Source of the DNA: Halomicroarcula saliterrae
GTDB taxonomy: Archaea; Halobacteriota; Halobacteria; Halobacteriales; Haloarculaceae
Direction: 5' to 3'
DNA: 64,000 bases
Assembly (NCBI RefSeq): GCF_031624395.1
Contig: NZ_JAMQON010000007.1
Coordinates: forward strand, 62,001 to 126,000
Part shown: piece by piece, positions 1 through 64,000 of the stretch
Layout: each line of letters begins with the position of its first letter
Numbering within the stretch: position 1 is the first letter of the stretch
Translations under genes and position numbers: made by a program
Notes under the pieces: generated by a model
Told to the model about the DNA's origin: nothing
Seen by the model: the letters and a program-made list of their open reading frames with translations, nothing else
Databases searched by the model: none

Positions 1-998
1 ACGACCTCGTAGCGCCGGTCCTGTGTCTGCCCGTCGGCCTCCAGCAGGTTGTACTGGACCATCTTCGAGAGGTACGAGCGGACGGTCCGCGTGGTCCGGG
101 GGTCGTCGACCGCGTCGGCGTAGCGGTCGTGGATGTCGCTCGGGCCGAGCGGGCCGCGGTCGGCGACGATGTCGTAGACGACCCGCTGGTGTGGCGTGAG
201 CGCGTCGAGGTTCGCCTGCTGTATCTCCGCGCGGGCGTCGGTCGCCGCCCGCTCGATGCGCTCGTCCGTGAGCCGCGTCGCGTTCTCGCGGTCGGCCGCG
301 CTCGCCGCCGTCCGGAGGATGCCGATGGCGAGGCGGGCGTCGCCGGCCGCGGCGTCGGCGATGCGGGACAGCTGGGCGTCGGTGACGGCGTCAGGGTCGA
401 GCCCCCACTTCACGCGGGCCGCGAGGATGTCTTCGAGCTGGCCGTCGTGATAGCGGTCCATCCGGACGTGCTCGCTGGCCCGGAGCCGGCTGACCAGCCG
501 GTCGTCCAGCCGGTTGAACAGGGTGGCCTCCTCGTTGGCGATACAGATAAGCGCGAACTGCTCTAAGCTGTGGAGGTCGTAGATGACGCCGGGCTCGTCG
601 AGCTGGTCGACCTCGTCGAGGATGACGACGGTCCGGGGGCCGTCGTACCGCTGGAGCCGGTCGACGAGTTCGTCGTGCGGGGTCGACTGGCGATGGATGT
701 CGAGCGTCTCGCCGAGGTCGTCGAGGATGGAGTACAGCGTCCGAAAGCGGGTGTAGTTGCGCCAGCAGTTGACGTAGGTGGCGCGGATGTCCAGGGCCTC
801 CTCGCGCAGGCGCTCGGTGACGAACTGCGAGACGCAGCTCTTGCCCGTCCCGCTGGGGCCGGTCACGATGGCGGTGTCGGCCGGTTCGCTCTCGGTGATG
901 GGCCGGAGCACGCTGGAGAGGTGGTTGACCTCGGCGTCGCGATGCTCGAGTTCGCGTGGGACGAACCCGGCACGCAGCACACGAGCATCACGGATCAT
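1..998 (-). CDS. orc1: Orc1/Cdc6 family replication initiator (3' end cut by window edge)
   Basis: AAA+ ATPase of the archaeal Orc1/Cdc6 family, which binds replication origins and loads the MCM helicase. The start is the ATG at 998 (MIRDARVLRAGFVPREL), giving about 332 visible residues with the C-terminus beyond the window. Walker A GPSGTGKS is at residues 47-54 and Walker B VILDEVDQ at about 125-132. A winged-helix start (LTPHQRVVYDIVADRGPLG) is visible near the cut end. Haloarchaea carry many orc paralogs and only some sit beside an active origin. I see no convincing origin recognition boxes in the adjacent 283-bp gap. A TTTTG tract about 25-30 nt upstream could be the TATA element of a near-leaderless mRNA. 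Confidence 0.93.
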   Translation of the reverse strand, partial: MIRDARVLRAGFVPRELEHRDAEVNHLSSVLRPITESEPADTAIVTGPSGTGKSCVSQFVTERLREEALDIRATYVNCWRNYTRFRTLYSILDDLGETLDIHRQSTPHDELVDRLQRYDGPRTVVILDEVDQLDEPGVIYDLHSLEQFALICIANEEATLFNRLDDRLVSRLRASEHVRMDRYHDGQLEDILAARVKWGLDPDAVTDAQLSRIADAAAGDARLAIGILRTAASAADRENATRLTDERIERAATDARAEIQQANLDALTPHQRVVYDIVADRGPLGPSDIHDRYADAVDDPRTTRTVRSYLSKMVQYNLLEADGQTQDRRYEV

Positions 999-1281
999 AC
1001 GGGGAGATTCCGCGTGGAGCGACAAAAGCCTCATCGGGTCGTTTCCGGAAAGCAGTCGCCGAACGGGCGGTACCGGGGCCGTCTGCGCGCCATCTGTCGG
1101 TTTTACCGCCGTGTTTCCGGCAGCGACGGGTTTCATGAAACGGCCGGAGCCGGTCCACCGGAACACCTTTCATCTGGATGACTGAAGTGTTGTGACAACG
1201 GGCGAGAATTTCACCACTGGTAACAACCGCCGCGGCGCCCCGCCTCGGGCCGGTGGGCGTTCTCGAACCGTTACCCCACAT
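999..1281. other. Intergenic region between divergent orc1 and eno, with a 12-bp palindrome
   Basis: This gap separates the divergent starts of orc1 and enolase and must hold both promoters. The clearest element is the perfect palindrome GTTTCATGAAAC at 1130-1141. I see no RNA gene, and no repeated GTTCCA...GAAAC boxes that would mark an origin. Confidence 0.5.
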
Positions 1282-2475
1282 ATGACACGCATCACCGACG
1301 TTCGACTGCGGCGCGTACTCGATTCGAGAGGGAACACTACCGTGGAGGCCGACGTGTCGACGACGAACGGCGGGTTCGGCCGCGCGGCCGCCCCGAGCGG
1401 GGCGAGCACCGGCGAGCACGAGGCCATCGAGCTGCCGGCCCAGGAAGCCATCGCACGGGCCCGGGACCACGCGCTCTCCCGGCTCGAAGGGGAGGTCGAC
1501 AGCACGGACCAGCGTGCGGTCGACGCCGCGCTCCACGACGCCGACGGGACCGACAACTTCTCCGAAATCGGCGCGAACTCGGCCGTCGCAATCAGCATGG
1601 CCGCGGCGAAGGCCGGCGCCGACAGCGTGGGCGTCCCGCTGTATCAGCATCTGGGCGGCACCTTCCGCGGGAGCGCCCCCACGCCGCTTGGCAACGTCAT
1701 CGGCGGCGGCGCCCACGCGGCGGAGGCGACCGACATCCAGGAGTTCCTCTCGGTGCCGGTCGGCGCCCCGTCGGTCGAGGACGCCGTCCTCGCCAACGCG
1801 CGGGTCCACGCCCACATCAAGGAACTGCTCCGGGCCGAGGACGTCCCGACGAACAAGGGCGACGAGGGGGCGTGGGCGCCGCCAATCGGGGACGACAGGG
1901 CCTTCGAAATCGTCGACGAGGCGACCGCGTCGGTCGCCGAGGAGGTCGGCTTCGACATCGGGTTCGGGCTTGACGTGGCCGCCTCGGAGCTCCACGAGGA
2001 CGGCGACTACGTCTACGGCGACCGCACCAGGTCGACGGCCGAGCAGATCGACTACGTCGCGGAGATGGTCCGGGAGTACGACCTGCGCTACGTCGAGGAC
2101 CCCCTCGACGAGAACGCCTTCGGCGAGTGGGCCGAGCTGACCGACGAGGTCGGGTCGGAGACGCTCGTCTGCGGGGACGACCTCTTCGTGACCAACGTCG
2201 CCCGCCTGCAGGAGGGTATCGAGCGGGGGTCGGCCAACAGCATCCTCATCAAGCCCAACCAGATAGGGACGCTGACCGACGCCGTCGACGCCATCGAGCG
2301 CGGCGCCGCCCACGGCGTCGAGTCGGTCGTCTCCCACCGGAGCGGCGAGACCGAGGACACCACCATCGCGCACCTCGCGGTCGGCGTCGGCGCGCCCTTC
2401 ATCAAGACCGGCACGGTGGGCGGCGAGCGGACGGCGAAGCTGAACGAACTGCTGCGAATCGAGGGGCGGGCCTGA
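1282..2475 (+). CDS. eno: Enolase (phosphopyruvate hydratase)
   Basis: Converts 2-phosphoglycerate to phosphoenolpyruvate. At 397 residues it is normal length for an archaeal enolase. The start is the ATG giving [18 protein letters not shown]; the frame stays open to a GTG at 1192, but those 30 extra residues look like non-coding sequence. All the key residues are present: GDEGAWAPP (Glu195), the metal ligands in GLDVAAS (Asp231), YVEDPLDE (Glu272) and CGDDLF (Asp300), Lys324 in LIKPNQIGT, Arg353-Ser354 in SHRSGE, and the late Lys in FIKTG. It is followed one base later by pyruvate kinase, so the two are probably one transcript. Haloarchaea normally carry eno in the rpoK-rps2 operon, so this may be a second copy. 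Confidence 0.96.
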
Positions 2476-2476
2476 G

Positions 2477-4231
<1,755 letters not shown>

Positions 4232-4260
4232 CGTCCGCCCATCGGGAGTGCGGGACTGTC

Positions 4261-5280
4261 TCAGTCCTCGGCGACGTGTACCGCCACGTCGAGCATCCGG
4301 CTGGAGAAGCCGTACTCGTTGTCGTACCACGTGAATATCTTGGTCATCCCGCCGACCACGTTCGTCAGGTCGAGGTCGACGTACGTCGAGAACGGGAGCC
4401 CGACGATGTCCGAGGAGACGACCGCTTCGTCGGTGTAGCCCAGCACGCCCGCGAGGTCGCCGTCGGCCGCCTCGCGGAACGCCGCGTTCACGTCGCCCGC
4501 GGTCACGTCTGCCTCGAGGTTCACGATGAGTTCGGTGACCGAGCCCGCCGGAACCGGGACGCGGATGGCCATCCCGTCGAGTTTCCCCGCCAGTTGCGGG
4601 AGGACCTCGGTGACCGCCTTCGCGGCGCCGGTGCTCGTGGGAATGATGTTCTCGGCGGCCGCGCGGCGGCGACGGGGCTTCCCGCTGGGGCCGTCGACGA
4701 GGTTCTGGGACCCGGTGTAGGCGTGGACGGTGGTGAGCTGGCCGAACTCGATGCCGAACTGGTCGTCGAGCACCTTCACGACCGGCGTGACGGAGTTCGT
4801 CGTACAGGAGGCGTTCGAGACGATCTCCTCGCCGTCGTACTCGTCCTCGTTGACGCCGTACACTATCTGTTTGACCGGCTCCTCGCCTTTCGGTGGCGCG
4901 GAGATGACCACCTTGTCGGCACCGGCGTCGAGATACTGGGCCGCGTCGTCCCGGGTCCGGAAGATGCCGGTACACTCGAAGGCGACGTCGACATCGCGGT
5001 CGTCCCACGGGAGGTCCGCCGGCGACGTTTCACCGTACAGCGGCGCGGAGAAGTCGGCCGGGTCGACGGTCAGTTCGCCGTCGCGGAGTTCGACGCCGTC
5101 GAGAGTCCCCATGACCGTGTCGTACTTCGCGAGGTAGGCGATCTCCTCGTCGTCCATGACGTCGTTGATACCGACGATTTCGACCCGGTCGTCTTCGAGC
5201 GCCGCGCGGAAGACGGTGCGGCCGATGCGTCCGAAACCGTTCAGCCCGATTCGAACTGTCTCAGTTCCTGTTTGCGACAT
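4261..5280 (-). CDS. gap: Glyceraldehyde-3-phosphate dehydrogenase, class I (bacterial type)
   Basis: Phosphorylating GAPDH of glycolysis. I chose the ATG at 5280 (MSQTGTETVRIGLNGFGRIG), giving 339 residues; the frame continues upstream for 19 codons without family similarity. The Rossmann motif GLNGFGRIG and the catalytic Cys159 in NASCTTNS identify the bacterial-type class I enzyme. Haloarchaea use this form in the catabolic direction, while the archaeal class II enzyme serves gluconeogenesis. The gene is convergent with eno-pyk, so three lower-glycolysis genes cluster here. Confidence 0.95.
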   Translation of the reverse strand: MSQTGTETVRIGLNGFGRIGRTVFRAALEDDRVEIVGINDVMDDEEIAYLAKYDTVMGTLDGVELRDGELTVDPADFSAPLYGETSPADLPWDDRDVDVAFECTGIFRTRDDAAQYLDAGADKVVISAPPKGEEPVKQIVYGVNEDEYDGEEIVSNASCTTNSVTPVVKVLDDQFGIEFGQLTTVHAYTGSQNLVDGPSGKPRRRRAAAENIIPTSTGAAKAVTEVLPQLAGKLDGMAIRVPVPAGSVTELIVNLEADVTAGDVNAAFREAADGDLAGVLGYTDEAVVSSDIVGLPFSTYVDLDLTNVVGGMTKIFTWYDNEYGFSSRMLDVAVHVAED

Positions 5281-5406
5281 GAACTGATAATCCGTCGATG
5301 TGTCTATAGCTGTTTTGGATGTGCTACCAAGTGGCAAAGACCGGAGGAGTGAACCGGGTCGCTGGCTGGACGAGTCAGGGCGAATCCGGGAGACGCACGC
5401 GCCTCG

Positions 5407-6816
5407 CTAGTGGGAGTGGATGGATTCGCCGACCGCGTCGTCGGCGGCGTCCGCCAGCGCTTCGGGGAAGGTCGGATGGCCGTGCAGCGTGGTCCGGATG
5501 TCGTCGAGCGACGCGTCCAGTTCCAGCGCGAGAGTGGCCTCGGCGACCGTGTCGGACGCCCGCGCGCCGACGACCTGTGCGCCGAGCAGCGTCCCCTCGC
5601 CGTCCGCGACGACCTTGACGTGGCCGGCCGGTTTGTTGGCCGAGAGCGCCCGTCCCGAGGTCGCCATCGGGACCCGCCCGACCTGTATCGTGTCGTGTGC
5701 CTCCCGGGCCGCGGCCTCGCTGAGCCCGACCACCGCGACCTCCGGGTCGGTGTACATCACCGCGGGGACGTATTGGGTGTCGAAGCTGTCGTCGTCGCCC
5801 GCCGCGACGGCGGCGGCGACCTTCCCCTCCCGGTAGGCGACGTGGGCCAGGAACGGCTCGCCCGCGGCGTCGCCGACGGCGAAGATGTGGTCGTCCGTCG
5901 TGCGCATCTGGTCGTCGGTCGCGATGGAGCCGTCGTCGCTCAGCTCGACAGCGGTGTGTTCGAGCGCGAGGCGGTCGCGGGCCGCCGCCGTGTCCCGGCC
6001 GGCCGCGACGACGACGTAGTCACCCGAGAACCGGCGTTCCTCGCCCTCGTGGTCGACGACGAGCACCGGCTTGCCGTCCTCGTGTTCGACCCCTCTGGCC
6101 AGCGCCGACGTGTAGATGCCGTCGGTGTACATCTCGCTGGTCTCCTGGATGGCGTCGACGACCTCCCGCTCGAACGCCCCCAGCACGCGGTCGCGCGCCT
6201 CGACGACCCTGACCGACGAGCCGAACTTGGCGAACTTCGTGACGGCCTCCATCCCGATGTACCCCCCGCCGACGACGATTATCTCGTCGGGCACCGTCTC
6301 GACCTGAAGGAGGTCCCGCGAGGAGATGACGCCGTCCCGGTCGAACTCCAGCCCCGGGATTTCGAGGGGCTGGGAGCCGGTCGCGACGACGGCGTGGTCG
6401 AAGGTCACGGTCCGGTCGCCCGTCTCGCCGTCGACGACGACCGTCGTCGAATCGCGAAAGCGGGCGGTCCCGTCGAGCAGCGTCACGTCGTGCTGGTCCA
6501 GCGCCGCCAGGATGTCCTCGTCCAGCCGGCGGACGACCTCGTTCTTCCACTCCTGAACCGCCTGGAAATCGACCGTCACCTCCCCCGTCTCGATGCCGAT
6601 GTCGTTCCACTGCCGGATGTCTTTCTGGAAGCCGGCCGCGTGGATGAGCGACTTGGCCGGGATGCAGCCGTGGTTGACACAGACGCCGCCGACGGTCTCG
6701 CGCTCGACCAGCACGACGTCGAGGCCCCGCTGTGCGCCCCGGATCGCCGCTGTATAGCCGCCCGGGCCGGCACCGATGACGACGAGGTCCGTGGCGAGCG
6801 TGTTCGCTGTCTCCAT
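5407..6816 (-). CDS. lpdA: Dihydrolipoamide dehydrogenase (E3)
   Basis: FAD-dependent pyridine nucleotide-disulphide oxidoreductase that reoxidises dihydrolipoamide in 2-oxoacid dehydrogenase or glycine cleavage complexes. The 469 residues begin with the FAD fold VVIGAGPGGYTAAIRG. The redox-active cysteine pair is C46-C51 in CVNHGC, and the NAD site is IIVVGGGYIG. The C-terminal HGHPTFPEAL carries the catalytic His-Glu of the partner subunit. No E1 or E2 gene is nearby, so this copy stands alone and may be a paralog of the one in the main dehydrogenase operon. Confidence 0.93.
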   Translation of the reverse strand: METANTLATDLVVIGAGPGGYTAAIRGAQRGLDVVLVERETVGGVCVNHGCIPAKSLIHAAGFQKDIRQWNDIGIETGEVTVDFQAVQEWKNEVVRRLDEDILAALDQHDVTLLDGTARFRDSTTVVVDGETGDRTVTFDHAVVATGSQPLEIPGLEFDRDGVISSRDLLQVETVPDEIIVVGGGYIGMEAVTKFAKFGSSVRVVEARDRVLGAFEREVVDAIQETSEMYTDGIYTSALARGVEHEDGKPVLVVDHEGEERRFSGDYVVVAAGRDTAAARDRLALEHTAVELSDDGSIATDDQMRTTDDHIFAVGDAAGEPFLAHVAYREGKVAAAVAAGDDDSFDTQYVPAVMYTDPEVAVVGLSEAAAREAHDTIQVGRVPMATSGRALSANKPAGHVKVVADGEGTLLGAQVVGARASDTVAEATLALELDASLDDIRTTLHGHPTFPEALADAADDAVGESIHSH

Positions 6817-7143
6817 GGTGTACCTTCACTATCGGTGACACGGACATTACCGTTTGGGAGGCGTCGGTCCAGCCGGTCGTGTGCGCGGCGACATCCCACC
6901 ACTGCGGGTCCGATTCCCCCCGTCACTGCCGCTCCGGCTTCCCTAGAGGTGGCCGTGTGGTCGGCGGGAGAATAGTTGAGTGGCCAACAATTTAAGTCCC
7001 GCCACCGTGATACGTAGTACCATGACACGTAGTCGGCGCACGCTTCGACCGCCACGCGGTTCCGAGTCGGGCCCGGACTGCTACGGCGAGTCCACACCAG
7101 TTCGCCGTCGGGCGGTCCCGGCCGGGACGGGAGCGTGGCCGCC

Positions 7144-7926
7144 GTGAGGACCGAGAACGCGCTCCGGCACGCGCTCGAACGCGGTGAGACGGTGTTCGGG
7201 GCGAGCGCCGCGACGTTCTCGCCGACGGTCATCGAGATACTGGGCGATATCGGGCTGGACTTCGTCTGGCTGGACTTCGAGCACGCCGGCCCGAGCCCCT
7301 ACGACAGCACCGCCGTCGCGGAGCTGACCCGCGCCGCGGAAACCGCCGACATCGAACTGCTCGTCCGCCTCCCCAAACCCGACCCGGCGCTCGTCAGGAA
7401 GGTGCTCGACGCCGGTGTCCGGACCGTCCTCCTGCCCCGCATCGAGACGGCGGCCGACCTGCGCCCGGCGGTCGAGGCGGCCTACTTCGCCTACGACGGC
7501 GACGTCGGCGACCGGGGCGTCGGCGTCGGCCGGTCGGGCACCTGGGCGGGCTACGTCGACAGCTTCGTCGGCGGCGAGGACAGCGAGATACTGGTCGGAA
7601 CGATGATAGAGAACGCCACCGCCGTCGAGCACGTCGAGGAGATCCTCGCCGTCCCGCGGCTGGGATTCGCCTTCGTCGGGCCGGCCGACCTCTCGATGTC
7701 GCTCTCGGCGGGCGACCCGCTGGCGGACAACAGCGAGGCCGTCGAGGACGCCATCGAACGGACCCGCGGGGCCTGTCTCGACGCCGAGGTCCCCATCGGC
7801 CGCATCCAGAACGACCCGATGGCGGCTCAGGCGGCCGTCGACGACGGTTATCAGGTCGTTCGTATCGGCGGCGACGCCGGCGCCGTCCGCGAGGTACTCG
7901 GCGGCCGGCTGAGCGAGCTCCGGTAG
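7144..7926 (+). CDS. HpcH/HpaI aldolase/citrate lyase family protein
   Basis: TIM-barrel aldolase of the HpcH/HpaI family, which cleaves or forms 2-oxo-acid plus aldehyde bonds with a divalent metal. Visible signatures are FVWLDFEHAG near the N-terminus, TVLLPRIETAADL with a metal-site glutamate, GTMIENATAVEH, and FVGPADLSMSL near residue 180. The start is uncertain: GTG at 7144 (RTENALRHALERG) fits related haloarchaeal proteins, while another GTG lies 9 nt upstream. The gene stands alone and the substrate cannot be told from sequence. A TTTAAG box lies near 6990. Confidence 0.85.
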   Translation: MRTENALRHALERGETVFGASAATFSPTVIEILGDIGLDFVWLDFEHAGPSPYDSTAVAELTRAAETADIELLVRLPKPDPALVRKVLDAGVRTVLLPRIETAADLRPAVEAAYFAYDGDVGDRGVGVGRSGTWAGYVDSFVGGEDSEILVGTMIENATAVEHVEEILAVPRLGFAFVGPADLSMSLSAGDPLADNSEAVEDAIERTRGACLDAEVPIGRIQNDPMAAQAAVDDGYQVVRIGGDAGAVREVLGGRLSELR

Positions 7927-8034
7927 TTCCCGAACCCGAACGTATCGCGTGGAGAACCGCGGGACAGCAGTGTCACTCGGCGGCGAACTGACGCAGACGA
8001 AACGACCCCCAATAGCCTACTGTGACCTCGGGAG

Positions 8035-8397
8035 TCAGAACGGCGCGTCGGGGCCTTCGTCGCCCGCCCCGTCAGTGGCCGCTTCGCCGCCGTCCTCGAT
8101 GGGCCCCTCCCAGCCCGACAGCCCCGGCTCGAAGCTCTCGACGCGACCGTCGAACCCCTCGTAGGACGCGATGAGCCGGGCCGCCTGTACGCTGGATTTC
8201 CCCTTGGGACAGACCGTGACCACCCGGTCGGCGCCCTCGAAGCGCTCGACGGTGTCGACCAGCGAAGGGAGCGGGACGTTCTCGCTCCCGGGGATGTGGC
8301 CCCGCTGGAACGCCGCCGGCGAGCGGATGTCGATGACGTGCGCGTCCTCGGCCTCGACCAGTTCGTGCATCTCCTCGTTCCCGATTTCGCCGTCCAT
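8035..8397 (-). CDS. Rhodanese-like domain protein
   Basis: Single-domain rhodanese of 120 residues. The catalytic loop CPKGKSS places the active Cys at residue 63, and the upstream HVIDIRSPAAFQRGHIPGS is the conserved rhodanese segment. Such proteins move sulfane sulfur between donors and acceptors, for example in tRNA thiolation or cofactor synthesis. The acidic tail after residue 100 is typical of haloarchaea. No partner gene is adjacent, so the acceptor is unknown. Confidence 0.9.
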   Translation of the reverse strand: MDGEIGNEEMHELVEAEDAHVIDIRSPAAFQRGHIPGSENVPLPSLVDTVERFEGADRVVTVCPKGKSSVQAARLIASYEGFDGRVESFEPGLSGWEGPIEDGGEAATDGAGDEGPDAPF

Positions 8398-8499
8398 ACC
8401 CGTTCGTGGCCGTCGAGAGATAAATCGGCACCGGAGTCCGCGAACCGTGTCGGGCCGGTCCGGAACCGTCGGTGCAGCCGGGTATCGGCGGACAACGAC

Positions 8500-9042
8500 T
8501 CAGAGCAGTCCGTCGGCCTGTGCGAGCAAAATCCCCTCGATGGTGGCGTCGTTGGCGGGTTCGCGTCGGGCGACGTCGAGCGCGTCTTCGACGGGGACCG
8601 TCGTCACCGAGAGGAACTCGTTGTCGTCGAGTTCCCGGTCCGTCGGAGTGAGCCCCTCGGCGAAGACGATGCCCCGTCGGTGCCGGAGCACGCCGGTCGC
8701 GCAGTCGAACTCCTCCAGCAGGGAGACGCCGGCGGGCTCGAAGCCGGTCTCCTCGCGGAGTTCCCGGGCACCGGCGGTGGTGTAGGACTCGCCGTCCTCG
8801 ACGATGCCGGCGGGGAGTTCCAGACACTGCTCGCGGATGGTCGGGCGGTACTGGTCGACCAGGACGAGTTCGTCGCCGGTGCGGGCGACCACGACGACGG
8901 CGTCGGGGAGTTCCGCCCAGTAGTAGTCCTTCTCCGAGCCGTCGGGCTGGCGCACGCGGTCGTAGCCGCCGGTGTACCAGCCGGTCTCGTACTCGGCGAC
9001 CGATTCGAGAACGGGCCACTCGTGGGTCGGGTCGCGGCTCAT
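8500..9042 (-). CDS. Nudix hydrolase (ADP-ribose pyrophosphatase-like)
   Basis: A 180-residue Nudix protein with a complete Nudix box at about residues 79-101 (G-x5-E-x7-RELREETG). The segment LVLVDQYRPTIREQCLELPAG just before the box, together with the overall length, resembles ADP-ribose/ADP-sugar pyrophosphatases. The start codon overlaps the stop of the upstream minus-strand gene (ATGA), so the two are probably co-translated. The substrate is inferred from family resemblance only. Confidence 0.9.
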   Translation of the reverse strand: MSRDPTHEWPVLESVAEYETGWYTGGYDRVRQPDGSEKDYYWAELPDAVVVVARTGDELVLVDQYRPTIREQCLELPAGIVEDGESYTTAGARELREETGFEPAGVSLLEEFDCATGVLRHRRGIVFAEGLTPTDRELDDNEFLSVTTVPVEDALDVARREPANDATIEGILLAQADGLL

Positions 9043-9515
9043 GGTTGCTGTGTCACCGCCAGCCGGTAAACGGTTCCGTCGCTACGGACGCGAACGCCCT
9101 CGCCGTCGACCGCGTCCGGGCGCGACTGGGCGAGCGAGTCGTACTCGTCGAACGGCGAGTGAGTGAAGGCGCCCTTGACGCCGACGGGACCCCGCCAGTA
9201 GGGGTCGGACCGGCCCGACGTGTTCGCGGTCGCGTTGTCCAGCGCCCCGGTCGTGTAGGGGTAGCGCTGGTCCGAGAGGGCCGCTGCGTCGATGCTCCCG
9301 TTCGCCCCGGTCTCGGTCACGGCAGTCGCGGTCCCGGCGGTGCCGTTCGCGGTCGTGTCGTTTCCGGCGGAGCTGTTGGCGACGTCGCCCACTGGCGTCG
9401 CGGTCATGTAGTAGGGATCACCGCTCTTGAGGTAGCTCGGCAGGGCGCCAAGCGCCAGCAGTAGGACGGCGAGGACGCCCATGGCCAGCAGGAAGTTCCG
9501 GGTGACCGGACGCAT
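9039..9515 (-). CDS. Hypothetical membrane-anchored protein
   Basis: A 158-residue protein with one N-terminal hydrophobic segment (LLAMGVLAVLLLALGALP, about residues 9-26). A Thr/Ala/Asn-rich extracellular-looking linker follows, then a C-terminal segment with no domain I recognise. It sits in a tight minus-strand string: its start overlaps the upstream stop by one base (TGATG) and its stop overlaps the Nudix start. Anchoring to the outer face of the membrane is inferred from the single N-terminal helix and the N-glycosylation-like NAT/NTT sequons. Confidence 0.75.
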   Translation of the reverse strand: MRPVTRNFLLAMGVLAVLLLALGALPSYLKSGDPYYMTATPVGDVANSSAGNDTTANGTAGTATAVTETGANGSIDAAALSDQRYPYTTGALDNATANTSGRSDPYWRGPVGVKGAFTHSPFDEYDSLAQSRPDAVDGEGVRVRSDGTVYRLAVTQQP

Positions 9516-9928
9516 CAGACGACCTCGCTGTAGAGACGGCCGAACGCCTGCCGGCGGAGGGTGCCGACGGCCGCGTCCCGTTCGGACTGGAAAGTGGCGG
9601 CGACGGCGTCGTCGGCGAATTCGGGCGCGTGCCAGACGACGTTGTCCACGTGCTCCGAACCGATGACCTCGACGGCGTGGTCGGTGTCCTCGCGCCAGGT
9701 CTCGAACTCCTCGTGACTGCCGACAGTCACCGACAGCGACTCCGCGAACAGGGCGTCGCGGGCGGTCTCGACGACCTCGCCGGTCACCCGCTCGCGGTAC
9801 TCCTCGGCGGAAAGGCCCATGGCTTTGGCCACCTCTTTGACGACGACCTGTGCGGTCGACCCCAGCGCATCGTAGCGGTCACGCGCCGCGGCGACTGTCG
9901 TCGGCGAGAACTGCCCCTCGGTATCCAT
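9515..9928 (-). CDS. Conserved haloarchaeal protein (DUF5809-like)
   Basis: A 137-residue soluble acidic protein of unknown function. It contains a helical N-terminal half (TTVAAARDRYDALGSTAQVV) and a conserved-looking VWHAPEFADDAVAA segment. I believe it matches the haloarchaeal DUF5809 family, which is commonly found next to the DUF5810-like gene upstream, as here. The stop overlaps the next start by one base, so it is probably in one operon with genes from 8500 to 10330. Confidence 0.75.
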   Translation of the reverse strand: MDTEGQFSPTTVAAARDRYDALGSTAQVVVKEVAKAMGLSAEEYRERVTGEVVETARDALFAESLSVTVGSHEEFETWREDTDHAVEVIGSEHVDNVVWHAPEFADDAVAATFQSERDAAVGTLRRQAFGRLYSEVV

Positions 9929-9952
9929 GGGGGGCGATAGCGGCTCGCGGGA

Positions 9953-10330
9953 CTACTCGGTTTCGCCTTCGTCGTCGTCCGCCGACTCCGACAGCATCTC
10001 CCTCGTGAGCTCGCGGGCCGCTTCGAGGACGGCCGCGTCGTCGTCGCTCATCGACCCCGTGTCGGGCCGGCTCCGAGCCCCCGGCGGCAGGTCGTCGGCG
10101 TGGTCGTGGGTGCCGCTCTCCTCGAACACCTGCGGGAACTCCGTCTCGTCGGCGTGCTCGACGACGATTTCGGACAGTTCGGACTCGCCGAGCTGGTCCC
10201 ACTCGTCGACGTTGTCGTCCAGCCACGCCTCGTGGTCGGCGCCGCCGGTCAGCGCGGTGAAGGCGAGGTGGTTCGCGAGGTGGGTCGCGTCGGCCTGTGG
10301 CTCCGCACAGACGGGACAGGCATAGCCCAT
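9953..10330 (-). CDS. Conserved haloarchaeal zinc-finger-like protein (DUF5810-like)
   Basis: A 125-residue protein opening with a Cys/His motif, MGYACPVCAEPQADATHLANH (C-x2-C then H-x3-H), like a single zinc finger. An acidic helical region and a charged tail follow. The start is the ATG at 10330; the frame is open far upstream but only in sequence that looks non-coding. It resembles the haloarchaeal DUF5810 family. Nucleic-acid or protein binding is possible but unproven. It lies 24 nt upstream of the DUF5809-like gene. Confidence 0.75.
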   Translation of the reverse strand: MGYACPVCAEPQADATHLANHLAFTALTGGADHEAWLDDNVDEWDQLGESELSEIVVEHADETEFPQVFEESGTHDHADDLPPGARSRPDTGSMSDDDAAVLEAARELTREMLSESADDDEGETE

Positions 10331-10362
10331 TGTACGTGAGCGGAGGCGCCCGAGCCGTATAA

Positions 10363-10866
10363 TCAGGTCGGATTCGGCAGCGACCGGACCATCACCAGCG
10401 CGTCCTCGCCGTTGCTGTAGTAGTTCGGGATGGTCTTGCGGTGCTCGAAACCGAAGTGGCGGTAGAGCCGTCGCGCGCCCTCGTTGTCCGCCCGCACTTC
10501 GAGCTTGGCCGACTCCGCGCCGACCGATTCGAGCAGCGCGAGGGCCCGCTTCAGCAGCGCCGTCGCGACGCCCTCGCGCCGGTGGTCGGGCCGGACAGCG
10601 AGGTCCTTGACGTGGCCCAGCGGCGTCCCGTGGTTGGGCACCGTGTCGGCGATGACGTAGCCGACGACTCGCGGCCCGTCGTCGGCGTCGGTCGTGGCGA
10701 CGAGAAAGCCCGCCTCGCCCAGATAGCTCTCGAGGGCCGAGAACGGCCACGGCTGTGGGAACACCGCCTGCTCGATGCGGTGAATCCCGAGCAGGTCGGC
10801 CCGTTCGGCCGTGCGAATCCGAAGGTCGGTGGCGCTGTCTGCCCCGTCCGACGACACCGTCGTCAC
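10363..10866 (-). CDS. rimI: RimI-like ribosomal protein/N-terminal acetyltransferase
   Basis: GNAT-family N-acetyltransferase, probably the archaeal RimI/Ard1-type enzyme that acetylates protein N-termini. The core is complete: LRIRTAERADLLGIHRIEQAVFPQPW, the acetyl-CoA loop VRPDHRREGVATALL, and the C-terminal VRADNEGARRLYRHFGF. I place the start at the GTG at 10866 (TTVSSDGADS), since the longer reading to 10923 adds a basic stretch unlike the family. It lies 32 nt upstream of the DUF5810-like gene on the same strand. Confidence 0.88.
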   Translation of the reverse strand: MTTVSSDGADSATDLRIRTAERADLLGIHRIEQAVFPQPWPFSALESYLGEAGFLVATTDADDGPRVVGYVIADTVPNHGTPLGHVKDLAVRPDHRREGVATALLKRALALLESVGAESAKLEVRADNEGARRLYRHFGFEHRKTIPNYYSNGEDALVMVRSLPNPT

Positions 10867-11093
10867 GGTGGGAGGTATGCGTCGCCGGCACATAGGTGTT
10901 ATCGCCGCCGGACCGGCCGTCACCCGAAGCGCGAAACCGACAGCCGTCGGCCGGAAACTTCTTTACTACCACTGTCGAAGCTCCGGGTGCACCCACTTTG
11001 GGTGCCACCACCCCCCACCCCCCACCCCTTTCGCGGACGAGACGACTGACTCCCGAGTGGCTGCGCCACACAGCGGGCGGCATATTCCCGGTA
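10867..11093. other. Intergenic region upstream of rimI
   Basis: About 230 bases with no supported gene. The part nearest rimI must hold its promoter. A C-rich tract (CACCCCCCACCCCCCACCCC) lies at about 11007-11030. The rest leads into the palindrome array at 11094-11212. Confidence 0.4.
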
Positions 11094-11212
11094 ACTGGAG
11101 TTGGTTCGCTCACTTCCGATGGATTCGCCATCGGTGTTCGCAATCGCAAAGCGATTGCTCACTTCCGCGGGACGCCGGCGTCCCGCGATGTTCGCGAACC
11201 CGAAGGGTTCGT
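11094..11212 (-). repeat. Palindrome array downstream of the aminopeptidase gene
   Basis: Reading the minus strand after the aminopeptidase stop, there are four short palindromes: GAACCCTTCGGGTTC, CGCGGGACGCCGGCGTCCCG, AATCGCTTTGCGATT and GATGGCGAATCCATC. They are separated by recurring linkers: GCGAACA occurs twice and GGAAGTGAGC twice. The stems differ completely in sequence while the linkers are conserved, so this is a modular array and not a simple terminator. Related linkers occur in the arrays at 25.0 and 52.7 kb. Confidence 0.7.
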
Positions 11213-12295
11213 TCACTCCCAGACGAATCGGCCGTCTTCCTGCACCGTCTCCCCGTCGACCTCCAGTAGCGACCCCTCGCCCATCGTCGTGATGAGGTCC
11301 TCGTGGACCGCGCTCTCGTTGCCGGACACCCCCGCGGGCAGGCAGGCGTCGTACGCGCGACCCAGCGCGAGGTGGACGGTGCCGCCCATCTTCTCGTCGA
11401 AGAGGATGTTGTCGGTGATACGGTCGACGCCGCGGTTCATGCCGATGCCGAGCTCGCCCAGCCGTCGTGATCCCCCGTCGGTCTCGATGACCTCCTCGAC
11501 GACGCCCGCGCCCTGCTCGGCCGAGAAGTCGACGACGACGCCGTCCTTGAACGTCAGTTTCACGTCCCGGACCCGCTGGCCCTGTATCGTCATCGGCACG
11601 TCGAACGTGACGACGCCGGCGGTGTCGGCCGGAGCGGTAAAGACCTCGCCCGAGGGGAGGTTGTGGGAGTCGTAGGCGACGCTGGCCGCGGAGTTGACCG
11701 CCGTGCGCCCGCCGATGTCGAGCGTGAGGTCGGTGCCGTCGGCGCGGATGCGGACCGTCTCGCCGTCGTCGAGGATACCCTTCAACCGGGCCTGCTCCTC
11801 GGCCAGCGATTCCCAGTCCCGCAGCGTCGCGTCGTAGACGAAGTCCTGATACGCCGCGTAGGCCATCCCGGCCTGCTGGGCCATCGCCCGCGTCGGGTGC
11901 TGAGTGGAGACCCAGTCGGTGTCCAGCCGCGCCTCGCGGATGGCCTGGCGCGCCTTCGAGTGGGCCTGCCGGCGCCCGCCCGGCACGTCGGCACTCCCCG
12001 CGGTGTTGTTCGACCCCTTGAGAATCAGGACGCTGTCCGCCCGCTCGTACAGCGCCAGTTCGTAGTCGGGGTCCGTCTCGAACTCGCCGTCGCCCGCCCG
12101 GAGATAGGCCCGCTGGAGTTCGGGCGAGCGGTAGGTCGCGAGCAGGTTCGCGCCCGTCTCGCCGAGTCGCTCGGCGACGGCGACGCCCAGGTCGTGTGCG
12201 CCCTCTCCGACCTCGACGACGACGTCGTCGCCGGCCTCGATGCGAGCGCTCCACTCGACGAGCGTGCGTGCGTGGTCGCGTATCCGGTCGTCCAT
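11213..12295 (-). CDS. Aminopeptidase, M29 family
   Basis: Metallo-aminopeptidase of family M29 (thermophilic aminopeptidase T/AmpS type), which removes N-terminal residues from peptides in the cytoplasm. The start is the ATG at 12295 (MDDRIRDHARTLVEWS), giving 360 residues, close to family length; the longer frame is not supported. M29 signatures are the N-terminal ADSVLILKGSNNT, RLKGILDDGETVRIRADGTDL, the metal-site segment GELGIGMNRGVDRITDNILFD, and GGTVHLALGRAYD with a conserved His. The stop runs directly into the palindrome array. Confidence 0.9.
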   Translation of the reverse strand: MDDRIRDHARTLVEWSARIEAGDDVVVEVGEGAHDLGVAVAERLGETGANLLATYRSPELQRAYLRAGDGEFETDPDYELALYERADSVLILKGSNNTAGSADVPGGRRQAHSKARQAIREARLDTDWVSTQHPTRAMAQQAGMAYAAYQDFVYDATLRDWESLAEEQARLKGILDDGETVRIRADGTDLTLDIGGRTAVNSAASVAYDSHNLPSGEVFTAPADTAGVVTFDVPMTIQGQRVRDVKLTFKDGVVVDFSAEQGAGVVEEVIETDGGSRRLGELGIGMNRGVDRITDNILFDEKMGGTVHLALGRAYDACLPAGVSGNESAVHEDLITTMGEGSLLEVDGETVQEDGRFVWE

Positions 12296-12477
12296 GGGCG
12301 TGGGGAGGGTGGCTGGGGTGGAAAGGGTACCGCCCAGCGGCGACCGCGCGGCCGGGCTTCGAGAGTCCGGGCACCTCGCGGAACCGAACGGACGCACAGC
12401 CGGCAAGACGGAACAGAATTGGGGGTAAATCTGGCAATCGCTTATCCGAACCCTCGACAATCATACCATGAGTATAC

Positions 12478-12891
12478 ATGGGACTGCTCGACGCACTTGT
12501 CGGTGGCTCGGACGCCACCGCGGAGACGGAGAACAGGTACGCGATACTGCTGAGCGCGGGCCCCGAGGACGCCCCAGTCGCCAACAACGGCTTCAACTAC
12601 GCGCTGGAGTTCGACGACGCCGGCTACGAGGTCCAGGTGTTCCTCGACGGGCAGGCGACCAAGTGGCCCTCGGCGTTCGAGGAGAACCCCGACCTCCCCT
12701 TCAGCTACGACTGGGAACAGATAGAACAGCGGGGGCTGCTCGCCGGCGCCTGTGGCTACTGTGCGAACGCGTTCGACGTCGTCGACTCCTGTGAGCGGTC
12801 GGGCATCGACCTCCTCAGCGACGAGACGGAACACGCCCCGTCGGTCGCGGAGCTGGCCGACGATGGGTACGAGATGTTGACTATCGGGTAG
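12478..12891 (+). CDS. DsrE family protein
   Basis: A 137-residue protein with the DsrE/DsrF-like fold: AILLSAGPEDAPVANNGFNYAL at the start of the domain, YEVQVFLDGQAT in the middle, and a cysteine-bearing GACGYCANAF segment near residues 88-97. Family members carry or sense sulfur, or act as small soluble accessory proteins. The first 20 residues are a low-complexity extension. A second ATG in another frame lies 10 nt upstream. It is a single gene with its own promoter. Confidence 0.8.
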   Translation: MGLLDALVGGSDATAETENRYAILLSAGPEDAPVANNGFNYALEFDDAGYEVQVFLDGQATKWPSAFEENPDLPFSYDWEQIEQRGLLAGACGYCANAFDVVDSCERSGIDLLSDETEHAPSVAELADDGYEMLTIG

Positions 12892-12949
12892 GGAGTCCCG
12901 CGACGGTCCGAACCGCAACCCCTACCTGCCCGCTCACTGAGCCTGACGT

Positions 12950-13849
12950 ATGGAACTTGGCGTCATCGGACTCGGACGCATGGGGCGTATCGTCGTCGAC
13001 CGCGTGCTCGCCGCGGGCCACGAGGTAGTCGTCTTCGATATCGACGAGGAAGCGGTCGCAGACGCCGCCGACGCGGGCGCTCGCCCGGCGGAGTCCATTC
13101 CCGACGTCGCGCAGTCGCTGTCGGGCGAGAAACGCATCTGGCTGATGGTCCCCGCTGGCGACCCCGTCGACGCGGCGCTTTCCGAACTCGACGGGCACGT
13201 CGAGGGCGACGACATCGTCGTCGACGGGGGGAACTCCCACTTCGAGGACTCGGTCCGCCGCGCGGCCAGGACCGACGCGACCTATCTGGACTGTGGGACC
13301 TCCGGCGGTCCCGCGAGCGCCGAGTCCGGCTTCTCGCTGATGGTCGGCGGCAAGCAGTGGGCCTACGACGAACTCGTCCCCGTCTTCGACGCCGTCGCCA
13401 CGGGACCCGACGGTCACGACCGCATGGGCCCGGCGGGCTCTGGCCACTACGTGAAGATGGTCCACAACGGCGTCGAGTACGCGCTGATGCAGACCTACGG
13501 CGAGGGGTTCGAGCTGCTGGCCAACGGCCGCTACGACCTCGACCTCGAAGCCGTCGCGCGAACGTGGAACAACGGCGCCGTCATCCGGTCGTGGCTGCTG
13601 GAGCTGTGTGAGGAGGCGTTCCGCGAGGAGGGGAACAGCCTGGGCACCGTCGCCGACCGCGTCGAGGGCGGCTCGACGGGAACCTGGACCGTCCAGGAGG
13701 CTCTCGAACAGGAGGTCCCGGTGCCGCTCATCTACCAGGCGCTGGGCGAACGCTTCGGCTCGCGGGCCGACGACGGCCGCTTCTCCCGGCGGCTCGCGAA
13801 CCGGCTACGCTACGGCTTCGGTCGCCACGAGGTCCCCCGCAGGGAGTGA
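12950..13849 (+). CDS. gnd: 6-phosphogluconate dehydrogenase (decarboxylating), short archaeal type
   Basis: Oxidative decarboxylation of 6-phosphogluconate to ribulose 5-phosphate in the oxidative pentose phosphate pathway used by haloarchaea. The 299 residues match the short GndA-type enzymes, not the ~470-residue form. The nucleotide fold is GVIGLGRMGR. The signature DCGTSGGPASAESGFSLMVGG and the catalytic KMVHNGVEYALMQTYGEGFELL (Lys plus Asn) are intact. It follows the DsrE gene by 58 nt on the same strand. Confidence 0.93.
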   Translation: MELGVIGLGRMGRIVVDRVLAAGHEVVVFDIDEEAVADAADAGARPAESIPDVAQSLSGEKRIWLMVPAGDPVDAALSELDGHVEGDDIVVDGGNSHFEDSVRRAARTDATYLDCGTSGGPASAESGFSLMVGGKQWAYDELVPVFDAVATGPDGHDRMGPAGSGHYVKMVHNGVEYALMQTYGEGFELLANGRYDLDLEAVARTWNNGAVIRSWLLELCEEAFREEGNSLGTVADRVEGGSTGTWTVQEALEQEVPVPLIYQALGERFGSRADDGRFSRRLANRLRYGFGRHEVPRRE

Positions 13850-13875
13850 GCAATCGTCGGCGTCACATCCGAGGG

Positions 13876-14292
13876 TCACGGGCCGTATGTCGCCATGATT
13901 CGCGTCTCATCGTTTCGTTCCCACAGCAGCGTGACCGCATCGTTGGGCCCGGCCTCGACGGTCGTACTGTCCCCCTCTGTGACGGTTCCATCCCCGTCTT
14001 GCCACTGATGTTGCGCGTAGTCGACTTCGATGGTGAGACGTGATGCGTCGACTGAGTCGCCGCCATCGTGCGTGATGGCCAGTTCGCCCGAGGACGCGTT
14101 CGTCGCTGTGTAATCGAACTCCCAGCTCGCCTGTGGCGCGGACGCGGCCCCACCGTCACCGAACCCGAGGACGAACGAGGCGACGACCGCCGCGAGGATG
14201 AGCAAAAGCGGAATTATCACGGCGAGCAGTCCGAGCCCGATAAGAATCTTCACACCCGTACCGAGACCGGACCACTGCTCTCTGAACCCCAT
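13876..14292 (-). CDS. Pilin-like secreted membrane protein
   Basis: A 138-residue protein from the ATG at 14292 (MGFREQWSGLGTG). It has one strongly hydrophobic segment (ILIGLGLLAVIIPLLLILAAVVASFVLG, split here as residues about 16-43). A small beta-rich outer domain (SWEFDYTATNASSGELAITHDGG) follows, typical of haloarchaeal type IV pilin-like proteins. No clear SPI/PibD cleavage motif (KGQ before the helix) is visible, so true pilin processing is not assured. It may simply be a tail-out surface protein. Confidence 0.65.
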   Translation of the reverse strand: MGFREQWSGLGTGVKILIGLGLLAVIIPLLLILAAVVASFVLGFGDGGAASAPQASWEFDYTATNASSGELAITHDGGDSVDASRLTIEVDYAQHQWQDGDGTVTEGDSTTVEAGPNDAVTLLWERNDETRIMATYGP

Positions 14293-14410
14293 AAATACCG
14301 AACTGAGTGGTCGAAATAAAGCGTTTCGGTCAGCGTCCGGATTCACCGTCGGCCGACGACACGACCGAAAAAACAACAGCTAATTAAATCAGTACTCCAA
14401 AGCGTCGCAC

Positions 14411-14992
14411 ATGGTATCACTCGTAGGCGTCCTCTCCGGGCTCACGCTTACCCTCATCGTCGTAGCCTTACACTACGCGAAGGGGACCGGCTGGGAGGCA
14501 CCGGAGGACATCTCACAGGAGGTCCTCGAACAGCGCGCCGCGACGGTGCCGGAGACGGAGTTCCCGGAGCCGTACAACCGCGGTATCGGTGGCGGCGGCG
14601 CAGCGGCGATTCCGGCCGGCGAGGCCGAGGGCGAGCTCGGCGAGTCCGAGGAGGAGGAAGAGGAAGCCGGCTTCGACCCCGACGACATCGCCGACGACGA
14701 GGTCGAGTACTACGAAATCGAGTTCGCGAAAGAGGGCGAGACCATCGAGGTCGCCAACAACGAGACGCTGCTCGACGCCGGCGAAGAGGAGGGCTGGGAC
14801 CTCCCCTACGCCTGCCGCGAGGGCCAGTGTATCTCCTGTGCCGGCCAGGTTACCGACGGCCCGGCCGAGGAGTACGTCCGCCACAGCCAGAACGACTCGC
14901 TGATGGACGACGACATGGAGGAGGGCTACTGTCTCACCTGTGTCGCCTACCCGACACAGGAGTTCACCTTGGAGACGAGCGAATCGCCGTAG
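14411..14992 (+). CDS. Membrane-tethered 2Fe-2S ferredoxin
   Basis: A plant-type ferredoxin of 193 residues. An N-terminal transmembrane helix (about residues 4-22) is followed by a very acidic linker (residues 70-100). The 2Fe-2S domain after it has ligands C135, C140 and C143 in ACREGQCISCAG and C174 in GYCLTC. The halophilic insertion and acidic surface match haloarchaeal ferredoxins. The helix suggests electron delivery at the inner membrane face. It is a lone gene with no clear redox partner nearby. Confidence 0.9.
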   Translation: MVSLVGVLSGLTLTLIVVALHYAKGTGWEAPEDISQEVLEQRAATVPETEFPEPYNRGIGGGGAAAIPAGEAEGELGESEEEEEEAGFDPDDIADDEVEYYEIEFAKEGETIEVANNETLLDAGEEEGWDLPYACREGQCISCAGQVTDGPAEEYVRHSQNDSLMDDDMEEGYCLTCVAYPTQEFTLETSESP

Positions 14993-15033
14993 CTGGGAAA
15001 TTTTCATCTGTCTGTCGCGACTACGTTCGGTGA

Positions 15034-15106
15034 GGGCGGCTAGTTCAGTGGACAGAACGCCTGGTTCCGGACCAGATGGTCGGGGGTTCGAATCCCTCGC
15101 CGCCCG
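15034..15106 (+). tRNA. tRNA-Arg (anticodon CCG)
   Basis: A 73-nt cloverleaf. The acceptor stem GGGCGGC/GCCGCCC is perfect. The D arm is GTTC...GAAC, and the anticodon loop TTCCGGA has CCG at the anticodon. The T arm is GGGGG-TTCGAAT-CCCTC and the discriminator is G. The outermost anticodon-stem pair is a C-A mismatch. No intron and no encoded CCA are present. Confidence 0.95.
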
Positions 15107-15243
15107 TGCAGTGAGACGGAGAGCAACGCGACCCGTCGAGCCAACCGGCAGCGAGGATTCGAACCCGGGGAGTCACAGCCCGGGACGCGAGCGGAGCGAG
15201 CGACCCGGAATGTCTCCGCTCGGTTCGAATCCCTCGCCACCCG
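15085..15243. repeat. Duplicated tRNA-Arg 3' end (att-like) with an inverted T-arm copy
   Basis: The last 22 nt of the tRNA (15085-15106, GGTTCGAATCCCTCGCCGCC...) recur in direct orientation at 15222-15243 with one mismatch. A shorter inverted copy, GCGAGGATTCGAACCC, lies at 15151-15166. Duplicated tRNA 3' ends are the usual footprint of tyrosine-recombinase integration. Only 115 bp separate the copies and no integrase is present, so this looks like an excision scar or decayed attachment site. Confidence 0.6.
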
Positions 15244-15512
15244 CCCTGTCACCACAGGAGCCGAGCTGGTGGAGTGGGACGCGAACCGGTCGCGCACAGC
15301 ACGGGGTCGACGAGAGTCTGGCGAAACTCGCCGATGTCCCCCGTTGCACGCGCCGTTTAGTTAAAAATCCGAACATCTCGCGGCCGTCCCGGACGGGTGG
15401 ATTGGAGTGGTGAACTGGGCGAGACCAACTGCTGCAAGCACGGCTGTAACATAGTAGTGATTCTTGAGCAACATATATTAGTTGCGTAGGCCAAGATAGA
15501 GACGACCAACAA
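15244..15512. other. Intergenic region with promoter of the HTH gene
   Basis: No gene is supported here. The right end becomes AT-rich, and ACATATATTAG at about 15470-15480 is a good TATA candidate for the gene starting at 15513. The left part is GC-rich debris next to the tRNA repeat. Confidence 0.5.
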
Positions 15513-15914
15513 ATGACTCCCTCTGAAGAACGAACGACCGGCCTCACTCTCTCCATCTCGGAAAGCGATAGCAGCTATCCGCCGCCCGACGACCTCTTTA
15601 GAGCGCTGGCAAACCGCAAGCGCCGCCACCTCCTGACGGCGCTGCCGGCCCAGTCGGCGATGTCGCTCGACGAACTCACGGATATCCTCGCCGGCTGGCA
15701 GACCACGACTGACGGCCCCGTCGGGCCCGACGAGTGGGCGAAAGTCAAGATCGAACTCGTACACGCACATCTGCCGCTGCTCGCCGACGCGGACCTCATC
15801 ACCTACGAGGACGGGGAGGTAGAGCGCGTCTCGTACCCGGAGCCGGTCGAAGAGCTAGTGACGTTCGCAGGCGAGTACGAGGAGGTGACCGCGGGGGACG
15901 GCCCCCGCTCATGA
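15513..15914 (+). CDS. Haloarchaeal helix-turn-helix protein (DUF7344-type)
   Basis: A 133-residue protein with the haloarchaeal winged-helix pattern PPDDLFRALANRKRRHLLTAL at residues about 23-44, followed by a basic-acidic wing and LLADADLITYEDGEVER. This matches the domain often annotated DUF7344. Its stop overlaps the start of the DICT-domain gene (ATGA), so the two are co-translated. The pair probably forms a sensor-regulator module in which this protein binds DNA. Confidence 0.8.
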   Translation: MTPSEERTTGLTLSISESDSSYPPPDDLFRALANRKRRHLLTALPAQSAMSLDELTDILAGWQTTTDGPVGPDEWAKVKIELVHAHLPLLADADLITYEDGEVERVSYPEPVEELVTFAGEYEEVTAGDGPRS

Positions 15915-16618
15915 GCTTCGGGGAGATCTTATCGGACATCTCCGGCCGAGAGAAACAGGTCATCGTCTACGCGCCCGACGACACCGGCACCGACCTCGCG
16001 GAGGTGCTGGCGACGCGGAACCTCACTATCGACCACCGGCGGCTCCCGTCGATCAGCAGCGAATCCTTCGTCATCATTCGGGACGGCGGGGAGTTCCAGG
16101 GCGCGATGTCGCTGCCCGACCTGCTGGAGTTCATCTCGCCGCCGATTCGTCGGCCCCAGAACCTCGACGCGCTCGCCCCGAAACACCGGGCGGTGTACGA
16201 GTTGCTCGACGACACCGTCTTCGTCTCGCTGGACCGTCGACAGCTGCTCGCCACTTCCCGCGAGCTCGAGGACCGGGCGTGGCGCACCGGGCGTGGCCGC
16301 CTCCGCGCCGGGTTCCAGCGGGCGGACGCCTTCGAGGCCCAGACCGACGTCTACCGCGAGCTGTCGGCCACCGACATCGATATCGACGTCTACGTGCCCG
16401 GGGGCGTTTCGGGAGCCCCGCTTGATGACACACCCGTGACGGTCCACACTGACCCGGACAGCGACCTGGACCGCTACTGGTTCGTCCTGTTCGACGACGG
16501 GGCGAGCGGGGCCCAGAACTGCGCGCTCATCGCCAGAGAGACCGAGGGCGGGAAATATCAGGGCGTCTGGACCTACAATCCGGAACTGGTCGCACAGGCG
16601 TTCGAGGCCGTCGGGTAG
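15911..16618 (+). CDS. DICT sensory domain protein
   Basis: A 235-residue soluble protein beginning MSFGEILSDISGREKQVIVYAP. It carries a DICT domain, a small sensory module named from its occurrence with diguanylate cyclases and two-component systems. Recognisable segments are RFRAGFQRADAFEAQ-like RLRAGFQRADAFEAQ and the C-terminal DRYWFVLFDDGASGAQNCALIA. It is translationally coupled to the HTH gene, which suggests the sensed signal is passed to that regulator. The ligand is unknown. Confidence 0.82.
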   Translation: MSFGEILSDISGREKQVIVYAPDDTGTDLAEVLATRNLTIDHRRLPSISSESFVIIRDGGEFQGAMSLPDLLEFISPPIRRPQNLDALAPKHRAVYELLDDTVFVSLDRRQLLATSRELEDRAWRTGRGRLRAGFQRADAFEAQTDVYRELSATDIDIDVYVPGGVSGAPLDDTPVTVHTDPDSDLDRYWFVLFDDGASGAQNCALIARETEGGKYQGVWTYNPELVAQAFEAVG

Positions 16619-17311
16619 TCACCCCTCGTAGGCCCGCTCAATGTCGGACTTCGCCTGCGGGAGGACCTGCTTTTCCGCCCGGCGCATCGACCGCAGCGCC
16701 TCGTCGGTGAACTCCACCTCCAGCGTCGGGAGCGCCCGGGCGAGCACGCCGAGGACGTCGCCGGGGTCTATCTCCAGTTCGAAGGCGAAGGCGTCCCGCT
16801 CTTCCCGGAGCGGCGTGCTGAACACGAAATGCTCCTCGACCATGGCGAGGGCCGGCTCGCGGTCGTAGGCCGCAACGACGGCCTCGAAGAAGTCGTCGCT
16901 GTCGGCCGCGACGAGCGGCGCGAGGGCGTCACCGAAGGCGTGCTGGCGGGCGAGCAGCCGCTCCCGAATCGCCTCGCGTCGCTCCCCGCGGACCTCCTGC
17001 CGGAGCGAGTCCCAGTAGAGGTCCCGGGCCAGCACTTCGTCGGCGTACGCCTCGAAGGAGGCGTCGGCGTCGGCGGCGTAGTCGAGCACGGGGTCGAACT
17101 GCCGGAGGATGGTCCGCTGGTACTCCCGGAGCTTCGGGCGGACGACGTGGCGCTCTAGAGGTCGGCTGTTCTTGAGCAGTTTGCTCACGGCGCGGGAGCG
17201 GCCGCTACGCGAGCCCCGCAGCACGGCCGCCACGTCGAAGGCGTGGTAGGTCTCGTCGACGAGGTCGGCGAGATACCGCTCGAACCCCTGCTCGACGGCG
17301 TCTCGGGTCAT
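16619..17311 (-). CDS. Conserved haloarchaeal hypothetical protein
   Basis: A 230-residue acidic, mostly helical protein from the ATG at 17311 (MTRDAVEQGFERYLADLVDETYHAF). Visible features are a basic patch (RGSRSGRSRAVSKLLKNSRPLERHVVRPKL) and long charged helices. There is no transmembrane segment and no catalytic motif that I recognise. It is convergent with the DICT gene and abuts its stop codon exactly. Confidence 0.75.
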   Translation of the reverse strand: MTRDAVEQGFERYLADLVDETYHAFDVAAVLRGSRSGRSRAVSKLLKNSRPLERHVVRPKLREYQRTILRQFDPVLDYAADADASFEAYADEVLARDLYWDSLRQEVRGERREAIRERLLARQHAFGDALAPLVAADSDDFFEAVVAAYDREPALAMVEEHFVFSTPLREERDAFAFELEIDPGDVLGVLARALPTLEVEFTDEALRSMRRAEKQVLPQAKSDIERAYEG

Positions 17312-17409
17312 ACACGTCCCTGCGGACTGCAGCGTCCTATCGTTTGTGCCGTCGACACACGGTGTCGACCTGCCGAACGACTTATGCCAGCGTCGGATAA
17401 TCACAGGAT

Positions 17410-17859
17410 ATGCCCCAGCGAATATCGAACTCGGAAGACCCGGTCGCGGCGGCGGGCGAGCGCGAGCTCGTCGTCGGCGGCGACCGGCCCATCCGCATCT
17501 CGACGGGTCACCGGCTCATGCACCACGACGGGAAGTGCTCGCGCCCGCACGGCCACAACTACGAGGTCACCGTCGAACTCACCGGCGAGCTCACCGCCGA
17601 CGGGTGGGTCGTCGACAAGGGCGAGGTCACCGCGGTCATCGACGAGTGGGACCACCGTTTTCTGCTGGAAGCGGGCGACCCGCTCGTCGAGGCCTTCAGG
17701 GAAAGCGGCGACGGCGACGCGCTCGTGGTGCTGGAGCAGCCGCCGACAGCCGAGGTGATGGCCGTGGTGCTCGAACAGCGACTGGCCGACCGACTCCCCG
17801 ACACCGTCTCCGACATCCGTGTCACGGTACGGGAGACGAGCGAGCTCTGTACGCGCTGA
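17410..17859 (+). CDS. queD: 6-carboxy-tetrahydropterin synthase
   Basis: First dedicated enzyme of the preQ0 pathway after GTP cyclohydrolase, converting dihydroneopterin triphosphate to 6-carboxy-tetrahydropterin. The zinc ligands are in TGHRLMHHDGKCSRPHGHNYEV (split: H in TGHRL, then HGH). The catalytic Cys is in GKCSRPHG, and Asp/His are in the DEWDHRFLL segment. It runs directly into queE (ATG overlaps TGA). The three que genes supply 7-cyano-7-deazaguanine for archaeosine at tRNA position 15. Confidence 0.93.
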   Translation: MPQRISNSEDPVAAAGERELVVGGDRPIRISTGHRLMHHDGKCSRPHGHNYEVTVELTGELTADGWVVDKGEVTAVIDEWDHRFLLEAGDPLVEAFRESGDGDALVVLEQPPTAEVMAVVLEQRLADRLPDTVSDIRVTVRETSELCTR

Positions 17860-18644
17860 TGCCGGTCGCGAGCGACACCGACGGGCTGGCAGAGGCCGTC
17901 GGCCGGAGCGCCGAGGCGAGCGAGGGCGACCTCCCGATCAACGAGCTGTTCCGCTCGCTGCAGGGCGAGGGCCGTCTGGCGGGCGTTCCCAGCGTCTTCG
18001 TCCGAACGAGCGGCTGTAACTTGCGGTGTTGGTTCTGTGACTCCTATCACACCTCCTGGGAGCCGACCGGCGACTGGTACAGCGTCGACGACGTCCTGGC
18101 GGCCGTCGACGAATACGACGCCGACCACGTCGTGTTGACCGGCGGCGAACCGCTGGTCCACGACGCCAGCGTCGCCCTCCTGGAGGCGCTGGCCGACCGG
18201 GGGTACCACACCACCGTCGAGACCAACGGCACCATCGCCGTCGACGCGCCCATCGACCTGGCGAGCGTGAGCCCCAAACTCGAATCGAGCACCCCGACCG
18301 CGGAGCGGGACCCGAAGGGCGACGGCGAGTGGGCCGACCGCCACGAGGCACGCCGGCTCGACGTGGACGTGCTGGCCGAGTTCGTCGAACGCTACGACAC
18401 GCAGCTGAAGTTCGTCGTCACGGGGCCCGACGACATGGGCGAAATCGAGGATGCGGTCGCCCGCGTGCGCGACGCGGCCGACGCCCCGGTGCCGGACGAC
18501 AGCGTGTTGCTGATGCCGGAAGGACAGACCCGCGAGCAGCTAACGGAGACCCGCCGCGTCGTCGCGGACCTGGCCCTGGAGTACGGCTACCGCTACACCC
18601 CCCGGCTCCACGTGGACCTCTGGAACGACGCGCCGGGCACCTGA
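17859..18644 (+). CDS. queE: 7-carboxy-7-deazaguanine synthase (radical SAM)
   Basis: Radical SAM enzyme that contracts the pterin ring of 6-carboxy-tetrahydropterin to 7-carboxy-7-deazaguanine. The 4Fe-4S motif is C53-x3-C57-x2-C60 in SGCNLRCWFC, preceded by the family signature NELFRSLQGEGRLAG. The glycine-rich SAM motif is VVLTGGEPLVH. The 261-residue length from the ATG at 17859 is normal. It is translationally coupled to queD and lies 7 nt before queC. Confidence 0.94.
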   Translation: MPVASDTDGLAEAVGRSAEASEGDLPINELFRSLQGEGRLAGVPSVFVRTSGCNLRCWFCDSYHTSWEPTGDWYSVDDVLAAVDEYDADHVVLTGGEPLVHDASVALLEALADRGYHTTVETNGTIAVDAPIDLASVSPKLESSTPTAERDPKGDGEWADRHEARRLDVDVLAEFVERYDTQLKFVVTGPDDMGEIEDAVARVRDAADAPVPDDSVLLMPEGQTREQLTETRRVVADLALEYGYRYTPRLHVDLWNDAPGT

Positions 18645-18651
18645 GACGACG

Positions 18652-19353
18652 ATGACTACCAACGACACCCGCGCTGTCGTGCTCGCCTCGGGCGGCATGG
18701 ACAGCGCCACGGCGGCCTACGAGGCACAGTCCCGCGGCTACGACCAGCTGTATCTCCTCCACACGAGCTACGGCCAGAACACGGCACAGCGCGAGTCCGA
18801 GTGTGCGACGGCGCTCGCCGACCACGTCGAGGCGGCCGATTTCTGTCACGTCGAGACGAGCCACCTCCAGCAGATAGGCGGCTCCTCGCTCACCGACGAC
18901 GAGATGGCCGTCGCGGACGCCGACGTCGACAGCGACGAGATACCCACCTCCTACGTCCCCTTCCGGAACGCGAACCTGCTGTCGATGGCCGTCTCCTACG
19001 CCGAGGCGAACGACTGTGGAGCCGTCTTCATCGGCGCCCACAGCGAGGACTTCTCCGGGTATCCGGACTGCCGGCCCGCCTTCTTCGAGGCGTTCCAGAC
19101 CGTGGTCGACGTGGGGACGAAACCCGACACCGACATCGAACTCGTCGCGCCATTCGTCGAGTGGTCGAAGACCGACATCGCCGAGCGCGGGCTGGAACTG
19201 GGGGTGCCCTACGAAGACACGTGGAGCTGTTACCGCAGCGACCAGCCCGCCTGCGGGACCTGTGACGCCTGTGCGTTCCGGCTGGCCGCGTTCCAGCGAC
19301 TGGGCGAACGCGACCCGGTGGCGTACGAACAGCGACCCGATTACGCCGACTGA
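18652..19353 (+). CDS. queC: 7-cyano-7-deazaguanine (preQ0) synthase
   Basis: ATP-dependent conversion of the carboxylate to the nitrile of preQ0. The PP-loop ATP motif is LASGGMDSATA near the N-terminus. A C-terminal zinc site uses SCYRSDQPACGTCDAC. It is the last gene of queD-queE-queC. Its final 13 bases overlap the 3' end of the convergent methylglyoxal synthase gene. Confidence 0.95.
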   Translation: MTTNDTRAVVLASGGMDSATAAYEAQSRGYDQLYLLHTSYGQNTAQRESECATALADHVEAADFCHVETSHLQQIGGSSLTDDEMAVADADVDSDEIPTSYVPFRNANLLSMAVSYAEANDCGAVFIGAHSEDFSGYPDCRPAFFEAFQTVVDVGTKPDTDIELVAPFVEWSKTDIAERGLELGVPYEDTWSCYRSDQPACGTCDACAFRLAAFQRLGERDPVAYEQRPDYAD

Positions 19354-19736
19354 CGGCGCGTCTCCTCGTCGCGAGCGAGCCCCCGAACGACGTACTCGCC
19401 CGCCGAACGACAGGTCGCGAGCGGGACGTCGTGGACATTGCAGATACGCATCAGCGCCCCGATGTCGGGTTCGTGGGGCTGGGCCGTCATCGGGTCCTGC
19501 AGGAAGACGATGCCGTCGAGACGTCCCTCGACGACCTCCGCGCCGATCTGCGTGTCACCGCCGACGGGGCCGCTCTCCTTGCGCTCGACGTCGAGGTCAG
19601 CCTCTGCCATGATACGCTGGCCGGTCGTCCCAGTCGCGACGAGGTCGAACGACGAGAGAACCGCCTCGTACTCCTGTACGAGATCTATCATCGTCGACTT
19701 CTTGTCGTCGTGTGCGATGAGTGCGACTCGTGTCAC
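19341..19736 (-). CDS. mgsA: Methylglyoxal synthase
   Basis: Converts dihydroxyacetone phosphate to methylglyoxal and phosphate, a bypass that frees phosphate when sugar phosphates accumulate. The 131-residue protein has the phosphate-binding VATGTTGQ, the catalytic Asp61 in GPVGGDTQIG, and LQDPMTAQPHEPD. The length matches the family core. The 3' end overlaps queC convergently. Confidence 0.94.
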   Translation of the reverse strand: MTRVALIAHDDKKSTMIDLVQEYEAVLSSFDLVATGTTGQRIMAEADLDVERKESGPVGGDTQIGAEVVEGRLDGIVFLQDPMTAQPHEPDIGALMRICNVHDVPLATCRSAGEYVVRGLARDEETRRQSA

Positions 19737-19781
19737 AGATGGGGCGACTGCGCCGGGAGATATATCGCTACTGGATGGCCG

Positions 19782-20048
19782 CTACGCCACGGTCACGTCG
19801 CCGCCGGCGGTCACGGTGACTTCGTTGCCCTCGACGTCGAACGTTATCGTCTCCTCGTCGCCCTCGCCGACGACCGCGCGCAGCCTCGCGGCGTCGACGT
19901 AGCTGCCGATGTAGTCGATATCGTCGTCCGTGAGCGCCGTCGCGTCGAACAGCGCCTCGGTGATGACGGCCTCGGCGGGTTCGGGGCTGACCCACTCGTC
20001 CTCGTCGTGGCCCCGTATCATGTACACTGTTCCGTTCTCCGATTTCAT
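19782..20048 (-). CDS. Small HalOD1-like output-domain protein
   Basis: An 88-residue protein from the ATG at 20048 (MKSENGTVYMIRGHDEDEW). The pattern PAEAVITEALFDATALTDDD, then a short helix and a terminal two-strand ITFDVEGNEVTVTAGGDVTV, resembles the HalOD1 output domain. That domain is found alone or on haloarchaeal response regulators. It lies 45 nt upstream of mgsA on the same strand. The family assignment is by eye only. Confidence 0.6.
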   Translation of the reverse strand: MKSENGTVYMIRGHDEDEWVSPEPAEAVITEALFDATALTDDDIDYIGSYVDAARLRAVVGEGDEETITFDVEGNEVTVTAGGDVTVA

Positions 20049-20174
20049 GTGCAGATGTACACCCACAACTCACATAACGACGTACGAGCGGTTTCAGAAC
20101 GTGAAACCACCCCGCAGTGGCGTCCAGCAGTCGCTACGGCTGGGCCGGCGCCACTCGGCGGGGCGGCAGTCGTC

Positions 20175-20837
20175 TCAGTGCTGTCGTGAGCCGATAGAGG
20201 GCCGGGCGGGCGCGGCGAGCGTGTTCGCGACGAGCGTCTGTGTCCCGCGACGGAGCCGTTCCGAGGCCGCCTGGCTGGAGATACCGAGGTTGTCCGCGAG
20301 GTCCGAGAGCGACGCGTTCCGCGGCACGGTGTAGTACCCCCGCTCCAGCGCGAGCAGGAGGACTTCCCGCTGTGGGTCGGTCACGCCGAACTGGGTCGAC
20401 GCTTCGTCGTCGTCCTCGCGCATCCGCTTTACCTCTACGTCGAAGCCGTCGGCGACGAGGTCCTCACGGAACGTGAGCAATGAGCTGCGGTCGGGGAACC
20501 GCGCCTGAACGACCCACTCGTCGTCTATCAGGTCCGCCCGGACCAGCATTCCGTCGGCCGTGAGCAGCCCGCGGCTCATGGCTTCGAGCGGTTCGTCCAC
20601 CGTCTTGACGACGTACCAGTGACCCTCTGCCTCGGGACCCAAATGCGACACCGGACCGGCGGTGCCGTCGTCGGCCAGCGCCGCGTCGATGGCGTCTCGG
20701 TCGGCCACGTCGACCCAGACGGTGGTCCGACAGCCGCCATCGACACTGTGGAGACGCTGTATCGAGAGTGCGCCGTCGGGGACTCGCCCCGCGGCCTCTC
20801 GAAGGAACCCTGTCTCTATGTGAAATGTGACTATCAC
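20175..20837 (-). CDS. HTH-10 (bacterio-opsin activator-type) transcriptional regulator
   Basis: A 220-residue regulator of the haloarchaeal HTH-10/Bat family. The N-terminal part (residues 1-150) is the GAF/HTH-associated sensory region. The C-terminal HTH-10 is typical: TDPQREVLLLALERGYYTVPR followed by SDLADNLGISSQAASERLRRG. It has no PAS domain, so it belongs to the short class. A strong TATA box lies about 26 nt upstream of the ATG, which suggests a leaderless mRNA. The target genes are unknown. Confidence 0.88.
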   Translation of the reverse strand: MIVTFHIETGFLREAAGRVPDGALSIQRLHSVDGGCRTTVWVDVADRDAIDAALADDGTAGPVSHLGPEAEGHWYVVKTVDEPLEAMSRGLLTADGMLVRADLIDDEWVVQARFPDRSSLLTFREDLVADGFDVEVKRMREDDDEASTQFGVTDPQREVLLLALERGYYTVPRNASLSDLADNLGISSQAASERLRRGTQTLVANTLAAPARPSIGSRQH

Positions 20838-20856
20838 GTAACAGATTGCGACTGCA

Positions 20857-20868
20857 ACTTATATAAAA
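20857..20868 (-). promoter_or_regulatory. TATA box of the HTH-10 gene
   Basis: The minus strand reads TTTTATATAAG, centred about 26 nt before the start codon at 20837. That spacing puts transcription initiation at or next to the ATG, the usual leaderless arrangement in haloarchaea. Confidence 0.7.
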
Positions 20869-21132
20869 CTCTGGCAAACGCCGCCGGCGTTCGGCGCTCT
20901 GGCGCGGCCCAAATCCCGGGCGCGGCAGACACGCGTGGCTCGTCACACCACCACCCATCGGCCGTACTCGGTGGGACCGCTTAAATTTACGCGACTGGTG
21001 CGCGGTAGAACTGCGGCTCCCGCGGTCACCGGGTGGTCTTTGGCGCCGCCGTCGGTCGGTCTCGCGACACCGACGCGGCTCCCGCTGCCCGCCGTTCCGC
21101 TCCGAGGTGCTGAGCGGAGGGAAGCAGCTCGC
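20869..21132. other. Intergenic region between HTH-10 and dUTPase genes
   Basis: No gene is supported. One AT-rich island, CTTAAATTTA, lies near 20979-20988 within otherwise GC-rich sequence. The minus-strand dut gene ends at 21133, so part of this is its 3' untranslated region. Confidence 0.4.
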
Positions 21133-21597
21133 TCACTCCAGATTCTCGCCCTGATAACTCCCTTCGTAGGTCCCCTCGTGGGCCGCCTCGGCGAGGACGA
21201 GCTGGGCGATGCGCGCGCCCGATTCGATGTCGATGGGATGGTGGACCTCCAGCAGCCCCTCGCCGCGACCCTCGTAGCCGGCGTCCCAGACCGCCGTATC
21301 CAGCATACAGGAGTTGCGCAGCAGCGACGACCGGGGGTAGAGGAAGCCGACGTGACCCTCCGGGATGACGACCGTGTCCGCGTACTCGACGATGTAGCCG
21401 CCCGTCTCCAGCGTGTAGACGCCGTCATCGGGCTCGATTTCCCGGCGCTCCCCGACGGTCTTGCCCTCGCGCCCGATGCGCCCGGGCTCGACCTGCTCGT
21501 ACACCGCACCCAGTCGGAGGTCGACGCCGTTTGGCTGTACCTGTGTCGCCGAGAGCGCTTCGAGTCTGTCGGCCACGAACTGCCCGCTCTTGAACAT
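21133..21597 (-). CDS. dut: Deoxyuridine 5'-triphosphate nucleotidohydrolase (dCTP deaminase/dUTPase family)
   Basis: A 154-residue trimeric dUTPase-fold enzyme that removes dUTP and supplies dUMP. The start is the ATG at 21597 (MFKSGQFVADRLEAL). Family signatures are VQPNGVDLRLG, the conserved FLYPRSSLLRNSCML, the substrate-site segment AVWDAGYEGRGEG, and ARIAQLVLAEA. Haloarchaeal proteins of this length and pattern are annotated as dUTPase, although the family includes dCTP deaminases. It is divergent from aconitase. Confidence 0.85.
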   Translation of the reverse strand: MFKSGQFVADRLEALSATQVQPNGVDLRLGAVYEQVEPGRIGREGKTVGERREIEPDDGVYTLETGGYIVEYADTVVIPEGHVGFLYPRSSLLRNSCMLDTAVWDAGYEGRGEGLLEVHHPIDIESGARIAQLVLAEAAHEGTYEGSYQGENLE

Positions 21598-21712
21598 ACC
21601 GTCGCTGGCACCGCCACAGCGAAAACGCTGCTGTTCCGAAGTCCCCAATCGGTTCCGAACGTGGCAAAGCGACGTGCGGCGGTTGTGGGATGGTGACAAA
21701 TAGGGTGGGATA

Positions 21713-21731
21713 CGCGGGATTTATACCCGCG
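21713..21731 (+). promoter_or_regulatory. Aconitase promoter: TATA box inside an inverted repeat
   Basis: CGCGGG-ATTTATA-CCCGCG: the ATTTATA box, about 30 nt before the aconitase ATG, is flanked exactly by 6-bp inverted arms. The TATA call follows from position; a repressor-operator role for the arms is inference. Confidence 0.55.
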
Positions 21732-21752
21732 CGTCGTCGATTGTCGGACGTT

Positions 21753-23726
21753 ATGGGACAGACGCTCACGGAAAAAATTCTCGACGACCATCTCGTCGAA
21801 GGGGAGCTTACACCCGGCGAGGAGATCGGTATCGAGATCGACCAGGTGCTCACACAGGACACGACGGGGACGCTCGTCTGGCTGCAGTTCGAGGCCCTCG
21901 GCCTCGAAGAGGTCCAGACCGAACTCGCCGCACAGTACTGCGACCACCAGACCTACCAGTTCGACTTCAAGAACACGGACGACCACCGCTTCCTGCGTTC
22001 GGCCGCAGGCACGTTCGGCGCGCACTTCTCGCGCCCGGGCAACGGTATCTGTCACAACGTCCACAAGGAGAACTTCGCCGCGCCCGGCAAGACGATGCTC
22101 GGCTCCGACTCCCACACGCCGACCCCCGGCGGCCTGGGCGAGCTCGCAATCGGCTCGGGCGGCCTCGACGTGGCCGTCGCCATGGGTGGCGGCGCCTACT
22201 ACATCGAGATGCCCGAGGTCGTCAACGTCCGACTCGAAGGCGAGCTGCCCGAGTGGGCCACCGCCAAGGACGTCATCCTAGAGCTGCTCCGCCGTCTCTC
22301 GGTCAAGGGCGGCGTCGGCAAGGTGCTCGAATACACCGGCCCCGGTGTCGAGACCCTGACCGTCCCCGAGCGGACCACCATCACTAACATGGGGACCGAG
22401 CTCGGCGCGACCTCCTCCATCTTCCCGACCGACGAGAACACGAAGGACTACCTCGAACGGCTCGGCCGCGAGGACGTCCACGTGGACATCGGCCCCGACG
22501 AGGACGCCGAGTACGCCGACGAAATCGTCGTCGACCTCTCGGAGCTCGAACCGCTCATCGCCAAGCCCTCCATGCCGGACAACGTCGTCCCGGTCAGCGA
22601 GGTCGCCGGCACCGACGTCGACCAGGTGATGATCGGCTCCTGTACGAACGGCTCCTACGAGGACATCCTCCCGGGCGCGAAGATGCTCGAAGGGCGCAAC
22701 ATCGACAAGAAGACCGAGATGATCGTCGCCCCCGGCTCCAAGCAGGCCTCCGAGATGCTGGCCCGCGAGGGCTGGACCGCCGAGATGATGGCGGCCGGCG
22801 TCAACTTCTCGGAAGCGACGTGTGGTGCCTGTATCGGCATCGGCCACGTTCCCGCCTCCGACTCCGTCTCGCTGCGGACCTTCAACCGCAACTTCGAGGG
22901 TCGCTCCGGTATCGAGGACGACAACGTCTACCTCTGTTCGCCGGAAGTCGCCACCGCGGCGGCCATCGCCGGCGAAATCGTCGACCCGCGCGACCTCGCC
23001 GAGGAGCTCGGCGACCTCGAGGCCCCCGGTCTGGAGATGCCCGACCAGTACATCGGCAACTCCGAATCGGACCTCATCGCCCCCGACGAGGCCGTCGACG
23101 ACGAACTCATCAAGGGCCCCAACATCGGCGACGTGCCGCTGAAGGACCCGCTGGAGACCGAAGTCGGCGGCGAGGCGCTGCTGAAGATGACGGACAACAT
23201 CACCACGGACCACATCATCCCGGCCACGCAGGACATCCTGATGTACCGGTCGAACGTCCCGAAGCTCTCGGAGTTCACGCTCTCGCGAGTGGACGACACG
23301 TTCGCCCAGCGCGCGCTCGACTCTGACGGCGGCGTCCTCGTCGCCGGCGAGAACTACGGTCAGGGCTCCTCGCGCGAGCACGCGGCGCTGTGTCCGATGT
23401 ATCTCGGTATCGAGACCGTCCTCGCACAGAGCTTCGCCCGCATCCACAAGGCGAACCTCTTCAACTTCGGCATCGTCCCGCTGGAGATCAACGAGGAGAC
23501 CTACGAGAAGATCGAGCAGGGCGACGACATCGAGATCGTCGACGACGCCGCCGACGCCGTCCGCTCCGGCCAGGAGGAGTTCACCATCCGCGTCAACGAC
23601 GACTGGGAGGCCTCGGGCTACCTCGACGCCTCCGAGCGAGAACGCGAGATCCTCGCCGCCGGTGGGAAGCTCTCCCACACGAAGGCCCAGCACGAGGAAG
23701 GCGGCGCTGCGCCCGCAGACGACTGA
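21753..23726 (+). CDS. acn: Aconitate hydratase
   Basis: Citrate-isocitrate isomerase of the TCA cycle. The 657 residues from the ATG at 21753 (MGQTLTEKILDDHL) correspond to the mitochondrial-like/archaeal AcnA class. The 4Fe-4S ligands are C297 in IGSCTNGS and C357 and C360 in ATCGACIG. GSDSHTPTPGGLG carries active-site residues. The swivel domain ends with ENYGQGSSREHAAL and FARIHKANLFNFG. Up to 21 more codons are open upstream but lie across the promoter, so they are not used. Confidence 0.96.
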   Translation: MGQTLTEKILDDHLVEGELTPGEEIGIEIDQVLTQDTTGTLVWLQFEALGLEEVQTELAAQYCDHQTYQFDFKNTDDHRFLRSAAGTFGAHFSRPGNGICHNVHKENFAAPGKTMLGSDSHTPTPGGLGELAIGSGGLDVAVAMGGGAYYIEMPEVVNVRLEGELPEWATAKDVILELLRRLSVKGGVGKVLEYTGPGVETLTVPERTTITNMGTELGATSSIFPTDENTKDYLERLGREDVHVDIGPDEDAEYADEIVVDLSELEPLIAKPSMPDNVVPVSEVAGTDVDQVMIGSCTNGSYEDILPGAKMLEGRNIDKKTEMIVAPGSKQASEMLAREGWTAEMMAAGVNFSEATCGACIGIGHVPASDSVSLRTFNRNFEGRSGIEDDNVYLCSPEVATAAAIAGEIVDPRDLAEELGDLEAPGLEMPDQYIGNSESDLIAPDEAVDDELIKGPNIGDVPLKDPLETEVGGEALLKMTDNITTDHIIPATQDILMYRSNVPKLSEFTLSRVDDTFAQRALDSDGGVLVAGENYGQGSSREHAALCPMYLGIETVLAQSFARIHKANLFNFGIVPLEINEETYEKIEQGDDIEIVDDAADAVRSGQEEFTIRVNDDWEASGYLDASEREREILAAGGKLSHTKAQHEEGGAAPADD

Positions 23727-23818
23727 GTCGGTATCCCAATCGGATTTTCTTTCGGGCTGTTCCGTGAGCGTCGCCGAGTGACGGAAACTATTTGACGGAC
23801 TGTCGACAACTCGGCCAC

Positions 23819-24013
23819 ATGTCCGGGCAGACGTTCGGCGAGTTCGTCAACGAGTGGCAGAACGGCGTCCTGTTGCTCTTCGCCGCGCTCGTTCTGGGGG
23901 TGATTCCAGCGGCGATAGTCTCACAGTTCGGGCCAGCGGTCACGCTGCTGGCCTTCGCCGTCGGGACAGCAGCCGCCTTCGTCGCTCTCTCGTATCTGCT
24001 GTACGGCCGCTGA
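23819..24013 (+). CDS. Small two-helix membrane protein
   Basis: A 64-residue protein from the ATG at 23819 (MSGQTFGEFVNEWQNG). It has two hydrophobic segments, about residues 17-36 and 38-60, joined by a short turn (QFGPAV). It is probably an integral membrane protein with a helical hairpin. No function can be assigned. It has its own transcription unit between aconitase and the toxin-antitoxin pair. Confidence 0.65.
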   Translation: MSGQTFGEFVNEWQNGVLLLFAALVLGVIPAAIVSQFGPAVTLLAFAVGTAAAFVALSYLLYGR

Positions 24014-24188
24014 CCGCTGTGGCCGTGCGCGAGTGGACCGGCATCGCCGGTCCCGAGCGAAGACGGGGAAGGGCAGGCGTGCTGTATAGAACGCGCGTGT
24101 GCAGCGCTTGTCGCGATCAACCGGACAAGTCGGTACCGCAGATTCCAGCAGCGCAATCACTAACACACTCGAATACGTTGTATTCGGT

Positions 24189-24416
24189 ATGAGCTCATCC
24201 ATCCGCATCTCTGCTGAGACCAAACGGAAACTGGAAGCGGTCAAGCGCGAAGACGAAACGTTCGACGAACTACTGGACCGCCTTGCTATCACCCGGACTG
24301 AAGAGGACGTTCGTGAGATGGCTGGCTTCGCTGCGGAAGGCATCGACGAACACATGGAACAGAAACGCGCGGACCTCAACGACTCGTTTGAGGCCCGGAC
24401 ATCGGGCGCGGAATGA
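24189..24416 (+). CDS. vapB: VapB-type antitoxin (DUF7557-like)
   Basis: A 75-residue protein beginning MSSSIRISAETKRKLEAVKRE. This is a ribbon-helix-helix-like DNA-binding N-terminus (strand SIRIS, then a helix), followed by a charged helical tail that would wrap the toxin. It overlaps the PIN-domain gene by ATGA, the standard antitoxin-first order. The local base composition is less GC-rich than its neighbours, consistent with transfer. The frame is open upstream to 24099, but that part is unlike the family. Confidence 0.82.
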   Translation: MSSSIRISAETKRKLEAVKREDETFDELLDRLAITRTEEDVREMAGFAAEGIDEHMEQKRADLNDSFEARTSGAE

Positions 24417-24820
24417 TCCTGCTCGACAACAACATTATCCGGAAATACGCCCGTCCGAACCCAGATGAAGCCGTTCTCACATATCTATCTGAGCATCGCA
24501 CTGAACCGTGGAGTATCTCAGCTCTCGTCCTTTTCGAATTTCTGAGCTATTACGATAGCCAGTCAGAACAACGGGCCCAACGAAACCAACTGACCCAGGC
24601 CGTCGATGACGTGATTAGCTTCGATGCGGACACTGCTGCGGAGGCGGCCAGTATGGAGCGCTCGCTCGATGCGGCTGGTGTCTCACTCGACGCTGCCGAT
24701 CTGCTTATTGCCGCGACAGCGCGTCAACACCAAGCGACGTTCGTAACCGCGGACAAGAACGATTTCGACAAGACGGTGATTCACGAACTGATGGCTATCG
24801 ACATCGTCGACACTTGCTGA
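24413..24820 (+). CDS. vapC: VapC-type PIN-domain toxin ribonuclease
   Basis: A 135-residue PIN-domain protein, a predicted Mg2+-dependent RNase that cuts tRNA or rRNA when released from its antitoxin. The acidic quartet is visible: D5 in MILLDNN, E42 in VLFEF, D96 in LDAADLLIAA, and D114/D117 in VTADKNDF. It is coupled to the antitoxin. The codon use is less GC-rich than in flanking genes. Confidence 0.88.
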   Translation: MILLDNNIIRKYARPNPDEAVLTYLSEHRTEPWSISALVLFEFLSYYDSQSEQRAQRNQLTQAVDDVISFDADTAAEAASMERSLDAAGVSLDAADLLIAATARQHQATFVTADKNDFDKTVIHELMAIDIVDTC

Positions 24821-25014
24821 CTATGGAGTATGTATCTGCTGTACTGACGATTTACGACTATACTGAAGAGTCGTAACTGCTGCTTTCAGGGAGAGCACAG
24901 TGGAATATCTGCTCGATGAATCCGCGCACTGAGCAGCGGATTCAGACGGACGCGTCTGGACCAATTGAACTCGTCATACTGACTACACTCAGTATCTCGC
25001 ACGAGGTCGCTGTC
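24821..25014. other. AT-richer spacer after vapBC
   Basis: About 190 bases without a supported gene. The composition is lower in GC than the flanks and contains no promoter that I can tie to a gene. It probably belongs to the same acquired segment as vapBC. Confidence 0.4.
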
Positions 25015-25205
25015 AGCTTTTGCGGGTTCCGTTAGCGCCGCCGAAAGAGAACTGTTCGTCATCAGACGAGCGTAGCGAGTCGGTTCCACCGCGACGAGCC
25101 GACTACCGCCCGCCTCCGGCGGGCGACAGGAGGCGAAGTCGCGATTTTTCCCCATGTTTTTGCCCGAGCGAGCGCGCCGACCGCGCGCTCGCGACGGTGC
25201 AAAAA
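25015..25205. repeat. Palindrome array between vapC and arlJ
   Basis: Between the 3' ends of vapC and arlJ lies a run of short palindromes: CGCCCGCCTCCGGCGGGCG at 25107-25125, GAGCGTAGCGAG near 25068, and a GCGCG-rich stem at about 25170-25190. They are embedded in conserved framing sequence. The core GGTTCCACCGCGACGAGC at 25082 recurs at 52693, and the arlJ-proximal edge GTGCAAAA recurs at the same edge of the 52.7-kb array. It is non-coding in all frames I would trust. Confidence 0.7.
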
Positions 25206-25211
25206 GTGGGC

Positions 25212-26960
25212 TCAGATTTGCAGAAACTGCGTCACCAGCCACTTGGTGAAGGTCCCCGTGATACCGCCGATCCAGGCGAGCAGGACGAAGTGCAGATAGG
25301 TGTTTGCCTTGTGGCCGCCGTCGATGGTCCGGATCATCAGCGCCGACAGCATGGCCGAGAACATGATGATGACGACGAGCAGGAACTCGATGAGCGGGAT
25401 GTTGTAGACGCTGGTGTTGATGAGGGAGTTGACGTCGAGCCGGCTGCCGGCGTTGAGGTCCAGTGACATCTCGGCGAGGATGTTGACGACCTGCAGGCCG
25501 ATGAAGAAGGCGAACGTCGAGGCGGCCGTAATCCCGTACAGCAGACCCACCATCGTCGTCGTCGCCTGTTTGCGCTTCTGGCGCAACTGCAGCACCTGGT
25601 TCATGTTCGCGGCGATGAGCTCGCCGAGCTGTTTGGGCGAGCCACCCATCTCGCGGCCGATGAGGTACATCTCGGAGAACGTCTGGATGAGATAGGAGCG
25701 ACAGTCGGCGGTGAAAAAGCGCCACGCAGCGGTCGGTTCGATGCGCATGTTGAGCCGTTTGTAGAGGTCGTTGATGTTCGGGGTCAGCGAGCCGAAGTCC
25801 TTCTTGCGGAGCGTGCGAAGCACCTGCCCGGTAGTAGACTGTTTCGCCCCTTCGGTGGCCCCCAGCGCACGGATGAAGCTGGGGAACTCCCCGTCGCGGT
25901 CCTTGACTTTCCCCTCTTCCTGCCGGAAGACGATGCCGGGGATGAGCATCGGGGTGATGGGAACGACGGCGTAGAACGGGAGGGGGACGCTGTCGAGGAA
26001 GAAAAAGATGTCTTCGAGCGCGATGGGCGAAACGCCGAACATCCCCCCGACGGTGACGAACAGGAGGACCGTCGAGAGGCCGACGCCGGCGTACATCGAC
26101 TTGTCGAGGCGCTCCTCGGTGGGCGAGGGGTACTCCTCGGGGTGGAACCACACCGGGTCGTAGGGGGCCATCGAGCGGATGGCGAGGTAGAAGCCGGTCT
26201 GGACGAAGATGTACATCACGATAACGGCGCTGACAGTCATCGTCGGGTTCGTGCCGGTCAGGACGGGGAGCACGACGGCAAAGACCAGCGCGAACGTCAT
26301 CGAGAGGATCATCGACAGATAGAGGTCCTTCATGACCTCCAGACTGTCCAGCGAGCTCCGGTACACCGTCGTGTAGTGCTGGATAATCTGCTCCTGTTCG
26401 GACAGCAGGTAGTCTTCGAGGGACTGACCGGCCCCGAGCGTGTAGGCGAGCCGGTCGAGGAAGTCCGAGAAGGCGTCGCTCGGCACCTCCTTGGCCCGGC
26501 GGCGACAGGCGTCGTCGAGGCTCTGGTTCCACGTGTCGACGAGCTGGACGATGCGGTGCATCTCCATGGCGAGTTCGCCGTACTCGTCCTCCTTTGCGAG
26601 CGTGCGGAACACCTCCATCCGGTCGATTTTCGTCGTCGCCAGCACCGTCATGTGGGTGATCATGAGGTGGAACCGGTTGTTGAGCTCGCGCTTGCGCTGG
26701 GAGAGCAGTATCTTGGGGTAGAAAACCGCGGAGGCCATGGCCAGAAAGCCAAGCAGCGGGATGGGCGCTCGAATCATCATCGGCAGGTCGAGCAACAGCG
26801 CCGCCACCGTCGAGAGGAGGAAGAACACGACGGAGGGGACGAGGATGAAAAAGAGGTACCGCTCCAGGGGAATCGTCATCTGGCGGTACGACTCGACCAG
26901 TCCCTGAACGGTCTCGGAGATGGTCAGTTCGATGCCGCTGTCCGCCTCGCTCTGGGCCAT
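25212..26960 (-). CDS. arlJ: Archaellum platform protein ArlJ (FlaJ)
   Basis: Membrane platform of the archaellum motor, on which the ATPase ArlI acts. The 582-residue protein has about nine hydrophobic segments arranged as two GSPII_F/TadC-like modules. A large cytoplasmic basic region lies between them (residues about 340-430, with GAKQSTTGQVLRTLRKKDFG). This size and duplication are normal for haloarchaeal ArlJ. It is the last gene of arlCDE-F-G-H-I-J, 2 nt after arlI, and is followed by a palindrome array that may end transcription. Confidence 0.94.
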   Translation of the reverse strand: MAQSEADSGIELTISETVQGLVESYRQMTIPLERYLFFILVPSVVFFLLSTVAALLLDLPMMIRAPIPLLGFLAMASAVFYPKILLSQRKRELNNRFHLMITHMTVLATTKIDRMEVFRTLAKEDEYGELAMEMHRIVQLVDTWNQSLDDACRRRAKEVPSDAFSDFLDRLAYTLGAGQSLEDYLLSEQEQIIQHYTTVYRSSLDSLEVMKDLYLSMILSMTFALVFAVVLPVLTGTNPTMTVSAVIVMYIFVQTGFYLAIRSMAPYDPVWFHPEEYPSPTEERLDKSMYAGVGLSTVLLFVTVGGMFGVSPIALEDIFFFLDSVPLPFYAVVPITPMLIPGIVFRQEEGKVKDRDGEFPSFIRALGATEGAKQSTTGQVLRTLRKKDFGSLTPNINDLYKRLNMRIEPTAAWRFFTADCRSYLIQTFSEMYLIGREMGGSPKQLGELIAANMNQVLQLRQKRKQATTTMVGLLYGITAASTFAFFIGLQVVNILAEMSLDLNAGSRLDVNSLINTSVYNIPLIEFLLVVIIMFSAMLSALMIRTIDGGHKANTYLHFVLLAWIGGITGTFTKWLVTQFLQI

Positions 26961-26962
26961 GG

Positions 26963-28636
26963 TCAGTCGGGTCTGGAGATGTTGAACGGGATTCCTTCGA
27001 CGCCGTCGCGCTGGAAGTCCGAGATGAAATCGTTGACTTCGTGGTAGCCGACGATACCCTCCTGAATCGCGCGCTCTATCATGTTCGCGCGGAACTGGAG
27101 GTCGTCGTAGATGTCGCGAGTGTCCTCGTACCCCAGCAGCGTCGCGATCTGTTCTTCGAGCACGAAGGAGTTGTTCATGCCCTGAAAGACGATCTCGTCC
27201 TCGACTGGGTCCCAGTTGAACACCTGCCGGGTGACGACACCGTCCATCTCCTTGGAGTAGCCCTCTATCTCCTGGACGCTGGTGACGCGGCGAAGCACGT
27301 TGTCGCCCTGCTTGACGCGGTTCTGGAACAGCGCCACGTCGGCCACGTCCATGAACGTCTCGGGGACGTTGATGGGCTCGCCGGTGAAGCGCTGAATCAT
27401 CGAGACGATGTCGCTCGCGTGGAAGGTCAGCATGACGGGGTGGCCGGTCTGGGCGGCCTGGAACGCCATCCGCCCCTCCTCGCCACGGACCTCGCCCACG
27501 ATGATGTAGTCGGGACGGGACCGCAGCGCGGCGGCGACGAGGTCGAACATGTCGATGCTCGTGCCCTCGTCCTCGCCCTCACGGGTCAGCAGTTGCTGCC
27601 ACGTGTTGTGGGGCGGCAGGACCTCGGCGGTGTCCTCCGCGGTGTATATCTTGGCGTCGTCGGGGATGAACGAGGTGATGGCGTTCAGCGTCGTGGTCTT
27701 CCCGGACGCGGTCTCGCCGACCACGAAGACGGTCTGTTCGTTCTCCAGACAGAGCCAGAGATACGCCGCCAGCTCGGGCGAGAGGGTCATCCACTTCGTG
27801 ATCTGGAAGATGGAGAGGGGGATCTCGTCGCCCTGCCGGATGGTGAGTGAAGGGCCTTTCAGGCTCACGTCGTCGGAGTAGATGAGGTTCAGACGGGAGC
27901 CGTCCGGCAGCGTCGAGTCGACGATGGGGTCGGAGTCGGAGACGGGGTCGCCCATCCGTTCGCCCATGTTGCGCAGCCACTGGTCGAACGCCTCCTCGGT
28001 TTGCCACTCGACAGTGGTCTGGAGCATGCCGTAGACGCCGTGGTCGACGTGGCACTCGCTGCGGCCGATGACGTGGATGTCCTCGTTGGCCGGGTCGCGC
28101 ATCACCGGCTCCAGCGGACCGAGGCCGACGATGTCGCGGTTCAGCCGGTAGAGGATGTTCTCGTAGGTCGACTGGGTGACCTCGACGCTGCCCACGTCGG
28201 TGATGTTCTGGAGGCGGGTGAGGACGCCGCTGTCGCTGTCCTCGTCGCGAATGCGGGTCGTCTCCTGGAGGAGCTCCTCGATGCGGTCGTCGTACTCGGA
28301 CTCGCTCTCGGGGGCGGGCTTGTTGACGCTCTTCTGGAGGAGGCGGTTGCGGACCTTGTCGAAGACGACGCCCTCGTCTTCGTCCAGTTCGGGCTCGATG
28401 GCGTAGTATTTCGTGTCCTGCCCGATGTCGCCGTAGACGTGACAGAAGATGGGGCCACCGACCGGGTAGAGGACGTTGGGTCGGTCGGACTCGTACTCGC
28501 CGTCGGCCTCGTCGATGAGCATCGGGAACTCGCCGGTGATCTGCTTGAACTTCTTCAGGTGGTCCCGGAGGTGGGGTCGGCGAGCCGCTATCTGTCGCAG
28601 TTCGTCCGACGGTTTCGCGCGTCCGTGGTCGGTCAT
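26963..28636 (-). CDS. arlI: Archaellum motor ATPase ArlI (FlaI)
   Basis: Hexameric type II/IV secretion ATPase that assembles and rotates the archaellum. The 557 residues contain Walker A GETASGKTTT, then TAEDTAEVLPPHNTWQQ. The Asp box with arginine is in RSRPDYIIVGEVRGEEG, and the HASD box GHPVMLTFHASD follows. The N-terminal 200 residues include the ArlI-specific N-domain. It sits between arlH and arlJ in the conserved order. Confidence 0.96.
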   Translation of the reverse strand: MTDHGRAKPSDELRQIAARRPHLRDHLKKFKQITGEFPMLIDEADGEYESDRPNVLYPVGGPIFCHVYGDIGQDTKYYAIEPELDEDEGVVFDKVRNRLLQKSVNKPAPESESEYDDRIEELLQETTRIRDEDSDSGVLTRLQNITDVGSVEVTQSTYENILYRLNRDIVGLGPLEPVMRDPANEDIHVIGRSECHVDHGVYGMLQTTVEWQTEEAFDQWLRNMGERMGDPVSDSDPIVDSTLPDGSRLNLIYSDDVSLKGPSLTIRQGDEIPLSIFQITKWMTLSPELAAYLWLCLENEQTVFVVGETASGKTTTLNAITSFIPDDAKIYTAEDTAEVLPPHNTWQQLLTREGEDEGTSIDMFDLVAAALRSRPDYIIVGEVRGEEGRMAFQAAQTGHPVMLTFHASDIVSMIQRFTGEPINVPETFMDVADVALFQNRVKQGDNVLRRVTSVQEIEGYSKEMDGVVTRQVFNWDPVEDEIVFQGMNNSFVLEEQIATLLGYEDTRDIYDDLQFRANMIERAIQEGIVGYHEVNDFISDFQRDGVEGIPFNISRPD

Positions 28637-28650
28637 ATCTTGGAACCCTC

Positions 28651-29412
28651 CTATGCGACGCTCCGCGATTCGATGACGATGCCGGTGCCCGACCGCACCG
28701 AGAACCCGATGGTGTCACCGACCTGTTCGCCCATCCCGGCAAACCGGAGGACGTTAATCTGGCGGCGGGTGTCGTTGCCGACCTCGATCATCTCCAGTTC
28801 GATGAACACGTCGGCGATTGCGCGGAACGGGCCGATGGCCTCCTCGTCCAGCGTCGACGGGTCGACGGTTATCATGATGCACTTGCCTTCCGAGATGATG
28901 TCCCTGAAATACGAGATTATCTCCAGGGCCGCCTGGCGTTCGTCGTTGTTGCGGACCAGCGCCTCGAACTTGGGGTCGTTCCGGAGGATGGCGTCGAAGG
29001 TGTCGATGACGACGACGTCGGCGTCCCACATCACCTCGGCTTCCATCAGCCGGCGGAGTAGCTCCTTTCGCTCCTGTGGCTCGTCGGTACCGGAGAACGT
29101 GTTCGAGTCCCCGATATCGGCGTGCAGGAAGAGGACGTTCTCGTCGAGTATGTGGTCGACCATATCGTACGACAGCGAGTGCATCTGGTCGAGGAAGCTG
29201 CCGACGGTGAGCTCCGTCGAGAGGTAGGTCACGTCGTGGCCCTCCTGGCAGAGCCCGTACGTGAACCGCTGGCTCATCGCGGACTTCCCGGCGCCGTAGT
29301 CGCCCTCGACGAGGATGATGCTCCCCGGCGGAATGCCGCCGCCGAGTTCCTTGTTCAGTCGGTCGTGGTCGTCCAGTCCGAGCGAGAACAGGTCGGTACT
29401 TGCGAGACTCAT
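28651..29412 (-). CDS. arlH: Archaellum ATP-binding protein ArlH (FlaH)
   Basis: RecA/KaiC-like protein that binds ATP and forms a ring with ArlI at the motor base. It has 253 residues with Walker A GDYGAGKS at 37-44 and a Walker B-like [11 protein letters not shown]. The sequence lacks the second catalytic glutamate, as is usual for ArlH. The start overlaps the arlG stop (29409-29412, ATGA), so the two are co-translated. Confidence 0.95.
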
Positions 29413-29852
29413 AGGCGGAACTCGAACACCTCCTCGTCGTTGTTGACGGTGAGCTGGACGCGGTGGTCACCCGGGTCCAGCGACTGTGCTATCTCGACGC
29501 GGACGACGGTCCCGGGCTGCCAGGCCCCGTTCCCGTCGGCCCTCGTCACCTCGTAGGCCGTGACGAACTGGCCGTCGACGAGCACGTCCATCTGTCCGGG
29601 GTCGGCGGCCAGCCGTTCCGTGCCGGTGTTTTTCACGTACAGCGTGATGTTGCCGCTGTCGTAGATCGCGTCGCTGCCGCTGTCGGAAATCACCTCCACG
29701 TCGGTCCGCACGTCCTGACTGACGTCGAGCCCCTGCTCCGATATCGCGCCGCTCAGCTGTCCGATGCTGCTGGTGAACACGCCGGCGACGCTCGCGGCGA
29801 TCATCATCGAGGCGATAAACAGGATGAGATGGGAGACCGAGACGCTCGCCAC
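29409..29852 (-). CDS. arlG: Archaellum stator protein ArlG (FlaG)
   Basis: A 147-residue protein with an N-terminal helix ([20 protein letters not shown]) resembling a pilin signal-anchor, and an outer beta-sandwich domain ([20 protein letters not shown]). ArlG and ArlF form the stator that contacts the S-layer outside the cell. The order F-G-H and the overlap with arlH support the call. Confidence 0.92.
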
Positions 29853-29853
29853 G

Positions 29854-30282
29854 TCAGACCACCTCCGTCGCCGCGACGCCCGGCCCCGTGACGAGTTTGA
29901 CGCGGTTGGGTCGGGCCGACACCGTCGCGTTAATAGCCAGCGTCTCCCCGGGCAGCCAGAGGTCCGTCGCGGTGTCGCCCTCGACGGCCGTCCGGTAACC
30001 CGTCTGGTAGCTGTTGTCGAACAGCACGTCGACGTCTCGCACCGAGAGCTCCGTGGTACCGGTGTTCTCGACGGTGACGTTGACGTACTGCGGGGTCGCG
30101 TTGTAGCTCACGTTGGTCATCCGAATCTCGGTGTTGGTTCGGTCGAGGCTCCGGTCGGCCCGGTCCTCGCGGGCGTCGTTGACGGTCTCGATGCTGTTTG
30201 CGGTCGCCGAGTAGAACATCCCGAAGCCGATGAAGGCGGCTACGAAGATGAGCGCGGCCGAGCCGCTAACGCTGAATCCCAT
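29854..30282 (-). CDS. arlF: Archaellum stator protein ArlF (FlaF)
   Basis: A 142-residue protein with an N-terminal membrane helix (GSAALIFVAAFIGFGMF) and an outer immunoglobulin-like domain (NVTVENTGTTELSVRDVDVL). ArlF binds the S-layer. I chose the ATG at 30282 (MGFSVSGS), which has GGAGGTG six bases upstream. A GTG three codons earlier falls inside that ribosome-binding site. The start overlaps the end of arlCDE by 17 bases. Confidence 0.92.
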   Translation of the reverse strand: MGFSVSGSAALIFVAAFIGFGMFYSATANSIETVNDAREDRADRSLDRTNTEIRMTNVSYNATPQYVNVTVENTGTTELSVRDVDVLFDNSYQTGYRTAVEGDTATDLWLPGETLAINATVSARPNRVKLVTGPGVAATEVV

Positions 30283-31807
30283 CCGAGCCACCTCCCACGA
30301 GCTTCGAGAGCGCGACGGCCTCCGCGCCGCTGTCCTCGTCGAGCTGGGAGATGTAGCGAAGACTCTCGGTGTGGTGGTCGATAGTCAGACCGCTGCCGGA
30401 ATCGTCGACGTCGTCGAAGCCGCGGAGGTAGTCCGCGAGGTCGTCGGCGACGGACTGGTCGATCCAGCCGATGGTCTCGTAGTAGTCGATCGCGCGGGAC
30501 GTCTCGCGGTAGCCGGCCTGACTGACCAGGAACTCCAGCCACTCGATGATTATCATGTCCGCCGCGAACCCCTCCGGCATCGCCGCCAGATAGGGTTTGC
30601 CGTCGTCGCTGTCGGCGGCGGGCTCCGGGGCCGTCTCCGCCGTCGGTTCTGGCTCCGGCTCGGGGGCTGCCTCGGGCTCCGGTTCTGGCTCCGGCTCGGG
30701 GTCTGCCACGGGTTCCGGCTCCGGTTCCGCTTCGACCGCGCCCATGCCGTCCCCGTCGGCCGCTTCGTCGGCCTCGTCCTCGATGACCTCGTCGAAGAGG
30801 TCGTCGTCTTCGAGGTCGCCTTCGTCGTCGTCGAACATCTCGTCGTCGCCCAGAAGGTCGTCGCCGTCGTCCTCCAGCAGCTCCTCGTCGTCCCCCGGTT
30901 CCGCCTCACCGTCGGCCCACTCGGCGTCGCCCGACTCGTACTCGTCTTTCAGCTCGGCGAAGGACTTGCCGCCCTCCCCGTCGTCGCTGTTCTCGTCGTC
31001 CATATCGAGCCCGTCGTCCATACTCATGTCATCTTCCTCCTCGAACTCCTCGTCGAACGCGCCGCCGTCGTCCTCGAACTCCTCGTCGAGGTCGTCCCCG
31101 AACATGTCGTCGCCGTCGTCCATGGACACCTCGTCGTCCATCGACATGTCGTCCTCGACGAGGTCTTCGTCGAAAAACCCCTCAGCGTCGGCGCTGGCCA
31201 CGTCGTCGTCGATGTCGTCGGGTTCGTCGTCGCCACCGTCGTCGTCGAACAGACCGAACGAGCCATCGCCCATACCGCCCCCGCCCATACCGGCGTCGAC
31301 GTCGTCGGCGAAGGGGTTCACGCCGCGCGTGACCATCTCGTAGATGTCGAGCAGCTTCCGGACGTTCTCCTGGACCTCGTCGACGGACTCGGAGATCGAC
31401 TCGTTTTCCGTACGGACGGTGTTGACCGTCGACGAGAGGCTGCCAACCTCGTTTTCCAGTTCGTCGATCCGGTGTTCCAGCTCGTCGTTGTCCGGCCCGG
31501 TGGCGTCCTCCATGTCGCCGAACTCGTCGTCGCCGAAACCGCCCATGTCGTCGTCGTCATCGAGGCCGCCCAGCCCGCCGAGGTCGTCGCCGCCGCCACC
31601 GCCGTCGTCACCCATCAGCCCGCCGCCACCCATCTCGTCACCGCCGCTGTCGTCGTCGCCCTCGTCGTCCGACATGATAGAGTCGAACATGTTCTTGATG
31701 CTCATCCCGACCAGGCCGCCCGAAAGCAACACGACCAGCGCCGGCACGAGCGCGGCCACGTCGGGGGTAAGTGCCTGCAGCGTCGGCACGAGAGCGAAAC
31801 TACTCAT
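30266..31807 (-). CDS. arlCDE: Fused archaellum switch protein ArlCDE
   Basis: A 513-residue fusion that connects the chemotaxis input to the motor in euryarchaea. An N-terminal hydrophobic stretch (VAALVPALVVLLSGGLVG) is followed by a Gly/Asp-rich run. The ArlC-like coiled coil (ESVDEVQENVRKLLDIYEM) is at about 140-165. A very long Asp/Glu-rich linker with EPEP repeats covers roughly residues 180-395. The C-terminal ArlD/E domain (LEFLVSQAGYRETSRAIDYY) is at about 425-480. Haloarchaea commonly fuse these proteins. The linker is low complexity and its length may vary between strains. Confidence 0.92.
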   Translation of the reverse strand: MSSFALVPTLQALTPDVAALVPALVVLLSGGLVGMSIKNMFDSIMSDDEGDDDSGGDEMGGGGLMGDDGGGGGDDLGGLGGLDDDDDMGGFGDDEFGDMEDATGPDNDELEHRIDELENEVGSLSSTVNTVRTENESISESVDEVQENVRKLLDIYEMVTRGVNPFADDVDAGMGGGGMGDGSFGLFDDDGGDDEPDDIDDDVASADAEGFFDEDLVEDDMSMDDEVSMDDGDDMFGDDLDEEFEDDGGAFDEEFEEEDDMSMDDGLDMDDENSDDGEGGKSFAELKDEYESGDAEWADGEAEPGDDEELLEDDGDDLLGDDEMFDDDEGDLEDDDLFDEVIEDEADEAADGDGMGAVEAEPEPEPVADPEPEPEPEPEAAPEPEPEPTAETAPEPAADSDDGKPYLAAMPEGFAADMIIIEWLEFLVSQAGYRETSRAIDYYETIGWIDQSVADDLADYLRGFDDVDDSGSGLTIDHHTESLRYISQLDEDSGAEAVALSKLVGGGSDGIQR

Positions 31808-32049
31808 CGTCTACCATGATTTCCGCAGACGCCCTTGAATATTCCGTCTAGCCTATCATAATTGATAACAAAATCGTTGTTTAACATATATTCCTTGTTA
31901 AATAAAGCCATTCTCTCACGGAGTATCGGTTCCGCCTCCGTTTCATATGGAGATTTAGAAGTAGAGCGTCTGAGAAGTGCGCCTGCGGCAGACATCCGTC
32001 AGACGGTCCCGCTGCGCAGAGCGCCTCGTCGTATTTCAGAAATCGAAAA
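31808..32049. promoter_or_regulatory. AT-rich arlCDE promoter region with a TATCA inverted repeat
   Basis: A strongly AT-rich gap upstream of arlCDE. It holds the inverted repeat TATCA-TAAT-TGATA at 31854-31867, about 50-60 nt before the arlCDE ATG. An open frame of 63 codons (31804-31995, minus) ends in an ATGA overlap with arlCDE. Within that frame, an ATG at 31889 preceded by AAGGAATAT resembles the archaellin leaders. I treat the frame as possible leader sequence, not as a proven gene. Confidence 0.45.
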
Positions 32050-32571
32050 TCAAAGGACGACAGACCCGGTGTTCGCGCTCTTGACCACGAGGTCACCGGA
32101 GTCGGCCTCCAGTCGGAGCGAGCGACCGTGGTCCCCGCCGACGTCCTCGCCGGTGACGGGGATGTCGTACTCCGAGAGGGTCGTTCGGACCTGGTCGAGG
32201 TTGCGCGCCCCGATGGAGGAGCCGTTCTCCGAGAAGTCGAGCATGTCGCTCCCGCCGGCGATCTTCGCCTCCATCGTCGTCGTCGAGGCCCCGACAGCTT
32301 CGAGCGCCTCGACGAGTTCGGCTACCCCGGTGTCCGCGAACTTCGCCCGGTTGCCGCCCTCGACGTTCTCCGCGGTCGGCAACATGATGTGGACGAGCCC
32401 GGCGGCCCCCGTCGGTTCGTCGTACAGCGCGATGCCGATACAGGAGCCCAGCCCGCTCGTCGTCAGCACCGCCGCGTCGGTGGTCACCTCGTACTCGGCG
32501 ATACCGACTTTCAGCCGCTCGGGCTTCGTCGCTCGGGCCCCGTCGGTCTGGCTGCCGTCGTACACTTTCAT
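32050..32571 (-). CDS. cheD: Chemoreceptor glutamine deamidase CheD
   Basis: A 173-residue CheD that deamidates receptor glutamines and interacts with CheC. The catalytic Cys is in TTSGLGSCIGIALYD, with the His in AAGLVHIMLP. The C-terminal half (AKIAGGSDMLDFSENGSSIGARN) is the CheD signature. The ATG at 32571 overlaps the cheC stop (TAATG). Confidence 0.94.
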   Translation of the reverse strand: MKVYDGSQTDGARATKPERLKVGIAEYEVTTDAAVLTTSGLGSCIGIALYDEPTGAAGLVHIMLPTAENVEGGNRAKFADTGVAELVEALEAVGASTTTMEAKIAGGSDMLDFSENGSSIGARNLDQVRTTLSEYDIPVTGEDVGGDHGRSLRLEADSGDLVVKSANTGSVVL

Positions 32572-33788
32572 TATTCGAATATCTGTTCGACGTCGGCCTC
32601 GGTCTCGTCGGCGCGGTCCACGTCTAAGTCGTCGAGCGCCACGCGCAGTTCCTTCTCGTTTGGCAGGGCGTGAATCTCGGCACGGAACTCGATGTCGTCG
32701 GTCTCCATCTTCGAGTCGATGATGAAGGCGTGCTCCTGGTGCTGGCCGACCTGTGCGGCGAGCGGGTCCACGATAGACCGCCCCATGTCGTGAACGAGTT
32801 TCGGCGGCGTGTGGTCGACCGAGGTCTGCAACACGTTCGCCCAGCCGTCGACGAAGCCGCTGGTCATGATGTTGCCCAGCTCCTCGATAGCGGCCTCGTG
32901 TTGCTCGGTCAGCCCCTCGCCCTCGATTTCGACGGGCATCATCGCCTCGGCGACGTTCTCGGCCGACACCTCGTCGAAGAGGACCATCAGGTAGCCACTG
33001 GGGACGCCGGTGAACTCCACGACGGTGCCGACGTACGTCTCCGTGCCGATCTGCTTTGGCACGTCCTCGATGGGTGCGAAGCTTATCTGGGTCACTTCGG
33101 CTTCGGTCGGGATGCCCGTCAGCATCTCGACGTTGTCGGCGGCCTGCTGTGTGCCGCTGGTCGTCATCTCGTTGAACGTCTGGAGCTTGTCGATGGGGAT
33201 GGCGTCGCCGTCCGTGTCGGCGCTGTCCATCATCGCGTCCGCGAGCGGTTCGTACTCGGGCAGCATGTAGATGTAGAAGTTCACGGACTCCCCGACCCAC
33301 TCGATCGCCGATTTGAAGACGAACACCTGCCGGTGGTCGTCGGCTTCGGGGGCCGCCGGCAACACCTCGGCCCCGGACTTCTCGATGTATTCGGGCGGCG
33401 AGTGGTCGATAGTCGAATCCAGATAGTCGGCCCAGCCGTCGATGAAGCCGCTCATCATGATGTTGCCGATCTCGTTGACCGCACTGCGGGCCATCGCCGG
33501 GTCGTCGCTGGCGCCGCCCGTCAACGAGTCGGCGATAGTCTCGGCGGATTCGGCGTCGAACACCAGCACGGTGTCGCCCTGCAGGACGCCCTCGTAGCCG
33601 AACTGGACGCCGACGAACTCCCGGCCCGCGAGGTCCTCGCCGATGTCGGCGCGGTCGAGCAACGTGATTTTGGTCACGTCGACGGCGGCGTCGATGCCGG
33701 TCATCTGGGCCAGCGCCCGGGTGGCCTGCTGGGCGCCCTCGTGGGCGAGCTGGTTGAACGTGCCCAGCGACTGGATATCGACGTTCAT
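32571..33788 (-). CDS. cheC: Tandem CheC phosphatase
   Basis: CheY-P phosphatase with two complete CheC units in one 405-residue chain. The first active motif is VNEIGNIMMSGFIDGWADYL near residue 105 and the second is IEELGNIMTSGFVDGWANVL near residue 307. Both retain the Glu and Asn that dephosphorylate CheY. Each half also has its own SPPEYI/TPPKLV segment. It lies between cheY and cheD with base-level overlaps, so the three act as one unit. Confidence 0.9.
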   Translation of the reverse strand: MNVDIQSLGTFNQLAHEGAQQATRALAQMTGIDAAVDVTKITLLDRADIGEDLAGREFVGVQFGYEGVLQGDTVLVFDAESAETIADSLTGGASDDPAMARSAVNEIGNIMMSGFIDGWADYLDSTIDHSPPEYIEKSGAEVLPAAPEADDHRQVFVFKSAIEWVGESVNFYIYMLPEYEPLADAMMDSADTDGDAIPIDKLQTFNEMTTSGTQQAADNVEMLTGIPTEAEVTQISFAPIEDVPKQIGTETYVGTVVEFTGVPSGYLMVLFDEVSAENVAEAMMPVEIEGEGLTEQHEAAIEELGNIMTSGFVDGWANVLQTSVDHTPPKLVHDMGRSIVDPLAAQVGQHQEHAFIIDSKMETDDIEFRAEIHALPNEKELRVALDDLDVDRADETEADVEQIFE

Positions 33789-34148
33789 CTATGACGGGAC
33801 GACGTCCTCGATAGCCTCCATCACGCTGGGTTTCTGGAAGGGCTTGGTGATGTAGCCGTCGGCGCCGGCCTTGACGGCCTCTTTCATCTTCTCCTCCTGC
33901 CCGACGCTGGTACACATGATGACGTTGGCGTTCGGGTTCGAGGACTTGATCTCGCTCGTCGCCTCGATGCCGTCCCGAATCGGCATCACGATGTCCATCA
34001 TCACCAGATCCGGGGTCTGTTCTTTGTACACTTCGACCGCCTCCACGCCGTTCTCGACTTCCCCAACGATAGTGTGGTCCTCTTCGAGAATCTCCCGTAG
34101 CAGGTTCCGCATAAACTCCGAGTCGTCGGCTATCAGTACGTCTGGCAT
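33789..34148 (-). CDS. cheY: Chemotaxis response regulator CheY
   Basis: Stand-alone receiver of 119 residues from the ATG at 34148 (MPDVLIADDSEFMRN). The acidic pair is D8-D9, the phosphoacceptor D52 in VMMDIVMP, the switch Thr80, and Lys102 in ITKPF. It signals to the archaellum switch through CheF and ArlCDE. The cheC ATG follows directly on the same strand. Confidence 0.96.
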   Translation of the reverse strand: MPDVLIADDSEFMRNLLREILEEDHTIVGEVENGVEAVEVYKEQTPDLVMMDIVMPIRDGIEATSEIKSSNPNANVIMCTSVGQEEKMKEAVKAGADGYITKPFQKPSVMEAIEDVVPS

Positions 34149-34238
34149 GTTGCCAGCTACTACCGGAATAACCGGCATAAACCTGACCCGTAAATTATCG
34201 CTTGTGATACCACCGGCTGCGAGCGGTTCGGCCGGGTG

Positions 34239-36164
34239 TCACAGCGCGGGGAGGGCGTCGGCGACGAGCGCGACGAGGTCGAACGCGTAGCTGCCATAGC
34301 GGAAGTAGACCAGCGCGGAAAGCAGGAGATACGCGGCGGTGAACCCGGCCGACACGGCGACGGCGACGGTGACGGCCCGGTCCGGGACACGGTCCGTGAC
34401 GGTCCGGCCGACGGTGACGACCGCACAGCCGGTCGCGGCTGCGAGTTGCCACAGCGCGCTGTACTGGACCGCCTCGCCGACCGCCAGCTCCAGACCGACG
34501 ATTCCGCCGAGCAGGACGACCAGAGCGGCGACGAGACCGGCGAGAAACGACCCCGCGAGCCACCGCGACCGGGACAGGCCCGCCCGGACCGCCGGGATGC
34601 GACAGACGCCGTACGCGCTGAGCGCGATGGCGGGGTGGAGATACCGGACGGTGAGCATGCTGTAGAGTGGGAGTCGGGGCAGATAGACAAGGGTCAACAC
34701 CGCCGCGAGTGTGACCACGAGCAGGTCGGTCTGGCGAGCCGGCCGCCAGGCCCGCGGATCGAGCGCCCCCAGCGGGCCGTCGACGAGGCGCCGAGCGCGA
34801 CGCCCCGCGAGCGCTGGCAGCGCCGCCAGCGCGCCCAGAATCGGCATCGCTTCGAGCACGGTGAGGTCGATGGGCTCGTAGTCGTTGTTACCGTAGCTGA
34901 CGCTCGGAATCGTCCCGCTCCGGACGAAGATATGCCAGAGCCGGTCGGGCTCGCTCAACACTGCGAGGCCGCCGCCGACGGACTCACCGGCGAACGTCGA
35001 CACCGTTCCGACGGCGTCCCGGGCGACATCGACCAGCGGCGGAGCGGGCTGTCCACCCCCGGGGCCACCGCCACCGGCGCTGTCGCTACTGCCGTTCCCG
35101 CCGACAGTCGTATCGTTCCCGCCCTCGCCCCCGCTCGTGTCGTCCGGCGGCGGCGAGAACTCGGCGTCGCTGTCCACGGGGGACAGCAGACGCGGCGGTT
35201 TCGCGGGGTTCCCGCTGATGGCGTAGTTCGTCGCGAGCATCGGCGTCGACGCCACCAGCAGGACGAGCCCCACGACCAGCAGCGACCGGACGCTGTAGTC
35301 CCGCGTCGTCAGCAGGTCGACGACCCCCAGCACGGCGACGACGAACAGCGCCTCGAAGGCGTGGACCCAGGTGATGTAGCCGGCGAGGGCGTAGGCCCCG
35401 GCCCGGGCTCGCAGGGCGGCGTCGCCCTCCCGGTGCCGACTCACCGCGAACGCGTACACCGCGCCCAGAACCAGCGTCGCGACTATCGTGTGGCGCTTTG
35501 GGAGCGTCGCCCAGAAGCCCACGGGCGTCGCCACGCCGAGCGCGACACCCGCGGCCAGCCCCACGCGGCGCCCGTGTAAGAGCGCGAAGAGGCGGTACAC
35601 GACCAGTCCCGCCGTCGCCGCCACCAGCAGCGTCGAGAGCTGGAGCGCCACGAGCGCGAGGCGGTCGGTCGGAAGCGCGGTCGCGGTCAGGACGCTCGCG
35701 ACGAACAGCAGGGTGACGACAGCGGCACCGACGGCGCGGGTCCGTCCGCGGTCGAAGCGCTCGAACTCGCTCAGCTGGGTCACGAGGGCCAGTCCGACGC
35801 CGGCCCAGAGCCCGGCGAGCAACACGCGCGGAGCCACGACCGTCGAGAGCCCTTCGAGAACCCACACCAGCGGGACCGCGAGCGCGAGCTGGCCGTAGTT
35901 CCGGCCGTAGAACCGGCCGGCGTGTTCGTGGAGGCCGGGCTGGGAACCGAGCGTGAGCGAGTAGCGCAGCTCCGTGACGTGGAGCTGCCCGTCGGCCAGC
36001 GCGACCAAGGTGTTCGCGACCGCGTAGGTGTCCTGGATGAAGAAGCCGACCCGCCAGGCCAGCCCGAACCAGCAGACGAGCCCGAGCCACAGTACGAGGC
36101 CCTGCCGGTCGCCAAAGAGCCAGCGGCCGCCGTCGACCAGCCGACCCCGGGGGTCGTCCGTCAC
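34239..36164 (-). CDS. Large polytopic membrane protein of the motility cluster (glycosyltransferase-like)
   Basis: A 641-residue membrane protein with about 12 hydrophobic helices. Features resemble lipid-linked-sugar glycosyltransferases of the PMT/ArnT superfamily: an early charged loop after helix 1 (GFFIQDTYAVANTLVALADG), GRNYGQLALAVPLVWVLEG, and a long Gly/Ser/Asp-rich outer loop at residues about 330-390. I cannot confirm the catalytic Asp/Glu. It is coupled to the next upstream gene by ATGA (36161-36164). Filament glycosylation is a plausible role given its place between cheY and the archaellins, but that is inference. Confidence 0.7.
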   Translation of the reverse strand: MTDDPRGRLVDGGRWLFGDRQGLVLWLGLVCWFGLAWRVGFFIQDTYAVANTLVALADGQLHVTELRYSLTLGSQPGLHEHAGRFYGRNYGQLALAVPLVWVLEGLSTVVAPRVLLAGLWAGVGLALVTQLSEFERFDRGRTRAVGAAVVTLLFVASVLTATALPTDRLALVALQLSTLLVAATAGLVVYRLFALLHGRRVGLAAGVALGVATPVGFWATLPKRHTIVATLVLGAVYAFAVSRHREGDAALRARAGAYALAGYITWVHAFEALFVVAVLGVVDLLTTRDYSVRSLLVVGLVLLVASTPMLATNYAISGNPAKPPRLLSPVDSDAEFSPPPDDTSGGEGGNDTTVGGNGSSDSAGGGGPGGGQPAPPLVDVARDAVGTVSTFAGESVGGGLAVLSEPDRLWHIFVRSGTIPSVSYGNNDYEPIDLTVLEAMPILGALAALPALAGRRARRLVDGPLGALDPRAWRPARQTDLLVVTLAAVLTLVYLPRLPLYSMLTVRYLHPAIALSAYGVCRIPAVRAGLSRSRWLAGSFLAGLVAALVVLLGGIVGLELAVGEAVQYSALWQLAAATGCAVVTVGRTVTDRVPDRAVTVAVAVSAGFTAAYLLLSALVYFRYGSYAFDLVALVADALPAL

Positions 36165-36628
36165 GGCTGCCCCCCGACGGTGACGGTCGCTCTGGTGAGG
36201 GGACGGTCGCCGGTGAAACTCTGGACGCGGACGGACAGCGTCGCGTCGTAGGACCCACCGGCGGTGCCCGGCGGTATCGCCCGGTCGTCGGGCGCCAGCC
36301 GGTAGGTTCCCGGGCCGGTCACGACGCGGCTCTCGATAAGCCTGATATCCAGCGCCGGCACCGAGACGACGTAGAGCAGCCGCGGGCGGTCGGTGACGCC
36401 GCCGACGGTGACCGTGGCCGTCGGCACACGGAGGTACGTGACGTTCGCCCCGAAGCGCCCGGGCGTCAGTGCCAGTTCGGACCGGTCGACGGTGATGTCG
36501 GTGACTGTCGCGTCACCGTCACCGAAGGAGGTGTCGGCGGCACTCGTCACGTCGACCCCGGTCAGGGGTCCGGTCCCGACGAGGGCGAAGACGACGAAGA
36601 GTCCGGCCACAGTCACCCATCGAACCAT
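36161..36628 (-). CDS. Secreted hypothetical protein coupled to the motility membrane protein
   Basis: A 155-residue protein from the ATG at 36628 (MVRWVTVAGLFVVFALVG). It has an N-terminal signal peptide or anchor followed by a beta-rich domain (GRFGANVTYLRVPTATVTVGG, then SYDATLSVRVQSFTGD). No named domain is recognised. Its stop overlaps the start of the large membrane protein, so the two are co-translated and probably work together at the outer face of the membrane. Confidence 0.65.
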   Translation of the reverse strand: MVRWVTVAGLFVVFALVGTGPLTGVDVTSAADTSFGDGDATVTDITVDRSELALTPGRFGANVTYLRVPTATVTVGGVTDRPRLLYVVSVPALDIRLIESRVVTGPGTYRLAPDDRAIPPGTAGGSYDATLSVRVQSFTGDRPLTRATVTVGGQP

Positions 36629-36673
36629 CGCGTGTGCTACCAACGACTGTCCCGTGGCTTAAACCCCTCGCCG

Positions 36674-37234
36674 CTACAGCTGTGCGCCGTCGCGCTCCTC
36701 GACCGCGTCGACGAGGTCCGCGATACTGTCGTCGGGGCTCAGTCCGACCGACCGGGCCAGGGATTTGACGCTGCCCGGCGGGTACTTCACCGGGACGTTC
36801 GACTCCGAGAGCAGGATACCGAGGACGTCCTCGACGTCGGTCGACCCGTCCATCTGGCGGCCGTACCAGAGCATGAGGCTCTCGAAGACGGTGACGATGT
36901 CGTTCGAGGAGAGGCGCTGCTGGTCGACCTCGCCGTCGAACTTCGCGGTCACGTCGAACCCGTAGCGGGCGTTCGAGTCGGCCATCTGCTCGGCGAGCCA
37001 CTCGTGGACGTTCCCGTCGGTGAACGCCGGAGTCTGTGGGTCCGGTTCCCGCTCGGTGCGGGGTCGCGGCGGCGTCGGCCCGCTGCCGGCGGTGTCGTCC
37101 TCGCGCACGTCCGGTGAGACGACGTACCGACCCTCGTCGATCTGGGTGACGTGCTCGTCGTCTTCCAGATCGAGCTCGTCGGGGGAGAGAATCTTCCCGT
37201 CTTCCGGATTCGGTTCGTCGGGCCCCCGGTCCAT
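36674..37234 (-). CDS. Conserved motility-cluster hypothetical protein
   Basis: A 186-residue soluble protein. The first 80 residues are acidic and disordered-looking (DRGPDEPNPEDGKILSPDEL). The folded C-terminal part contains VHEWLAEQMADSNARYGFDV and a helical tail (IADLVDAVEERDGAQL). No transmembrane helix is present. It sits between the archaellins and the secreted and membrane proteins on the same strand. A role as cytoplasmic archaellum accessory factor is guessed from position only. Confidence 0.7.
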   Translation of the reverse strand: MDRGPDEPNPEDGKILSPDELDLEDDEHVTQIDEGRYVVSPDVREDDTAGSGPTPPRPRTEREPDPQTPAFTDGNVHEWLAEQMADSNARYGFDVTAKFDGEVDQQRLSSNDIVTVFESLMLWYGRQMDGSTDVEDVLGILLSESNVPVKYPPGSVKSLARSVGLSPDDSIADLVDAVEERDGAQL

Positions 37235-37312
37235 ACCCCACAGTGTGAGAGGAAGAACTATAATTCCGTCGCTGGTGGGCGTCGAGCTACCGAAAAGAGA
37301 AGTCGCGCGGAT

Positions 37313-37939
37313 TTAGAGGTTGACCGCAGAGGCGCCAGACAGGGTCTCCGGGACCACGAGTCGCAGTTCCGTGGTGCCACCGGACTGGGTGTTGATCTGG
37401 ATCGTCGCCGTGTCACCCTCTTCGAGGCCGCTGGTGGTGGAGACGATGTTGCTGGTGTCGAGGATGAGCTGTGCGCGGTCCGCGGGGTCGTTGAGCACGA
37501 CACCGGTAGAGCTGAGCGAACCGTCCTCGTCTTGCACGTCGGTCACACCGAAGTTCTCGCCACCGGGCGAGAGGGCAGTGCCATCGGTGTTGTAGCTCCC
37601 GTAGGTCAGGTCAGTCGACCCGCTGGAGTGGACGAACTGCAGCGTCGTCGTCCCGAGGTCGATGTTCCCCGCACCGGGGGCCTTCTTCACCGTGATGCGG
37701 ACGGTCTGTACGCTGCCGGAGTTGATGTCTTCACCGACGGCGCTCACAACCTGGAGCCGGTTGGTCACTTGGTCACTACTCTGCTGTCCGGTTTCCTCGG
37801 CACCGCTCTGCAGGAACCCGGCCGTGTTGATCAGGACGCCCGCGGCGATGGCCGCCACCAGCACCATCGCGATGAACACGATGAGGGTGCCGATACCGAC
37901 CTGCCCGCGGTCGTCGTCGTTCCGTAATTCGTTGAACAT
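37313..37939 (-). CDS. arlB: Archaellin (major filament protein), copy 1
   Basis: A 208-residue archaellin from the ATG at 37939 ([20 protein letters not shown]). The PibD/ArlK processing motif is [22 protein letters not shown] (written split: the DRGQ precedes the cleavage, then the hydrophobic core). An N-terminal region nearly identical to copy 2 is followed by a divergent middle and a shared C-terminus ([20 protein letters not shown]). It has its own leader hairpin and upstream 19-bp element. The frame upstream of this ATG is not coding. Confidence 0.95.
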
Positions 37940-37948
37940 GTATATTCC

Positions 37949-37963
37949 GGGTCTGTCTGACCC
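37949..37963 (-). promoter_or_regulatory. Leader hairpin of archaellin copy 1
   Basis: GGGTC-loop-GACCC lies just upstream of the start in the transcript, followed by CCGGAATATACATG. The same arrangement, with a different loop, precedes copy 2. A role in mRNA stability or translation is inference. Confidence 0.5.
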
Positions 37964-38004
37964 TACAGTCAGTCTGCCTTTCACCAGTAATAATACCTCT
38001 CCCC

Positions 38005-38023
38005 AAAATATCTCTCCTGATAA
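38005..38023 (-). promoter_or_regulatory. Shared 19-bp element upstream of archaellin copy 1
   Basis: The plus strand reads AAAATATCTCTCCTGATAA, about 66-84 nt before the ATG. It is related to the elements at 38919-38937 and 39408-39426 and is most conserved in CTGATAA. The position fits an activator or repressor site next to the core promoter. Confidence 0.6.
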
Positions 38024-38231
38024 CAGACGTTGTGGGCGCTCTTCCATCGCTTTTCGGCTTAATCTCCAGACGAAGCTCACGTTCGCGAAGGGGCGGAGTG
38101 GCAGTCTGTAGACAGAAAGCGGTGGGACCGAACCGGGATGTGGTCGACGGGCCCGGTGTGTCGGTACGCACACGCGAGGAGCGCAGCAGCTGCGGGGTCA
38201 AGCGTCGAGACCGAAAAGGGGACCTGTGGCG

Positions 38232-38855
38232 TTACAGGTTGACCGCGGAGGAGCCGGATAGCGTCTCTGGGACCACGAGTCGCAGTTCCGTGGTGCCACC
38301 GGACTGGGTGTTGATCTGGATCGTCGCCGTATCGCCCTCGGCGAAGCCACCGGTTATCTCCTGGGTGTCGAGGATGATCTGTGCGCGGTCCGCGGGGTCG
38401 TTCAGCACCGGGGCGTCACCCTCGATGGACTGGCCGCCCTCGTCCTGAACGTCGGTGACGTCGAACGCCGTCCCGGACGGGTCGAGCGTCGACTCGTCGG
38501 CCGCGTACGTCCCGAAGGTGATGTCGGTCGACCCGCTGGAGTGGACGAACTGCAGCGTCGTACTGCTCAGGTCGATGTTGTTGGCGCCGGGCGCCTTCTT
38601 CACCGTAATCGAGACCGTATCGACACCGTCCGAGCTGACGTCGGTGCCGACGGCACTGACCACCTGGAGTCGGTTGGTGACCTGGTCGCTGCTCTGTTGT
38701 CCGGTTTCCTCGGCACCGCTTTGCAGGAATCCGGCCGTGTTGATCAGGACGCCCGCGGCGATGGCCGCCACCAGCACCATCGCGATGAACACGATGAGGG
38801 TGCCGATACCGACCTGCCCGCGGTCGTCGTCGTTGGGTCTGAAAGCTTCGAGCAT
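38232..38855 (-). CDS. arlA: Archaellin (filament protein), copy 2
   Basis: A 207-residue archaellin starting [18 protein letters not shown], with the same DRGQ processing motif and hydrophobic core as copy 1. The middle (residues about 95-165) differs from copy 1. The last 35 residues ([12 protein letters not shown] end) are almost identical. The two copies are separated by 292 bp containing a full promoter for copy 1, so they can be expressed separately. Confidence 0.95.
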
Positions 38856-38864
38856 GTATATTCC

Positions 38865-38878
38865 GGGTTGTACTACCC
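38865..38878 (-). promoter_or_regulatory. Leader hairpin of archaellin copy 2
   Basis: GGGT-loop-ACCC just before GGAATATACATG. The 16-nt stretch CATGTATATTCCGGGT (plus strand) at 38853-38868 is identical to 37937-37952 at copy 1, while the loop and distal arm differ. Confidence 0.5.
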
Positions 38879-38918
38879 TATCCGAGTGTTCTTTTCGCTA
38901 CTGATAATCCCTTTCCCC

Positions 38919-38937
38919 GAGTATTTATTGCTGATAA
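38919..38937 (-). promoter_or_regulatory. Shared 19-bp element upstream of archaellin copy 2
   Basis: The plus strand reads GAGTATTTATTGCTGATAA, about 64-82 nt before the ATG at 38855. It has the same spacing as at copy 1, and its GCTGATAA end is identical to the element at 39408-39426. Confidence 0.6.
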
Positions 38938-39084
38938 TAAGCTTCTATGGCGCTCTACACCCGATTTTTCCCGATAGAGTGGTGTATCCGGTACCGTGAT
39001 TCCCAGCGGCCGTGGGACGAGTGGCGGCGCGTCGACAGTCGCTACCGAGCGAAACTGCGTAGAACTGCGGTGTCGGAACGCCCG

Positions 39085-39360
39085 TCACTCGTACGTGACG
39101 AGACTGTACATCACGAACAGGTAGCCGAAGGTCGTCAGTCCGCTGTTGACGAGCAGGAGCGACCGGACGCCCTGGAAGTCGTTGATGAACGCGCTTATCA
39201 TCGTCGCCGCCGCGCCCGCGACCGCGAGCGAGAAACCGAGCGACAGGTAGAGCATCGCCTGCCTGGACGTCTGGACGTACGCCCGCATCGCCATCCCGAC
39301 CATCGTGAGTCCGGCGACGACGAACACGAGCGTCGAGACGGCATAGAGGAGTTCTATCAT
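39085..39360 (-). CDS. Small membrane protein next to a winged-helix regulator (DUF7521-like)
   Basis: A 91-residue protein from the ATG at 39360 (MIELLYAVSTLVFVVAGLTM) with three predicted helices (residues about 3-24, 34-57, 66-87). A GTG 42 nt upstream would put the start on top of the TATA-like GGATTTAATAC, so I reject it. Haloarchaea often pair such proteins with a winged-helix gene, as here. The 19-bp element shared with the archaellin promoters lies just upstream. Confidence 0.72.
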   Translation of the reverse strand: MIELLYAVSTLVFVVAGLTMVGMAMRAYVQTSRQAMLYLSLGFSLAVAGAAATMISAFINDFQGVRSLLLVNSGLTTFGYLFVMYSLVTYE

Positions 39361-39407
39361 CTGCACTGGGACCACGTAGGCGAACCCCCGTATTAAATCC
39401 ACGCTCG

Positions 39408-39426
39408 AAAATATCTACGCTGATAA
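39408..39426 (-). promoter_or_regulatory. Shared 19-bp element upstream of the small membrane protein gene
   Basis: The plus strand reads AAAATATCTACGCTGATAA, matching the copy 1 archaellin element at 16 of 19 positions. It lies about 48-66 nt upstream of the ATG at 39360 and directly after the stop of the winged-helix gene. Confidence 0.6.
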
Positions 39427-39435
39427 TCGGCCCGC

Positions 39436-39780
39436 TTATCTGTCCGAGAGGGTGCGCCAGGCCTCGTCGAGCTTGTTCGTGACTTCGGAACGCTCCTCGA
39501 CCTGCACGCTCAGCCCCTCGTCGAAATCGACCCGTACTTCGTCGACGTTACGTCGATATACTTTGATACGCCGCCGGTCGTCCGAGAGGATGTTGTCGTG
39601 GAGTTCGAGCAGATCGTGTTCGGTCAACTCGTCGATACGCCGGTAACAGGTCGCGATAGGAATCTCGAGTTCGTCGCTCAGGTCCTGTGCCGAGATGGGT
39701 TCGTCCGTCGCGTCCAGTATCTCGGCGCTGTATTTGTTTCCCAGCGTCTGGAGCAACTCCGCGGATGCCATCGTTATCAA
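39436..39780 (-). CDS. Winged-helix transcriptional regulator
   Basis: A 114-residue ArsR-like winged-helix protein. The first helices are ASAELLQTLGNKYSAEILDA. The recognition region is SAQDLSDELEIPIATCYRRI, and a basic wing follows (SDDRRRIKVYRR). The ATG at 39780 or the one at 39771 could be the start. The TATA-like GCTTTATTAAAGT lies 25-35 nt upstream. Its place inside the motility block, next to genes sharing a 19-bp element, makes it a candidate regulator of archaellin expression. That link is inference. Confidence 0.85.
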   Translation of the reverse strand: MITMASAELLQTLGNKYSAEILDATDEPISAQDLSDELEIPIATCYRRIDELTEHDLLELHDNILSDDRRRIKVYRRNVDEVRVDFDEGLSVQVEERSEVTNKLDEAWRTLSDR

Positions 39781-39915
39781 ATCATAAATTCAGACTTTAA
39801 TAAAGCTATCGGCGATGATACTGTCCGATTCGAGCGACGATAGAATTTTCGCGGAGAGCGCGATACCAACTGACAGAGAGTTCCTCGGCGACATTTCACG
39901 TCCTAATAACGGCGA

Positions 39916-40641
39916 CTATATCGGCGACTCCTCCTCGCTCATCATCGAGAAGGCGCTCGCGTTCTGGTGGACCTTGAGGCCGCCCCAGTCGATCTCCATC
40001 GGGTAGATATCCGTCTCGATGTTTTGCTTTCGCATCTTTGCGACCCAGACGTACCGGCTGACACCGGAGTCGGTCGGGGTCTGGATGAGGTAGATGTTCC
40101 CGTCGGTGAGGTAGTTCTCCAGCCCGATCTCCGTGTCCGGGAACACCGCTCCCTGTTCGTTTGTCAGCAGCGTCGTCAGCCCGTTCTCCCGGAGAATATC
40201 GGTGAGTTTCAGCAGGTAGGTTCGCTTCTCCTTCTCGCTCTCGAAGAAGAGCTGGAACATCGCCAGCGAGTCGAGCACCAGCCGGTCGTAGTCGTCGTTT
40301 TCGAGGTCGTCCAGCAGGATTTCGAGCGAGGAGGAGAAGTCGTTCTCCCGGAGCAGCACCTGCTTGTCGTACACCTTGATATCGCCGTTTTCGACGTACT
40401 CGGGCCACTTGTCGAAGCCGATGGACTCGGCGGCCTGCCGGAGGTCCGACTCGTTTTCCTCGAAGGAGAGGTAGATGCCTTTCTCGTCGAACATCTCGAC
40501 GCCGTTGTAGATATACTGGAGACAGAGTATCGACTTCCCGGCACCGGGATTACCGCTTATCAGGGTCGTGGAGTTCTTGACGATACCACCGTTGAGGATG
40601 GCATCGAGACCGTCGATGCCAGTCTTGGTTAGCTGTATCAT
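39916..40641 (-). CDS. KaiC/RadA-like ATPase of the motility cluster
   Basis: A 241-residue single-domain RecA-fold ATPase related to KaiC and ArlH. Walker A GNPGAGKS is at 30-37, and a Walker B-like DRLVLDSLAMFQLF is near residue 120. It differs from the true ArlH found at 28.6 kb, so it is a second, distinct member. It lacks an HTH and any membrane segment. Signal relay or regulation of motility is possible but not shown. Confidence 0.82.
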   Translation of the reverse strand: MIQLTKTGIDGLDAILNGGIVKNSTTLISGNPGAGKSILCLQYIYNGVEMFDEKGIYLSFEENESDLRQAAESIGFDKWPEYVENGDIKVYDKQVLLRENDFSSSLEILLDDLENDDYDRLVLDSLAMFQLFFESEKEKRTYLLKLTDILRENGLTTLLTNEQGAVFPDTEIGLENYLTDGNIYLIQTPTDSGVSRYVWVAKMRKQNIETDIYPMEIDWGGLKVHQNASAFSMMSEEESPI

Positions 40642-40721
40642 ATTCGGGATGTTTGTGGTTGGTTACCTGTTCGTCGTTGTCGGGTGTTAAAAACTCTTGT
40701 TGCCCGACACGCTTTGGCTCG

Positions 40722-41156
40722 CTACTGTGTGCTGTGAACGACAGCCGGGTCGACCCAGATGACGAACTCGTCGTCGCGCTTGACGACGCCGCGTATCGAA
40801 CCGGAGTCGTTCGCCGGAGACTGGTCTATCTGTTCCGGTGTGACCTGGACGACCTGATACACCTCGTCGACCAGCCACCCCGCTGCGCCCTGGTCTTGGA
40901 CGATATCCGGGTCGAAGACGATAATCCGCTGGCCCTCGCTGTCGCCGTGGATGCCGAAGACGGTCTTCGGGTCGACGATGGACGTCGTCCGCCCGCGGAG
41001 GTCCATCACCCCTTCGACGTGGGCCGGGGCGTTCGGGACCTGTGTCAGGTCGCCGATGTCGACGATTTCGGTCACGTAACCGATGCTGACACAGTACGTC
41101 TCCTCGCCGAGTTGGAATTCGAGCACCTGACCGGTGGTAGTTGACTGGGCTGCCAT
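40722..41156 (-). CDS. cheW: Chemotaxis adaptor CheW
   Basis: A 144-residue CheW that couples receptors to CheA. Typical segments are LEFQLGEETYCVSIGYVTEIV, VEGVMDLRGRTTSIVD and GWLVDEVYQVVQV. It is divergent from cheB; the minus-strand TATA-like GCCTTTTATAGG lies 30-45 nt upstream. Confidence 0.95.
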   Translation of the reverse strand: MAAQSTTTGQVLEFQLGEETYCVSIGYVTEIVDIGDLTQVPNAPAHVEGVMDLRGRTTSIVDPKTVFGIHGDSEGQRIIVFDPDIVQDQGAAGWLVDEVYQVVQVTPEQIDQSPANDSGSIRGVVKRDDEFVIWVDPAVVHSTQ

Positions 41157-41325
41157 GGCTCCGGATTACCTGAACGTCGTCGATGGGCCTATAAAAGGCT
41201 GCTTGCTGGACTATCAACTTTGATTACGTGGGCGGAGTCTTTATTTTGGGCCAGTTGGGAGTTCGGCGTAGCATACAGATGTTCCGTCCACACACGAGAA
41301 CCACCCCGCCGGGACACGCCTGACG

Positions 41326-42390
41326 ATGACCGGCGGGACGCGTGCGGTAGTGGCCGACGACTCGCATTTCATGCGGAGTGTCATCTCAGACATCCTCGAA
41401 GAGGGGGGTATCGAGGTCGCCACCGAGGCGAAGAACGGCCGCGAGGCCGTCGAGGCCGTCCGCACACACGAGCCGGACGTGGTGACGATGGACGTAGAGA
41501 TGCCCGAGATGAACGGTATCGAGGCCACGGAACAGATCATGGCCGAACGGCCGACGCCCGTGCTCATGCTCTCCGCGCACACGGACGAGAACGCCGACGT
41601 GACCTTCGAGGCGCTGGATAAGGGCGCCGTCGATTTCTTCACCAAGCCCGGCGGCGAGGTGTCGATGGAGATGTCGCGGCTGAAAGACCAGCTCGTCGAC
41701 ATCGTCTCGTCGGTCGCGCGGGTCGACGTCGGCACGCAGTCCTCGACCCCGCGGGCGGGCCGGGGGACGAGCGGGGCGAGCACCCGCAACCGGAGCTACA
41801 CCGCGAACCCGACGCTGGTCGTCGGCTCCTCGACCGGCGGGCCGAAGATGGTCGAGCAGGTGATGGCGGAGCTGCCCCGGGAGGCCGACTTCCGGGTGCT
41901 CGTCGTCCAGCACATGCCCGAGGGCTTTACCGGCCGCTTCTCCGAGCGCATCGACGACCGGAGCGACTACGACGTGCGGGAGGCGACCGACGGCGCTCGC
42001 CTCGCCGGCGGCGAGGCGCTCGTCGCTGCCGGCGACCGACACATGGAGGTCAAGAACTACCGGAACGGCCGGCTCCGGGTGAAGCTGACACAGGACCCGC
42101 CCGAAAACAGCGTCCGACCCGCCGTCGACGTGACGATGCGGACGGCCGCGGCAGTCATCGACGACCCGCTGGTGGGCGTCATCCTTACCGGGATGGGCGG
42201 GGACGGGGCCGACGGCATCGTACGGCTGAAAGACGCGGGCGCGCGCACTATCGCACAGGACGAGGCCACGTCAGCGGTGTACGGGATGCCAAAGCGGGCC
42301 GTCGAGACCGGCTGCGTGGACAGCGTGCTCCCCATCGACGAGATGGCGAACGGGATTCTCGACGCGATAACGACCGAGGTGAGCTCATAA
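41326..42390 (+). CDS. cheB: Protein-glutamate methylesterase CheB
   Basis: Receptor demethylase for adaptation. The receiver has D11-D12 and the phosphoacceptor D56 in VTMDVEMP. A Gly/Ser/Thr-rich linker runs at about 135-160. The esterase triad is Ser168/169 in VVGSSTGGP, the His in VVQHMPEGF, and the Asp in LTGMGGDGADG. The stop overlaps the cheA ATG (TAATG). Confidence 0.96.
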   Translation: MTGGTRAVVADDSHFMRSVISDILEEGGIEVATEAKNGREAVEAVRTHEPDVVTMDVEMPEMNGIEATEQIMAERPTPVLMLSAHTDENADVTFEALDKGAVDFFTKPGGEVSMEMSRLKDQLVDIVSSVARVDVGTQSSTPRAGRGTSGASTRNRSYTANPTLVVGSSTGGPKMVEQVMAELPREADFRVLVVQHMPEGFTGRFSERIDDRSDYDVREATDGARLAGGEALVAAGDRHMEVKNYRNGRLRVKLTQDPPENSVRPAVDVTMRTAAAVIDDPLVGVILTGMGGDGADGIVRLKDAGARTIAQDEATSAVYGMPKRAVETGCVDSVLPIDEMANGILDAITTEVSS

Positions 42391-44336
42391 TGGACGACCA
42401 GTATCTCGACGCATTCATCCGCGAAAGCGAGGAGGCGATAACCGAGCTGAACAACTCCTTGCTGGACCTCGAATCGGACCCCTCCGACGAGGAGGCGATG
42501 GACTCCATCTTCCGGACCGCACACACGCTGAAGGGGAACTTCGGCGCGATGGGCTTCGACGACGCGGCGAATCTCGCCCACGCGATGGAGGACCTACTCG
42601 ACGCCATGCGGCAAGGGGAGATGCAGGTCACCCCGGACGTGATGGACCTCGTCTTCGCCGGCGTCGACGAAATCGAGGTCATCGTCACCGAGATCGAGGC
42701 CGAGGGGGAGTCAGACACCACCGCCGACGACCTGGTCGCGCAGCTGCGCACCGTCCTCGAAGAGGGGGCCGACGCAGCGGGCGACGACGGCGGTTCGGAG
42801 CCGGCGGCCGGGGGCGGGGCCGCCGCGAACGCTGACATCGACGCCGATATCGACCCGACTGTGGCCGACGGCCGCGTCGTCCACGTCGCCGTCGACGTGG
42901 GCGAGTCGGATATGCTCGGTGTGGACTCGATGCTGGCGCTGGAAGCCGTCGAGGACATCTTCGGCGTCGTCGCGTTCGACCCCCCGCGGGCCGATATCGA
43001 GGACGGGAACTTCGAGGACACCTTCGACCTCTATCTCGACGCGGGCGACGCCGCGACGGTCGACGCCGAGCTCGCCTCGGTCGGCAAGATCGAGTCGTTC
43101 ACCGCGACCGACGTGACCGACCAGCTGAGCGCGGCGGCGCCCGACCCCGCGCCGGCGGCGACCGAGTCCGGCGACGGCGGCGAAGAGGAACACAGCGTCG
43201 ACGAGATCAAGTCGGTCCGCGTCGACGTCGACCAGCTCGACGACCTCCACGGCCTCGTCGAGCAGCTGGTCACCAGCCGAATCAAGCTGCGCCGTGCCGT
43301 CGAGACCGAGGACCTCGATTCGGCCGGCGAGACGCTCAACGAACTGGACAAGATAACGGCGAACCTCCAGAACACGGTGATGGACATGCGGCTCATCCCG
43401 CTGAAGAAGGTCGTCGGGAAGTTCCCGCGGCTGGTCCGGGACCTGGCCCGCGAACTGGACAAGGACATCGAGTTCGAGATAGCGGGCGAGGACATCGAGC
43501 TCGACCGGACGATTCTGACCGAGATATCGGACCCGCTGATGCACATTCTCCGGAACTCGGTCGACCACGGCATCGAGTCGCCCGCCGTGCGCGAGGCCGC
43601 CGGAAAGGACCCGACCGGCCACATCACGCTGCGGGCCTCCCGGGAGCGCGACCACGTCATCATCGAGGTCGAAGACGACGGCGCCGGACTCGACGTCGAG
43701 GGCATCCAGAACAAGGCCATCGAGAAGGGCGTGCGCTCGCCCGAGGAACTGGAGGCGATGGACGATTCGGCCATCTACGACCTCATCTTCCACCCGGGCT
43801 TCTCGACGGCCGACGAAGTGACCGACACGAGCGGCCGCGGCGTCGGGATGGACGTCGTCCACGACACCGTCACGCAGCTCGACGGGTCGGTCAACGTCGA
43901 CTCCGAGCCCGGTACCGGCACGACCGTCGCCCTGCGGCTCCCGGTGACAATGGCCATCGTGAAGGTGCTGTTCGTCGAGGTGGGCGACGAGGAGTACGGC
44001 GTCCCTATCAAGAACGTCGACGAGATAACCGCCACGTCCGCCGTGAAGCAGGTCAACGGCACCGAGGTCATCAAACACAACGACGACATCTACCCGGTCA
44101 TCCACCTGGACGACACCTTCGACGTGCCAGGCGAGACCAAGAACGGCGACGGCATGCTCGTTCGCATCAGGGAGTCGGAGCGACAGGTCGCCCTGCACTG
44201 TGACTCGGTCAACAGCCAGGAGGAGGTGGTCGTCAAACCCCTCGAAGGAATCCTCTCGGGGACGCCGGGACTGTCGGGGACCGCGGTGCTCGGTGACGGC
44301 AACATCGTGCACATCTTGGACGTGGTCACGCTATGA
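42390..44336 (+). CDS. cheA: Chemotaxis histidine kinase CheA
   Basis: A 648-residue CheA. The P1 phosphotransfer domain has the phospho-accepting His45 in FRTAHTLKGN. Acidic linkers and a P2-like region cover about residues 150-260. The P3 dimerisation segment is DVDQLDDLHGLVEQL. The P4 ATPase has the N box LMHILRNSVDHGIES, the G boxes EVEDDGAGLD and DTSGRGVGMDVV, and the P5 CheW-like end is KVLFVEVGDEEYGVP. It is coupled to cheB and cheR by overlapping stops and starts. Confidence 0.97.
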   Translation: MDDQYLDAFIRESEEAITELNNSLLDLESDPSDEEAMDSIFRTAHTLKGNFGAMGFDDAANLAHAMEDLLDAMRQGEMQVTPDVMDLVFAGVDEIEVIVTEIEAEGESDTTADDLVAQLRTVLEEGADAAGDDGGSEPAAGGGAAANADIDADIDPTVADGRVVHVAVDVGESDMLGVDSMLALEAVEDIFGVVAFDPPRADIEDGNFEDTFDLYLDAGDAATVDAELASVGKIESFTATDVTDQLSAAAPDPAPAATESGDGGEEEHSVDEIKSVRVDVDQLDDLHGLVEQLVTSRIKLRRAVETEDLDSAGETLNELDKITANLQNTVMDMRLIPLKKVVGKFPRLVRDLARELDKDIEFEIAGEDIELDRTILTEISDPLMHILRNSVDHGIESPAVREAAGKDPTGHITLRASRERDHVIIEVEDDGAGLDVEGIQNKAIEKGVRSPEELEAMDDSAIYDLIFHPGFSTADEVTDTSGRGVGMDVVHDTVTQLDGSVNVDSEPGTGTTVALRLPVTMAIVKVLFVEVGDEEYGVPIKNVDEITATSAVKQVNGTEVIKHNDDIYPVIHLDDTFDVPGETKNGDGMLVRIRESERQVALHCDSVNSQEEVVVKPLEGILSGTPGLSGTAVLGDGNIVHILDVVTL

Positions 44337-45139
44337 GCGCCGACAGCCGCCAGTTCCAGCGCCTGCTGGGCTTTATCGAGGCCGAGATGGAGTTCGAGTC
44401 CGGGTTCTACAACGACGCGTATCTCGACCGCCGCATCACGGCCCGGATGCGACGGACCGACACCGACAGCTACCGGCAGTACAAGCAGCTGCTCCAGCGC
44501 GAAGACGACGAGCGCGATGCCCTGCTCGACTCCCTCTCTATCAACGTCACCGGGTTCTTCCGGAACCCCGAGGCGTGGGAGGCGCTGCGGCCCGTCCTCC
44601 GGGAGCTGACCGCGAACAACCGGACGGTGCGGCTCTGGTCGGCCCCGAGCGCGGACGGCCGTGAACCGTACTCGGCGGCGATGCTCGCGCTGGACGACCC
44701 GGAAATCGACGCGAGCCGTGTCGAGATTCTCGGGACCGACATCAACGCCGACATCCTCGATGCGGCCCGGGCGGCGACCTACGAGACCTCCCACACGACG
44801 GATATCGCCGAGGAGCTCGCCCCGCTCGACAGCTACGCGGAGTACGTCGAGGAGGAGGGCAACACCTTCCGCGTCAAGGACCGCGTGACGGAGATGGTCA
44901 CCTTCGAGCAACACGACCTCATCCGCGGCGAGACGAAGCGGGACTTCGACCTCGTCTTCTGTCGGAACCTGCTCATCTACATCGACGCCGAGTTCAAGGT
45001 GCCCATCTTCGAGACCATCCACGGGTCGCTGCAAGCGGATCGGTATCTCATGATCGGGATGACCGAGACGCTCCCCGCGGAGTGTCGCGAGGAGTTCGAG
45101 CCGGTGGACAAGCAACACCGCATCTACCGACGGGTATGA
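44333..45139 (+). CDS. cheR: Chemotaxis methyltransferase CheR
   Basis: SAM-dependent receptor glutamate methyltransferase of 268 residues. The N-terminal helical domain is followed by SINVTGFFRNPEAWEAL, the SAM site RLWSAPSADGREPYSAAM, LGTDINADILDAAR and FDLVFCRNLLIYID. The usual Cys of the SAM loop is replaced, as is common in haloarchaea. ATGA overlaps join it to cheA and to the HEAT-repeat gene. Confidence 0.95.
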   Translation: MSADSRQFQRLLGFIEAEMEFESGFYNDAYLDRRITARMRRTDTDSYRQYKQLLQREDDERDALLDSLSINVTGFFRNPEAWEALRPVLRELTANNRTVRLWSAPSADGREPYSAAMLALDDPEIDASRVEILGTDINADILDAARAATYETSHTTDIAEELAPLDSYAEYVEEEGNTFRVKDRVTEMVTFEQHDLIRGETKRDFDLVFCRNLLIYIDAEFKVPIFETIHGSLQADRYLMIGMTETLPAECREEFEPVDKQHRIYRRV

Positions 45140-46368
45140 GCCTCTATCAACTCGAACGCGACGGCGACGTCCAGGAGCTCATCCGCGTCCTCCGGGAGAC
45201 GGACACGGAACGGGTCCAGCTCCGGGCGGCGGAGTTGCTCGGGAACTTCCCGGACCACGACGACCGCCGGGACGTGGTCAACGCGCTCGTAAGCGCCGCG
45301 AAGCGAGACAGCGACGCGGTGACGGCGGCAGCCATCGACTCGCTGGACGAGCTCGGGGGCGACGCCATCGAGCAGCTCATCGGGAGCATGGCCGGCGTCG
45401 ACCTCGACGCGGACGCGGCCGACTGGATGAAAGCCAAGGCGTTCGTGCGGGCGCTCGATTCGGACGTGCCAGAGCTGCGGATGGCCGCCGCCAACGGGCT
45501 GGGGCGGCTGGAGGAGGCCGACAGCGTCCCGAAGCTCGCCGAGCGGTTCGAGGACCCGGACCCGCGGGTGCGGGCACGGGCCGTCCGTTCGGCCGGGAAA
45601 ATCGGCGATTCGCGGGCGACAGACCCCCTCGAATCGCTGTTGCGTGACCCGAAGGGCTCGGTGCGACGGGAGGCCGCCGAGGCCCTGGGCAACATCGGGA
45701 ACCGGCAGGCGCTCCAGACGCTGTTGCCGATGTACGAGGACGACAACGAGCAGGTCCGGCGCATCGCCGTCGGCGCCTTCGGCAACTTCGAGAACGACAA
45801 GCCGGTCGACTACCTCGTCGAGGCGCTCTCGGACGACTCGGCGGCCGTGCGGCGAACGGCGGTGTACTCGCTCGTCGAACTGCTCTCGAACGTCCCGACC
45901 GACCGGAGCCACGACATCCGCGACACCGTCGTCGAGACGCTGTCGAGCACGGACGACCAGAGCGTCGTCGTCCCGCTGGTCGAGATACTGGAGGAGAGCA
46001 CGCAGGCGGCCCAGCGGCGCAACACCGCGTGGCTGCTGGGTCGGGTCGCCGGTCAGGCCGAGCGGGGCCGCGTCATCGACTCGCTGGTCGAAGCGCTGGC
46101 GGACGACGACCAGATGCTCCGGCAGTTCGCCGCCACCAGCCTGGCCGAGCTGGGCGGCGAGGACAACATGGTCGAGCGTCGGCTGTTGAAACTCGTCGAG
46201 GACGACGGCGTCGACCCCGCGGTGAAGGGACAGGCCATCTTCACGCTCGGGAAGGTCGGCGGTGACCGCTCCCGGAAAGTGCTCGACAAGCTCATCGACG
46301 ACACCGAACACGACGTCGTCCGGAAGAAGGCCTTCTCGGCCATCTCGAAGCTCGGGGGCCGGATATGA
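45136..46368 (+). CDS. HEAT-repeat (PBS lyase-like) protein of the che cluster
   Basis: A 410-residue protein built from about 11-12 HEAT/PBS-lyase repeats, with lines such as VRRIAVGAFGNFENDKPVDY and VRREAAEALGNIGNRQALQT. It resembles the Halobacterium protein OE2401F, reported to bridge the Che system and the archaellum with CheF. The start is the ATG at 45136 (MSLYQLERDGDVQELI), overlapping the cheR stop. It should act as a scaffold, with no enzyme motif. Confidence 0.88.
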   Translation: MSLYQLERDGDVQELIRVLRETDTERVQLRAAELLGNFPDHDDRRDVVNALVSAAKRDSDAVTAAAIDSLDELGGDAIEQLIGSMAGVDLDADAADWMKAKAFVRALDSDVPELRMAAANGLGRLEEADSVPKLAERFEDPDPRVRARAVRSAGKIGDSRATDPLESLLRDPKGSVRREAAEALGNIGNRQALQTLLPMYEDDNEQVRRIAVGAFGNFENDKPVDYLVEALSDDSAAVRRTAVYSLVELLSNVPTDRSHDIRDTVVETLSSTDDQSVVVPLVEILEESTQAAQRRNTAWLLGRVAGQAERGRVIDSLVEALADDDQMLRQFAATSLAELGGEDNMVERRLLKLVEDDGVDPAVKGQAIFTLGKVGGDRSRKVLDKLIDDTEHDVVRKKAFSAISKLGGRI

Positions 46369-46428
46369 GCGGTCCGTCGGCCGAGCCGGTTAAGATGAGT
46401 GAGGGCGAATAGGAGGTATTCCGGGTAG

Positions 46429-47298
46429 ATGAGCGGGGAACACGCACTGGTCGACACCAAGGGGAAGTTCGTCCAGGTCGTCACGGACGGACGCAAGCGA
46501 AACGACATCGAGTGGCTACCGGGTCGCATCCTCCTCTCGAACAAGCGGCTCGTCCTCGCGACCAACGACGGCAAGCGGACCGTCCCGCTGTCGAAACTCA
46601 CCAGCGTCACCGCCAGCCAGATGAACCAGCAGCTGGCACAGGTCGACGGCTACGTGAAGCTACAGGCCGGCCGGGACGCCTGGCTCGTCTCCGCGGCTGC
46701 GGCCGAGAAGTTCGAGTCGGCGCTGTACAGCACGCTGCTGGACCAGATCGTCGTCCTCGTCAAACACCCCGCGCTGAAAGGCGGCGTCGTCCAGGAGGCC
46801 ACCTGGGAGAAGGCCCGGTTCAAGATAGACGAGGAACAGGACGACACCGTCAACATCGCCATCTCCAGCGGGACGTTCGTCGAACTCGACATCGACGACG
46901 TGGGCACCGTCGAGCAGAAACAGAAGGAGATTCGCGGGCAGGAGCGGCCGCTCCTGGAAGTCGAACACACCATCGACGGGACCTCCGTCGAGACCCACAT
47001 CTCCGGTTCGCCCCGGCACGTCTCGCTCATCGGCGGGCTCGTGCGGCAGGGCGAGCAGCGCAACGCCGCCGACGACGTGGACCTCTCGGACGAGGAGACG
47101 CAGGTGTTGATGGCGCTGTACTCGGGCATCTCCCCGTTCAAGATTCCCGACTTCGTCGATATGGACATCGACGAGGTCGAGGCCGTGTACGACCGGCTGA
47201 TGGAGGCGGATATCCTAGAGCCCGTCCGGACCCGCCGGGAAGTGCAACTGGAGGCGCGCGGACGGTCGATTGCTGGAGACGCTATCGCGGACCAGTAG
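46429..47298 (+). CDS. cheF1: CheF1, Che-archaellum connector (DUF439)
   Basis: A 289-residue protein of the CheF/DUF439 family, which in Halobacterium binds CheY and the archaellum base. Segments include GRILLSNKRLVLATNDGKRT and IRGQERPLLEVEHTIDGTSV. A C-terminal winged-helix-like region carries EETQVLMALYSGISPFKIP. It follows the HEAT gene by 60 nt. A homolog lies at 52.8 kb. Confidence 0.88.
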   Translation: MSGEHALVDTKGKFVQVVTDGRKRNDIEWLPGRILLSNKRLVLATNDGKRTVPLSKLTSVTASQMNQQLAQVDGYVKLQAGRDAWLVSAAAAEKFESALYSTLLDQIVVLVKHPALKGGVVQEATWEKARFKIDEEQDDTVNIAISSGTFVELDIDDVGTVEQKQKEIRGQERPLLEVEHTIDGTSVETHISGSPRHVSLIGGLVRQGEQRNAADDVDLSDEETQVLMALYSGISPFKIPDFVDMDIDEVEAVYDRLMEADILEPVRTRREVQLEARGRSIAGDAIADQ

Positions 47299-47423
47299 CG
47301 CCCCCGGTGGCCGAGCCGAGGGCGGCTGGCCGAACACGGGACCACGTCGGAGCGGGGCGACCTGTCAGCCGATTGGGCGACGGAGCCCCCGCGTTTATGT
47401 GGACCCGGTCGGACAGACGGGAC

Positions 47424-48038
47424 ATGGCTGACACCGACGGCGGTTCGGACCGGTTGAGCGACTCGAATCTCTTCGTAACCGTCTCGGGCCCACCGGGGTC
47501 GGGCGTCACCACGCTCTGTGAGGGGCTCGCCTCGGCGCTCGACTGTGGCTACGTCTCGGGCGGGGAAGTGTTCCGTGAGATGGCCGAAGAGAGGGATATG
47601 ACCCTGACACAACTCATCGCGGAGGCCGGCACGTCCGAAGAGATCGACCGGGCGCTGGACCGGCGCCTCCGGACCATCTCCGAGAAGTGGGGGGCCGCGA
47701 ACAAGGCCTTTATCCTCGAATCCCGGCTGGCGGGGTGGGTCGCCGGCAACCGCGCGGACCTCCGTATCTGGCTCGACGCGCCGGCGGACGTCCGCGCCGA
47801 CCGGACCCAGGACCGCGAGGAGATGACCGCCGAGATGCAGGTCCGGGAGGTCATCGAGGAGTCCCGCTACGAGTCCTACTACGACATCGACCTCTCGGAC
47901 CGCTCCTTTTACGACCTCGTGGTCAACACCGGTCGCTGGAGTCCGGCCGGGACGCTCGACATCGTCCGCTCGGCCATCCGCGAGTACGACCCAGCTATCG
48001 ACGAGGGGTCGTTCGAGACTGCCGACCTCGAGATATAG
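47424..48038 (+). CDS. Cytidylate kinase-like NMP-kinase fold protein lacking the Walker lysine
   Basis: A 204-residue protein resembling archaeal (d)CMP kinases. The N-terminal loop reads VSGPPGSGVTTL, where the invariant P-loop lysine position (residue 28) is Val. The remaining pattern is cmk-like: GYVSGGEVFREMAEERDMTL, DRALDRRLR, ILESRLAGWVAGNRADLRIW and DRTQDREEM. Without the lysine it may be inactive as a kinase or use another residue. It starts at the ATG at 47424. Confidence 0.75.
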   Translation: MADTDGGSDRLSDSNLFVTVSGPPGSGVTTLCEGLASALDCGYVSGGEVFREMAEERDMTLTQLIAEAGTSEEIDRALDRRLRTISEKWGAANKAFILESRLAGWVAGNRADLRIWLDAPADVRADRTQDREEMTAEMQVREVIEESRYESYYDIDLSDRSFYDLVVNTGRWSPAGTLDIVRSAIREYDPAIDEGSFETADLEI

Positions 48039-48132
48039 GAGCGGTCAGTACAGTCAGCGTGAACAGCTGCCTGAAATCCACGACGGTCGGAAATTAACAG
48101 ATATATCCGACAACCGCGTATCCCTACGTGAT

Positions 48133-48450
48133 ATGCACTTCTGTGACGAGTGTGGTTCGATCATGCACACGGAGGGCGACAGGTGGGTGTGTCGCTCCTG
48201 TGAGAACGAGGAGCCGCGGGACTCGCAAGCAGAAGCGGCGATGGCGACCCGGGACGGACAGCGAGACGACGGGGCACCCGCCGTGGCCGACGCGACTCAG
48301 GACGCCACCGAGACGATGCAAGAGCCCTGTCCGGCGGACGACTGCGACGGCAACCGGGCCTCCTACGAGATGCTGCCGAAGCCGGGCGGCTCCTACGAGG
48401 TTCGGCTGTTCACCTGCACAGCGTGTGGCCACAAGTGGCGCGAGTCCTGA
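48133..48450 (+). CDS. tfs: TFS-like zinc-ribbon transcription factor
   Basis: A 105-residue protein of the archaeal TFS/RPA12-like type. The N-terminal zinc ribbon is MHFCDECGSIMHTEGDRWVC with CRSCE, followed by a variable hinge. The C-terminal ribbon is PCPADDCDGN...FTCTACGHKWRES. The Asp-Glu hairpin that triggers RNA cleavage in TFS/TFIIS is not visible in the C-terminal ribbon. It may be a non-cleaving paralog. Confidence 0.8.
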   Translation: MHFCDECGSIMHTEGDRWVCRSCENEEPRDSQAEAAMATRDGQRDDGAPAVADATQDATETMQEPCPADDCDGNRASYEMLPKPGGSYEVRLFTCTACGHKWRES

Positions 48451-48574
48451 GACGGGTCTCGCGACCCCGCCGCGGTAATATGCACAGACGTACTGAGCGG
48501 CCGGGTCACGGCATGGCTGGCGGAACAAACGGGCTGTCGTGCCACGTCGTAACGGGCGGTTGTGAAACAGTCGG

Positions 48575-50095
48575 TCAGTCGCTCGCTTCTTCGCCACCGT
48601 CAGCCATCGCAACCGCGTCGGCGAGCCGGTCGAAGTCGAACGTGGCCGTAGAGAGGCGAGCGGCCACGACGGTACAGGTCGAGGAGACGACGACGGCGCC
48701 GCCGAAGGCGGTGAGATACAGCGGGTCGGCGGCGGGCAGCAGGTCGCCCACGAACGGGACGGCCGTGATGACGCCCCGGAAGTCCGGGAAGAAGGCCAGC
48801 CCGACGGCCAGACCGGCGAGACTGCTGGCCAGTGCGCCCCGGCCAGTGAGCCGCCGGGAGTAGAGGCCGTAGATAAGTGGGACGGCGACGGCGGCGCCGA
48901 GCAGGTCCGCGAAGAAGAAGAGGCGGAGGACGCTACGAGCGCGGAGGCTGACGTAGATAGCGGCGACGGCGACGACCAGCGTCAGGAGGCGGGCGCCGAG
49001 CCGCAAGGTCCGGTCGTCCGGGTCGGCGAGCAGTCGCGGGAGGTCCGCGGTGACCAGACTGGCCAGCGCCGAAAAGAGCGAGTCGACGGAGCTGACGACG
49101 AGCAGGAGGGCGAGCAAGACGACGCCCAGCAGGACGGCCTCGCCGAACGCGCTCTCGACGAGGGCGAAGAAGGCCACGTCGGCGTTGTACGCCGAACTGG
49201 TGATGTCGGTGACGACGCTGCCCTGTCCGACGGCGACGACGCCGAGCAGCGCGGCGACCACGACGATGGCGCCGTTGAGCACGGTGGCGTTGCGAAAGCC
49301 GCTGGCGACCGTTCGACTACTGCGCCCGGCGTAGATGCGTTGCCACCAGGTCTGGTTGACCATCTCGGCGCCGAAGATGGCGAACGCGAGCGCGAGCCCG
49401 AACTGGAGGCCGGCGGCGTCGGTCGGGTCGAGCAGCGCCGGGTCGGCGGCCGCGACGCCCGAGACCGCAGCGCTGGGCCCGCCCACGGCGAGGACGACGC
49501 CTCCCGCGACGATAGCCAGTAGCGGCACGACGAGCACGGCCTGAACAGTGTCGGTGACGATGGTCGCCCGGAGGCCGCCGTAGCCGGTGTAGAGGAGGAC
49601 GAACCCGCCGACGAGGACGGCCGTCTGCCACTGGGGGACGCCGGCGACCAGCGAGAGCGCGGCCGCGATGCCGGTGAGTTCGGCGGCGACGAAGACGAAC
49701 ATGTACAGCGCGCTCACGAGGACGACGAAGCCGTACATCGCCGGGCCGTAGCGGGCGTGGGCGTACTCCGTCAGCGAGTGGCCCTCGGGGAGCAGTTCGC
49801 GCACGCGCGGGCCGAGCTTCGAGTAGACGAACATCGGCACGGCCGTCCCGATGCCGTAGCCGACGACGGCGGCGATACCGAAGCCGGCCCCGGCTTCGGG
49901 GGCCGACAGCAGAATCCAGACGCCCATCGACGAGGCGACGAGCGTCGCCGTGGTCCGACCCGGGCCCATCGAGTTGCGCGCGGTGAGGAACTCGTCCGTC
50001 GAGCGGTCCCCTCGTCGGGTGTACCAGATGCCGAGGGCGGCAAAGCAGACGAGCGTCGCCACCGTCAGCCCGAGCGCCAGCGTGGTGCCGACCAT
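48575..50095 (-). CDS. Sodium:solute symporter family transporter
   Basis: A 506-residue member of the SSS family with about 13 membrane helices, starting MVGTTLALGLTVATLVC. Typical segments are TDEFLTARNSMGPGRTTATL, LVGGFVLLYTGYGGLRATI and VSSVDSLFSALASLVTADLP. It is coupled to the upstream tenA-like gene by a one-base overlap (TGATG) in a thiamine locus, so thiamine, HMP or a degradation product is a likely substrate. That specificity is inference. Confidence 0.85.
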   Translation of the reverse strand: MVGTTLALGLTVATLVCFAALGIWYTRRGDRSTDEFLTARNSMGPGRTTATLVASSMGVWILLSAPEAGAGFGIAAVVGYGIGTAVPMFVYSKLGPRVRELLPEGHSLTEYAHARYGPAMYGFVVLVSALYMFVFVAAELTGIAAALSLVAGVPQWQTAVLVGGFVLLYTGYGGLRATIVTDTVQAVLVVPLLAIVAGGVVLAVGGPSAAVSGVAAADPALLDPTDAAGLQFGLALAFAIFGAEMVNQTWWQRIYAGRSSRTVASGFRNATVLNGAIVVVAALLGVVAVGQGSVVTDITSSAYNADVAFFALVESAFGEAVLLGVVLLALLLVVSSVDSLFSALASLVTADLPRLLADPDDRTLRLGARLLTLVVAVAAIYVSLRARSVLRLFFFADLLGAAVAVPLIYGLYSRRLTGRGALASSLAGLAVGLAFFPDFRGVITAVPFVGDLLPAADPLYLTAFGGAVVVSSTCTVVAARLSTATFDFDRLADAVAMADGGEEASD

Positions 50096-50868
50096 CAGCG
50101 GTCACCGCCGGTTCCCGGGGTCTCGGGAGAGTGGTTCCCTTCGTAGGCCGCGTCGAAGAAGGCGGCTTCGAGGTCGACCGTCCGACAGAAGAGTTCGGCC
50201 AGTCCAGCCTGACGGCGCTCGCTCGCAGCGGCGCCCTCGCGGTCGAGCTCTGTGCGGAGCCAGCTGACGAAGGCCTCGAACTCGGGGACGGCGTGCAGCT
50301 CTATCCACTCCCGCAGGTAGAACCGGTCGGGGCCGTCGGCCGTGGCGAGGCCGTCGTCGGTCGCCCAGGTCAGGTAGACCCACTCGGCGGGCACCAGCAC
50401 GGCGAGCGTCTCGGCGTAGTCGCCCTCGCGAGCCGCCCGCAGGAGGAGGTCACGGAAGGCCGCCGTCGACGCGGTCAGTGTCGGGTCTTCGTAGCGGGGT
50501 TCGGGGACCGCCAGTGCCTCGAAGGAACGCCGGAAGTAATCGTCCTCGTCGCTGGTGACCGTCGCCAGAAAGTCGACGAGCCGCGCCTTCGCGTCCATCG
50601 TCGGCGCATCGCCGACGGCGTAGCCGAAGACGCCGACCAGCGTCTCGACGAAGGCGTAGTCCTGCAGGAGATAGCGCCGGAAGACGGCGTCGTCGAGCGT
50701 GTCGTCGTGGAGCTCGCGGACGAACTCGTGGGCCGTCGCATCGTCCCAGGCGTCGCCCGACTGCGCGCGGAGCCAGTCGGTAAAGCGGGGGTCCTCCCGG
50801 TCGCTGGCGTAGTCGGCGTAGGTGGCCGGCACGTCCGCCGGGGACGCCCCGTCACCGCGACCGCTCAT
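50095..50868 (-). CDS. TenA-family protein lacking the catalytic cysteine (TenA_E-like)
   Basis: A 257-residue TenA-fold helical protein, co-transcribed with tenA and the symporter. At the position of the TenA catalytic Cys the sequence reads LVPAEWVY (Ala161-Glu162) in place of LLPCMWGF. This is the pattern of the Cys-less TenA_E group, which salvages pyrimidine moieties by a different chemistry. The ATG at 50868 overlaps the tenA stop. Confidence 0.8.
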   Translation of the reverse strand: MSGRGDGASPADVPATYADYASDREDPRFTDWLRAQSGDAWDDATAHEFVRELHDDTLDDAVFRRYLLQDYAFVETLVGVFGYAVGDAPTMDAKARLVDFLATVTSDEDDYFRRSFEALAVPEPRYEDPTLTASTAAFRDLLLRAAREGDYAETLAVLVPAEWVYLTWATDDGLATADGPDRFYLREWIELHAVPEFEAFVSWLRTELDREGAAASERRQAGLAELFCRTVDLEAAFFDAAYEGNHSPETPGTGGDR

Positions 50869-51530
50869 ATGCCCCACCCCTCCTCGCGCCAGGCGGCGTC
50901 CCAGAAGCGGTACTCGTAGCGGGCGGAGGTGTCGAAGATGTCCCGGTAGCGCTCGCGCTCGGCCTCGGTGGCGTCTTCGGCCACGTCGTCCATCAGCTGT
51001 TTGCACCACTCCGTGAGGTCGGAAAAGTCCTCGCCGGCGTACGTCTCTATCCACTCGCTGTAGCCCTCGTGGTCGGGCCGGCCGGCGGCGTCGAGTCGTT
51101 CGGCGGTCTCGTTGAACCCCCACATACACGGGAGCAGGGCGGCCACGAGGTCGCCGAAGGTGCCCGTCGCGGCGACCCGGACGAGGAAGTCAGTGTACGC
51201 CTGCGTGGTCGGGGACGGCTCCGTGGCTTCGAGGTCGGCCTCGCTGATGCCGAAGTCGGCTGCGTAGGCCCGGTGGAGGTCCATCTCCGTGTTGATGGTC
51301 GAATCCAGCAGTTCGGCGAAGGTGCTCATCCGCGCCAGGTCGGGGGCGTTGGCGGCGCCCAGCGCGAACACGCGGGCGTACTCGACGAGATAGACGTAGT
51401 CCTGCCGGACCCAGTAGCGGAAGGGCGATTCGTCGAGGGTCCCCTCGCCCAGCTGTTCGACCATCGGGTGAGCGACGGTGGCGTCCCAGACGGGGTCGCC
51501 GATGTCAGCCAGTTCGTCGGTGAAGCTCAT
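50865..51530 (-). CDS. tenA: Aminopyrimidine aminohydrolase / thiaminase II TenA
   Basis: A 221-residue TenA from the ATG at 51530 (MSFTDELADIGDPVW). Catalytic Cys135 is in LLPCMWGFNE, and the Tyr/Glu region YSEWIETYAGEDF and FRYWVRQDYVYL are conserved. It hydrolyses formylaminopyrimidine and related thiamine breakdown products to HMP. It is the first gene of tenA, tenA-like, symporter. The promoter TATA box lies about 26 nt upstream (minus-strand CTTATATCAC). Confidence 0.93.
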   Translation of the reverse strand: MSFTDELADIGDPVWDATVAHPMVEQLGEGTLDESPFRYWVRQDYVYLVEYARVFALGAANAPDLARMSTFAELLDSTINTEMDLHRAYAADFGISEADLEATEPSPTTQAYTDFLVRVAATGTFGDLVAALLPCMWGFNETAERLDAAGRPDHEGYSEWIETYAGEDFSDLTEWCKQLMDDVAEDATEAERERYRDIFDTSARYEYRFWDAAWREEGWGI

Positions 51531-51568
51531 GGGCGAGTGTGGGCGGCCCACCGTGATATAAGCTAGTG

Positions 51569-51585
51569 GTATAATCTACTTATAC
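51569..51585. promoter_or_regulatory. Inverted repeat between tenA and thiR promoters (candidate ThiR operator)
   Basis: GTATAA-TCTAC-TTATAC, a perfect inverted repeat with 5-bp spacing. It sits between the leaderless TATA boxes of tenA (about 51552-51561) and thiR (about 51604-51612). The position suits a shared operator for the ThiR repressor. Confidence 0.6.
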
Positions 51586-51634
51586 AGCGGCGGCGGGCCG
51601 ACAATATAAGACAGCGCTCCCCGAACGGCGGGGT

Positions 51635-52552
51635 ATGTCGCTCCGGCTGCCCAGCGAAATCGTCGTCGAGGACGTGTTGCCGACGCTGCGGGTGCTGCTG
51701 GCCCGCGAACTCGGCGAACACGGGCTGACCCAGCGGGAGATAGCCGAGCATCTCGGGGTGACCCAGGCGGCCGTCTCGACGTACGTCAGCGGCGAGCCGG
51801 AACTGGAGTCGCGAATCGCCGAGCATCCCCGAACCGCCGAGACCGTCGCGTCGGTCGCGGCGGGGCTGGCCGACGGGGAGATGGACGGCTACGACGCGCT
51901 GGCCGCGGTGCTCGAACTCGTCCGGGCCTTCGAGGACCGCGGTCCCATCTGTGAGCTCCACGAGGAGGCGATGCCCGAACTGGAGGGGCTGGGCTGTGAC
52001 CTCTGTGTCCGGGGCGCGAACCCGGAGCTACACACCGAGCGGGCGGTGCTCGACGACGTGCGCGAGGCCGCCCGCGTGCTCGCGACCAGCCCCGGCGTCG
52101 CCACGGCCGTCCCCAACGTCGGCACCAACGTCGGGACCGCGTTGCCCGAGGCGACCGAGGTCGCCGACGTGGCCGCGATTCCGGGTCGCATCTACGAGAT
52201 GGGCGGCCGGGTCGAGGTGCCCGCCAACCCCGAGTTCGGCGCGTCCGAGCACGTGGCGACCACGATTCTGGCGGCGATGGCCGAAGCCCCCGACCGCCGG
52301 GGCGCGGTCAACCTCGCCACCGACGACGCCGTCCTCGACGCGGCCGAGACACGCGGTCTCGACCGGATGGCGTTCGAGGCGGGCTACGAGAACCGCGGGG
52401 ACCGGCTCACCGAGCAGTTCGGGGAGCGCGGTTCGGTCCCCGACGTGCTCTTCCATCGGGGCGCGTTCGGCATCGAACCGATAACCTACGTGCTGGGCGA
52501 GACCGGCGCCGACGCCGCGCGGCTGGCGGCGGAACTGGTCGCGGACGAGTGA
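51635..52552 (+). CDS. thiR: ThiR, thiamine-responsive transcriptional repressor (HTH-ThiN)
   Basis: A 305-residue regulator. The N-terminal HTH (GLTQREIAEHLGVTQAAVS) is at residues about 30-48, and the C-terminal ThiN domain covers residues about 125-300. Its substrate-binding segments are VGTNVGTALPEATEVADVAA and ATTILAAMAEAP. The same ThiN fold is thiamine-phosphate synthase when fused to ThiD. In archaeal regulators it senses thiamine phosphate. It is divergent from the tenA operon, its likely target. Confidence 0.9.
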   Translation: MSLRLPSEIVVEDVLPTLRVLLARELGEHGLTQREIAEHLGVTQAAVSTYVSGEPELESRIAEHPRTAETVASVAAGLADGEMDGYDALAAVLELVRAFEDRGPICELHEEAMPELEGLGCDLCVRGANPELHTERAVLDDVREAARVLATSPGVATAVPNVGTNVGTALPEATEVADVAAIPGRIYEMGGRVEVPANPEFGASEHVATTILAAMAEAPDRRGAVNLATDDAVLDAAETRGLDRMAFEAGYENRGDRLTEQFGERGSVPDVLFHRGAFGIEPITYVLGETGADAARLAAELVADE

Positions 52553-52808
52553 GGAGTAGCGGTACGGTGGGCCGAGCGCGGCCTCAGTGCCGCGCTGACG
52601 GGGAAGGGCAGGGCTGTAAGAGTGGGCATCCGGGGGCTGCGCGGTCGCGTGCGACCGCGAATGCGAACGGTGAAGCCGTGAGCAAAGCCGCCGGTTCCAC
52701 CGCGGCGAGCGGACTGCCGCGCGGCTTCGCCGCGCGAAGAAGCCGCCACGCAAGGCGTGTCGAGCGCCGTCGGCGCAGGACCGCCGGAGCGTGCAAAACG
52801 TAGGTGCG
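52553..52808. repeat. Palindrome array between thiR and cheF2
   Basis: Non-coding, 256 bp, between convergent genes. The palindromes are GCGGTCGCGTGCGACCGC near 52643-52661, GCGCGGCTTCGCCGCGC at about 52719-52735, and AGCGCCGTCGGCGC near 52762. The linkers GCGAAC, GTGAGC and the core GGTTCCACCGCGGCGAGC (52693) match the arrays at 11.1 and 25.1 kb. The right edge GTGCAAAA also ends the 25.1-kb array. Confidence 0.7.
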
Positions 52809-53687
52809 TTAGGCGTTGACGTCTTCTAGGTGCCGGCTCGCAACGACCTGTCCGGTCGGCGTGAGCGTCGGGCCGTCGGCGCCGTCCTGGACGAGCCCGT
52901 CCTCCGCTAGGTCCTGCAACAGCATGGACACCTCCGAGGAGTCTTTCCCGAGGATAGAGGCCAGCGGCATCCCGTCCATATCGCCGGTGGAGTAGATGGC
53001 GACGAGCACCTCCTTTTTGCCCTTCGTGAGCTCTATCTTCCGGAGTTGCTCCATCAGGTCGGAGTACTCCCGGCGCAGATAGCGCCCGAGGATGGACATC
53101 TTCCGGCTGGTGGCCAGCGCCGCCTCCGTCGTCACGGCGGTGCCGTCCATCATGTGCCGGACGACCAGCACCGGTCGGTCGGCGCCGTGTATCTCCCGCG
53201 TGGTCCGCTCGAAGTCCGAGACGGTCTGGAGTTCGACGACGAAGCTGCCGTCGTCGCGGCGGAACTCGACGGAGCCGGGTTTGAGAAAGAGGTTCGCGCG
53301 GCGGAACCCCTCGTCGGTGACGCGGCCACCGACGCGAGCGCGCTCCCTGACCGTCGTCTCGGTGCCGTTGACGATGGCTTTGAACAGGACGGTGCCGAAC
53401 TTCTCGATTTTCTCGTCGTCGGCCTCGATGCCGGCGACGAGTCGTTTGCCCGACTTCTCGAAGGCGATGGTCACCGTCGACTGGAAGAACTCGCCCAGGT
53501 CCGGCGGCACCTGGCCGATGGCGATATCGAAGATGGACTCCAGCGGAATCGTCAGCTTGTCCTCCTCGCTTGCGGCCAGCACCAGCCGCTTCTGGGAGAG
53601 GACGACGCGACCCTTGATGGGGTCGCTGCGGCTGGCCACCTCGGAGTTGAACTGGCCGACGAAGTCAGCGATGACGGATTCCGACAC
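52809..53687 (-). CDS. cheF2: CheF2, Che-archaellum connector paralog (DUF439)
   Basis: A 292-residue CheF-family protein, initiated at the GTG at 53687 (SESVIADFVGQFNSEVA), which fits family length better than the longer frame to 53738. It shares with CheF1 the pattern KGRVVLSQKRLVLAASEEDK, DRPVLVVRHMMDGTAV and a winged-helix end (KKEVLVAIYSTGDMDGMPLA). It sits outside the che block, 5.5 kb from cheF1. Confidence 0.85.
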   Translation of the reverse strand: MSESVIADFVGQFNSEVASRSDPIKGRVVLSQKRLVLAASEEDKLTIPLESIFDIAIGQVPPDLGEFFQSTVTIAFEKSGKRLVAGIEADDEKIEKFGTVLFKAIVNGTETTVRERARVGGRVTDEGFRRANLFLKPGSVEFRRDDGSFVVELQTVSDFERTTREIHGADRPVLVVRHMMDGTAVTTEAALATSRKMSILGRYLRREYSDLMEQLRKIELTKGKKEVLVAIYSTGDMDGMPLASILGKDSSEVSMLLQDLAEDGLVQDGADGPTLTPTGQVVASRHLEDVNA

Positions 53688-53782
53688 GGTGGCGTTGCTA
53701 CAGTCGCCCGGATATTGAGCGTTTCGCGCGAGTATCATCTGGAAAAACCGGGCTGTCGGTCACGGCCCAGACACCGACGCGC

Positions 53783-54211
53783 TCAGCCGTCGAGGTCGCT
53801 GGCGATGTCCGACAGGCTGGAGTCGGGGGCGTCGGTCGCGGTGTAGACGACCCGGGTCCCGGGCGTGCGCAGCCCGTACTGATGGCCCGCAGTGACGACG
53901 TCGAGGTGGGCCGACCCGCCGACCGAGACGGTGGCGTCGGCGACCCACTCGGCGAGGCGGTTCTCCCCGTCGCGTTCGCGGGCCAGCCGGCGGTTGTCAG
54001 CGGCGTGAGTGATGACCGTCTCGCCCTCGATGCTGGTCTCGACGCGGGCCTCGTAGTCGTCCCCGTCCAGCGCGAGCGTGACGACGGCGCCGTCGCTCAG
54101 GCCGAGGTCGTCGGGGAGGACGACGCGGGGACGGCCGGTCCGACCGACGGCTTCGATGGGGACACGGTGGGTGTCGACCGCGTCGTGGTCGCTTGGGACA
54201 CGTTCGCTCAT
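53783..54211 (-). CDS. Conserved haloarchaeal hypothetical protein
   Basis: A 142-residue protein from the ATG at 54211 (MSERVPSDHDAVDTHRVPI). It is beta-rich, with RPRVVLPDDLGLSDGAVVTLAL reminiscent of AbrB-like or swapped-hairpin N-terminal halves, and LDVVTAGHQYGLRTPGTRVV. No catalytic motif is recognised. It is on the same strand as S6e, 64 nt downstream of it. Confidence 0.7.
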   Translation of the reverse strand: MSERVPSDHDAVDTHRVPIEAVGRTGRPRVVLPDDLGLSDGAVVTLALDGDDYEARVETSIEGETVITHAADNRRLARERDGENRLAEWVADATVSVGGSAHLDVVTAGHQYGLRTPGTRVVYTATDAPDSSLSDIASDLDG

Positions 54212-54275
54212 GGGAATTGTCGTAACGGGGTCGCTACGGGGCGACACGGTGCTGGACTGCCTACGACGGTGGCGC

Positions 54276-54662
54276 TCACTCGTCGTCGGCGAGCAGCTCC
54301 TCGACGTCCTCGCTACCGCGACCGACGATTTTGGCGTTGATCTGGCGGGTCTCGTCGCTGACCTCGCGGCCGCGGATGGTGATTCGCTTGCGCTCGCCGT
54401 CGGTGGTCGGCTCGAAGCCGATGCCGCCGTCGGACATGATGGACTTCGTCTGGACGCCGCGGACGTCGGGGCGCATCGGTCGGCCGGCCGTGTCGGAGCC
54501 GCCGGTCAGTTCGACCGTGTAGCCGTCGAGGCCGACGGCGCCGGCGTCGACCTCGTCGCCGAGTTCGCGACCGATGAATCGGTTGGCGTCCTGTCCGTCG
54601 ATGTCGATCTGGTAGGTGTGGCCGCTCTCCGGATCGGAGACGGCGACCGTGAATTCAGCCAT
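54276..54662 (-). CDS. rps6e: 30S ribosomal protein S6e
   Basis: A 128-residue archaeal ribosomal protein S6e: [37 protein letters not shown] and [18 protein letters not shown] are the conserved lines. The eukaryotic C-terminal extension is absent, as in all archaea. Confidence 0.96.
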
Positions 54663-54734
54663 ACGTCAGTTCAATCAATCGCGCTTCAAAAACGCATCGA
54701 AGCGTCGGTCCGAGCAGTTCGGGGCCTGTTGCAT

Positions 54735-54777
54735 GATATATAATGTTAGTTTGGCGAGTTTACTGCTAACTAGTTAG
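54735..54777. promoter_or_regulatory. Divergent promoter region with a 12-bp palindrome
   Basis: Between S6e and the small plus-strand gene: the TATA-like GATATATAATG at 54735-54745, and the perfect palindrome CTAACTAGTTAG at 54766-54777, about 20 nt past the TATA element on the plus strand. An operator role is inference. Confidence 0.5.
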
Positions 54778-54818
54778 GTAGTGCGCACAGCCATCCGTAG
54801 TTCGATGGAATAGATACG

Positions 54819-55094
54819 ATGACCAAGACGAACCCACGCGAGCCGGACGCGACGACCCTCGGAACCTCCCTGACGACGCTGTCGGCCTCTGCCGACGGGC
54901 TGAGCCGGAGTGTGACGGCGCTGAACCGCGCGATGGACGACCTGCAACTCTCGACGGAGCGCTGGAGCGAACGCCAGCGGGTCGCCTCCGAGTCGCTGTC
55001 CCGCGCGGCCGACAGTCTGGGGACGGTGTCGGCAGGCGAGCCCGACGCCGCCGCCGAATCGGCGTCGGACGGGTTCGCCCCGGCCGACGACTGA
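54819..55094 (+). CDS. Small coiled-coil hypothetical protein
   Basis: A 91-residue acidic protein with a central helix of heptad character (LSRSVTALNRAMDDLQLSTE) and a disordered Ala/Glu/Asp tail. No domain is recognised. The start ATG at 54819 follows the palindrome-bearing promoter region. Confidence 0.65.
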   Translation: MTKTNPREPDATTLGTSLTTLSASADGLSRSVTALNRAMDDLQLSTERWSERQRVASESLSRAADSLGTVSAGEPDAAAESASDGFAPADD

Positions 55095-55105
55095 GCCGCG
55101 ACCGT

Positions 55106-55528
55106 CTACGTGTCTGCAGCGACGACGGTGCTCACGCGAGCGTTCTCCTTGAGTTCGATCCCGGCGCCGCCGACCGACAGCGGGACTCTCGGCAGTTCGG
55201 CGACGTGCAGCGTCGGATGCGTGGCCCCGCGTTCGAGCAGCGCCGTCCGCGGCTGGAGGGTGACCGTCGCCTCGCCGGTGAGCGATTCGTTGAACTCGAC
55301 GAGATACTGGCCGGCGCTCAGTGACCACCACTCGTAATCGTCGTCCGGGTCACGCTTGTCGGCGTCGTGTGGCACCGTCCCCGCGGCTTCGAGTTCGCCG
55401 CCGCCGAAGTCTACGTGGCCGGGTTCGACCACCTCGAACACCTCGGCGACGGTCAGGTCGAACCCCGAGTCCGTGTCCTGGGACGGTTCGTGGACGATGT
55501 CGGTGACGTAGTCGCTGAGTCCGGACAT
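55106..55528 (-). CDS. dCTP deaminase/dUTPase-fold protein
   Basis: A 140-residue protein from the ATG at 55528 (MSGLSDYVTDIVHEPS). The C-terminal two thirds has the dUTPase/dCTP deaminase pattern: AGQYLVEFNESLTGEATVTL, QPRTALLERGATHPTLHVAEL and GGAGIELKENARVS. The usual catalytic signature of true dut (as at 21.1 kb) is only partly retained, so the activity is uncertain. Confidence 0.75.
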   Translation of the reverse strand: MSGLSDYVTDIVHEPSQDTDSGFDLTVAEVFEVVEPGHVDFGGGELEAAGTVPHDADKRDPDDDYEWWSLSAGQYLVEFNESLTGEATVTLQPRTALLERGATHPTLHVAELPRVPLSVGGAGIELKENARVSTVVAADT

Positions 55529-55582
55529 ACTCCCGGCTTCCGGCGCGCGGGCCAAAACTGTGGGGGCGACCGGGCTCCCCGC

Positions 55583-57415
55583 TCAGTCGTCGGCTGGACT
55601 GGGCGGGGTCTCCGAGCGCTCGTCGGCGACTTCGACGAGCGGATTCGTGACGGTCCCGTGTGTCGCCGCGTGGGGCCGTCCCGGCGCGTCACCGTAGCCG
55701 GACTCGAACAACCGATTGCGGTTGAGCGTCAGCTTGGTGAACTCCGGCTGGAACAGGTCGAACAGCTCGAACCGGTCTTCGAGTTCGGGGAACGACGCCT
55801 GGTAGTCGTGGACGGTGGCCCGGGCGTGTCCCCAGAACTCGGTCTCGGGGTACCCCTCGTGGGTCGCGAGGATGTCGGCGACGTACCGGAGCACACAGAC
55901 GAACAACCCACAGAAGACGAACTGACAGAGCCCCTCCGGTGGCTCCGTCCGGAGCACGTCCGACAGCTCGTCCGGAAGCGCGTCGAGCTCGTCGAGGGGC
56001 TGGTCGCTGACGTTCACGTCGTCGACGAAGTCCTTGACGCCGAGCCGGGACGGGAGACCGTCCTCGACGACGAGTATCGTGTTCTGTCCGTGCGGCGAGA
56101 ACACCGTTCCGTAGCGATAGAGGAAGTGCAACAGCGGCGGGAGCACGGTGTCGAAGAAGGCGGCCACCCACTCGTCGGTGGTCGCCCCGGACTGCTCGAC
56201 GAGACGGGCGATGTAGGGCCGGCCCTCCCCGTCGACGTGGAGCAGCGCAGCGAGCGTTATCGCCCGCTCGTCGTCTTCGAGGAACGTGTAGATGGACTCG
56301 CGCCAGATTGCGCCCAGCAGCTCGTGGTACTGGTAGGGCGAGCCGTCGATGTCGGTGAACTCCCCGTGGTCGTAGTTGATGCCGGCTATCTCGCCGGGCA
56401 GAATCAGGCCCTCGTCCTGCAGGAACTGGTCGTCTTCGTAGATGCCGTGGATGTACTCGGTGACGGTCGGCGCGACCTCCGTCCGTTCGCCGGGGAGCCC
56501 GCGCCAGACGAGCGTGTTGTGGATGCGCATCGGCACCTTCACGTGGTGTTTCGAGTCGTCGTCGACGTTGACGAACGTCCGGACCGACTGCTGTGGGAGG
56601 TACGCGTCGGGCCCCTCGCCCAGCGGGACGATGTCGTCGGCCGCGATGTCGCCGGGGAACAGCGGGACGATGCTGTTGTCCCACTGCCAGTCGTGGACGG
56701 GCACGAGATAGTAGGCGTCGGGGTCGAGCCCGCGGTCCGAGAGCCGGTCGCGGAACTGGTCGTAGGCCGCGCCGAGCTCCCCGCGGACGAGCGAGTCGTG
56801 GTCGACCGACTCGGTGCCGGCGAACGTGGCCTTTCGCTTCCGGACGGCGACCCACGACAGGGTGACGGGCTCTTTCTGTTCCGGGGCGTAGTCGCGGTAG
56901 TCGTCGTACCCCCAGCCCAGACGGCCCTTGTTGTAGGTTATCCACGGGTGGCCCGTCATCTCGCCTTCCAGACGGGCGTAGTCGAGGTCGAGCGGGTCGA
57001 ACCCCTCGCGGTCGCGTCGCCGGGCCTCGATGTGGGCGTCGGCCAGCAGCGTCCGCCTGAACTCCCGGAGCAGGTTCCCCTCTGTGAGGCCGTCCAGGGC
57101 CGTCGACTCGCCGATGTCCCGGAGCAGGGTCGTCGGGTCCTCGACCGCCACCCAGCCGTCCTCGCCCCGCCGTTCGACGGTGTCGCCGTCGACGGAGAGG
57201 CTGTCGAGCAGCCGTTCGGTCGCGGTAAAGCGGTAGCTCGCCTCGCCGAGGTCGAACCGGTACCTGGCGGCGTCCTCGCCGGCGTCGACCTTCCGCGGCG
57301 TGAGTATCTCCTCGTAACTGAACTCCTCGACCATCTTCGTCAGGAGCCGTCTCTGGACGGTCCGCCAGACGTCCTCGTCGAGTGCGTCGCGCAGTCGGGT
57401 GTCGTGTGGATTCAT
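55583..57415 (-). CDS. iucC: Siderophore synthetase, IucA/IucC family (IucC-like)
   Basis: NIS synthetase that condenses citrate or a citrate half-amide with an N-hydroxylated, acetylated diamine, probably the last step to a schizokinen-type siderophore. The 610 residues have the ATP/carboxylate site EGEMTGHPWITYNKGRLGW, then SPHGQNTILV, KDFVDDVNVS, and the C-terminal FhuF-like LFQPEFTKLTLNRNRL. It is the last gene of the operon; its ATG overlaps the iucD stop. Confidence 0.93.
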   Translation of the reverse strand: MNPHDTRLRDALDEDVWRTVQRRLLTKMVEEFSYEEILTPRKVDAGEDAARYRFDLGEASYRFTATERLLDSLSVDGDTVERRGEDGWVAVEDPTTLLRDIGESTALDGLTEGNLLREFRRTLLADAHIEARRRDREGFDPLDLDYARLEGEMTGHPWITYNKGRLGWGYDDYRDYAPEQKEPVTLSWVAVRKRKATFAGTESVDHDSLVRGELGAAYDQFRDRLSDRGLDPDAYYLVPVHDWQWDNSIVPLFPGDIAADDIVPLGEGPDAYLPQQSVRTFVNVDDDSKHHVKVPMRIHNTLVWRGLPGERTEVAPTVTEYIHGIYEDDQFLQDEGLILPGEIAGINYDHGEFTDIDGSPYQYHELLGAIWRESIYTFLEDDERAITLAALLHVDGEGRPYIARLVEQSGATTDEWVAAFFDTVLPPLLHFLYRYGTVFSPHGQNTILVVEDGLPSRLGVKDFVDDVNVSDQPLDELDALPDELSDVLRTEPPEGLCQFVFCGLFVCVLRYVADILATHEGYPETEFWGHARATVHDYQASFPELEDRFELFDLFQPEFTKLTLNRNRLFESGYGDAPGRPHAATHGTVTNPLVEVADERSETPPSPADD

Positions 57416-58776
57416 TGCTGGGTGGGTTTCGGTGGCTGCTCCGGCCCGCGGCGCGAGGCCCCGGGCGCGTGGTTCAGGAACTGTTCGACGGCGAAGTCCT
57501 GGAAGACGGTGTCAGTGTCCTCGGGATAGCGGGTCTCGCCGAGCAGGCGGTTGACGAAGGTCGCGTTCCGGTCACAGCCGAGCCCGAGGTCCGGGACGCC
57601 GACGCCGTGAGTGTGGAGCTCCGCGTTCTGCAGGAACACGTCCCCGGCGACGTCGACGTCCAGCCGGTGGTCCGCGAGCACCTCGAAGCGGCCCCTGTCG
57701 TCCCAGTTGATACGCTCGGCCAGCGGGTCGAGAAACTCCGGGACCGGGCGTTCGTAGCCGGTGCCCAGCACGACGACCTCGCTCTCGTGGACGAACGACT
57801 CCTCGGCCTGCCACTGGTGGCAGTCCAGCGCGTAGGTGTCGTCGAGCGCCTCGATATCCCCCACCTCCGTCATCGCGAACAGTCCCACGTCGGGTTCGCG
57901 GTCGCCGATGGAGCGCCGGTAGAGCAGGTCGTATATCTCGGCGCTGGTCCCCGGATCCACTCCCTTGTAGAGGATGTCCTGATCGGGGATGAGCTCGTCT
58001 TTCCGCCCCTGTGGGAGGTCGTAGACGTAGCGCTCGTACTCCGGCGTGAAGTGCTGGAGCCCGAGCTTCGAGTACTCCATCGGGAAGAAGCCGTCCGAGC
58101 GGGTGAGCCAGTCCAGCCGGTAGTCGTGGTCGGCCTGGCGCTGAAGCAGGTCCTGGAACACTTCGGCGGCGCTCTGGCCCGACCCGACGACCGTCACCGA
58201 CTCGGCGTCCAGAACGCGGTCCCGGCGGTGGCGGTATCTGGCGGTGTGGAACACGTCGCTGTCGGGGTGGCCCTGTAACGGCTCGGGAACCTGTGGCCGC
58301 GAACCGATACCGAGCGAGAGGTTTCGCGCCCGGTACTCGTCGCGTTCGTCGGTCCGCGGGTCGCGGGTCGTGACCACGAACTGGTCGGCGTCGTCGTCCC
58401 AGCGAACCGCAGTCACTTCCCGGCTGAACTGACAGCTGTCGAGCCGGTCCGTGACCCAGCGGAGGTAGTCGTCGTACTCCTTCCGGGGCGTCTGGAACGT
58501 CTCGTAGAAGTAGAACTCGTAGATGCGGCCGGTCTCCCGGAGGTAGTTGAGGTAGCTGTACGGGTTCGTCGGGTCCGCGAGCGTCACGAGGTCGGCCAGG
58601 AACGGGACCTCCAGCGTCGCGCCGTCGAGCAACATCCCCTCGTGCCAGTGGAACTCCGCGTCCCGTTCGAGGAACACGGCGTCGAGCGCCGCCTCGACAC
58701 CGTCGAGGAGGGCTGCCAGTCCGAGGTTGAACGGCCCGATACCGACGCCGAGGACGTCGTGGACGGGCTCACTCAT
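57412..58776 (-). CDS. iucD: L-lysine/diamine N-monooxygenase (IucD/SidA type)
   Basis: FAD- and NADPH-dependent N-hydroxylase of 454 residues from the ATG at 58776 (MSEPVHDVLGVGIGPFNLGL). The FAD fold is GVGIGPFNLGLAALLDG, the NADPH site is VTVVGSGQSAAEVFQDLL, and the late ATGYERP-like motif appears as VLGTGYERPVPEFL. With the dat and ddc products the substrate is probably 1,3-diaminopropane. It overlaps iucB by 8 bases. Confidence 0.92.
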   Translation of the reverse strand: MSEPVHDVLGVGIGPFNLGLAALLDGVEAALDAVFLERDAEFHWHEGMLLDGATLEVPFLADLVTLADPTNPYSYLNYLRETGRIYEFYFYETFQTPRKEYDDYLRWVTDRLDSCQFSREVTAVRWDDDADQFVVTTRDPRTDERDEYRARNLSLGIGSRPQVPEPLQGHPDSDVFHTARYRHRRDRVLDAESVTVVGSGQSAAEVFQDLLQRQADHDYRLDWLTRSDGFFPMEYSKLGLQHFTPEYERYVYDLPQGRKDELIPDQDILYKGVDPGTSAEIYDLLYRRSIGDREPDVGLFAMTEVGDIEALDDTYALDCHQWQAEESFVHESEVVVLGTGYERPVPEFLDPLAERINWDDRGRFEVLADHRLDVDVAGDVFLQNAELHTHGVGVPDLGLGCDRNATFVNRLLGETRYPEDTDTVFQDFAVEQFLNHAPGASRRGPEQPPKPTQQ

Positions 58777-59404
58777 CGGCGGCCACCACCTGCGTGGGGC
58801 GGGCCGTCGGGTCGCCGACGACCTCGCGCTCGAAGCGGTCGCGGTCACAGACCAGCAGCGTCGCCTCCTTCTCGGCCTCGTCGAAGTAGAACTGGTCGCG
58901 TCGCTCGAAGCCACACTGCTCGAAGACGTGGACGACCCGGTCGTTGCGGGCGTCCGGTTCCGCGATGACCCGCTCGGTGTCGGGGTGTCGGAACTGCATG
59001 GCGACGACGGCCCGCAGCAGCGACGCGGCGTACCCCTGTCCGAGGTACTCCTCGGGGCCGATGAGCAGGTGGACGCCCTGGTCGCTGGGGTCGGCGTCGT
59101 AGTGGGCGGCCACGTCGTCCTCGGCGGCCCAGTAACACTCCCAGTAGCTCATCGGGACGTGGTCGAGACAGCCGACGTAGGGCGTCAGGTGGTCGTCTGC
59201 GAGCTTCGATTCGAGTTCCGCCCGGAACGCCGGCAGCGGCAGGTCGAGCTGCCAGTACGGTTTGACGTGGTCGCTCCCGAGCCAGGCGTGGAGCCGGCCG
59301 AGGTCGGAGAGACTCGCCTGACGGAGCGATATCTGTCGGTCGATACTGCGGTCGTAGGTCTGGTAGTCGTAGTCGGCCGCGACTGTCGCGTCTGGTCCTG
59401 TCAT
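58769..59404 (-). CDS. iucB: Siderophore acetyltransferase (IucB-type GNAT)
   Basis: A 211-residue GNAT protein that acetylates the hydroxylamine to form the hydroxamate. It starts MTGPDATVAADYDYQTYDRS at 59404. The IucB pattern includes VPMSYWECYWAAEDDVAAHY, the acetyl-CoA loop IGPEEYLGQGYAASLLRAV, and DARNDRVVHVFEQCGFERRD. It is coupled to iucA (ATGA) and iucD. Confidence 0.9.
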   Translation of the reverse strand: MTGPDATVAADYDYQTYDRSIDRQISLRQASLSDLGRLHAWLGSDHVKPYWQLDLPLPAFRAELESKLADDHLTPYVGCLDHVPMSYWECYWAAEDDVAAHYDADPSDQGVHLLIGPEEYLGQGYAASLLRAVVAMQFRHPDTERVIAEPDARNDRVVHVFEQCGFERRDQFYFDEAEKEATLLVCDRDRFEREVVGDPTARPTQVVAADE

Positions 59405-61203
59405 GTGTCGAGTGCGGTGACGAGCGGGTTGGTGACGTCCGTGTAGACGGACTGGTTCTCGATGTCGTTCTCCAGTTCGTCCAGCCCCCGGAACCGCGTC
59501 AGCAGGTTCGCCTTGCAGGGGACTGTGGGCGATTCGAGCAGCGGGGCAAGCAGCGTCGAGGAGTCGCGGTCGTACCGGTCGCGGGCGCGTTCCAGTTCGG
59601 TCCGGAGCACGCCGAGTAAGTCGCGTTCGTCGACCAGCCCGGCCGTCCCGAAGGCGTTGACCACGTCGATGGCGTTGTTCAGGATGACGTAGTAGCGGAG
59701 CCGCTCGTCGGCCACGCTGTCGGCACAGATGGTCTCCGCGCGCTCGCCGACGCCGGGCAGGTACGAGTCGACGTCGGGGTAGGGCGACTCGGGGAAGTAA
59801 AAGCCCTGATTGTCGCGGTAGCGGAACTCGCTGGGATACCCCTCGGCGTCGAGCGTCAGCACCGAGTTCTGCTGGTGGGCCTCGACGCCGACACCCTGGA
59901 CGAGATAGAGCCAGAGGACCGGCCGCACGCTGATTTCGAGGTACTGCCGGAACCAGTCCCTGCTGACGGCCGCGGTGTCCCGCCCCTCCCGCGCAGCGAT
60001 GTCCTCGACGAGCCGGCCCAGCCGTGACTGGCCCTCGATAGCGTCCTGGCACAGCGCGACGACGGGCGTCGAGCGGGTCGCGAGTTCGCCCCGGAACGGG
60101 TTGGTCCGCAGCGTCGTCTCCAGCCCGGATTCCTCGTCATCGCCCGCGTCGAGGGCGATATACGCCGGGTCGGGGACGATGTCGAACGCCGGGAACGCGT
60201 CGTCGAGCTCCCGGCCGAAGGCCGTATCGAGCAGCTCGGCCACCGCGACGCCGCGTTCGAGCTCCGCCCGCTTGTTCGTCCTGACGGAGTTCGTTATCGT
60301 CACCGACAGCGACGACTTCACCATGTACCGGGCGTCCTCGCTGTAGAGTGTCCGGACGGAGGTGGTCGGGGCGAACTCACGGCCGAACTGGCCGAGATAG
60401 GAGAGGTCGTCGCCGAGGTGGCGCTGGACGTGTGGCTGGTCGCGGAGGTAGTCCGCCTGCCACGGGTGGACGGGCAACAGCACGTCGTCGCCGAACTCGG
60501 CGAGGAGCCCCGCGCCGACCTCGGGGTCCTGCCCGAGCATGTCCTCGACGAGCGTCGGGGCCGAACGGGCCAGCGCGGAGCCGGTGGTCACGATGGACGG
60601 GTCGGCCGCGAAGAACGCGAGCGGGAACGACCCCCGCAGCTCCGGCGCGTAGGTCGACCGGTTCCGGTCGGCGATGCCCTGTCGGCTCTTGGGCGTCGGG
60701 TGCCGGTGGTGGCCGAAGACGAGCGCCTGCTCTGCGGCCCGGAACGAGGGCCAGGGGTCGGCCATCACGGGGTCGTCCGCACGGGCCGCGACGAAGGTCG
60801 CAGTGTTGTCCTTGCTCCGGAGGACGCGTTCGAGCAGGGCGTCGGGGACCGAGACGCCGTCACGGGACAGCGAGAGGTCGGTGATGACCATCGCGGCCAG
60901 CGTCGCGGTACTTGCCGGATAGGTGTCCCCGTCGGGGAGCCGATACCGAACGGGCGTCTCGAACAGGTGGCGCTCGGTGGGAGAGCGGTACCGCAGCGGG
61001 GCCAGCAACTCGATGTCCCGCGCCGGGAGCGTCGTCCGCAGGAGGCCGTCCGGCCCCGGGTCGACGCCGGCACGGGACTCTTCGCTGACCGTGTACTCGC
61101 CGGTCTCCCGCAGGTAGCAGTTCAGGAACGCGTGGACGGTCGCGTCGTCCGCGCGCCGCTCGGGGTCGACAGTCCGGCCGCGATGGTCGGTATCGAGGCT
61201 CAT
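59401..61203 (-). CDS. iucA: Siderophore synthetase, IucA/IucC family (IucA-like)
   Basis: A 600-residue NIS synthetase, first condensation of citrate with the hydroxamate arm. Key lines are VFGHHRHPTPKSRQGIADRN, VLLPVHPWQADYLRD, EAHQQNSVLTLDAEGYPSEF, RDNQGFYFPESPYPDVDS and the C-terminal PCKANLLTRFRGL. The ATG at 61203 is preceded by GGAGGTG inside a tandem repeat, and its first bases overlap the stop of a 20-codon ORF. Confidence 0.93.
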   Translation of the reverse strand: MSLDTDHRGRTVDPERRADDATVHAFLNCYLRETGEYTVSEESRAGVDPGPDGLLRTTLPARDIELLAPLRYRSPTERHLFETPVRYRLPDGDTYPASTATLAAMVITDLSLSRDGVSVPDALLERVLRSKDNTATFVAARADDPVMADPWPSFRAAEQALVFGHHRHPTPKSRQGIADRNRSTYAPELRGSFPLAFFAADPSIVTTGSALARSAPTLVEDMLGQDPEVGAGLLAEFGDDVLLPVHPWQADYLRDQPHVQRHLGDDLSYLGQFGREFAPTTSVRTLYSEDARYMVKSSLSVTITNSVRTNKRAELERGVAVAELLDTAFGRELDDAFPAFDIVPDPAYIALDAGDDEESGLETTLRTNPFRGELATRSTPVVALCQDAIEGQSRLGRLVEDIAAREGRDTAAVSRDWFRQYLEISVRPVLWLYLVQGVGVEAHQQNSVLTLDAEGYPSEFRYRDNQGFYFPESPYPDVDSYLPGVGERAETICADSVADERLRYYVILNNAIDVVNAFGTAGLVDERDLLGVLRTELERARDRYDRDSSTLLAPLLESPTVPCKANLLTRFRGLDELENDIENQSVYTDVTNPLVTALDT

Positions 61204-61262
61204 TCTACCACCTCCCGGCCGGCGGCGGCGCTGTCTGTCGCCGGCACTGCGTGGCAGGTCAT
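61200..61262 (-). CDS. Micro-ORF 2 between ddc and iucA (20 codons)
   Basis: Starts at the ATG at 61262 and stops at 61200, with ATGA overlaps at both ends: with micro-ORF 1 upstream and iucA downstream. The peptide begins MTCHAVPATDS and ends GREVVE. GGAGGTG stands 5 nt before its ATG. It arises from a duplicated copy of the ddc-iucA junction, so it may be a coupling device and not a functional peptide. Confidence 0.5.
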   Translation of the reverse strand: MTCHAVPATDSAAAGREVVE

Positions 61263-61345
61263 TCTGCCACCTCCCGGCCGGCGGCGACGCTGTCTGTCGC
61301 CGGCACTGCGTGGCGGTTCATTCCGCCACCTCCCGGCCGGCGACG
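61204..61345. repeat. 59-bp tandem repeat spanning the ddc-iucA junction
   Basis: Two full units (61204-61262 and 61263-61321) match at 55 of 59 positions. A partial third unit runs into the 3' end of ddc (61322-61345). The period of 59 is the 63-nt micro-ORF less its 4-nt overlap, so each copy keeps the ribosome-binding site and the stop/start overlap. Confidence 0.9.
61259..61321 (-). CDS. Micro-ORF 1 between ddc and iucA (20 codons)
   Basis: Starts at the ATG at 61321, overlapping the ddc stop, and ends with an ATGA overlap into micro-ORF 2. The peptide begins MNRHAVPATDS and ends GREVAE, the same last five residues as Ddc. A GGAGGTG lies within the end of ddc, 5 nt before the ATG. Real translation is likely from coupling; a peptide function is unproven. 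Confidence 0.5.
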   Translation of the reverse strand: MNRHAVPATDSVAAGREVAE

Positions 61346-62793
61346 ACCGACTCGGCACACTCGCGGATGATGTCGAGCATCGCGCCGACGTCGTCGAGCG
61401 TCGTCGTGGGGTTCAACAGGGTGAACTTCAGGCTGGTGACCCCGTCGACGGTGGTCCGGGCGACGATGGCCCGGCCGTCGGCAAGCAGCGCCTCGCGGGT
61501 CGCGGCGTTGATACGGCTCACCGTCTCGTCGGCCATCCCCTCCTCCGGTCGGTAGCGGAAGACGACGGCGTTGAGCGTCGGGTCGCCCAGCAGCTCGAAG
61601 TCCTCGGCGTTAGCGACCAGCGACGCGGCGTCCTCGGCCAGTTCGAGGGTGGACTCGATGAGAGTCGACAGCCCCTCCCGGCCGAGCGCCCGGAAGGTGA
61701 GATACGGCTTCAGGGCGTCGAAGCGGCGGGTGGTCTGCATCGACTTCCCGACGAGATTCGGGACGCCGGCGTCGTCGTGGGCCTCGGGGTTGAGATAGGC
61801 GGCGTTGCGGGCCATCCACTCGAAGGACGCCCGGTCGCGCAACAGCAAGGCCCCGCAGCTTATCGGCTGGTAGAACAGCTTGTGGAAGTCGACGGCGACG
61901 GAGTCCGCGCGGTCGATGCCGTCGAGCAGGTCACGCCTGTCGGTCACGGCGAGGGCGCCGCCGTAGGCCGCGTCGACGTGGAACCAGAGGGCCGCCTCGC
62001 GGGCACGGTCCGCGATATCGTCGAGTGGGTCGACGCTCCCGAAGTCGGTCGTCCCCGCCGTCGCGACCAGCGCGAACGGGGTGCCATCGACGTCGGCGAG
62101 GGTCGCATCGAGCGCGTCGAGGTCCATCCGGTGGCGCTCGTCGGTCGGGACCGTGACGACCGCGTCCTCCCCCAGTCCGAGGTGGTGGGCGGCCTGCTTG
62201 CCGGTGAAGTGGGCCTCCGCCGAACAGACGATGCGTAGCTCCTCGGCTTCGGGCGGGAGCCCGCGTTGCTGGACGTCCCGGCCGAACGCCCGGCTGCAAA
62301 AGCGGTCACGGGCGAGCAGGAGCGCCTGCACGTTCGACTGTGTCCCGCCGCTCGTGAACACGCCGTCGGCCATCGCCGGCAGGTCGAACAGCGAGCACAG
62401 CGCGGTGACGACCCGCTCTTCGATGACCGTCGCCGCGGGGGCCTGGTCGAAGGAGTCGAGCGACTGGTTGGTCGCGGCGAGCATCGACTCGGCGGCCAGC
62501 CCCGGAATTATCGGCGGACACTGGAGGTGGGCGACACAGTGGGGGTTCGAGGTCCCGACGGAGTGGGCGAGCACCGTCTCCGCGACCTCGTCGATGGCGC
62601 TCGCCAGCCCCGTCCCCGTCTCGGGGATGACCGGCTCGTCGAACTGGTCGGCGAGTTCCTCGGGGGAAAAGCCCGAGTAGGGGTCCTCGTCGTCGGCGAA
62701 CGACGACAGGACGGCGTCGGTCGCCCGCCCCATCGCCGCCCGGTAGGCCGACTCGCCGGCCTCGCCGCCAAGGAACAGCTCCGCGCTGCTCAT
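61318..62793 (-). CDS. ddc: L-2,4-diaminobutyrate decarboxylase
   Basis: PLP-dependent group II decarboxylase that makes 1,3-diaminopropane. The 491 residues from the ATG at 62793 (MSSAELFLGGEAGESAYRAA) have HVDAAYGGALAV and the PLP lysine K305 in DFHKLFYQP. DGVFTSGGTQSNVQALLLAR and LVATAGTTDFGSVDPLDDI are also conserved. It lies between dat (ATGA overlap) and the repeat leading to iucA. The last codons are part of the 59-bp repeat. Confidence 0.93.
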   Translation of the reverse strand: MSSAELFLGGEAGESAYRAAMGRATDAVLSSFADDEDPYSGFSPEELADQFDEPVIPETGTGLASAIDEVAETVLAHSVGTSNPHCVAHLQCPPIIPGLAAESMLAATNQSLDSFDQAPAATVIEERVVTALCSLFDLPAMADGVFTSGGTQSNVQALLLARDRFCSRAFGRDVQQRGLPPEAEELRIVCSAEAHFTGKQAAHHLGLGEDAVVTVPTDERHRMDLDALDATLADVDGTPFALVATAGTTDFGSVDPLDDIADRAREAALWFHVDAAYGGALAVTDRRDLLDGIDRADSVAVDFHKLFYQPISCGALLLRDRASFEWMARNAAYLNPEAHDDAGVPNLVGKSMQTTRRFDALKPYLTFRALGREGLSTLIESTLELAEDAASLVANAEDFELLGDPTLNAVVFRYRPEEGMADETVSRINAATREALLADGRAIVARTTVDGVTSLKFTLLNPTTTLDDVGAMLDIIRECAESVVAGREVAE

Positions 62794-64000
62794 GCCGTCG
62801 CCTCCGGCCGGTCGGTCTCGGCCGCGACGGCCGCCACGGCCTCCTCGAAGATGGCGGCCACCTCGTCGGCCTGCTGGGCGGTCAGCACGAGCGGGGGGAG
62901 GAACCGGGCAGTGGCGCCGCCCCGGCCCCCGAGTTCGATGATGAGCCCGCGGTCGAAACACGCCGACTGGACGGCGGTCGCAAAGTCGCTGTGGGGGGCG
63001 TGGGGCCCGGCGCCCTGCCAATCGGCGGCGGGGTCGACGAACTCGACGCCGAGCATCAGCCCGCGGCCGCGCACGTCGCCGACGACCTCGAAGCGCTCGG
63101 CCGTGGCGGCAAGCTCCGACCGGAGGCGCGCGCCGACGGCGGCGGCGTGGTCGTCGAGGTCGTTGTCCAGCACGTACTCGATGGTGGCCTCGCCGGCCGC
63201 CATCGCCAGCTGGTTCCCCCGGAAGGTGCCGGCGTGGGCGCCGGGCTCCCAGACGTCGAGGGACTCGTCGTAGACGACGACGGCCAGCGGGAGGCCGCCG
63301 CCGACGGCCTTCGAGAGCGTCACCACGTCGGGCGTGATATCCGCGTGCTCGAAGGCGTAGAGCTCGCCGGTCCGTCCGAGCCCGGCCTGTATCTCGTCGA
63401 GGACGAGCGGGATGTCCCGCTCGCGGGTGATGCGACGGATTTCCCGCAGCCACTCGTCGGGAGCCGGCAGCGCGCCGCCCTCGCCCTGTACCGGTTCGAG
63501 TATCATCCCGGCGGGCTCGGTGATGCCGCTCTCGGGGTCGTCCAGCACGTTCTCGACGTACCGGCTGGCCGTCCGGTGGCCCTCACCGTCGGTCCCGAAC
63601 GGACACCGGTAGTCGTAGGGGTACGGGAGGTGGTGGACGTCGTTCATCAGCCCCGGAATCGGCCCCTTGGCGTCCGTATCGCCCATCAGGGCGAGTGCCC
63701 CGCTCGTCATCCCGTGGTAGGCGCCCTGGAAACCCAGCACGCTCCGGTTGCCCGTCGCCGTCTTCACGAGTTTGAGCGCCGCCTCGACGGCGTCGGTCCC
63801 CGCCGGGCTACAGAACTGTATCTTCGCCCGGTCGCTGAACTCGTCGGGCAGGCTCGCAAACAGCGAGTCCACGAACCGCTCCTTGGCCGGCGTCGAGATG
63901 TCGAGGGTGTGGAGCGGTCGGTCGGCCTCGATGGCCGTCTCCATCGCCTCGACCACCGCGGGGTGGTTGTGGCCCAGCGCGAGCGTCCCCGCCCCGGCGA
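62790..64000 (-). CDS. dat: Diaminobutyrate-2-oxoglutarate aminotransferase (5' end cut by window edge)
   Basis: PLP aminotransferase class III that makes L-2,4-diaminobutyrate from aspartate semialdehyde. About 403 residues are visible, and the frame continues past base 64000 (AGTLALGHNHPAVVEAM), so the start is outside. Signatures are FCSPAGTDAVEAALKLVK, YHGMTSGALALMG, and VLDEIQAGLGRTGELYAFEH. The PLP lysine is in LSKAVGGGLPLAVV. It is the first visible gene of the siderophore operon. Confidence 0.93.
   Translation of the reverse strand, partial: AGAGTLALGHNHPAVVEAMETAIEADRPLHTLDISTPAKERFVDSLFASLPDEFSDRAKIQFCSPAGTDAVEAALKLVKTATGNRSVLGFQGAYHGMTSGALALMGDTDAKGPIPGLMNDVHHLPYPYDYRCPFGTDGEGHRTASRYVENVLDDPESGITEPAGMILEPVQGEGGALPAPDEWLREIRRITRERDIPLVLDEIQAGLGRTGELYAFEHADITPDVVTLSKAVGGGLPLAVVVYDESLDVWEPGAHAGTFRGNQLAMAAGEATIEYVLDNDLDDHAAAVGARLRSELAATAERFEVVGDVRGRGLMLGVEFVDPAADWQGAGPHAPHSDFATAVQSACFDRGLIIELGGRGGATARFLPPLVLTAQQADEVAAIFEEAVAAVAAETDRPEATA

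Follow-up and report, generated by a model that had tools for sequence, protein, structure and literature searches.

The 64,000-nucleotide stretch of DNA analyzed here (the window) carries on its minus strand a gene for an M29-family metallopeptidase (P0001, positions 11213–12298; identified by translation and by PF02073, E 3e-55), and the next gene downstream in the same direction encodes a GNAT acetyltransferase (10363–10923, minus strand; PF00583, E 1.3e-19). The peptidase gene ends in TGG GAG TGA (W-E-stop), and the tetranucleotide GGGA in its last codons (11217–11220, minus strand) stands directly before an array of hairpins, which we read on the minus strand, the peptidase sense. The first of these, unit A1 (11190–11216, GTGAAC-GAACCC-TTC-GGGTTC-GCGAAC), includes the peptidase stop codon TGA at 11215–11213 and is followed by unit B1 (11163–11189, A-TCGCGGGACG-CCGG-CGTCCCGCGG-AA), whose pairing is kept in genome G017. 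Unit A2 (11136–11162, GTGAGC-AATCGC-TTT-GCGATT-GCGAAC) and unit B2 (11114–11135, A-CCGATGG-CGAAT-CCATCGG-AA) follow; when orthologs of B2 were compared, one pair was G-C, G.T and A-T in the window's own genome (G000), G017 and G022. Cross-species comparison also revealed a decayed third unit, A3 (11085–11113), in which GTGAGC is present and the stem is lost; A3 is intact in G022 and G025. The array is thus A-B-A-B plus a decayed third A, and it overlaps the stop codon of the M29 peptidase gene.

A first-pass annotation of this DNA had described four stems and two linkers, and all of them are present. It had also let the array begin within bases past the peptidase stop; the array does start near that stop, but A1 contains the TGA, and the array is wider than had been given. 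The array is beyond chance: four perfect hairpins (stem at least 6, loop 3–5) fall within 120 nt, which is the peak hairpin density of the whole window, and 0 of 60 order-3 Markov windows reached four. When folded as RNA, the sense strand gave z = −4.29 and the opposite strand −3.54, and 0 of 200 shuffles folded as well. A profile model, R1, was built with a short calibration from 11 units including A1 and A2, which as training members match it at E 3.1e-6 and 8.1e-7, respectively.

Farther toward the acetyltransferase gene, positions 10989–11035 hold a G-rich block (GGGGTGGGGGGTGGGGGGTGG, minus strand) and then a GCACCC hairpin. Both are conserved at the orthologous loci of many species and may represent a quadruplex or a promoter element.

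Anatomy of the A-B unit

Unit A has the form STGAGC-N6-NNN-N6'-GCGARS, a 27-nt hairpin with a 6-bp stem and a triloop, the arms of which are extended by the former linkers. GTGAGC can pair with GCGAAC as G-C, T-A, G.A, A.G, G-C and C-G, giving one hairpin with a tandem G.A, and the minimum-energy fold shows this hairpin for A2. The linkers, although present as first described, are therefore not simple spacers, because fold and covariation indicate that they can pair around unit A. YGAR/YGAR sites are known to form stable sheared G.A pairs in both DNA and RNA. Unit B has a variable stem and ends in CGGRA. Hairpin A followed by hairpin B, ending in CGG plus two bases, makes up an A-B unit of ∼50–60 nt.

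Covariation was scored in 26 units lying 5' of tRNA-Gly genes and 34 units lying 3' of tRNA genes, 60 distinct units chosen from the loci read. The proportion of cells that paired was 98.8% in either set, and both sides of a pair had changed in 28 and 46 cells (5' and 3' sets, respectively), compared with 6.7 and 11.7 in shuffles; the score for pairing and covariation was above all 500 shuffles in both sets. The outermost pair of A, beyond the G.A, was found as G-C, C-G, A-T and G.T, and the pair nearer the stem, in hairpins located independently of R1 at the Lhr helicase locus, was C-G in some and T-A in others. Tandem G.A with both mismatches G.A on one strand was present in 109 of 128 GC-N6-NNN-N6'-GC palindromes within 1.53 Mb of loci, a proportion biased by the G.A-containing model, and, at the Lhr locus, in 6 of 6 hairpins having a triloop and 8-bp arms, which had been fetched by protein and not by R1. 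A census of tandem mismatches in 464 kb of the own genome revealed no clear G.A excess (GA/GA 10 versus 10.0 and TC/TC 14 versus 9.2, Markov), indicating that the tandem G.A is a property of the A-B family and not of all hairpins there.

A kink-turn (L7Ae site) was considered and rejected. The kink-turn rule places a three-base bulge next to the tandem G.A; the G.A pairs of unit A lie in a symmetric 2x2 site with base pairs on both sides.

Kinship had been proposed between the peptidase array and an array at 52.6 kb of the window on the strength of common linkers. The latter contains one GCGAAC...GTGAGC pair, at 52663–52683, a pair of words that the two share. R1 gave no match in that array at a threshold as loose as E <= 10, and the 52.6-kb array was dropped as a member of the A-B family. 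The region 52620–52790 (plus strand) holds a different tandem-G.A hairpin, GCGAACGG...CCGTGAGC, and about seven more hairpins of that form are listed in the own genome.

Breadth of the family and comparison of gene ends

Searches with R1 yielded 30 places in the own genome at E <= 10 and 14 at E <= 1e-3. Among the matches listed, R1 hit 31 of 32 genomes of the genus (Haloarcula), including 28 of the 28 good ones, and 92 of 146 genomes and 38 of 56 genera of the order; the copy numbers, among the same matches, were 37 in G022, 34 in G017, 17 in the own genome and 1–2 in several. Twenty non-archaeal genomes served as controls, selected by way of peptidase loci from bacteria (mostly verrucomicrobial), and gave 1 match, at E 0.042. 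The stems differed from copy to copy, and the copies were not near-identical as they would be after a recent burst. Rfam at gathering score returned only a tRNA in the window and only tRNAs in 20 array loci, and a plasmid collection returned 9 chance-level bacterial matches, none covering 80%. Within the part of the literature that was covered, we recognized no published description of the A-B unit family. The loci read in detail below were mostly the best-scoring matches, up to 30 per search.

In the own assembly, three contig ends fall within or next to hairpin arrays (C3 508369–508548, C4 1–90 and C7 196320–196565); such arrays may break assembly.

Units follow the peptidase stop in G000, G017, G022 and G025, in varying number, and other genomes have at this place either no units or another repeat, which starts with TAGCGAGG. 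The Lhr helicase stop was read in 30 of the 32 genomes with a match, and A units with tandem G.A were found there in 4 (G017, G022, G009 and G000); three of these four have arrays at the peptidase as well. Because these species are related, presence at the two stops cannot be counted as independent events. Lhr-stop units occurred in 4 of 12 genes with GGGA, compared with 0 of 18 with GGGG; 2 of the 8 GGGA genes lacking tandem-G.A units had remnants by eye. Across the species compared, the arrays are clade-limited, most species lacking them at both gene ends.

Between G000 and G017, all 29 compared stem pairs of the peptidase array were kept, and both sides had changed at several. Such conservation of pairing, with no broken pair among the 29, would be expected of a selected RNA element whose hairpins serve as a terminator or stabilizer at mRNA 3' ends and as leader or trailer structure in pre-tRNAs, and the arrays of protein genes are indeed sense-oriented and placed immediately at the stop. 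In one Haloferax assay reported in PMC7237163, a hairpin with nothing else brought about 59% termination. However, the same paper gives T stretches as the intergenic terminators of Haloferax volcanii, and 0 T-rich tracts follow the hairpins in window positions 10900–11300, so the earlier suggestion of a terminator lost its support in the intrinsic T-tract form, which was rejected. The lack of the array in most species at both the peptidase and Lhr ends also counts against a selected RNA element, and we consider this explanation unlikely.

Units beside tRNA genes and at other sites

The units stand at four kinds of unlinked site, namely tRNA ends, a T-arm-like sequence, a GGGTGGGA|CTGAAAG palindrome and the stop codons of protein genes; related arrays elsewhere in the genome, on which the first-pass proposal of a family depended, do exist. 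Among the 14 own-genome matches at E <= 1e-3, 8 have a tRNA gene no more than 400 nt away, 2 lie beside a contig end carrying tRNA-Gly 3'-end sequence and 1 lies at the stop of a HerA-like gene; 2 are A1 and A2 of the window, and 1 has neither kind of neighbor. Across the loci read, 82 of 123 distinct units were within 400 nt of a tRNA as called by ARAGORN, the intron option of which missed the tRNAs of locus L249. Eighty of these 82 units point toward the tRNA and 2 away, with 39 on the 5' side and 43 on the 3' side. The strand bearing the G.A is the tRNA sense strand in the 39 units on the 5' side and the antisense strand in the 43 units on the 3' side, so that no single RNA strand carries the motif, a further point against a selected RNA element. 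Copies next to tRNA-Gly and tRNA-Arg are found repeatedly throughout the order.

At tRNA genes the parts run in the order tRNA-end copy, A, fold-back of the tRNA end, spacer and intact tRNA. To the left of A, a copy of the facing tRNA end of 8–16 nt was present in 37 of the 42 units within 60 nt, compared with 1.15% of random pairs; to the right, an inverse of that end of at least 7 nt was present in 20 of 42 (random, 3%).

The direct repeats (at least 8 nt in those 37 of 42) could be the cores of tyrosine integrase att sites, with the units as remnants or decoys at tRNA ends and the hairpins filling the gap. tRNA genes are preferred archaeal integration sites (PMC8371274), and extra copies of a tRNA 3' end occur after tRNA-Lys in loci L226 and L252. 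Yet the A-B unit is also present, with no tRNA sequence around it, at the stops of genes and within the GGGTGGGA repeat, and it is too short for an integrase gene, which makes an origin from att sites quite unlikely in our judgment. The inverse copies raise another alternative, in which template switching and slippage at palindromes make or correct hairpins in place and arrays grow locally without mobility. The left arm of B would then be complementary to the tRNA end as a fold-back copy, as it is in the 20 of 42, and unit number does differ between sister species at one locus. Local growth leaves unexplained a constant 27-nt A with tandem G.A and tag at unlinked sites, as well as the existence of uninserted copies of the repeat target, and we regard it as very improbable.

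The tRNA-Lys copies just mentioned, at L226 1225–1640 and L252 1010–1520, are tandem, and each has an inverted T-arm hairpin, after an intact tRNA gene.

At the T-arm-like sites, the unit stands between GGGA and TTTGAACC. Other units interrupt a repeated palindrome in its right arm, at GGGTGGGA|CTGAAAG. Counted exactly, GGGTGGGACTGA plus three bases occurs at 45 places in G017, of which 3 continue as unit A (CTGAGCG), 48 in G022 (4 filled), 20 in G025 (1), 5 in G009 (0) and 7 in the own genome, where 1 is filled by a decayed unit (CTGAACG). Some of the filled GGGTGGGA sites may be copies of a single composite repeat. The repeated palindrome itself, CCCCTTTCAGTCCCACCC...GGGTGGGACTGAAAGGGG (locus L288), has 45 exact half-sites in G017 and 48 in G022 and is rare in the own genome (7).

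Arrays start at the stops of peptidase, Lhr helicase, MutL, TGT, HerA-like and DUF5795 genes, among others. Non-tRNA clusters were defined as having no tRNA within 600 nt, with the three clusters of L249 left out, and 8 of these 21 begin where an open frame of at least 100 codons stops; a loose rule gave 10 of 21, from which L223 and L238 were dropped because the matched TGA lay outside the array. The controls were 1326 of 9347 TGA (14.2%) and 6 of 25 GGGASTGA. Starts at gene stops are moderately above control, which is support and not proof.

Loci L221, L222 and L238 contain units ending in GATG before TTTTAACCACGTG, at two near-identical places in G017 and one in G022; Rfam gave no match in L221 or L238.

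Junction tag and proposed mobility

The bases directly before the unit were GGGA in 66 cases, GGTG in 30 and GGAA in 12, so that 108 of 129 units carry a tag that R1 did not include. For the mechanism, we regard this tag as the best single lead. The unit ends with a tag-like CGGRA (CGG plus two bases). In T-arm sites with a GGGA target, the last bases of the unit can be CGGTG or CGGAA, which argues against simple target duplication; cases with CGGGA and GGGACTGA are ambiguous in this respect, because GGGA or GGGACTGA can be the repeat or a shared target.

Taken together, the A-B unit is probably a mobile, non-coding, REP-like two-hairpin DNA unit that enters 3' of a GGGA-type tag. Of the three functions first suggested for the array, a mobile palindromic unit fits best with the unlinked arrays, the constant left tag, the uninserted targets and the clade-limited presence. 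The unit would enter 3' of the tag as folded single-stranded DNA, and an endonuclease reading hairpin and tag would probably cut and join. Since the end of the unit is tag-like, the new junction could be re-entered, giving A-B-A-B arrays. A target in a gene would read ...TGGGA(S)TGA, and the STGA of the unit itself would keep the stop codon, so that insertion after the peptidase would be harmless and tolerated; later effects on mRNA 3' ends would be secondary.

Several observations speak against mobility. The stems differ between copies, and the order-wide copies at tRNA-Gly and tRNA-Arg also fit an ancient selected element; moreover, a plain tag-insertion model does not predict the tRNA-end copy of 8–16 nt left of A. 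The ambiguity of the exact unit ends, the possibly composite GGGTGGGA repeat, the census without clear G.A excess and the moderate excess of starts at gene stops count on the same side. No mobilizing gene was found for the A-B units. The Y1 transposase (PF01797) had 0 matches in G000, and 11 of the 32 genus genomes are without it, all 11 with R1 matches. Y1/RAYT was accordingly rejected as the mobilizer in the own genome, and from the units in genomes without Y1 we infer movement by another enzyme.

The A-B units resemble bacterial REP/BIME elements (RAYT/TnpA_REP), which are short, mostly intergenic hairpins whose foot is directly preceded by a tetranucleotide and which form tandem or mosaic arrays (PMC3733652, PMC6006769); a short palindromic hairpin in several copies is likewise found here. 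They differ in the tag, which is GGGA/GGTG/GGAA and not the GTAG of REPs, in having an invariant tandem G.A in the helix and two unlike hairpins per unit, and in an own genome without Y1 transposase. SMR-A of Haloquadratum walsbyi, as described in PMC3119063, is also haloarchaeal, short and transposase-free; it inserts into palindromes and is said there to make no target duplication, and its mobilization is called enigmatic. For A-B units, a position within a palindrome was seen in the CCCACCC...GGGTGGGA repeat and in T-arm fold-backs. SMR-A is about 110 bp long with terminal inverted repeats and targets PATE/IS605 ends, whereas A-B units of ∼50–60 nt lie at tRNA ends, gene stops and a repeat palindrome. 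By reading, A-B units have no terminal inverted repeats, their starts (STGAGC) and ends (CGGRA) not being mutual inverses.

IS200/IS605 ends and PATEs share subterminal hairpins and entry next to a fixed tetranucleotide (PMC6006769); in contrast, the own genome has no Y1 gene, and hairpin A begins directly at the junction. Archaeal tRNA att sites are similar in that tRNA-end direct repeats flank the tRNA-side units, and differ because A-B units come without an integrase and also occur at non-tRNA sites. REP/BIME, SMR-A, PATEs and att sites each share something with the A-B unit, but for every one of them at least one defining feature is lacking or in doubt. We file the A-B units with the palindromic mobile repeats, as a variant apart from those described.

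A wider proposal, possible though rather unlikely, is an order-wide system in which an enzyme not belonging to RAYT/Y1 would move hairpins, stiffened by tandem sheared G.A, in the form of folded single strands. tRNA ends would be its ancestral homes, where the unit would carry a tRNA-end copy and fold-back; the tRNA would thereby remain intact, or the decoy end might even protect it from integrases.

The family would be a palindromic repeat widely shared among archaea that follows clear rules of tag, tandem G.A, triloop and orientation toward tRNA genes. A-B units are comparable to bacterial REPs but lack the REP enzyme, and they provide a search image for a putative mobilizer of single-stranded DNA. 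In Haloarcula, they may account for a number of assembly breaks and for gene ends that differ between lineages, and they make it possible to test covariation in DNA hairpins.

A second repeat family, GTAGCGAGG-stem-CCTCGA, occurs in tandem in locus L006 at about 3000–3300 and is also present in L003, L107 and L022. In other species it directly follows the peptidase stop, with the TAG stop inside it, and its GTAG start resembles bacterial REP tags.

Follow-up and report, generated by a model that had tools for sequence, protein, structure and literature searches.

A palindromic element of archaellin, arl and che promoters in Halomicroarcula saliterrae as the probable operator of a neighbouring CsmR ortholog

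We have analysed a 64-kb stretch of the Halomicroarcula saliterrae genome (the whole of which is called the window below) and propose, with a probability of about 0.86, that a palindromic element found upstream of its archaellin, arl and che genes serves as operator for CsmR, the product of the winged-helix gene 39436-39771. This identification rests on a palindrome conserved 15 nt before the TATA region, on the orthology and synteny of csmR, and, by analogy, on the binding motif reported for Haloferax.

Three copies of the element lie in the window, AAAATATCTCTCCTGATAA at 38005-38023, GAGTATTTATTGCTGATAA at 38919-38937 and AAAATATCTACGCTGATAA at 39408-39426, and they bear out, beyond chance, the claim of an earlier note on this DNA that both archaellin promoters and a small membrane-protein gene have an element in common. 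Since the target genes of all three are on the minus strand, the functional readings are TTATCAGGAGAGATATTTT for the archaellin 37313-37939, TTATCAGCAATAAATACTC for the archaellin 38232-38855 and TTATCAGCGTAGATATTTT for the DUF7521 gene 39085-39360, the near edges being ~65, 63, and 47 nt upstream of the starts 37939, 38855, and 39360, respectively. On the gene strand the element is an imperfect palindrome, TATCA-N4-TGATA, and the TATA box begins 15 nt past this core. The match is actually longer than 19 bp: an unprompted repeat search joined the three copies as a 40-nt ungapped, in-register family that includes the TATA region.

The motif is far from equally frequent at random, as TTATCAGN5ATATTTT with up to 3 mismatches has 6 matches in the 64-kb window while 0.13 are expected. 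Genome-wide counts were obtained by pattern searches rather than by a PWM scan of all bases. The composite TATCAN5GATAN15TTA occurs exactly at 3 places in the 4.195-Mb genome, all of them in the window (at cheY, an archaellin/arlA and DUF7521), and at 13 places with one mismatch; an order-1 Markov simulation modelled on the window gives 0 and 0.5, respectively. At two mismatches the matches are mostly due to chance (80, versus 55 for the reversed control, all classes). For the core TATCAN4TGATA alone, there are 4 exact places genome-wide, one being the arlCE promoter (31854-31867), and 40 within one mismatch, six of which fall in the 31854-41225 part of the window. The TGATAA that had been noted earlier near arlCDE is present at 31862-31867 and turns out to be part of this full palindrome. 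The sites and genes concerned are as follows.

31854-31867, minus strand: core TATCAATTATGATA, a perfect palindrome that lies 46 nt upstream of arlCE and contains TGATAA 31862-31867; 18/18 relatives, outside training.
34196-34209, minus strand: putative operator core TATCACAAGCGATA of the cheY operon; exact composite 34178-34209; PWM 38.5; 46/47 relatives.
38009-38022, minus strand: putative CsmR-type operator core TATCAGGAGAGATA of the archaellin 37313-37939; exact composite with TATA 37991-38022; PWM 36.6, Haloferacales-only PWM 31.6.
38923-38936, minus strand: degenerate putative operator core TATCAGCAATAAAT of the archaellin 38232-38855; composite 38905-38936; PWM 17.7, Haloferacales-only 15.2.
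39412-39425, minus strand: putative operator core TATCAGCGTAGATA of the DUF7521 gene; exact composite 39394-39425; PWM 39.7; 53/54 relatives.
39774-39779, minus strand: half-site TGATAA in the region of the csmR start and TSS; kept in 49/74 csmR promoters.
39807-39820, minus strand: CsmR-type core TATCATCGCCGATA in the csmR promoter, a candidate autoregulatory site; TATA region 2 nt downstream.
41212-41225, no strand assigned: single palindrome TATCAACTTTGATT serving the divergent cheW (minus) and cheB (plus), with a TATA region on each side; PWM 24.6 and 22.1.
30266-31807, minus strand: arlCE, head of the archaellum operon (Pfam PF04659, PF05377).
33789-34145, minus strand: cheY (gene listing and locus comparison).
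37313-37939, minus strand: archaellin (Pfam PF01917).
38232-38855, minus strand: archaellin (Pfam PF01917).
39085-39360, minus strand: DUF7521 (PF24365), 91 aa, three TM, predicted core CsmR target (Pfam, promoter PWM, structure model).
39436-39771, minus strand: csmR ortholog, 111-aa winged-helix regulator, PF12840 HTH_20 (Pfam, reciprocal best match, synteny).
39916-40641, minus strand: KaiC-like ATPase adjoining csmR, likely CirA counterpart (Pfam, synteny); own promoter without the element.
40722-41156, minus strand: cheW (Pfam PF01584).
41326-42390, plus strand: cheB (gene listing and locus comparison).

Both TATCAGGAGAGATA and TATCAGCGTAGATA are one mismatch from TATCA(N4)TGATA, and the arlA copies deviate from it at at least one position. 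In the core 38923-38936, which belongs to the archaellin 38232-38855, the closer of the two to csmR, one half-site is degenerate; this predicts weaker or different control for this archaellin than for its tandem partner.

The arrangement recurs among relatives, for which 80 named loci of Haloarculaceae and Haloferacales were compared. In their promoters the half-sites are almost always 4 nt apart, and the TATA region begins 15 nt downstream of the core in 41/43, 16/16, 46/48, 43/45, 39/43, and 18/18 cases in six promoter sets; at the arlCE promoter no clear TATA is seen at offset 15. Dyad counting with no motif supplied recovered TCA-N5-GAT and GAT-N16-TTA independently at the arlA, cheY and cheW promoters, and at the DUF7521 promoters the overlapping GAT-N17-TAA in place of the latter; these dyads are absent from the top dyads of the same unbiased count at the relatives' KaiC and DUF7500 promoters.

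We then built a 32-nt matrix from the composite as seed, refining it on the archaellin, DUF7521, cheY and cheW promoters, with a cut-off at 99% of the null. Above this level are 53/54 DUF7521, 46/47 cheY, 39/44 cheW and 50/78 arlA1-like promoters of the training families (the 28 arlA1-like non-matches include tandem copies without a promoter of their own), and, outside training, 18/18 arlCE and 27/46 cheB promoters, versus 2/343 in eight presumed non-target gene sets, mostly operon-internal genes. The search in the genome and in relatives that the earlier note had proposed finds the composite at 3 exact places against 0 simulated, and conserved sites in the relatives' archaellin and other arl/che promoters. 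When the full matrix is run over the 64 kb, seven sites alone exceed 5, namely those of arlCE, cheY, the two archaellins, DUF7521, cheW and cheB, the last two on one palindrome. A Haloferacales-only matrix gives the same seven sites scores of 15.2-35.3, while the maximum in 30 shuffled windows is 11.4.

The regulator itself has a described counterpart. In Haloferax volcanii, CsmR (HVO_1209) is a 13-kDa winged-helix protein encoded beside arlA1/arlA2, which works with the KaiC-like CirA and whose ChIP-seq motif, TATCA(N4)TGATA, lies next to the TATA box of motility genes (PMC13286277, PLoS Genetics, June 2026). By position and sequence, the winged-helix gene 39436-39771 is the csmR ortholog: its product and the protein of locus L188 are reciprocal best matches at 62-63% identity, with the next paralog at 40%, L188 coming from another haloarchaeal genus and being tied to Haloferax by gene order alone. 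That locus has csmR-arlA1-arlA2 with a convergent KaiC, as in the published Haloferax order, and perfect TATCAN4TGATA at arlA1 and cheY. The KaiC-like gene 39916-40641 is likely the CirA counterpart, and such a gene adjoins csmR in nearly all of the 80 loci. The earlier note was right that a winged-helix gene sits beside one copy of the element, but this copy belongs to DUF7521, and the sites of csmR itself are placed differently; the start given there, 39780, is less well placed than the ATG at 39771.

How CsmR would act at these promoters can be considered from the geometry. A CsmR dimer on the palindrome would be placed just upstream of the BRE, always on the same face of the DNA, and would contact TFB, so setting the transcription of the archaellins, the arl and che operons and DUF7521; it would most likely be an activator in the motile phase, modulated by its KaiC-like neighbour CirA. 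The fixed spacing and the place upstream of the BRE favour TFB contact, as proposed for EarA, which makes activation the leading reading, at slightly better than even odds. On the other hand, CsmR may be a repressor, or a dual regulator dependent on growth phase, a tentative reading that we hold at less than even odds. Deletion of csmR in Haloferax raises arl/che transcripts, which a simple activator does not predict; the fixed spacing could equally serve cooperative blocking of TFB, and at csmR itself the sites overlap BRE/TATA/TSS. Nevertheless, motility is abolished in the same deletion and rises on overexpression, and activators, EarA among them, usually have their sites upstream of the BRE. 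The Haloferax study leaves activation, repression or both undecided (PMC13286277).

The csmR promoter itself departs from this geometry. Members of the Haloarcula group have a TATCA-N4-CGATA core there, its end 34-36 nt upstream of the start and the TATA 2 nt downstream of it, and in some Haloferacales a core ends ~4 nt before the start; TGATAA within 15 nt of the start is found in 49/74 csmR genes versus almost none elsewhere. Since the TATA region begins 2 nt past the core 39807-39820, this core overlaps the BRE/TATA of csmR. The placement of 39807-39820 and 39774-39779 over the core promoter suggests autoregulation, which is probably negative: CsmR bound over BRE/TATA and start would limit its own synthesis. 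Taken further, CsmR might be a dual regulator coded by geometry, recruiting TFB where its site is 15 nt upstream of TATA (arl, che, DUF7521) and repressing where it covers its own BRE/TATA/TSS, a self-limiting motility switch with DUF7521 as an unrecognised core motility protein under its control; we regard this scheme as possible, somewhat short of an even chance. With two promoter geometries over ~80 loci, the question of activator, repressor or both is reduced to a simple promoter mutation.

It is improbable that another factor, either a CsmR-like paralog or an alternative TFB reading an extended promoter, binds the element with csmR as a mere neighbour. About a dozen CsmR-like wHTH paralogs are present in the same genome, and the Haloferax network includes a TFB variant; however, the palindrome is the one published as the CsmR ChIP-seq motif, the synteny of csmR and its sites holds over two orders, and a palindrome 15 nt upstream of TATA suits a wHTH dimer, not a BRE. 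As to the class of the protein, Lrp/AsnC, in which PMC13286277 places CsmR, was rejected: Pfam HTH_20 and HTH_24 are above cut-off with no AsnC domain, and the structure model, of low confidence (pLDDT 60.7), matches Phr (PDB 2P4W, the best Foldseek match, 17% identity) and ArsR/SmtB types in fold. Phr is also the structure match reported for Haloferax CsmR (PMC13286277); Phr of Pyrococcus furiosus differs in being a longer protein with a heat-shock regulon. A sequence search of CsmR against the PDB gave no match. EarA of Methanococcus/Pyrococcus is likewise a winged-helix protein that regulates the archaellum, and its sites directly precede the BRE/TATA of the archaellin promoter (PMC10665913, PMC5512572), but these are TACATA-type repeats and no palindrome. 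CsmR is reported to lack sequence or structural similarity to EarA. The EarA system was rejected here, as no TACATA occurs in the two archaellin promoter regions of the window and EarA is published as absent from haloarchaea.

Judged from promoter sequences, the element marks most arl/che promoters of this genome and its relatives, beyond the archaellins. With seven sites including those of arlCE, cheY, cheW and cheB, the regulon should be the whole arl/che regulon. Of the small archaellin regulon with its regulator in the block that the earlier note had envisaged, the shared element and the neighbouring likely regulator therefore stand while the size does not, as sites also occur at these four genes and elsewhere. 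That just two archaellins and one membrane protein are controlled is very unlikely: three copies were found by eye and aligned over 40 nt, but an exact composite stands at cheY, the arlCE, cheW and cheB sites are conserved in relatives, and further targets lie outside the window.

The order KaiC-CsmR-DUF7521-archaellins-DUF7500-cheY-arlCE is kept through Haloarculaceae, and csmR is divergent from DUF7521/arlA in Haloferacales. The information content is 1.0-1.9 bits in the half-site columns and ~0 in the spacer, and this conservation pattern is a sign of selection on the site, not of mere relatedness. Spread of the promoter copies by archaellin gene duplication, with no regulatory meaning, is scarcely credible, since even though the two archaellin promoters are duplicates with a 16-nt identical leader, DUF7521, cheY, cheW and arlCE are unrelated genes and spacer and flanks are randomised while the half-sites are kept.

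Considering that the window regulator is an ortholog of CsmR with its published motif, the system is already known. Shared with the Haloferax regulon (PMC13286277) are the winged-helix gene beside the archaellins, the KaiC-like gene nearby, the motif next to the TATA box and targets in the arl and che operons. In contrast, the family is another one, the KaiC-like gene here immediately precedes csmR on its strand, and DUF7521 is a conserved target between csmR and arlA; CsmR binding in vivo is known from Haloferax only. Relative to the main text of that report, the 15-nt geometry across ~80 loci, the DUF7521 target and the csmR self-sites are new, and the shared cheW/cheB operator is counted as new too. 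Overall, the switch described for Haloferax extends over haloarchaeal families, and the CsmR regulon can be mapped with a sharper motif made up of core, 15 nt and TATA.

No other gene of unknown function is marked as consistently as DUF7521, which with 53/54 promoters is a predicted core target of CsmR. Its product is confidently modelled as a three-helix membrane protein (pLDDT 93.7), for which a structure search found no PDB relative. Outside the window, a third archaellin (G000:C3:29424-29966; L205, L267), far from the arl cluster, has the element 52 nt upstream at C3:29322. Further sites precede an MCP (C1:110702), CheC (C1:1052774), two KaiC-like genes, a type IV pilin, histidine kinases and response regulators; the usual distance from the start is 44-53 nt. 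These individual targets are predictions, and the one-mismatch singletons include some chance matches. No strong site was found upstream of the five RdfA homologs (PF21811) of the genome, and so no direct link to rod-shape genes.

Also outside the window, a CsmR-like palindrome, TATCACTGCTGATT (G000:C1:1266777-1266790, L073), lies 47 nt upstream of a salactin gene (PF25229). A degenerate element recurs 45-47 nt upstream of salactin in several relatives, and the ParA/MinD-like gene divergent from salactin has a stronger site (score 20.8). Because the scores vary and salactin deletion in Halobacterium makes no difference to motility, this link stays a lead.

In nine loci (L125, L126, L128, L131, L134, L136, L142, L145, L153), CsmR and a KaiC-like protein are encoded side by side with no arl-cluster or che genes found in the locus. 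No operator sites were found near the pair in loci without arl/che genes, whereas loci with che genes keep them, and CsmR and its KaiC-like neighbour may thus serve in something other than motility. Finally, four metagenome-assembled loci (L098, L100, L108, L114) have che genes and DUF7521 with no archaellin detected between DUF7521 and cheY, and have kept both the DUF7521 and the cheY operators.
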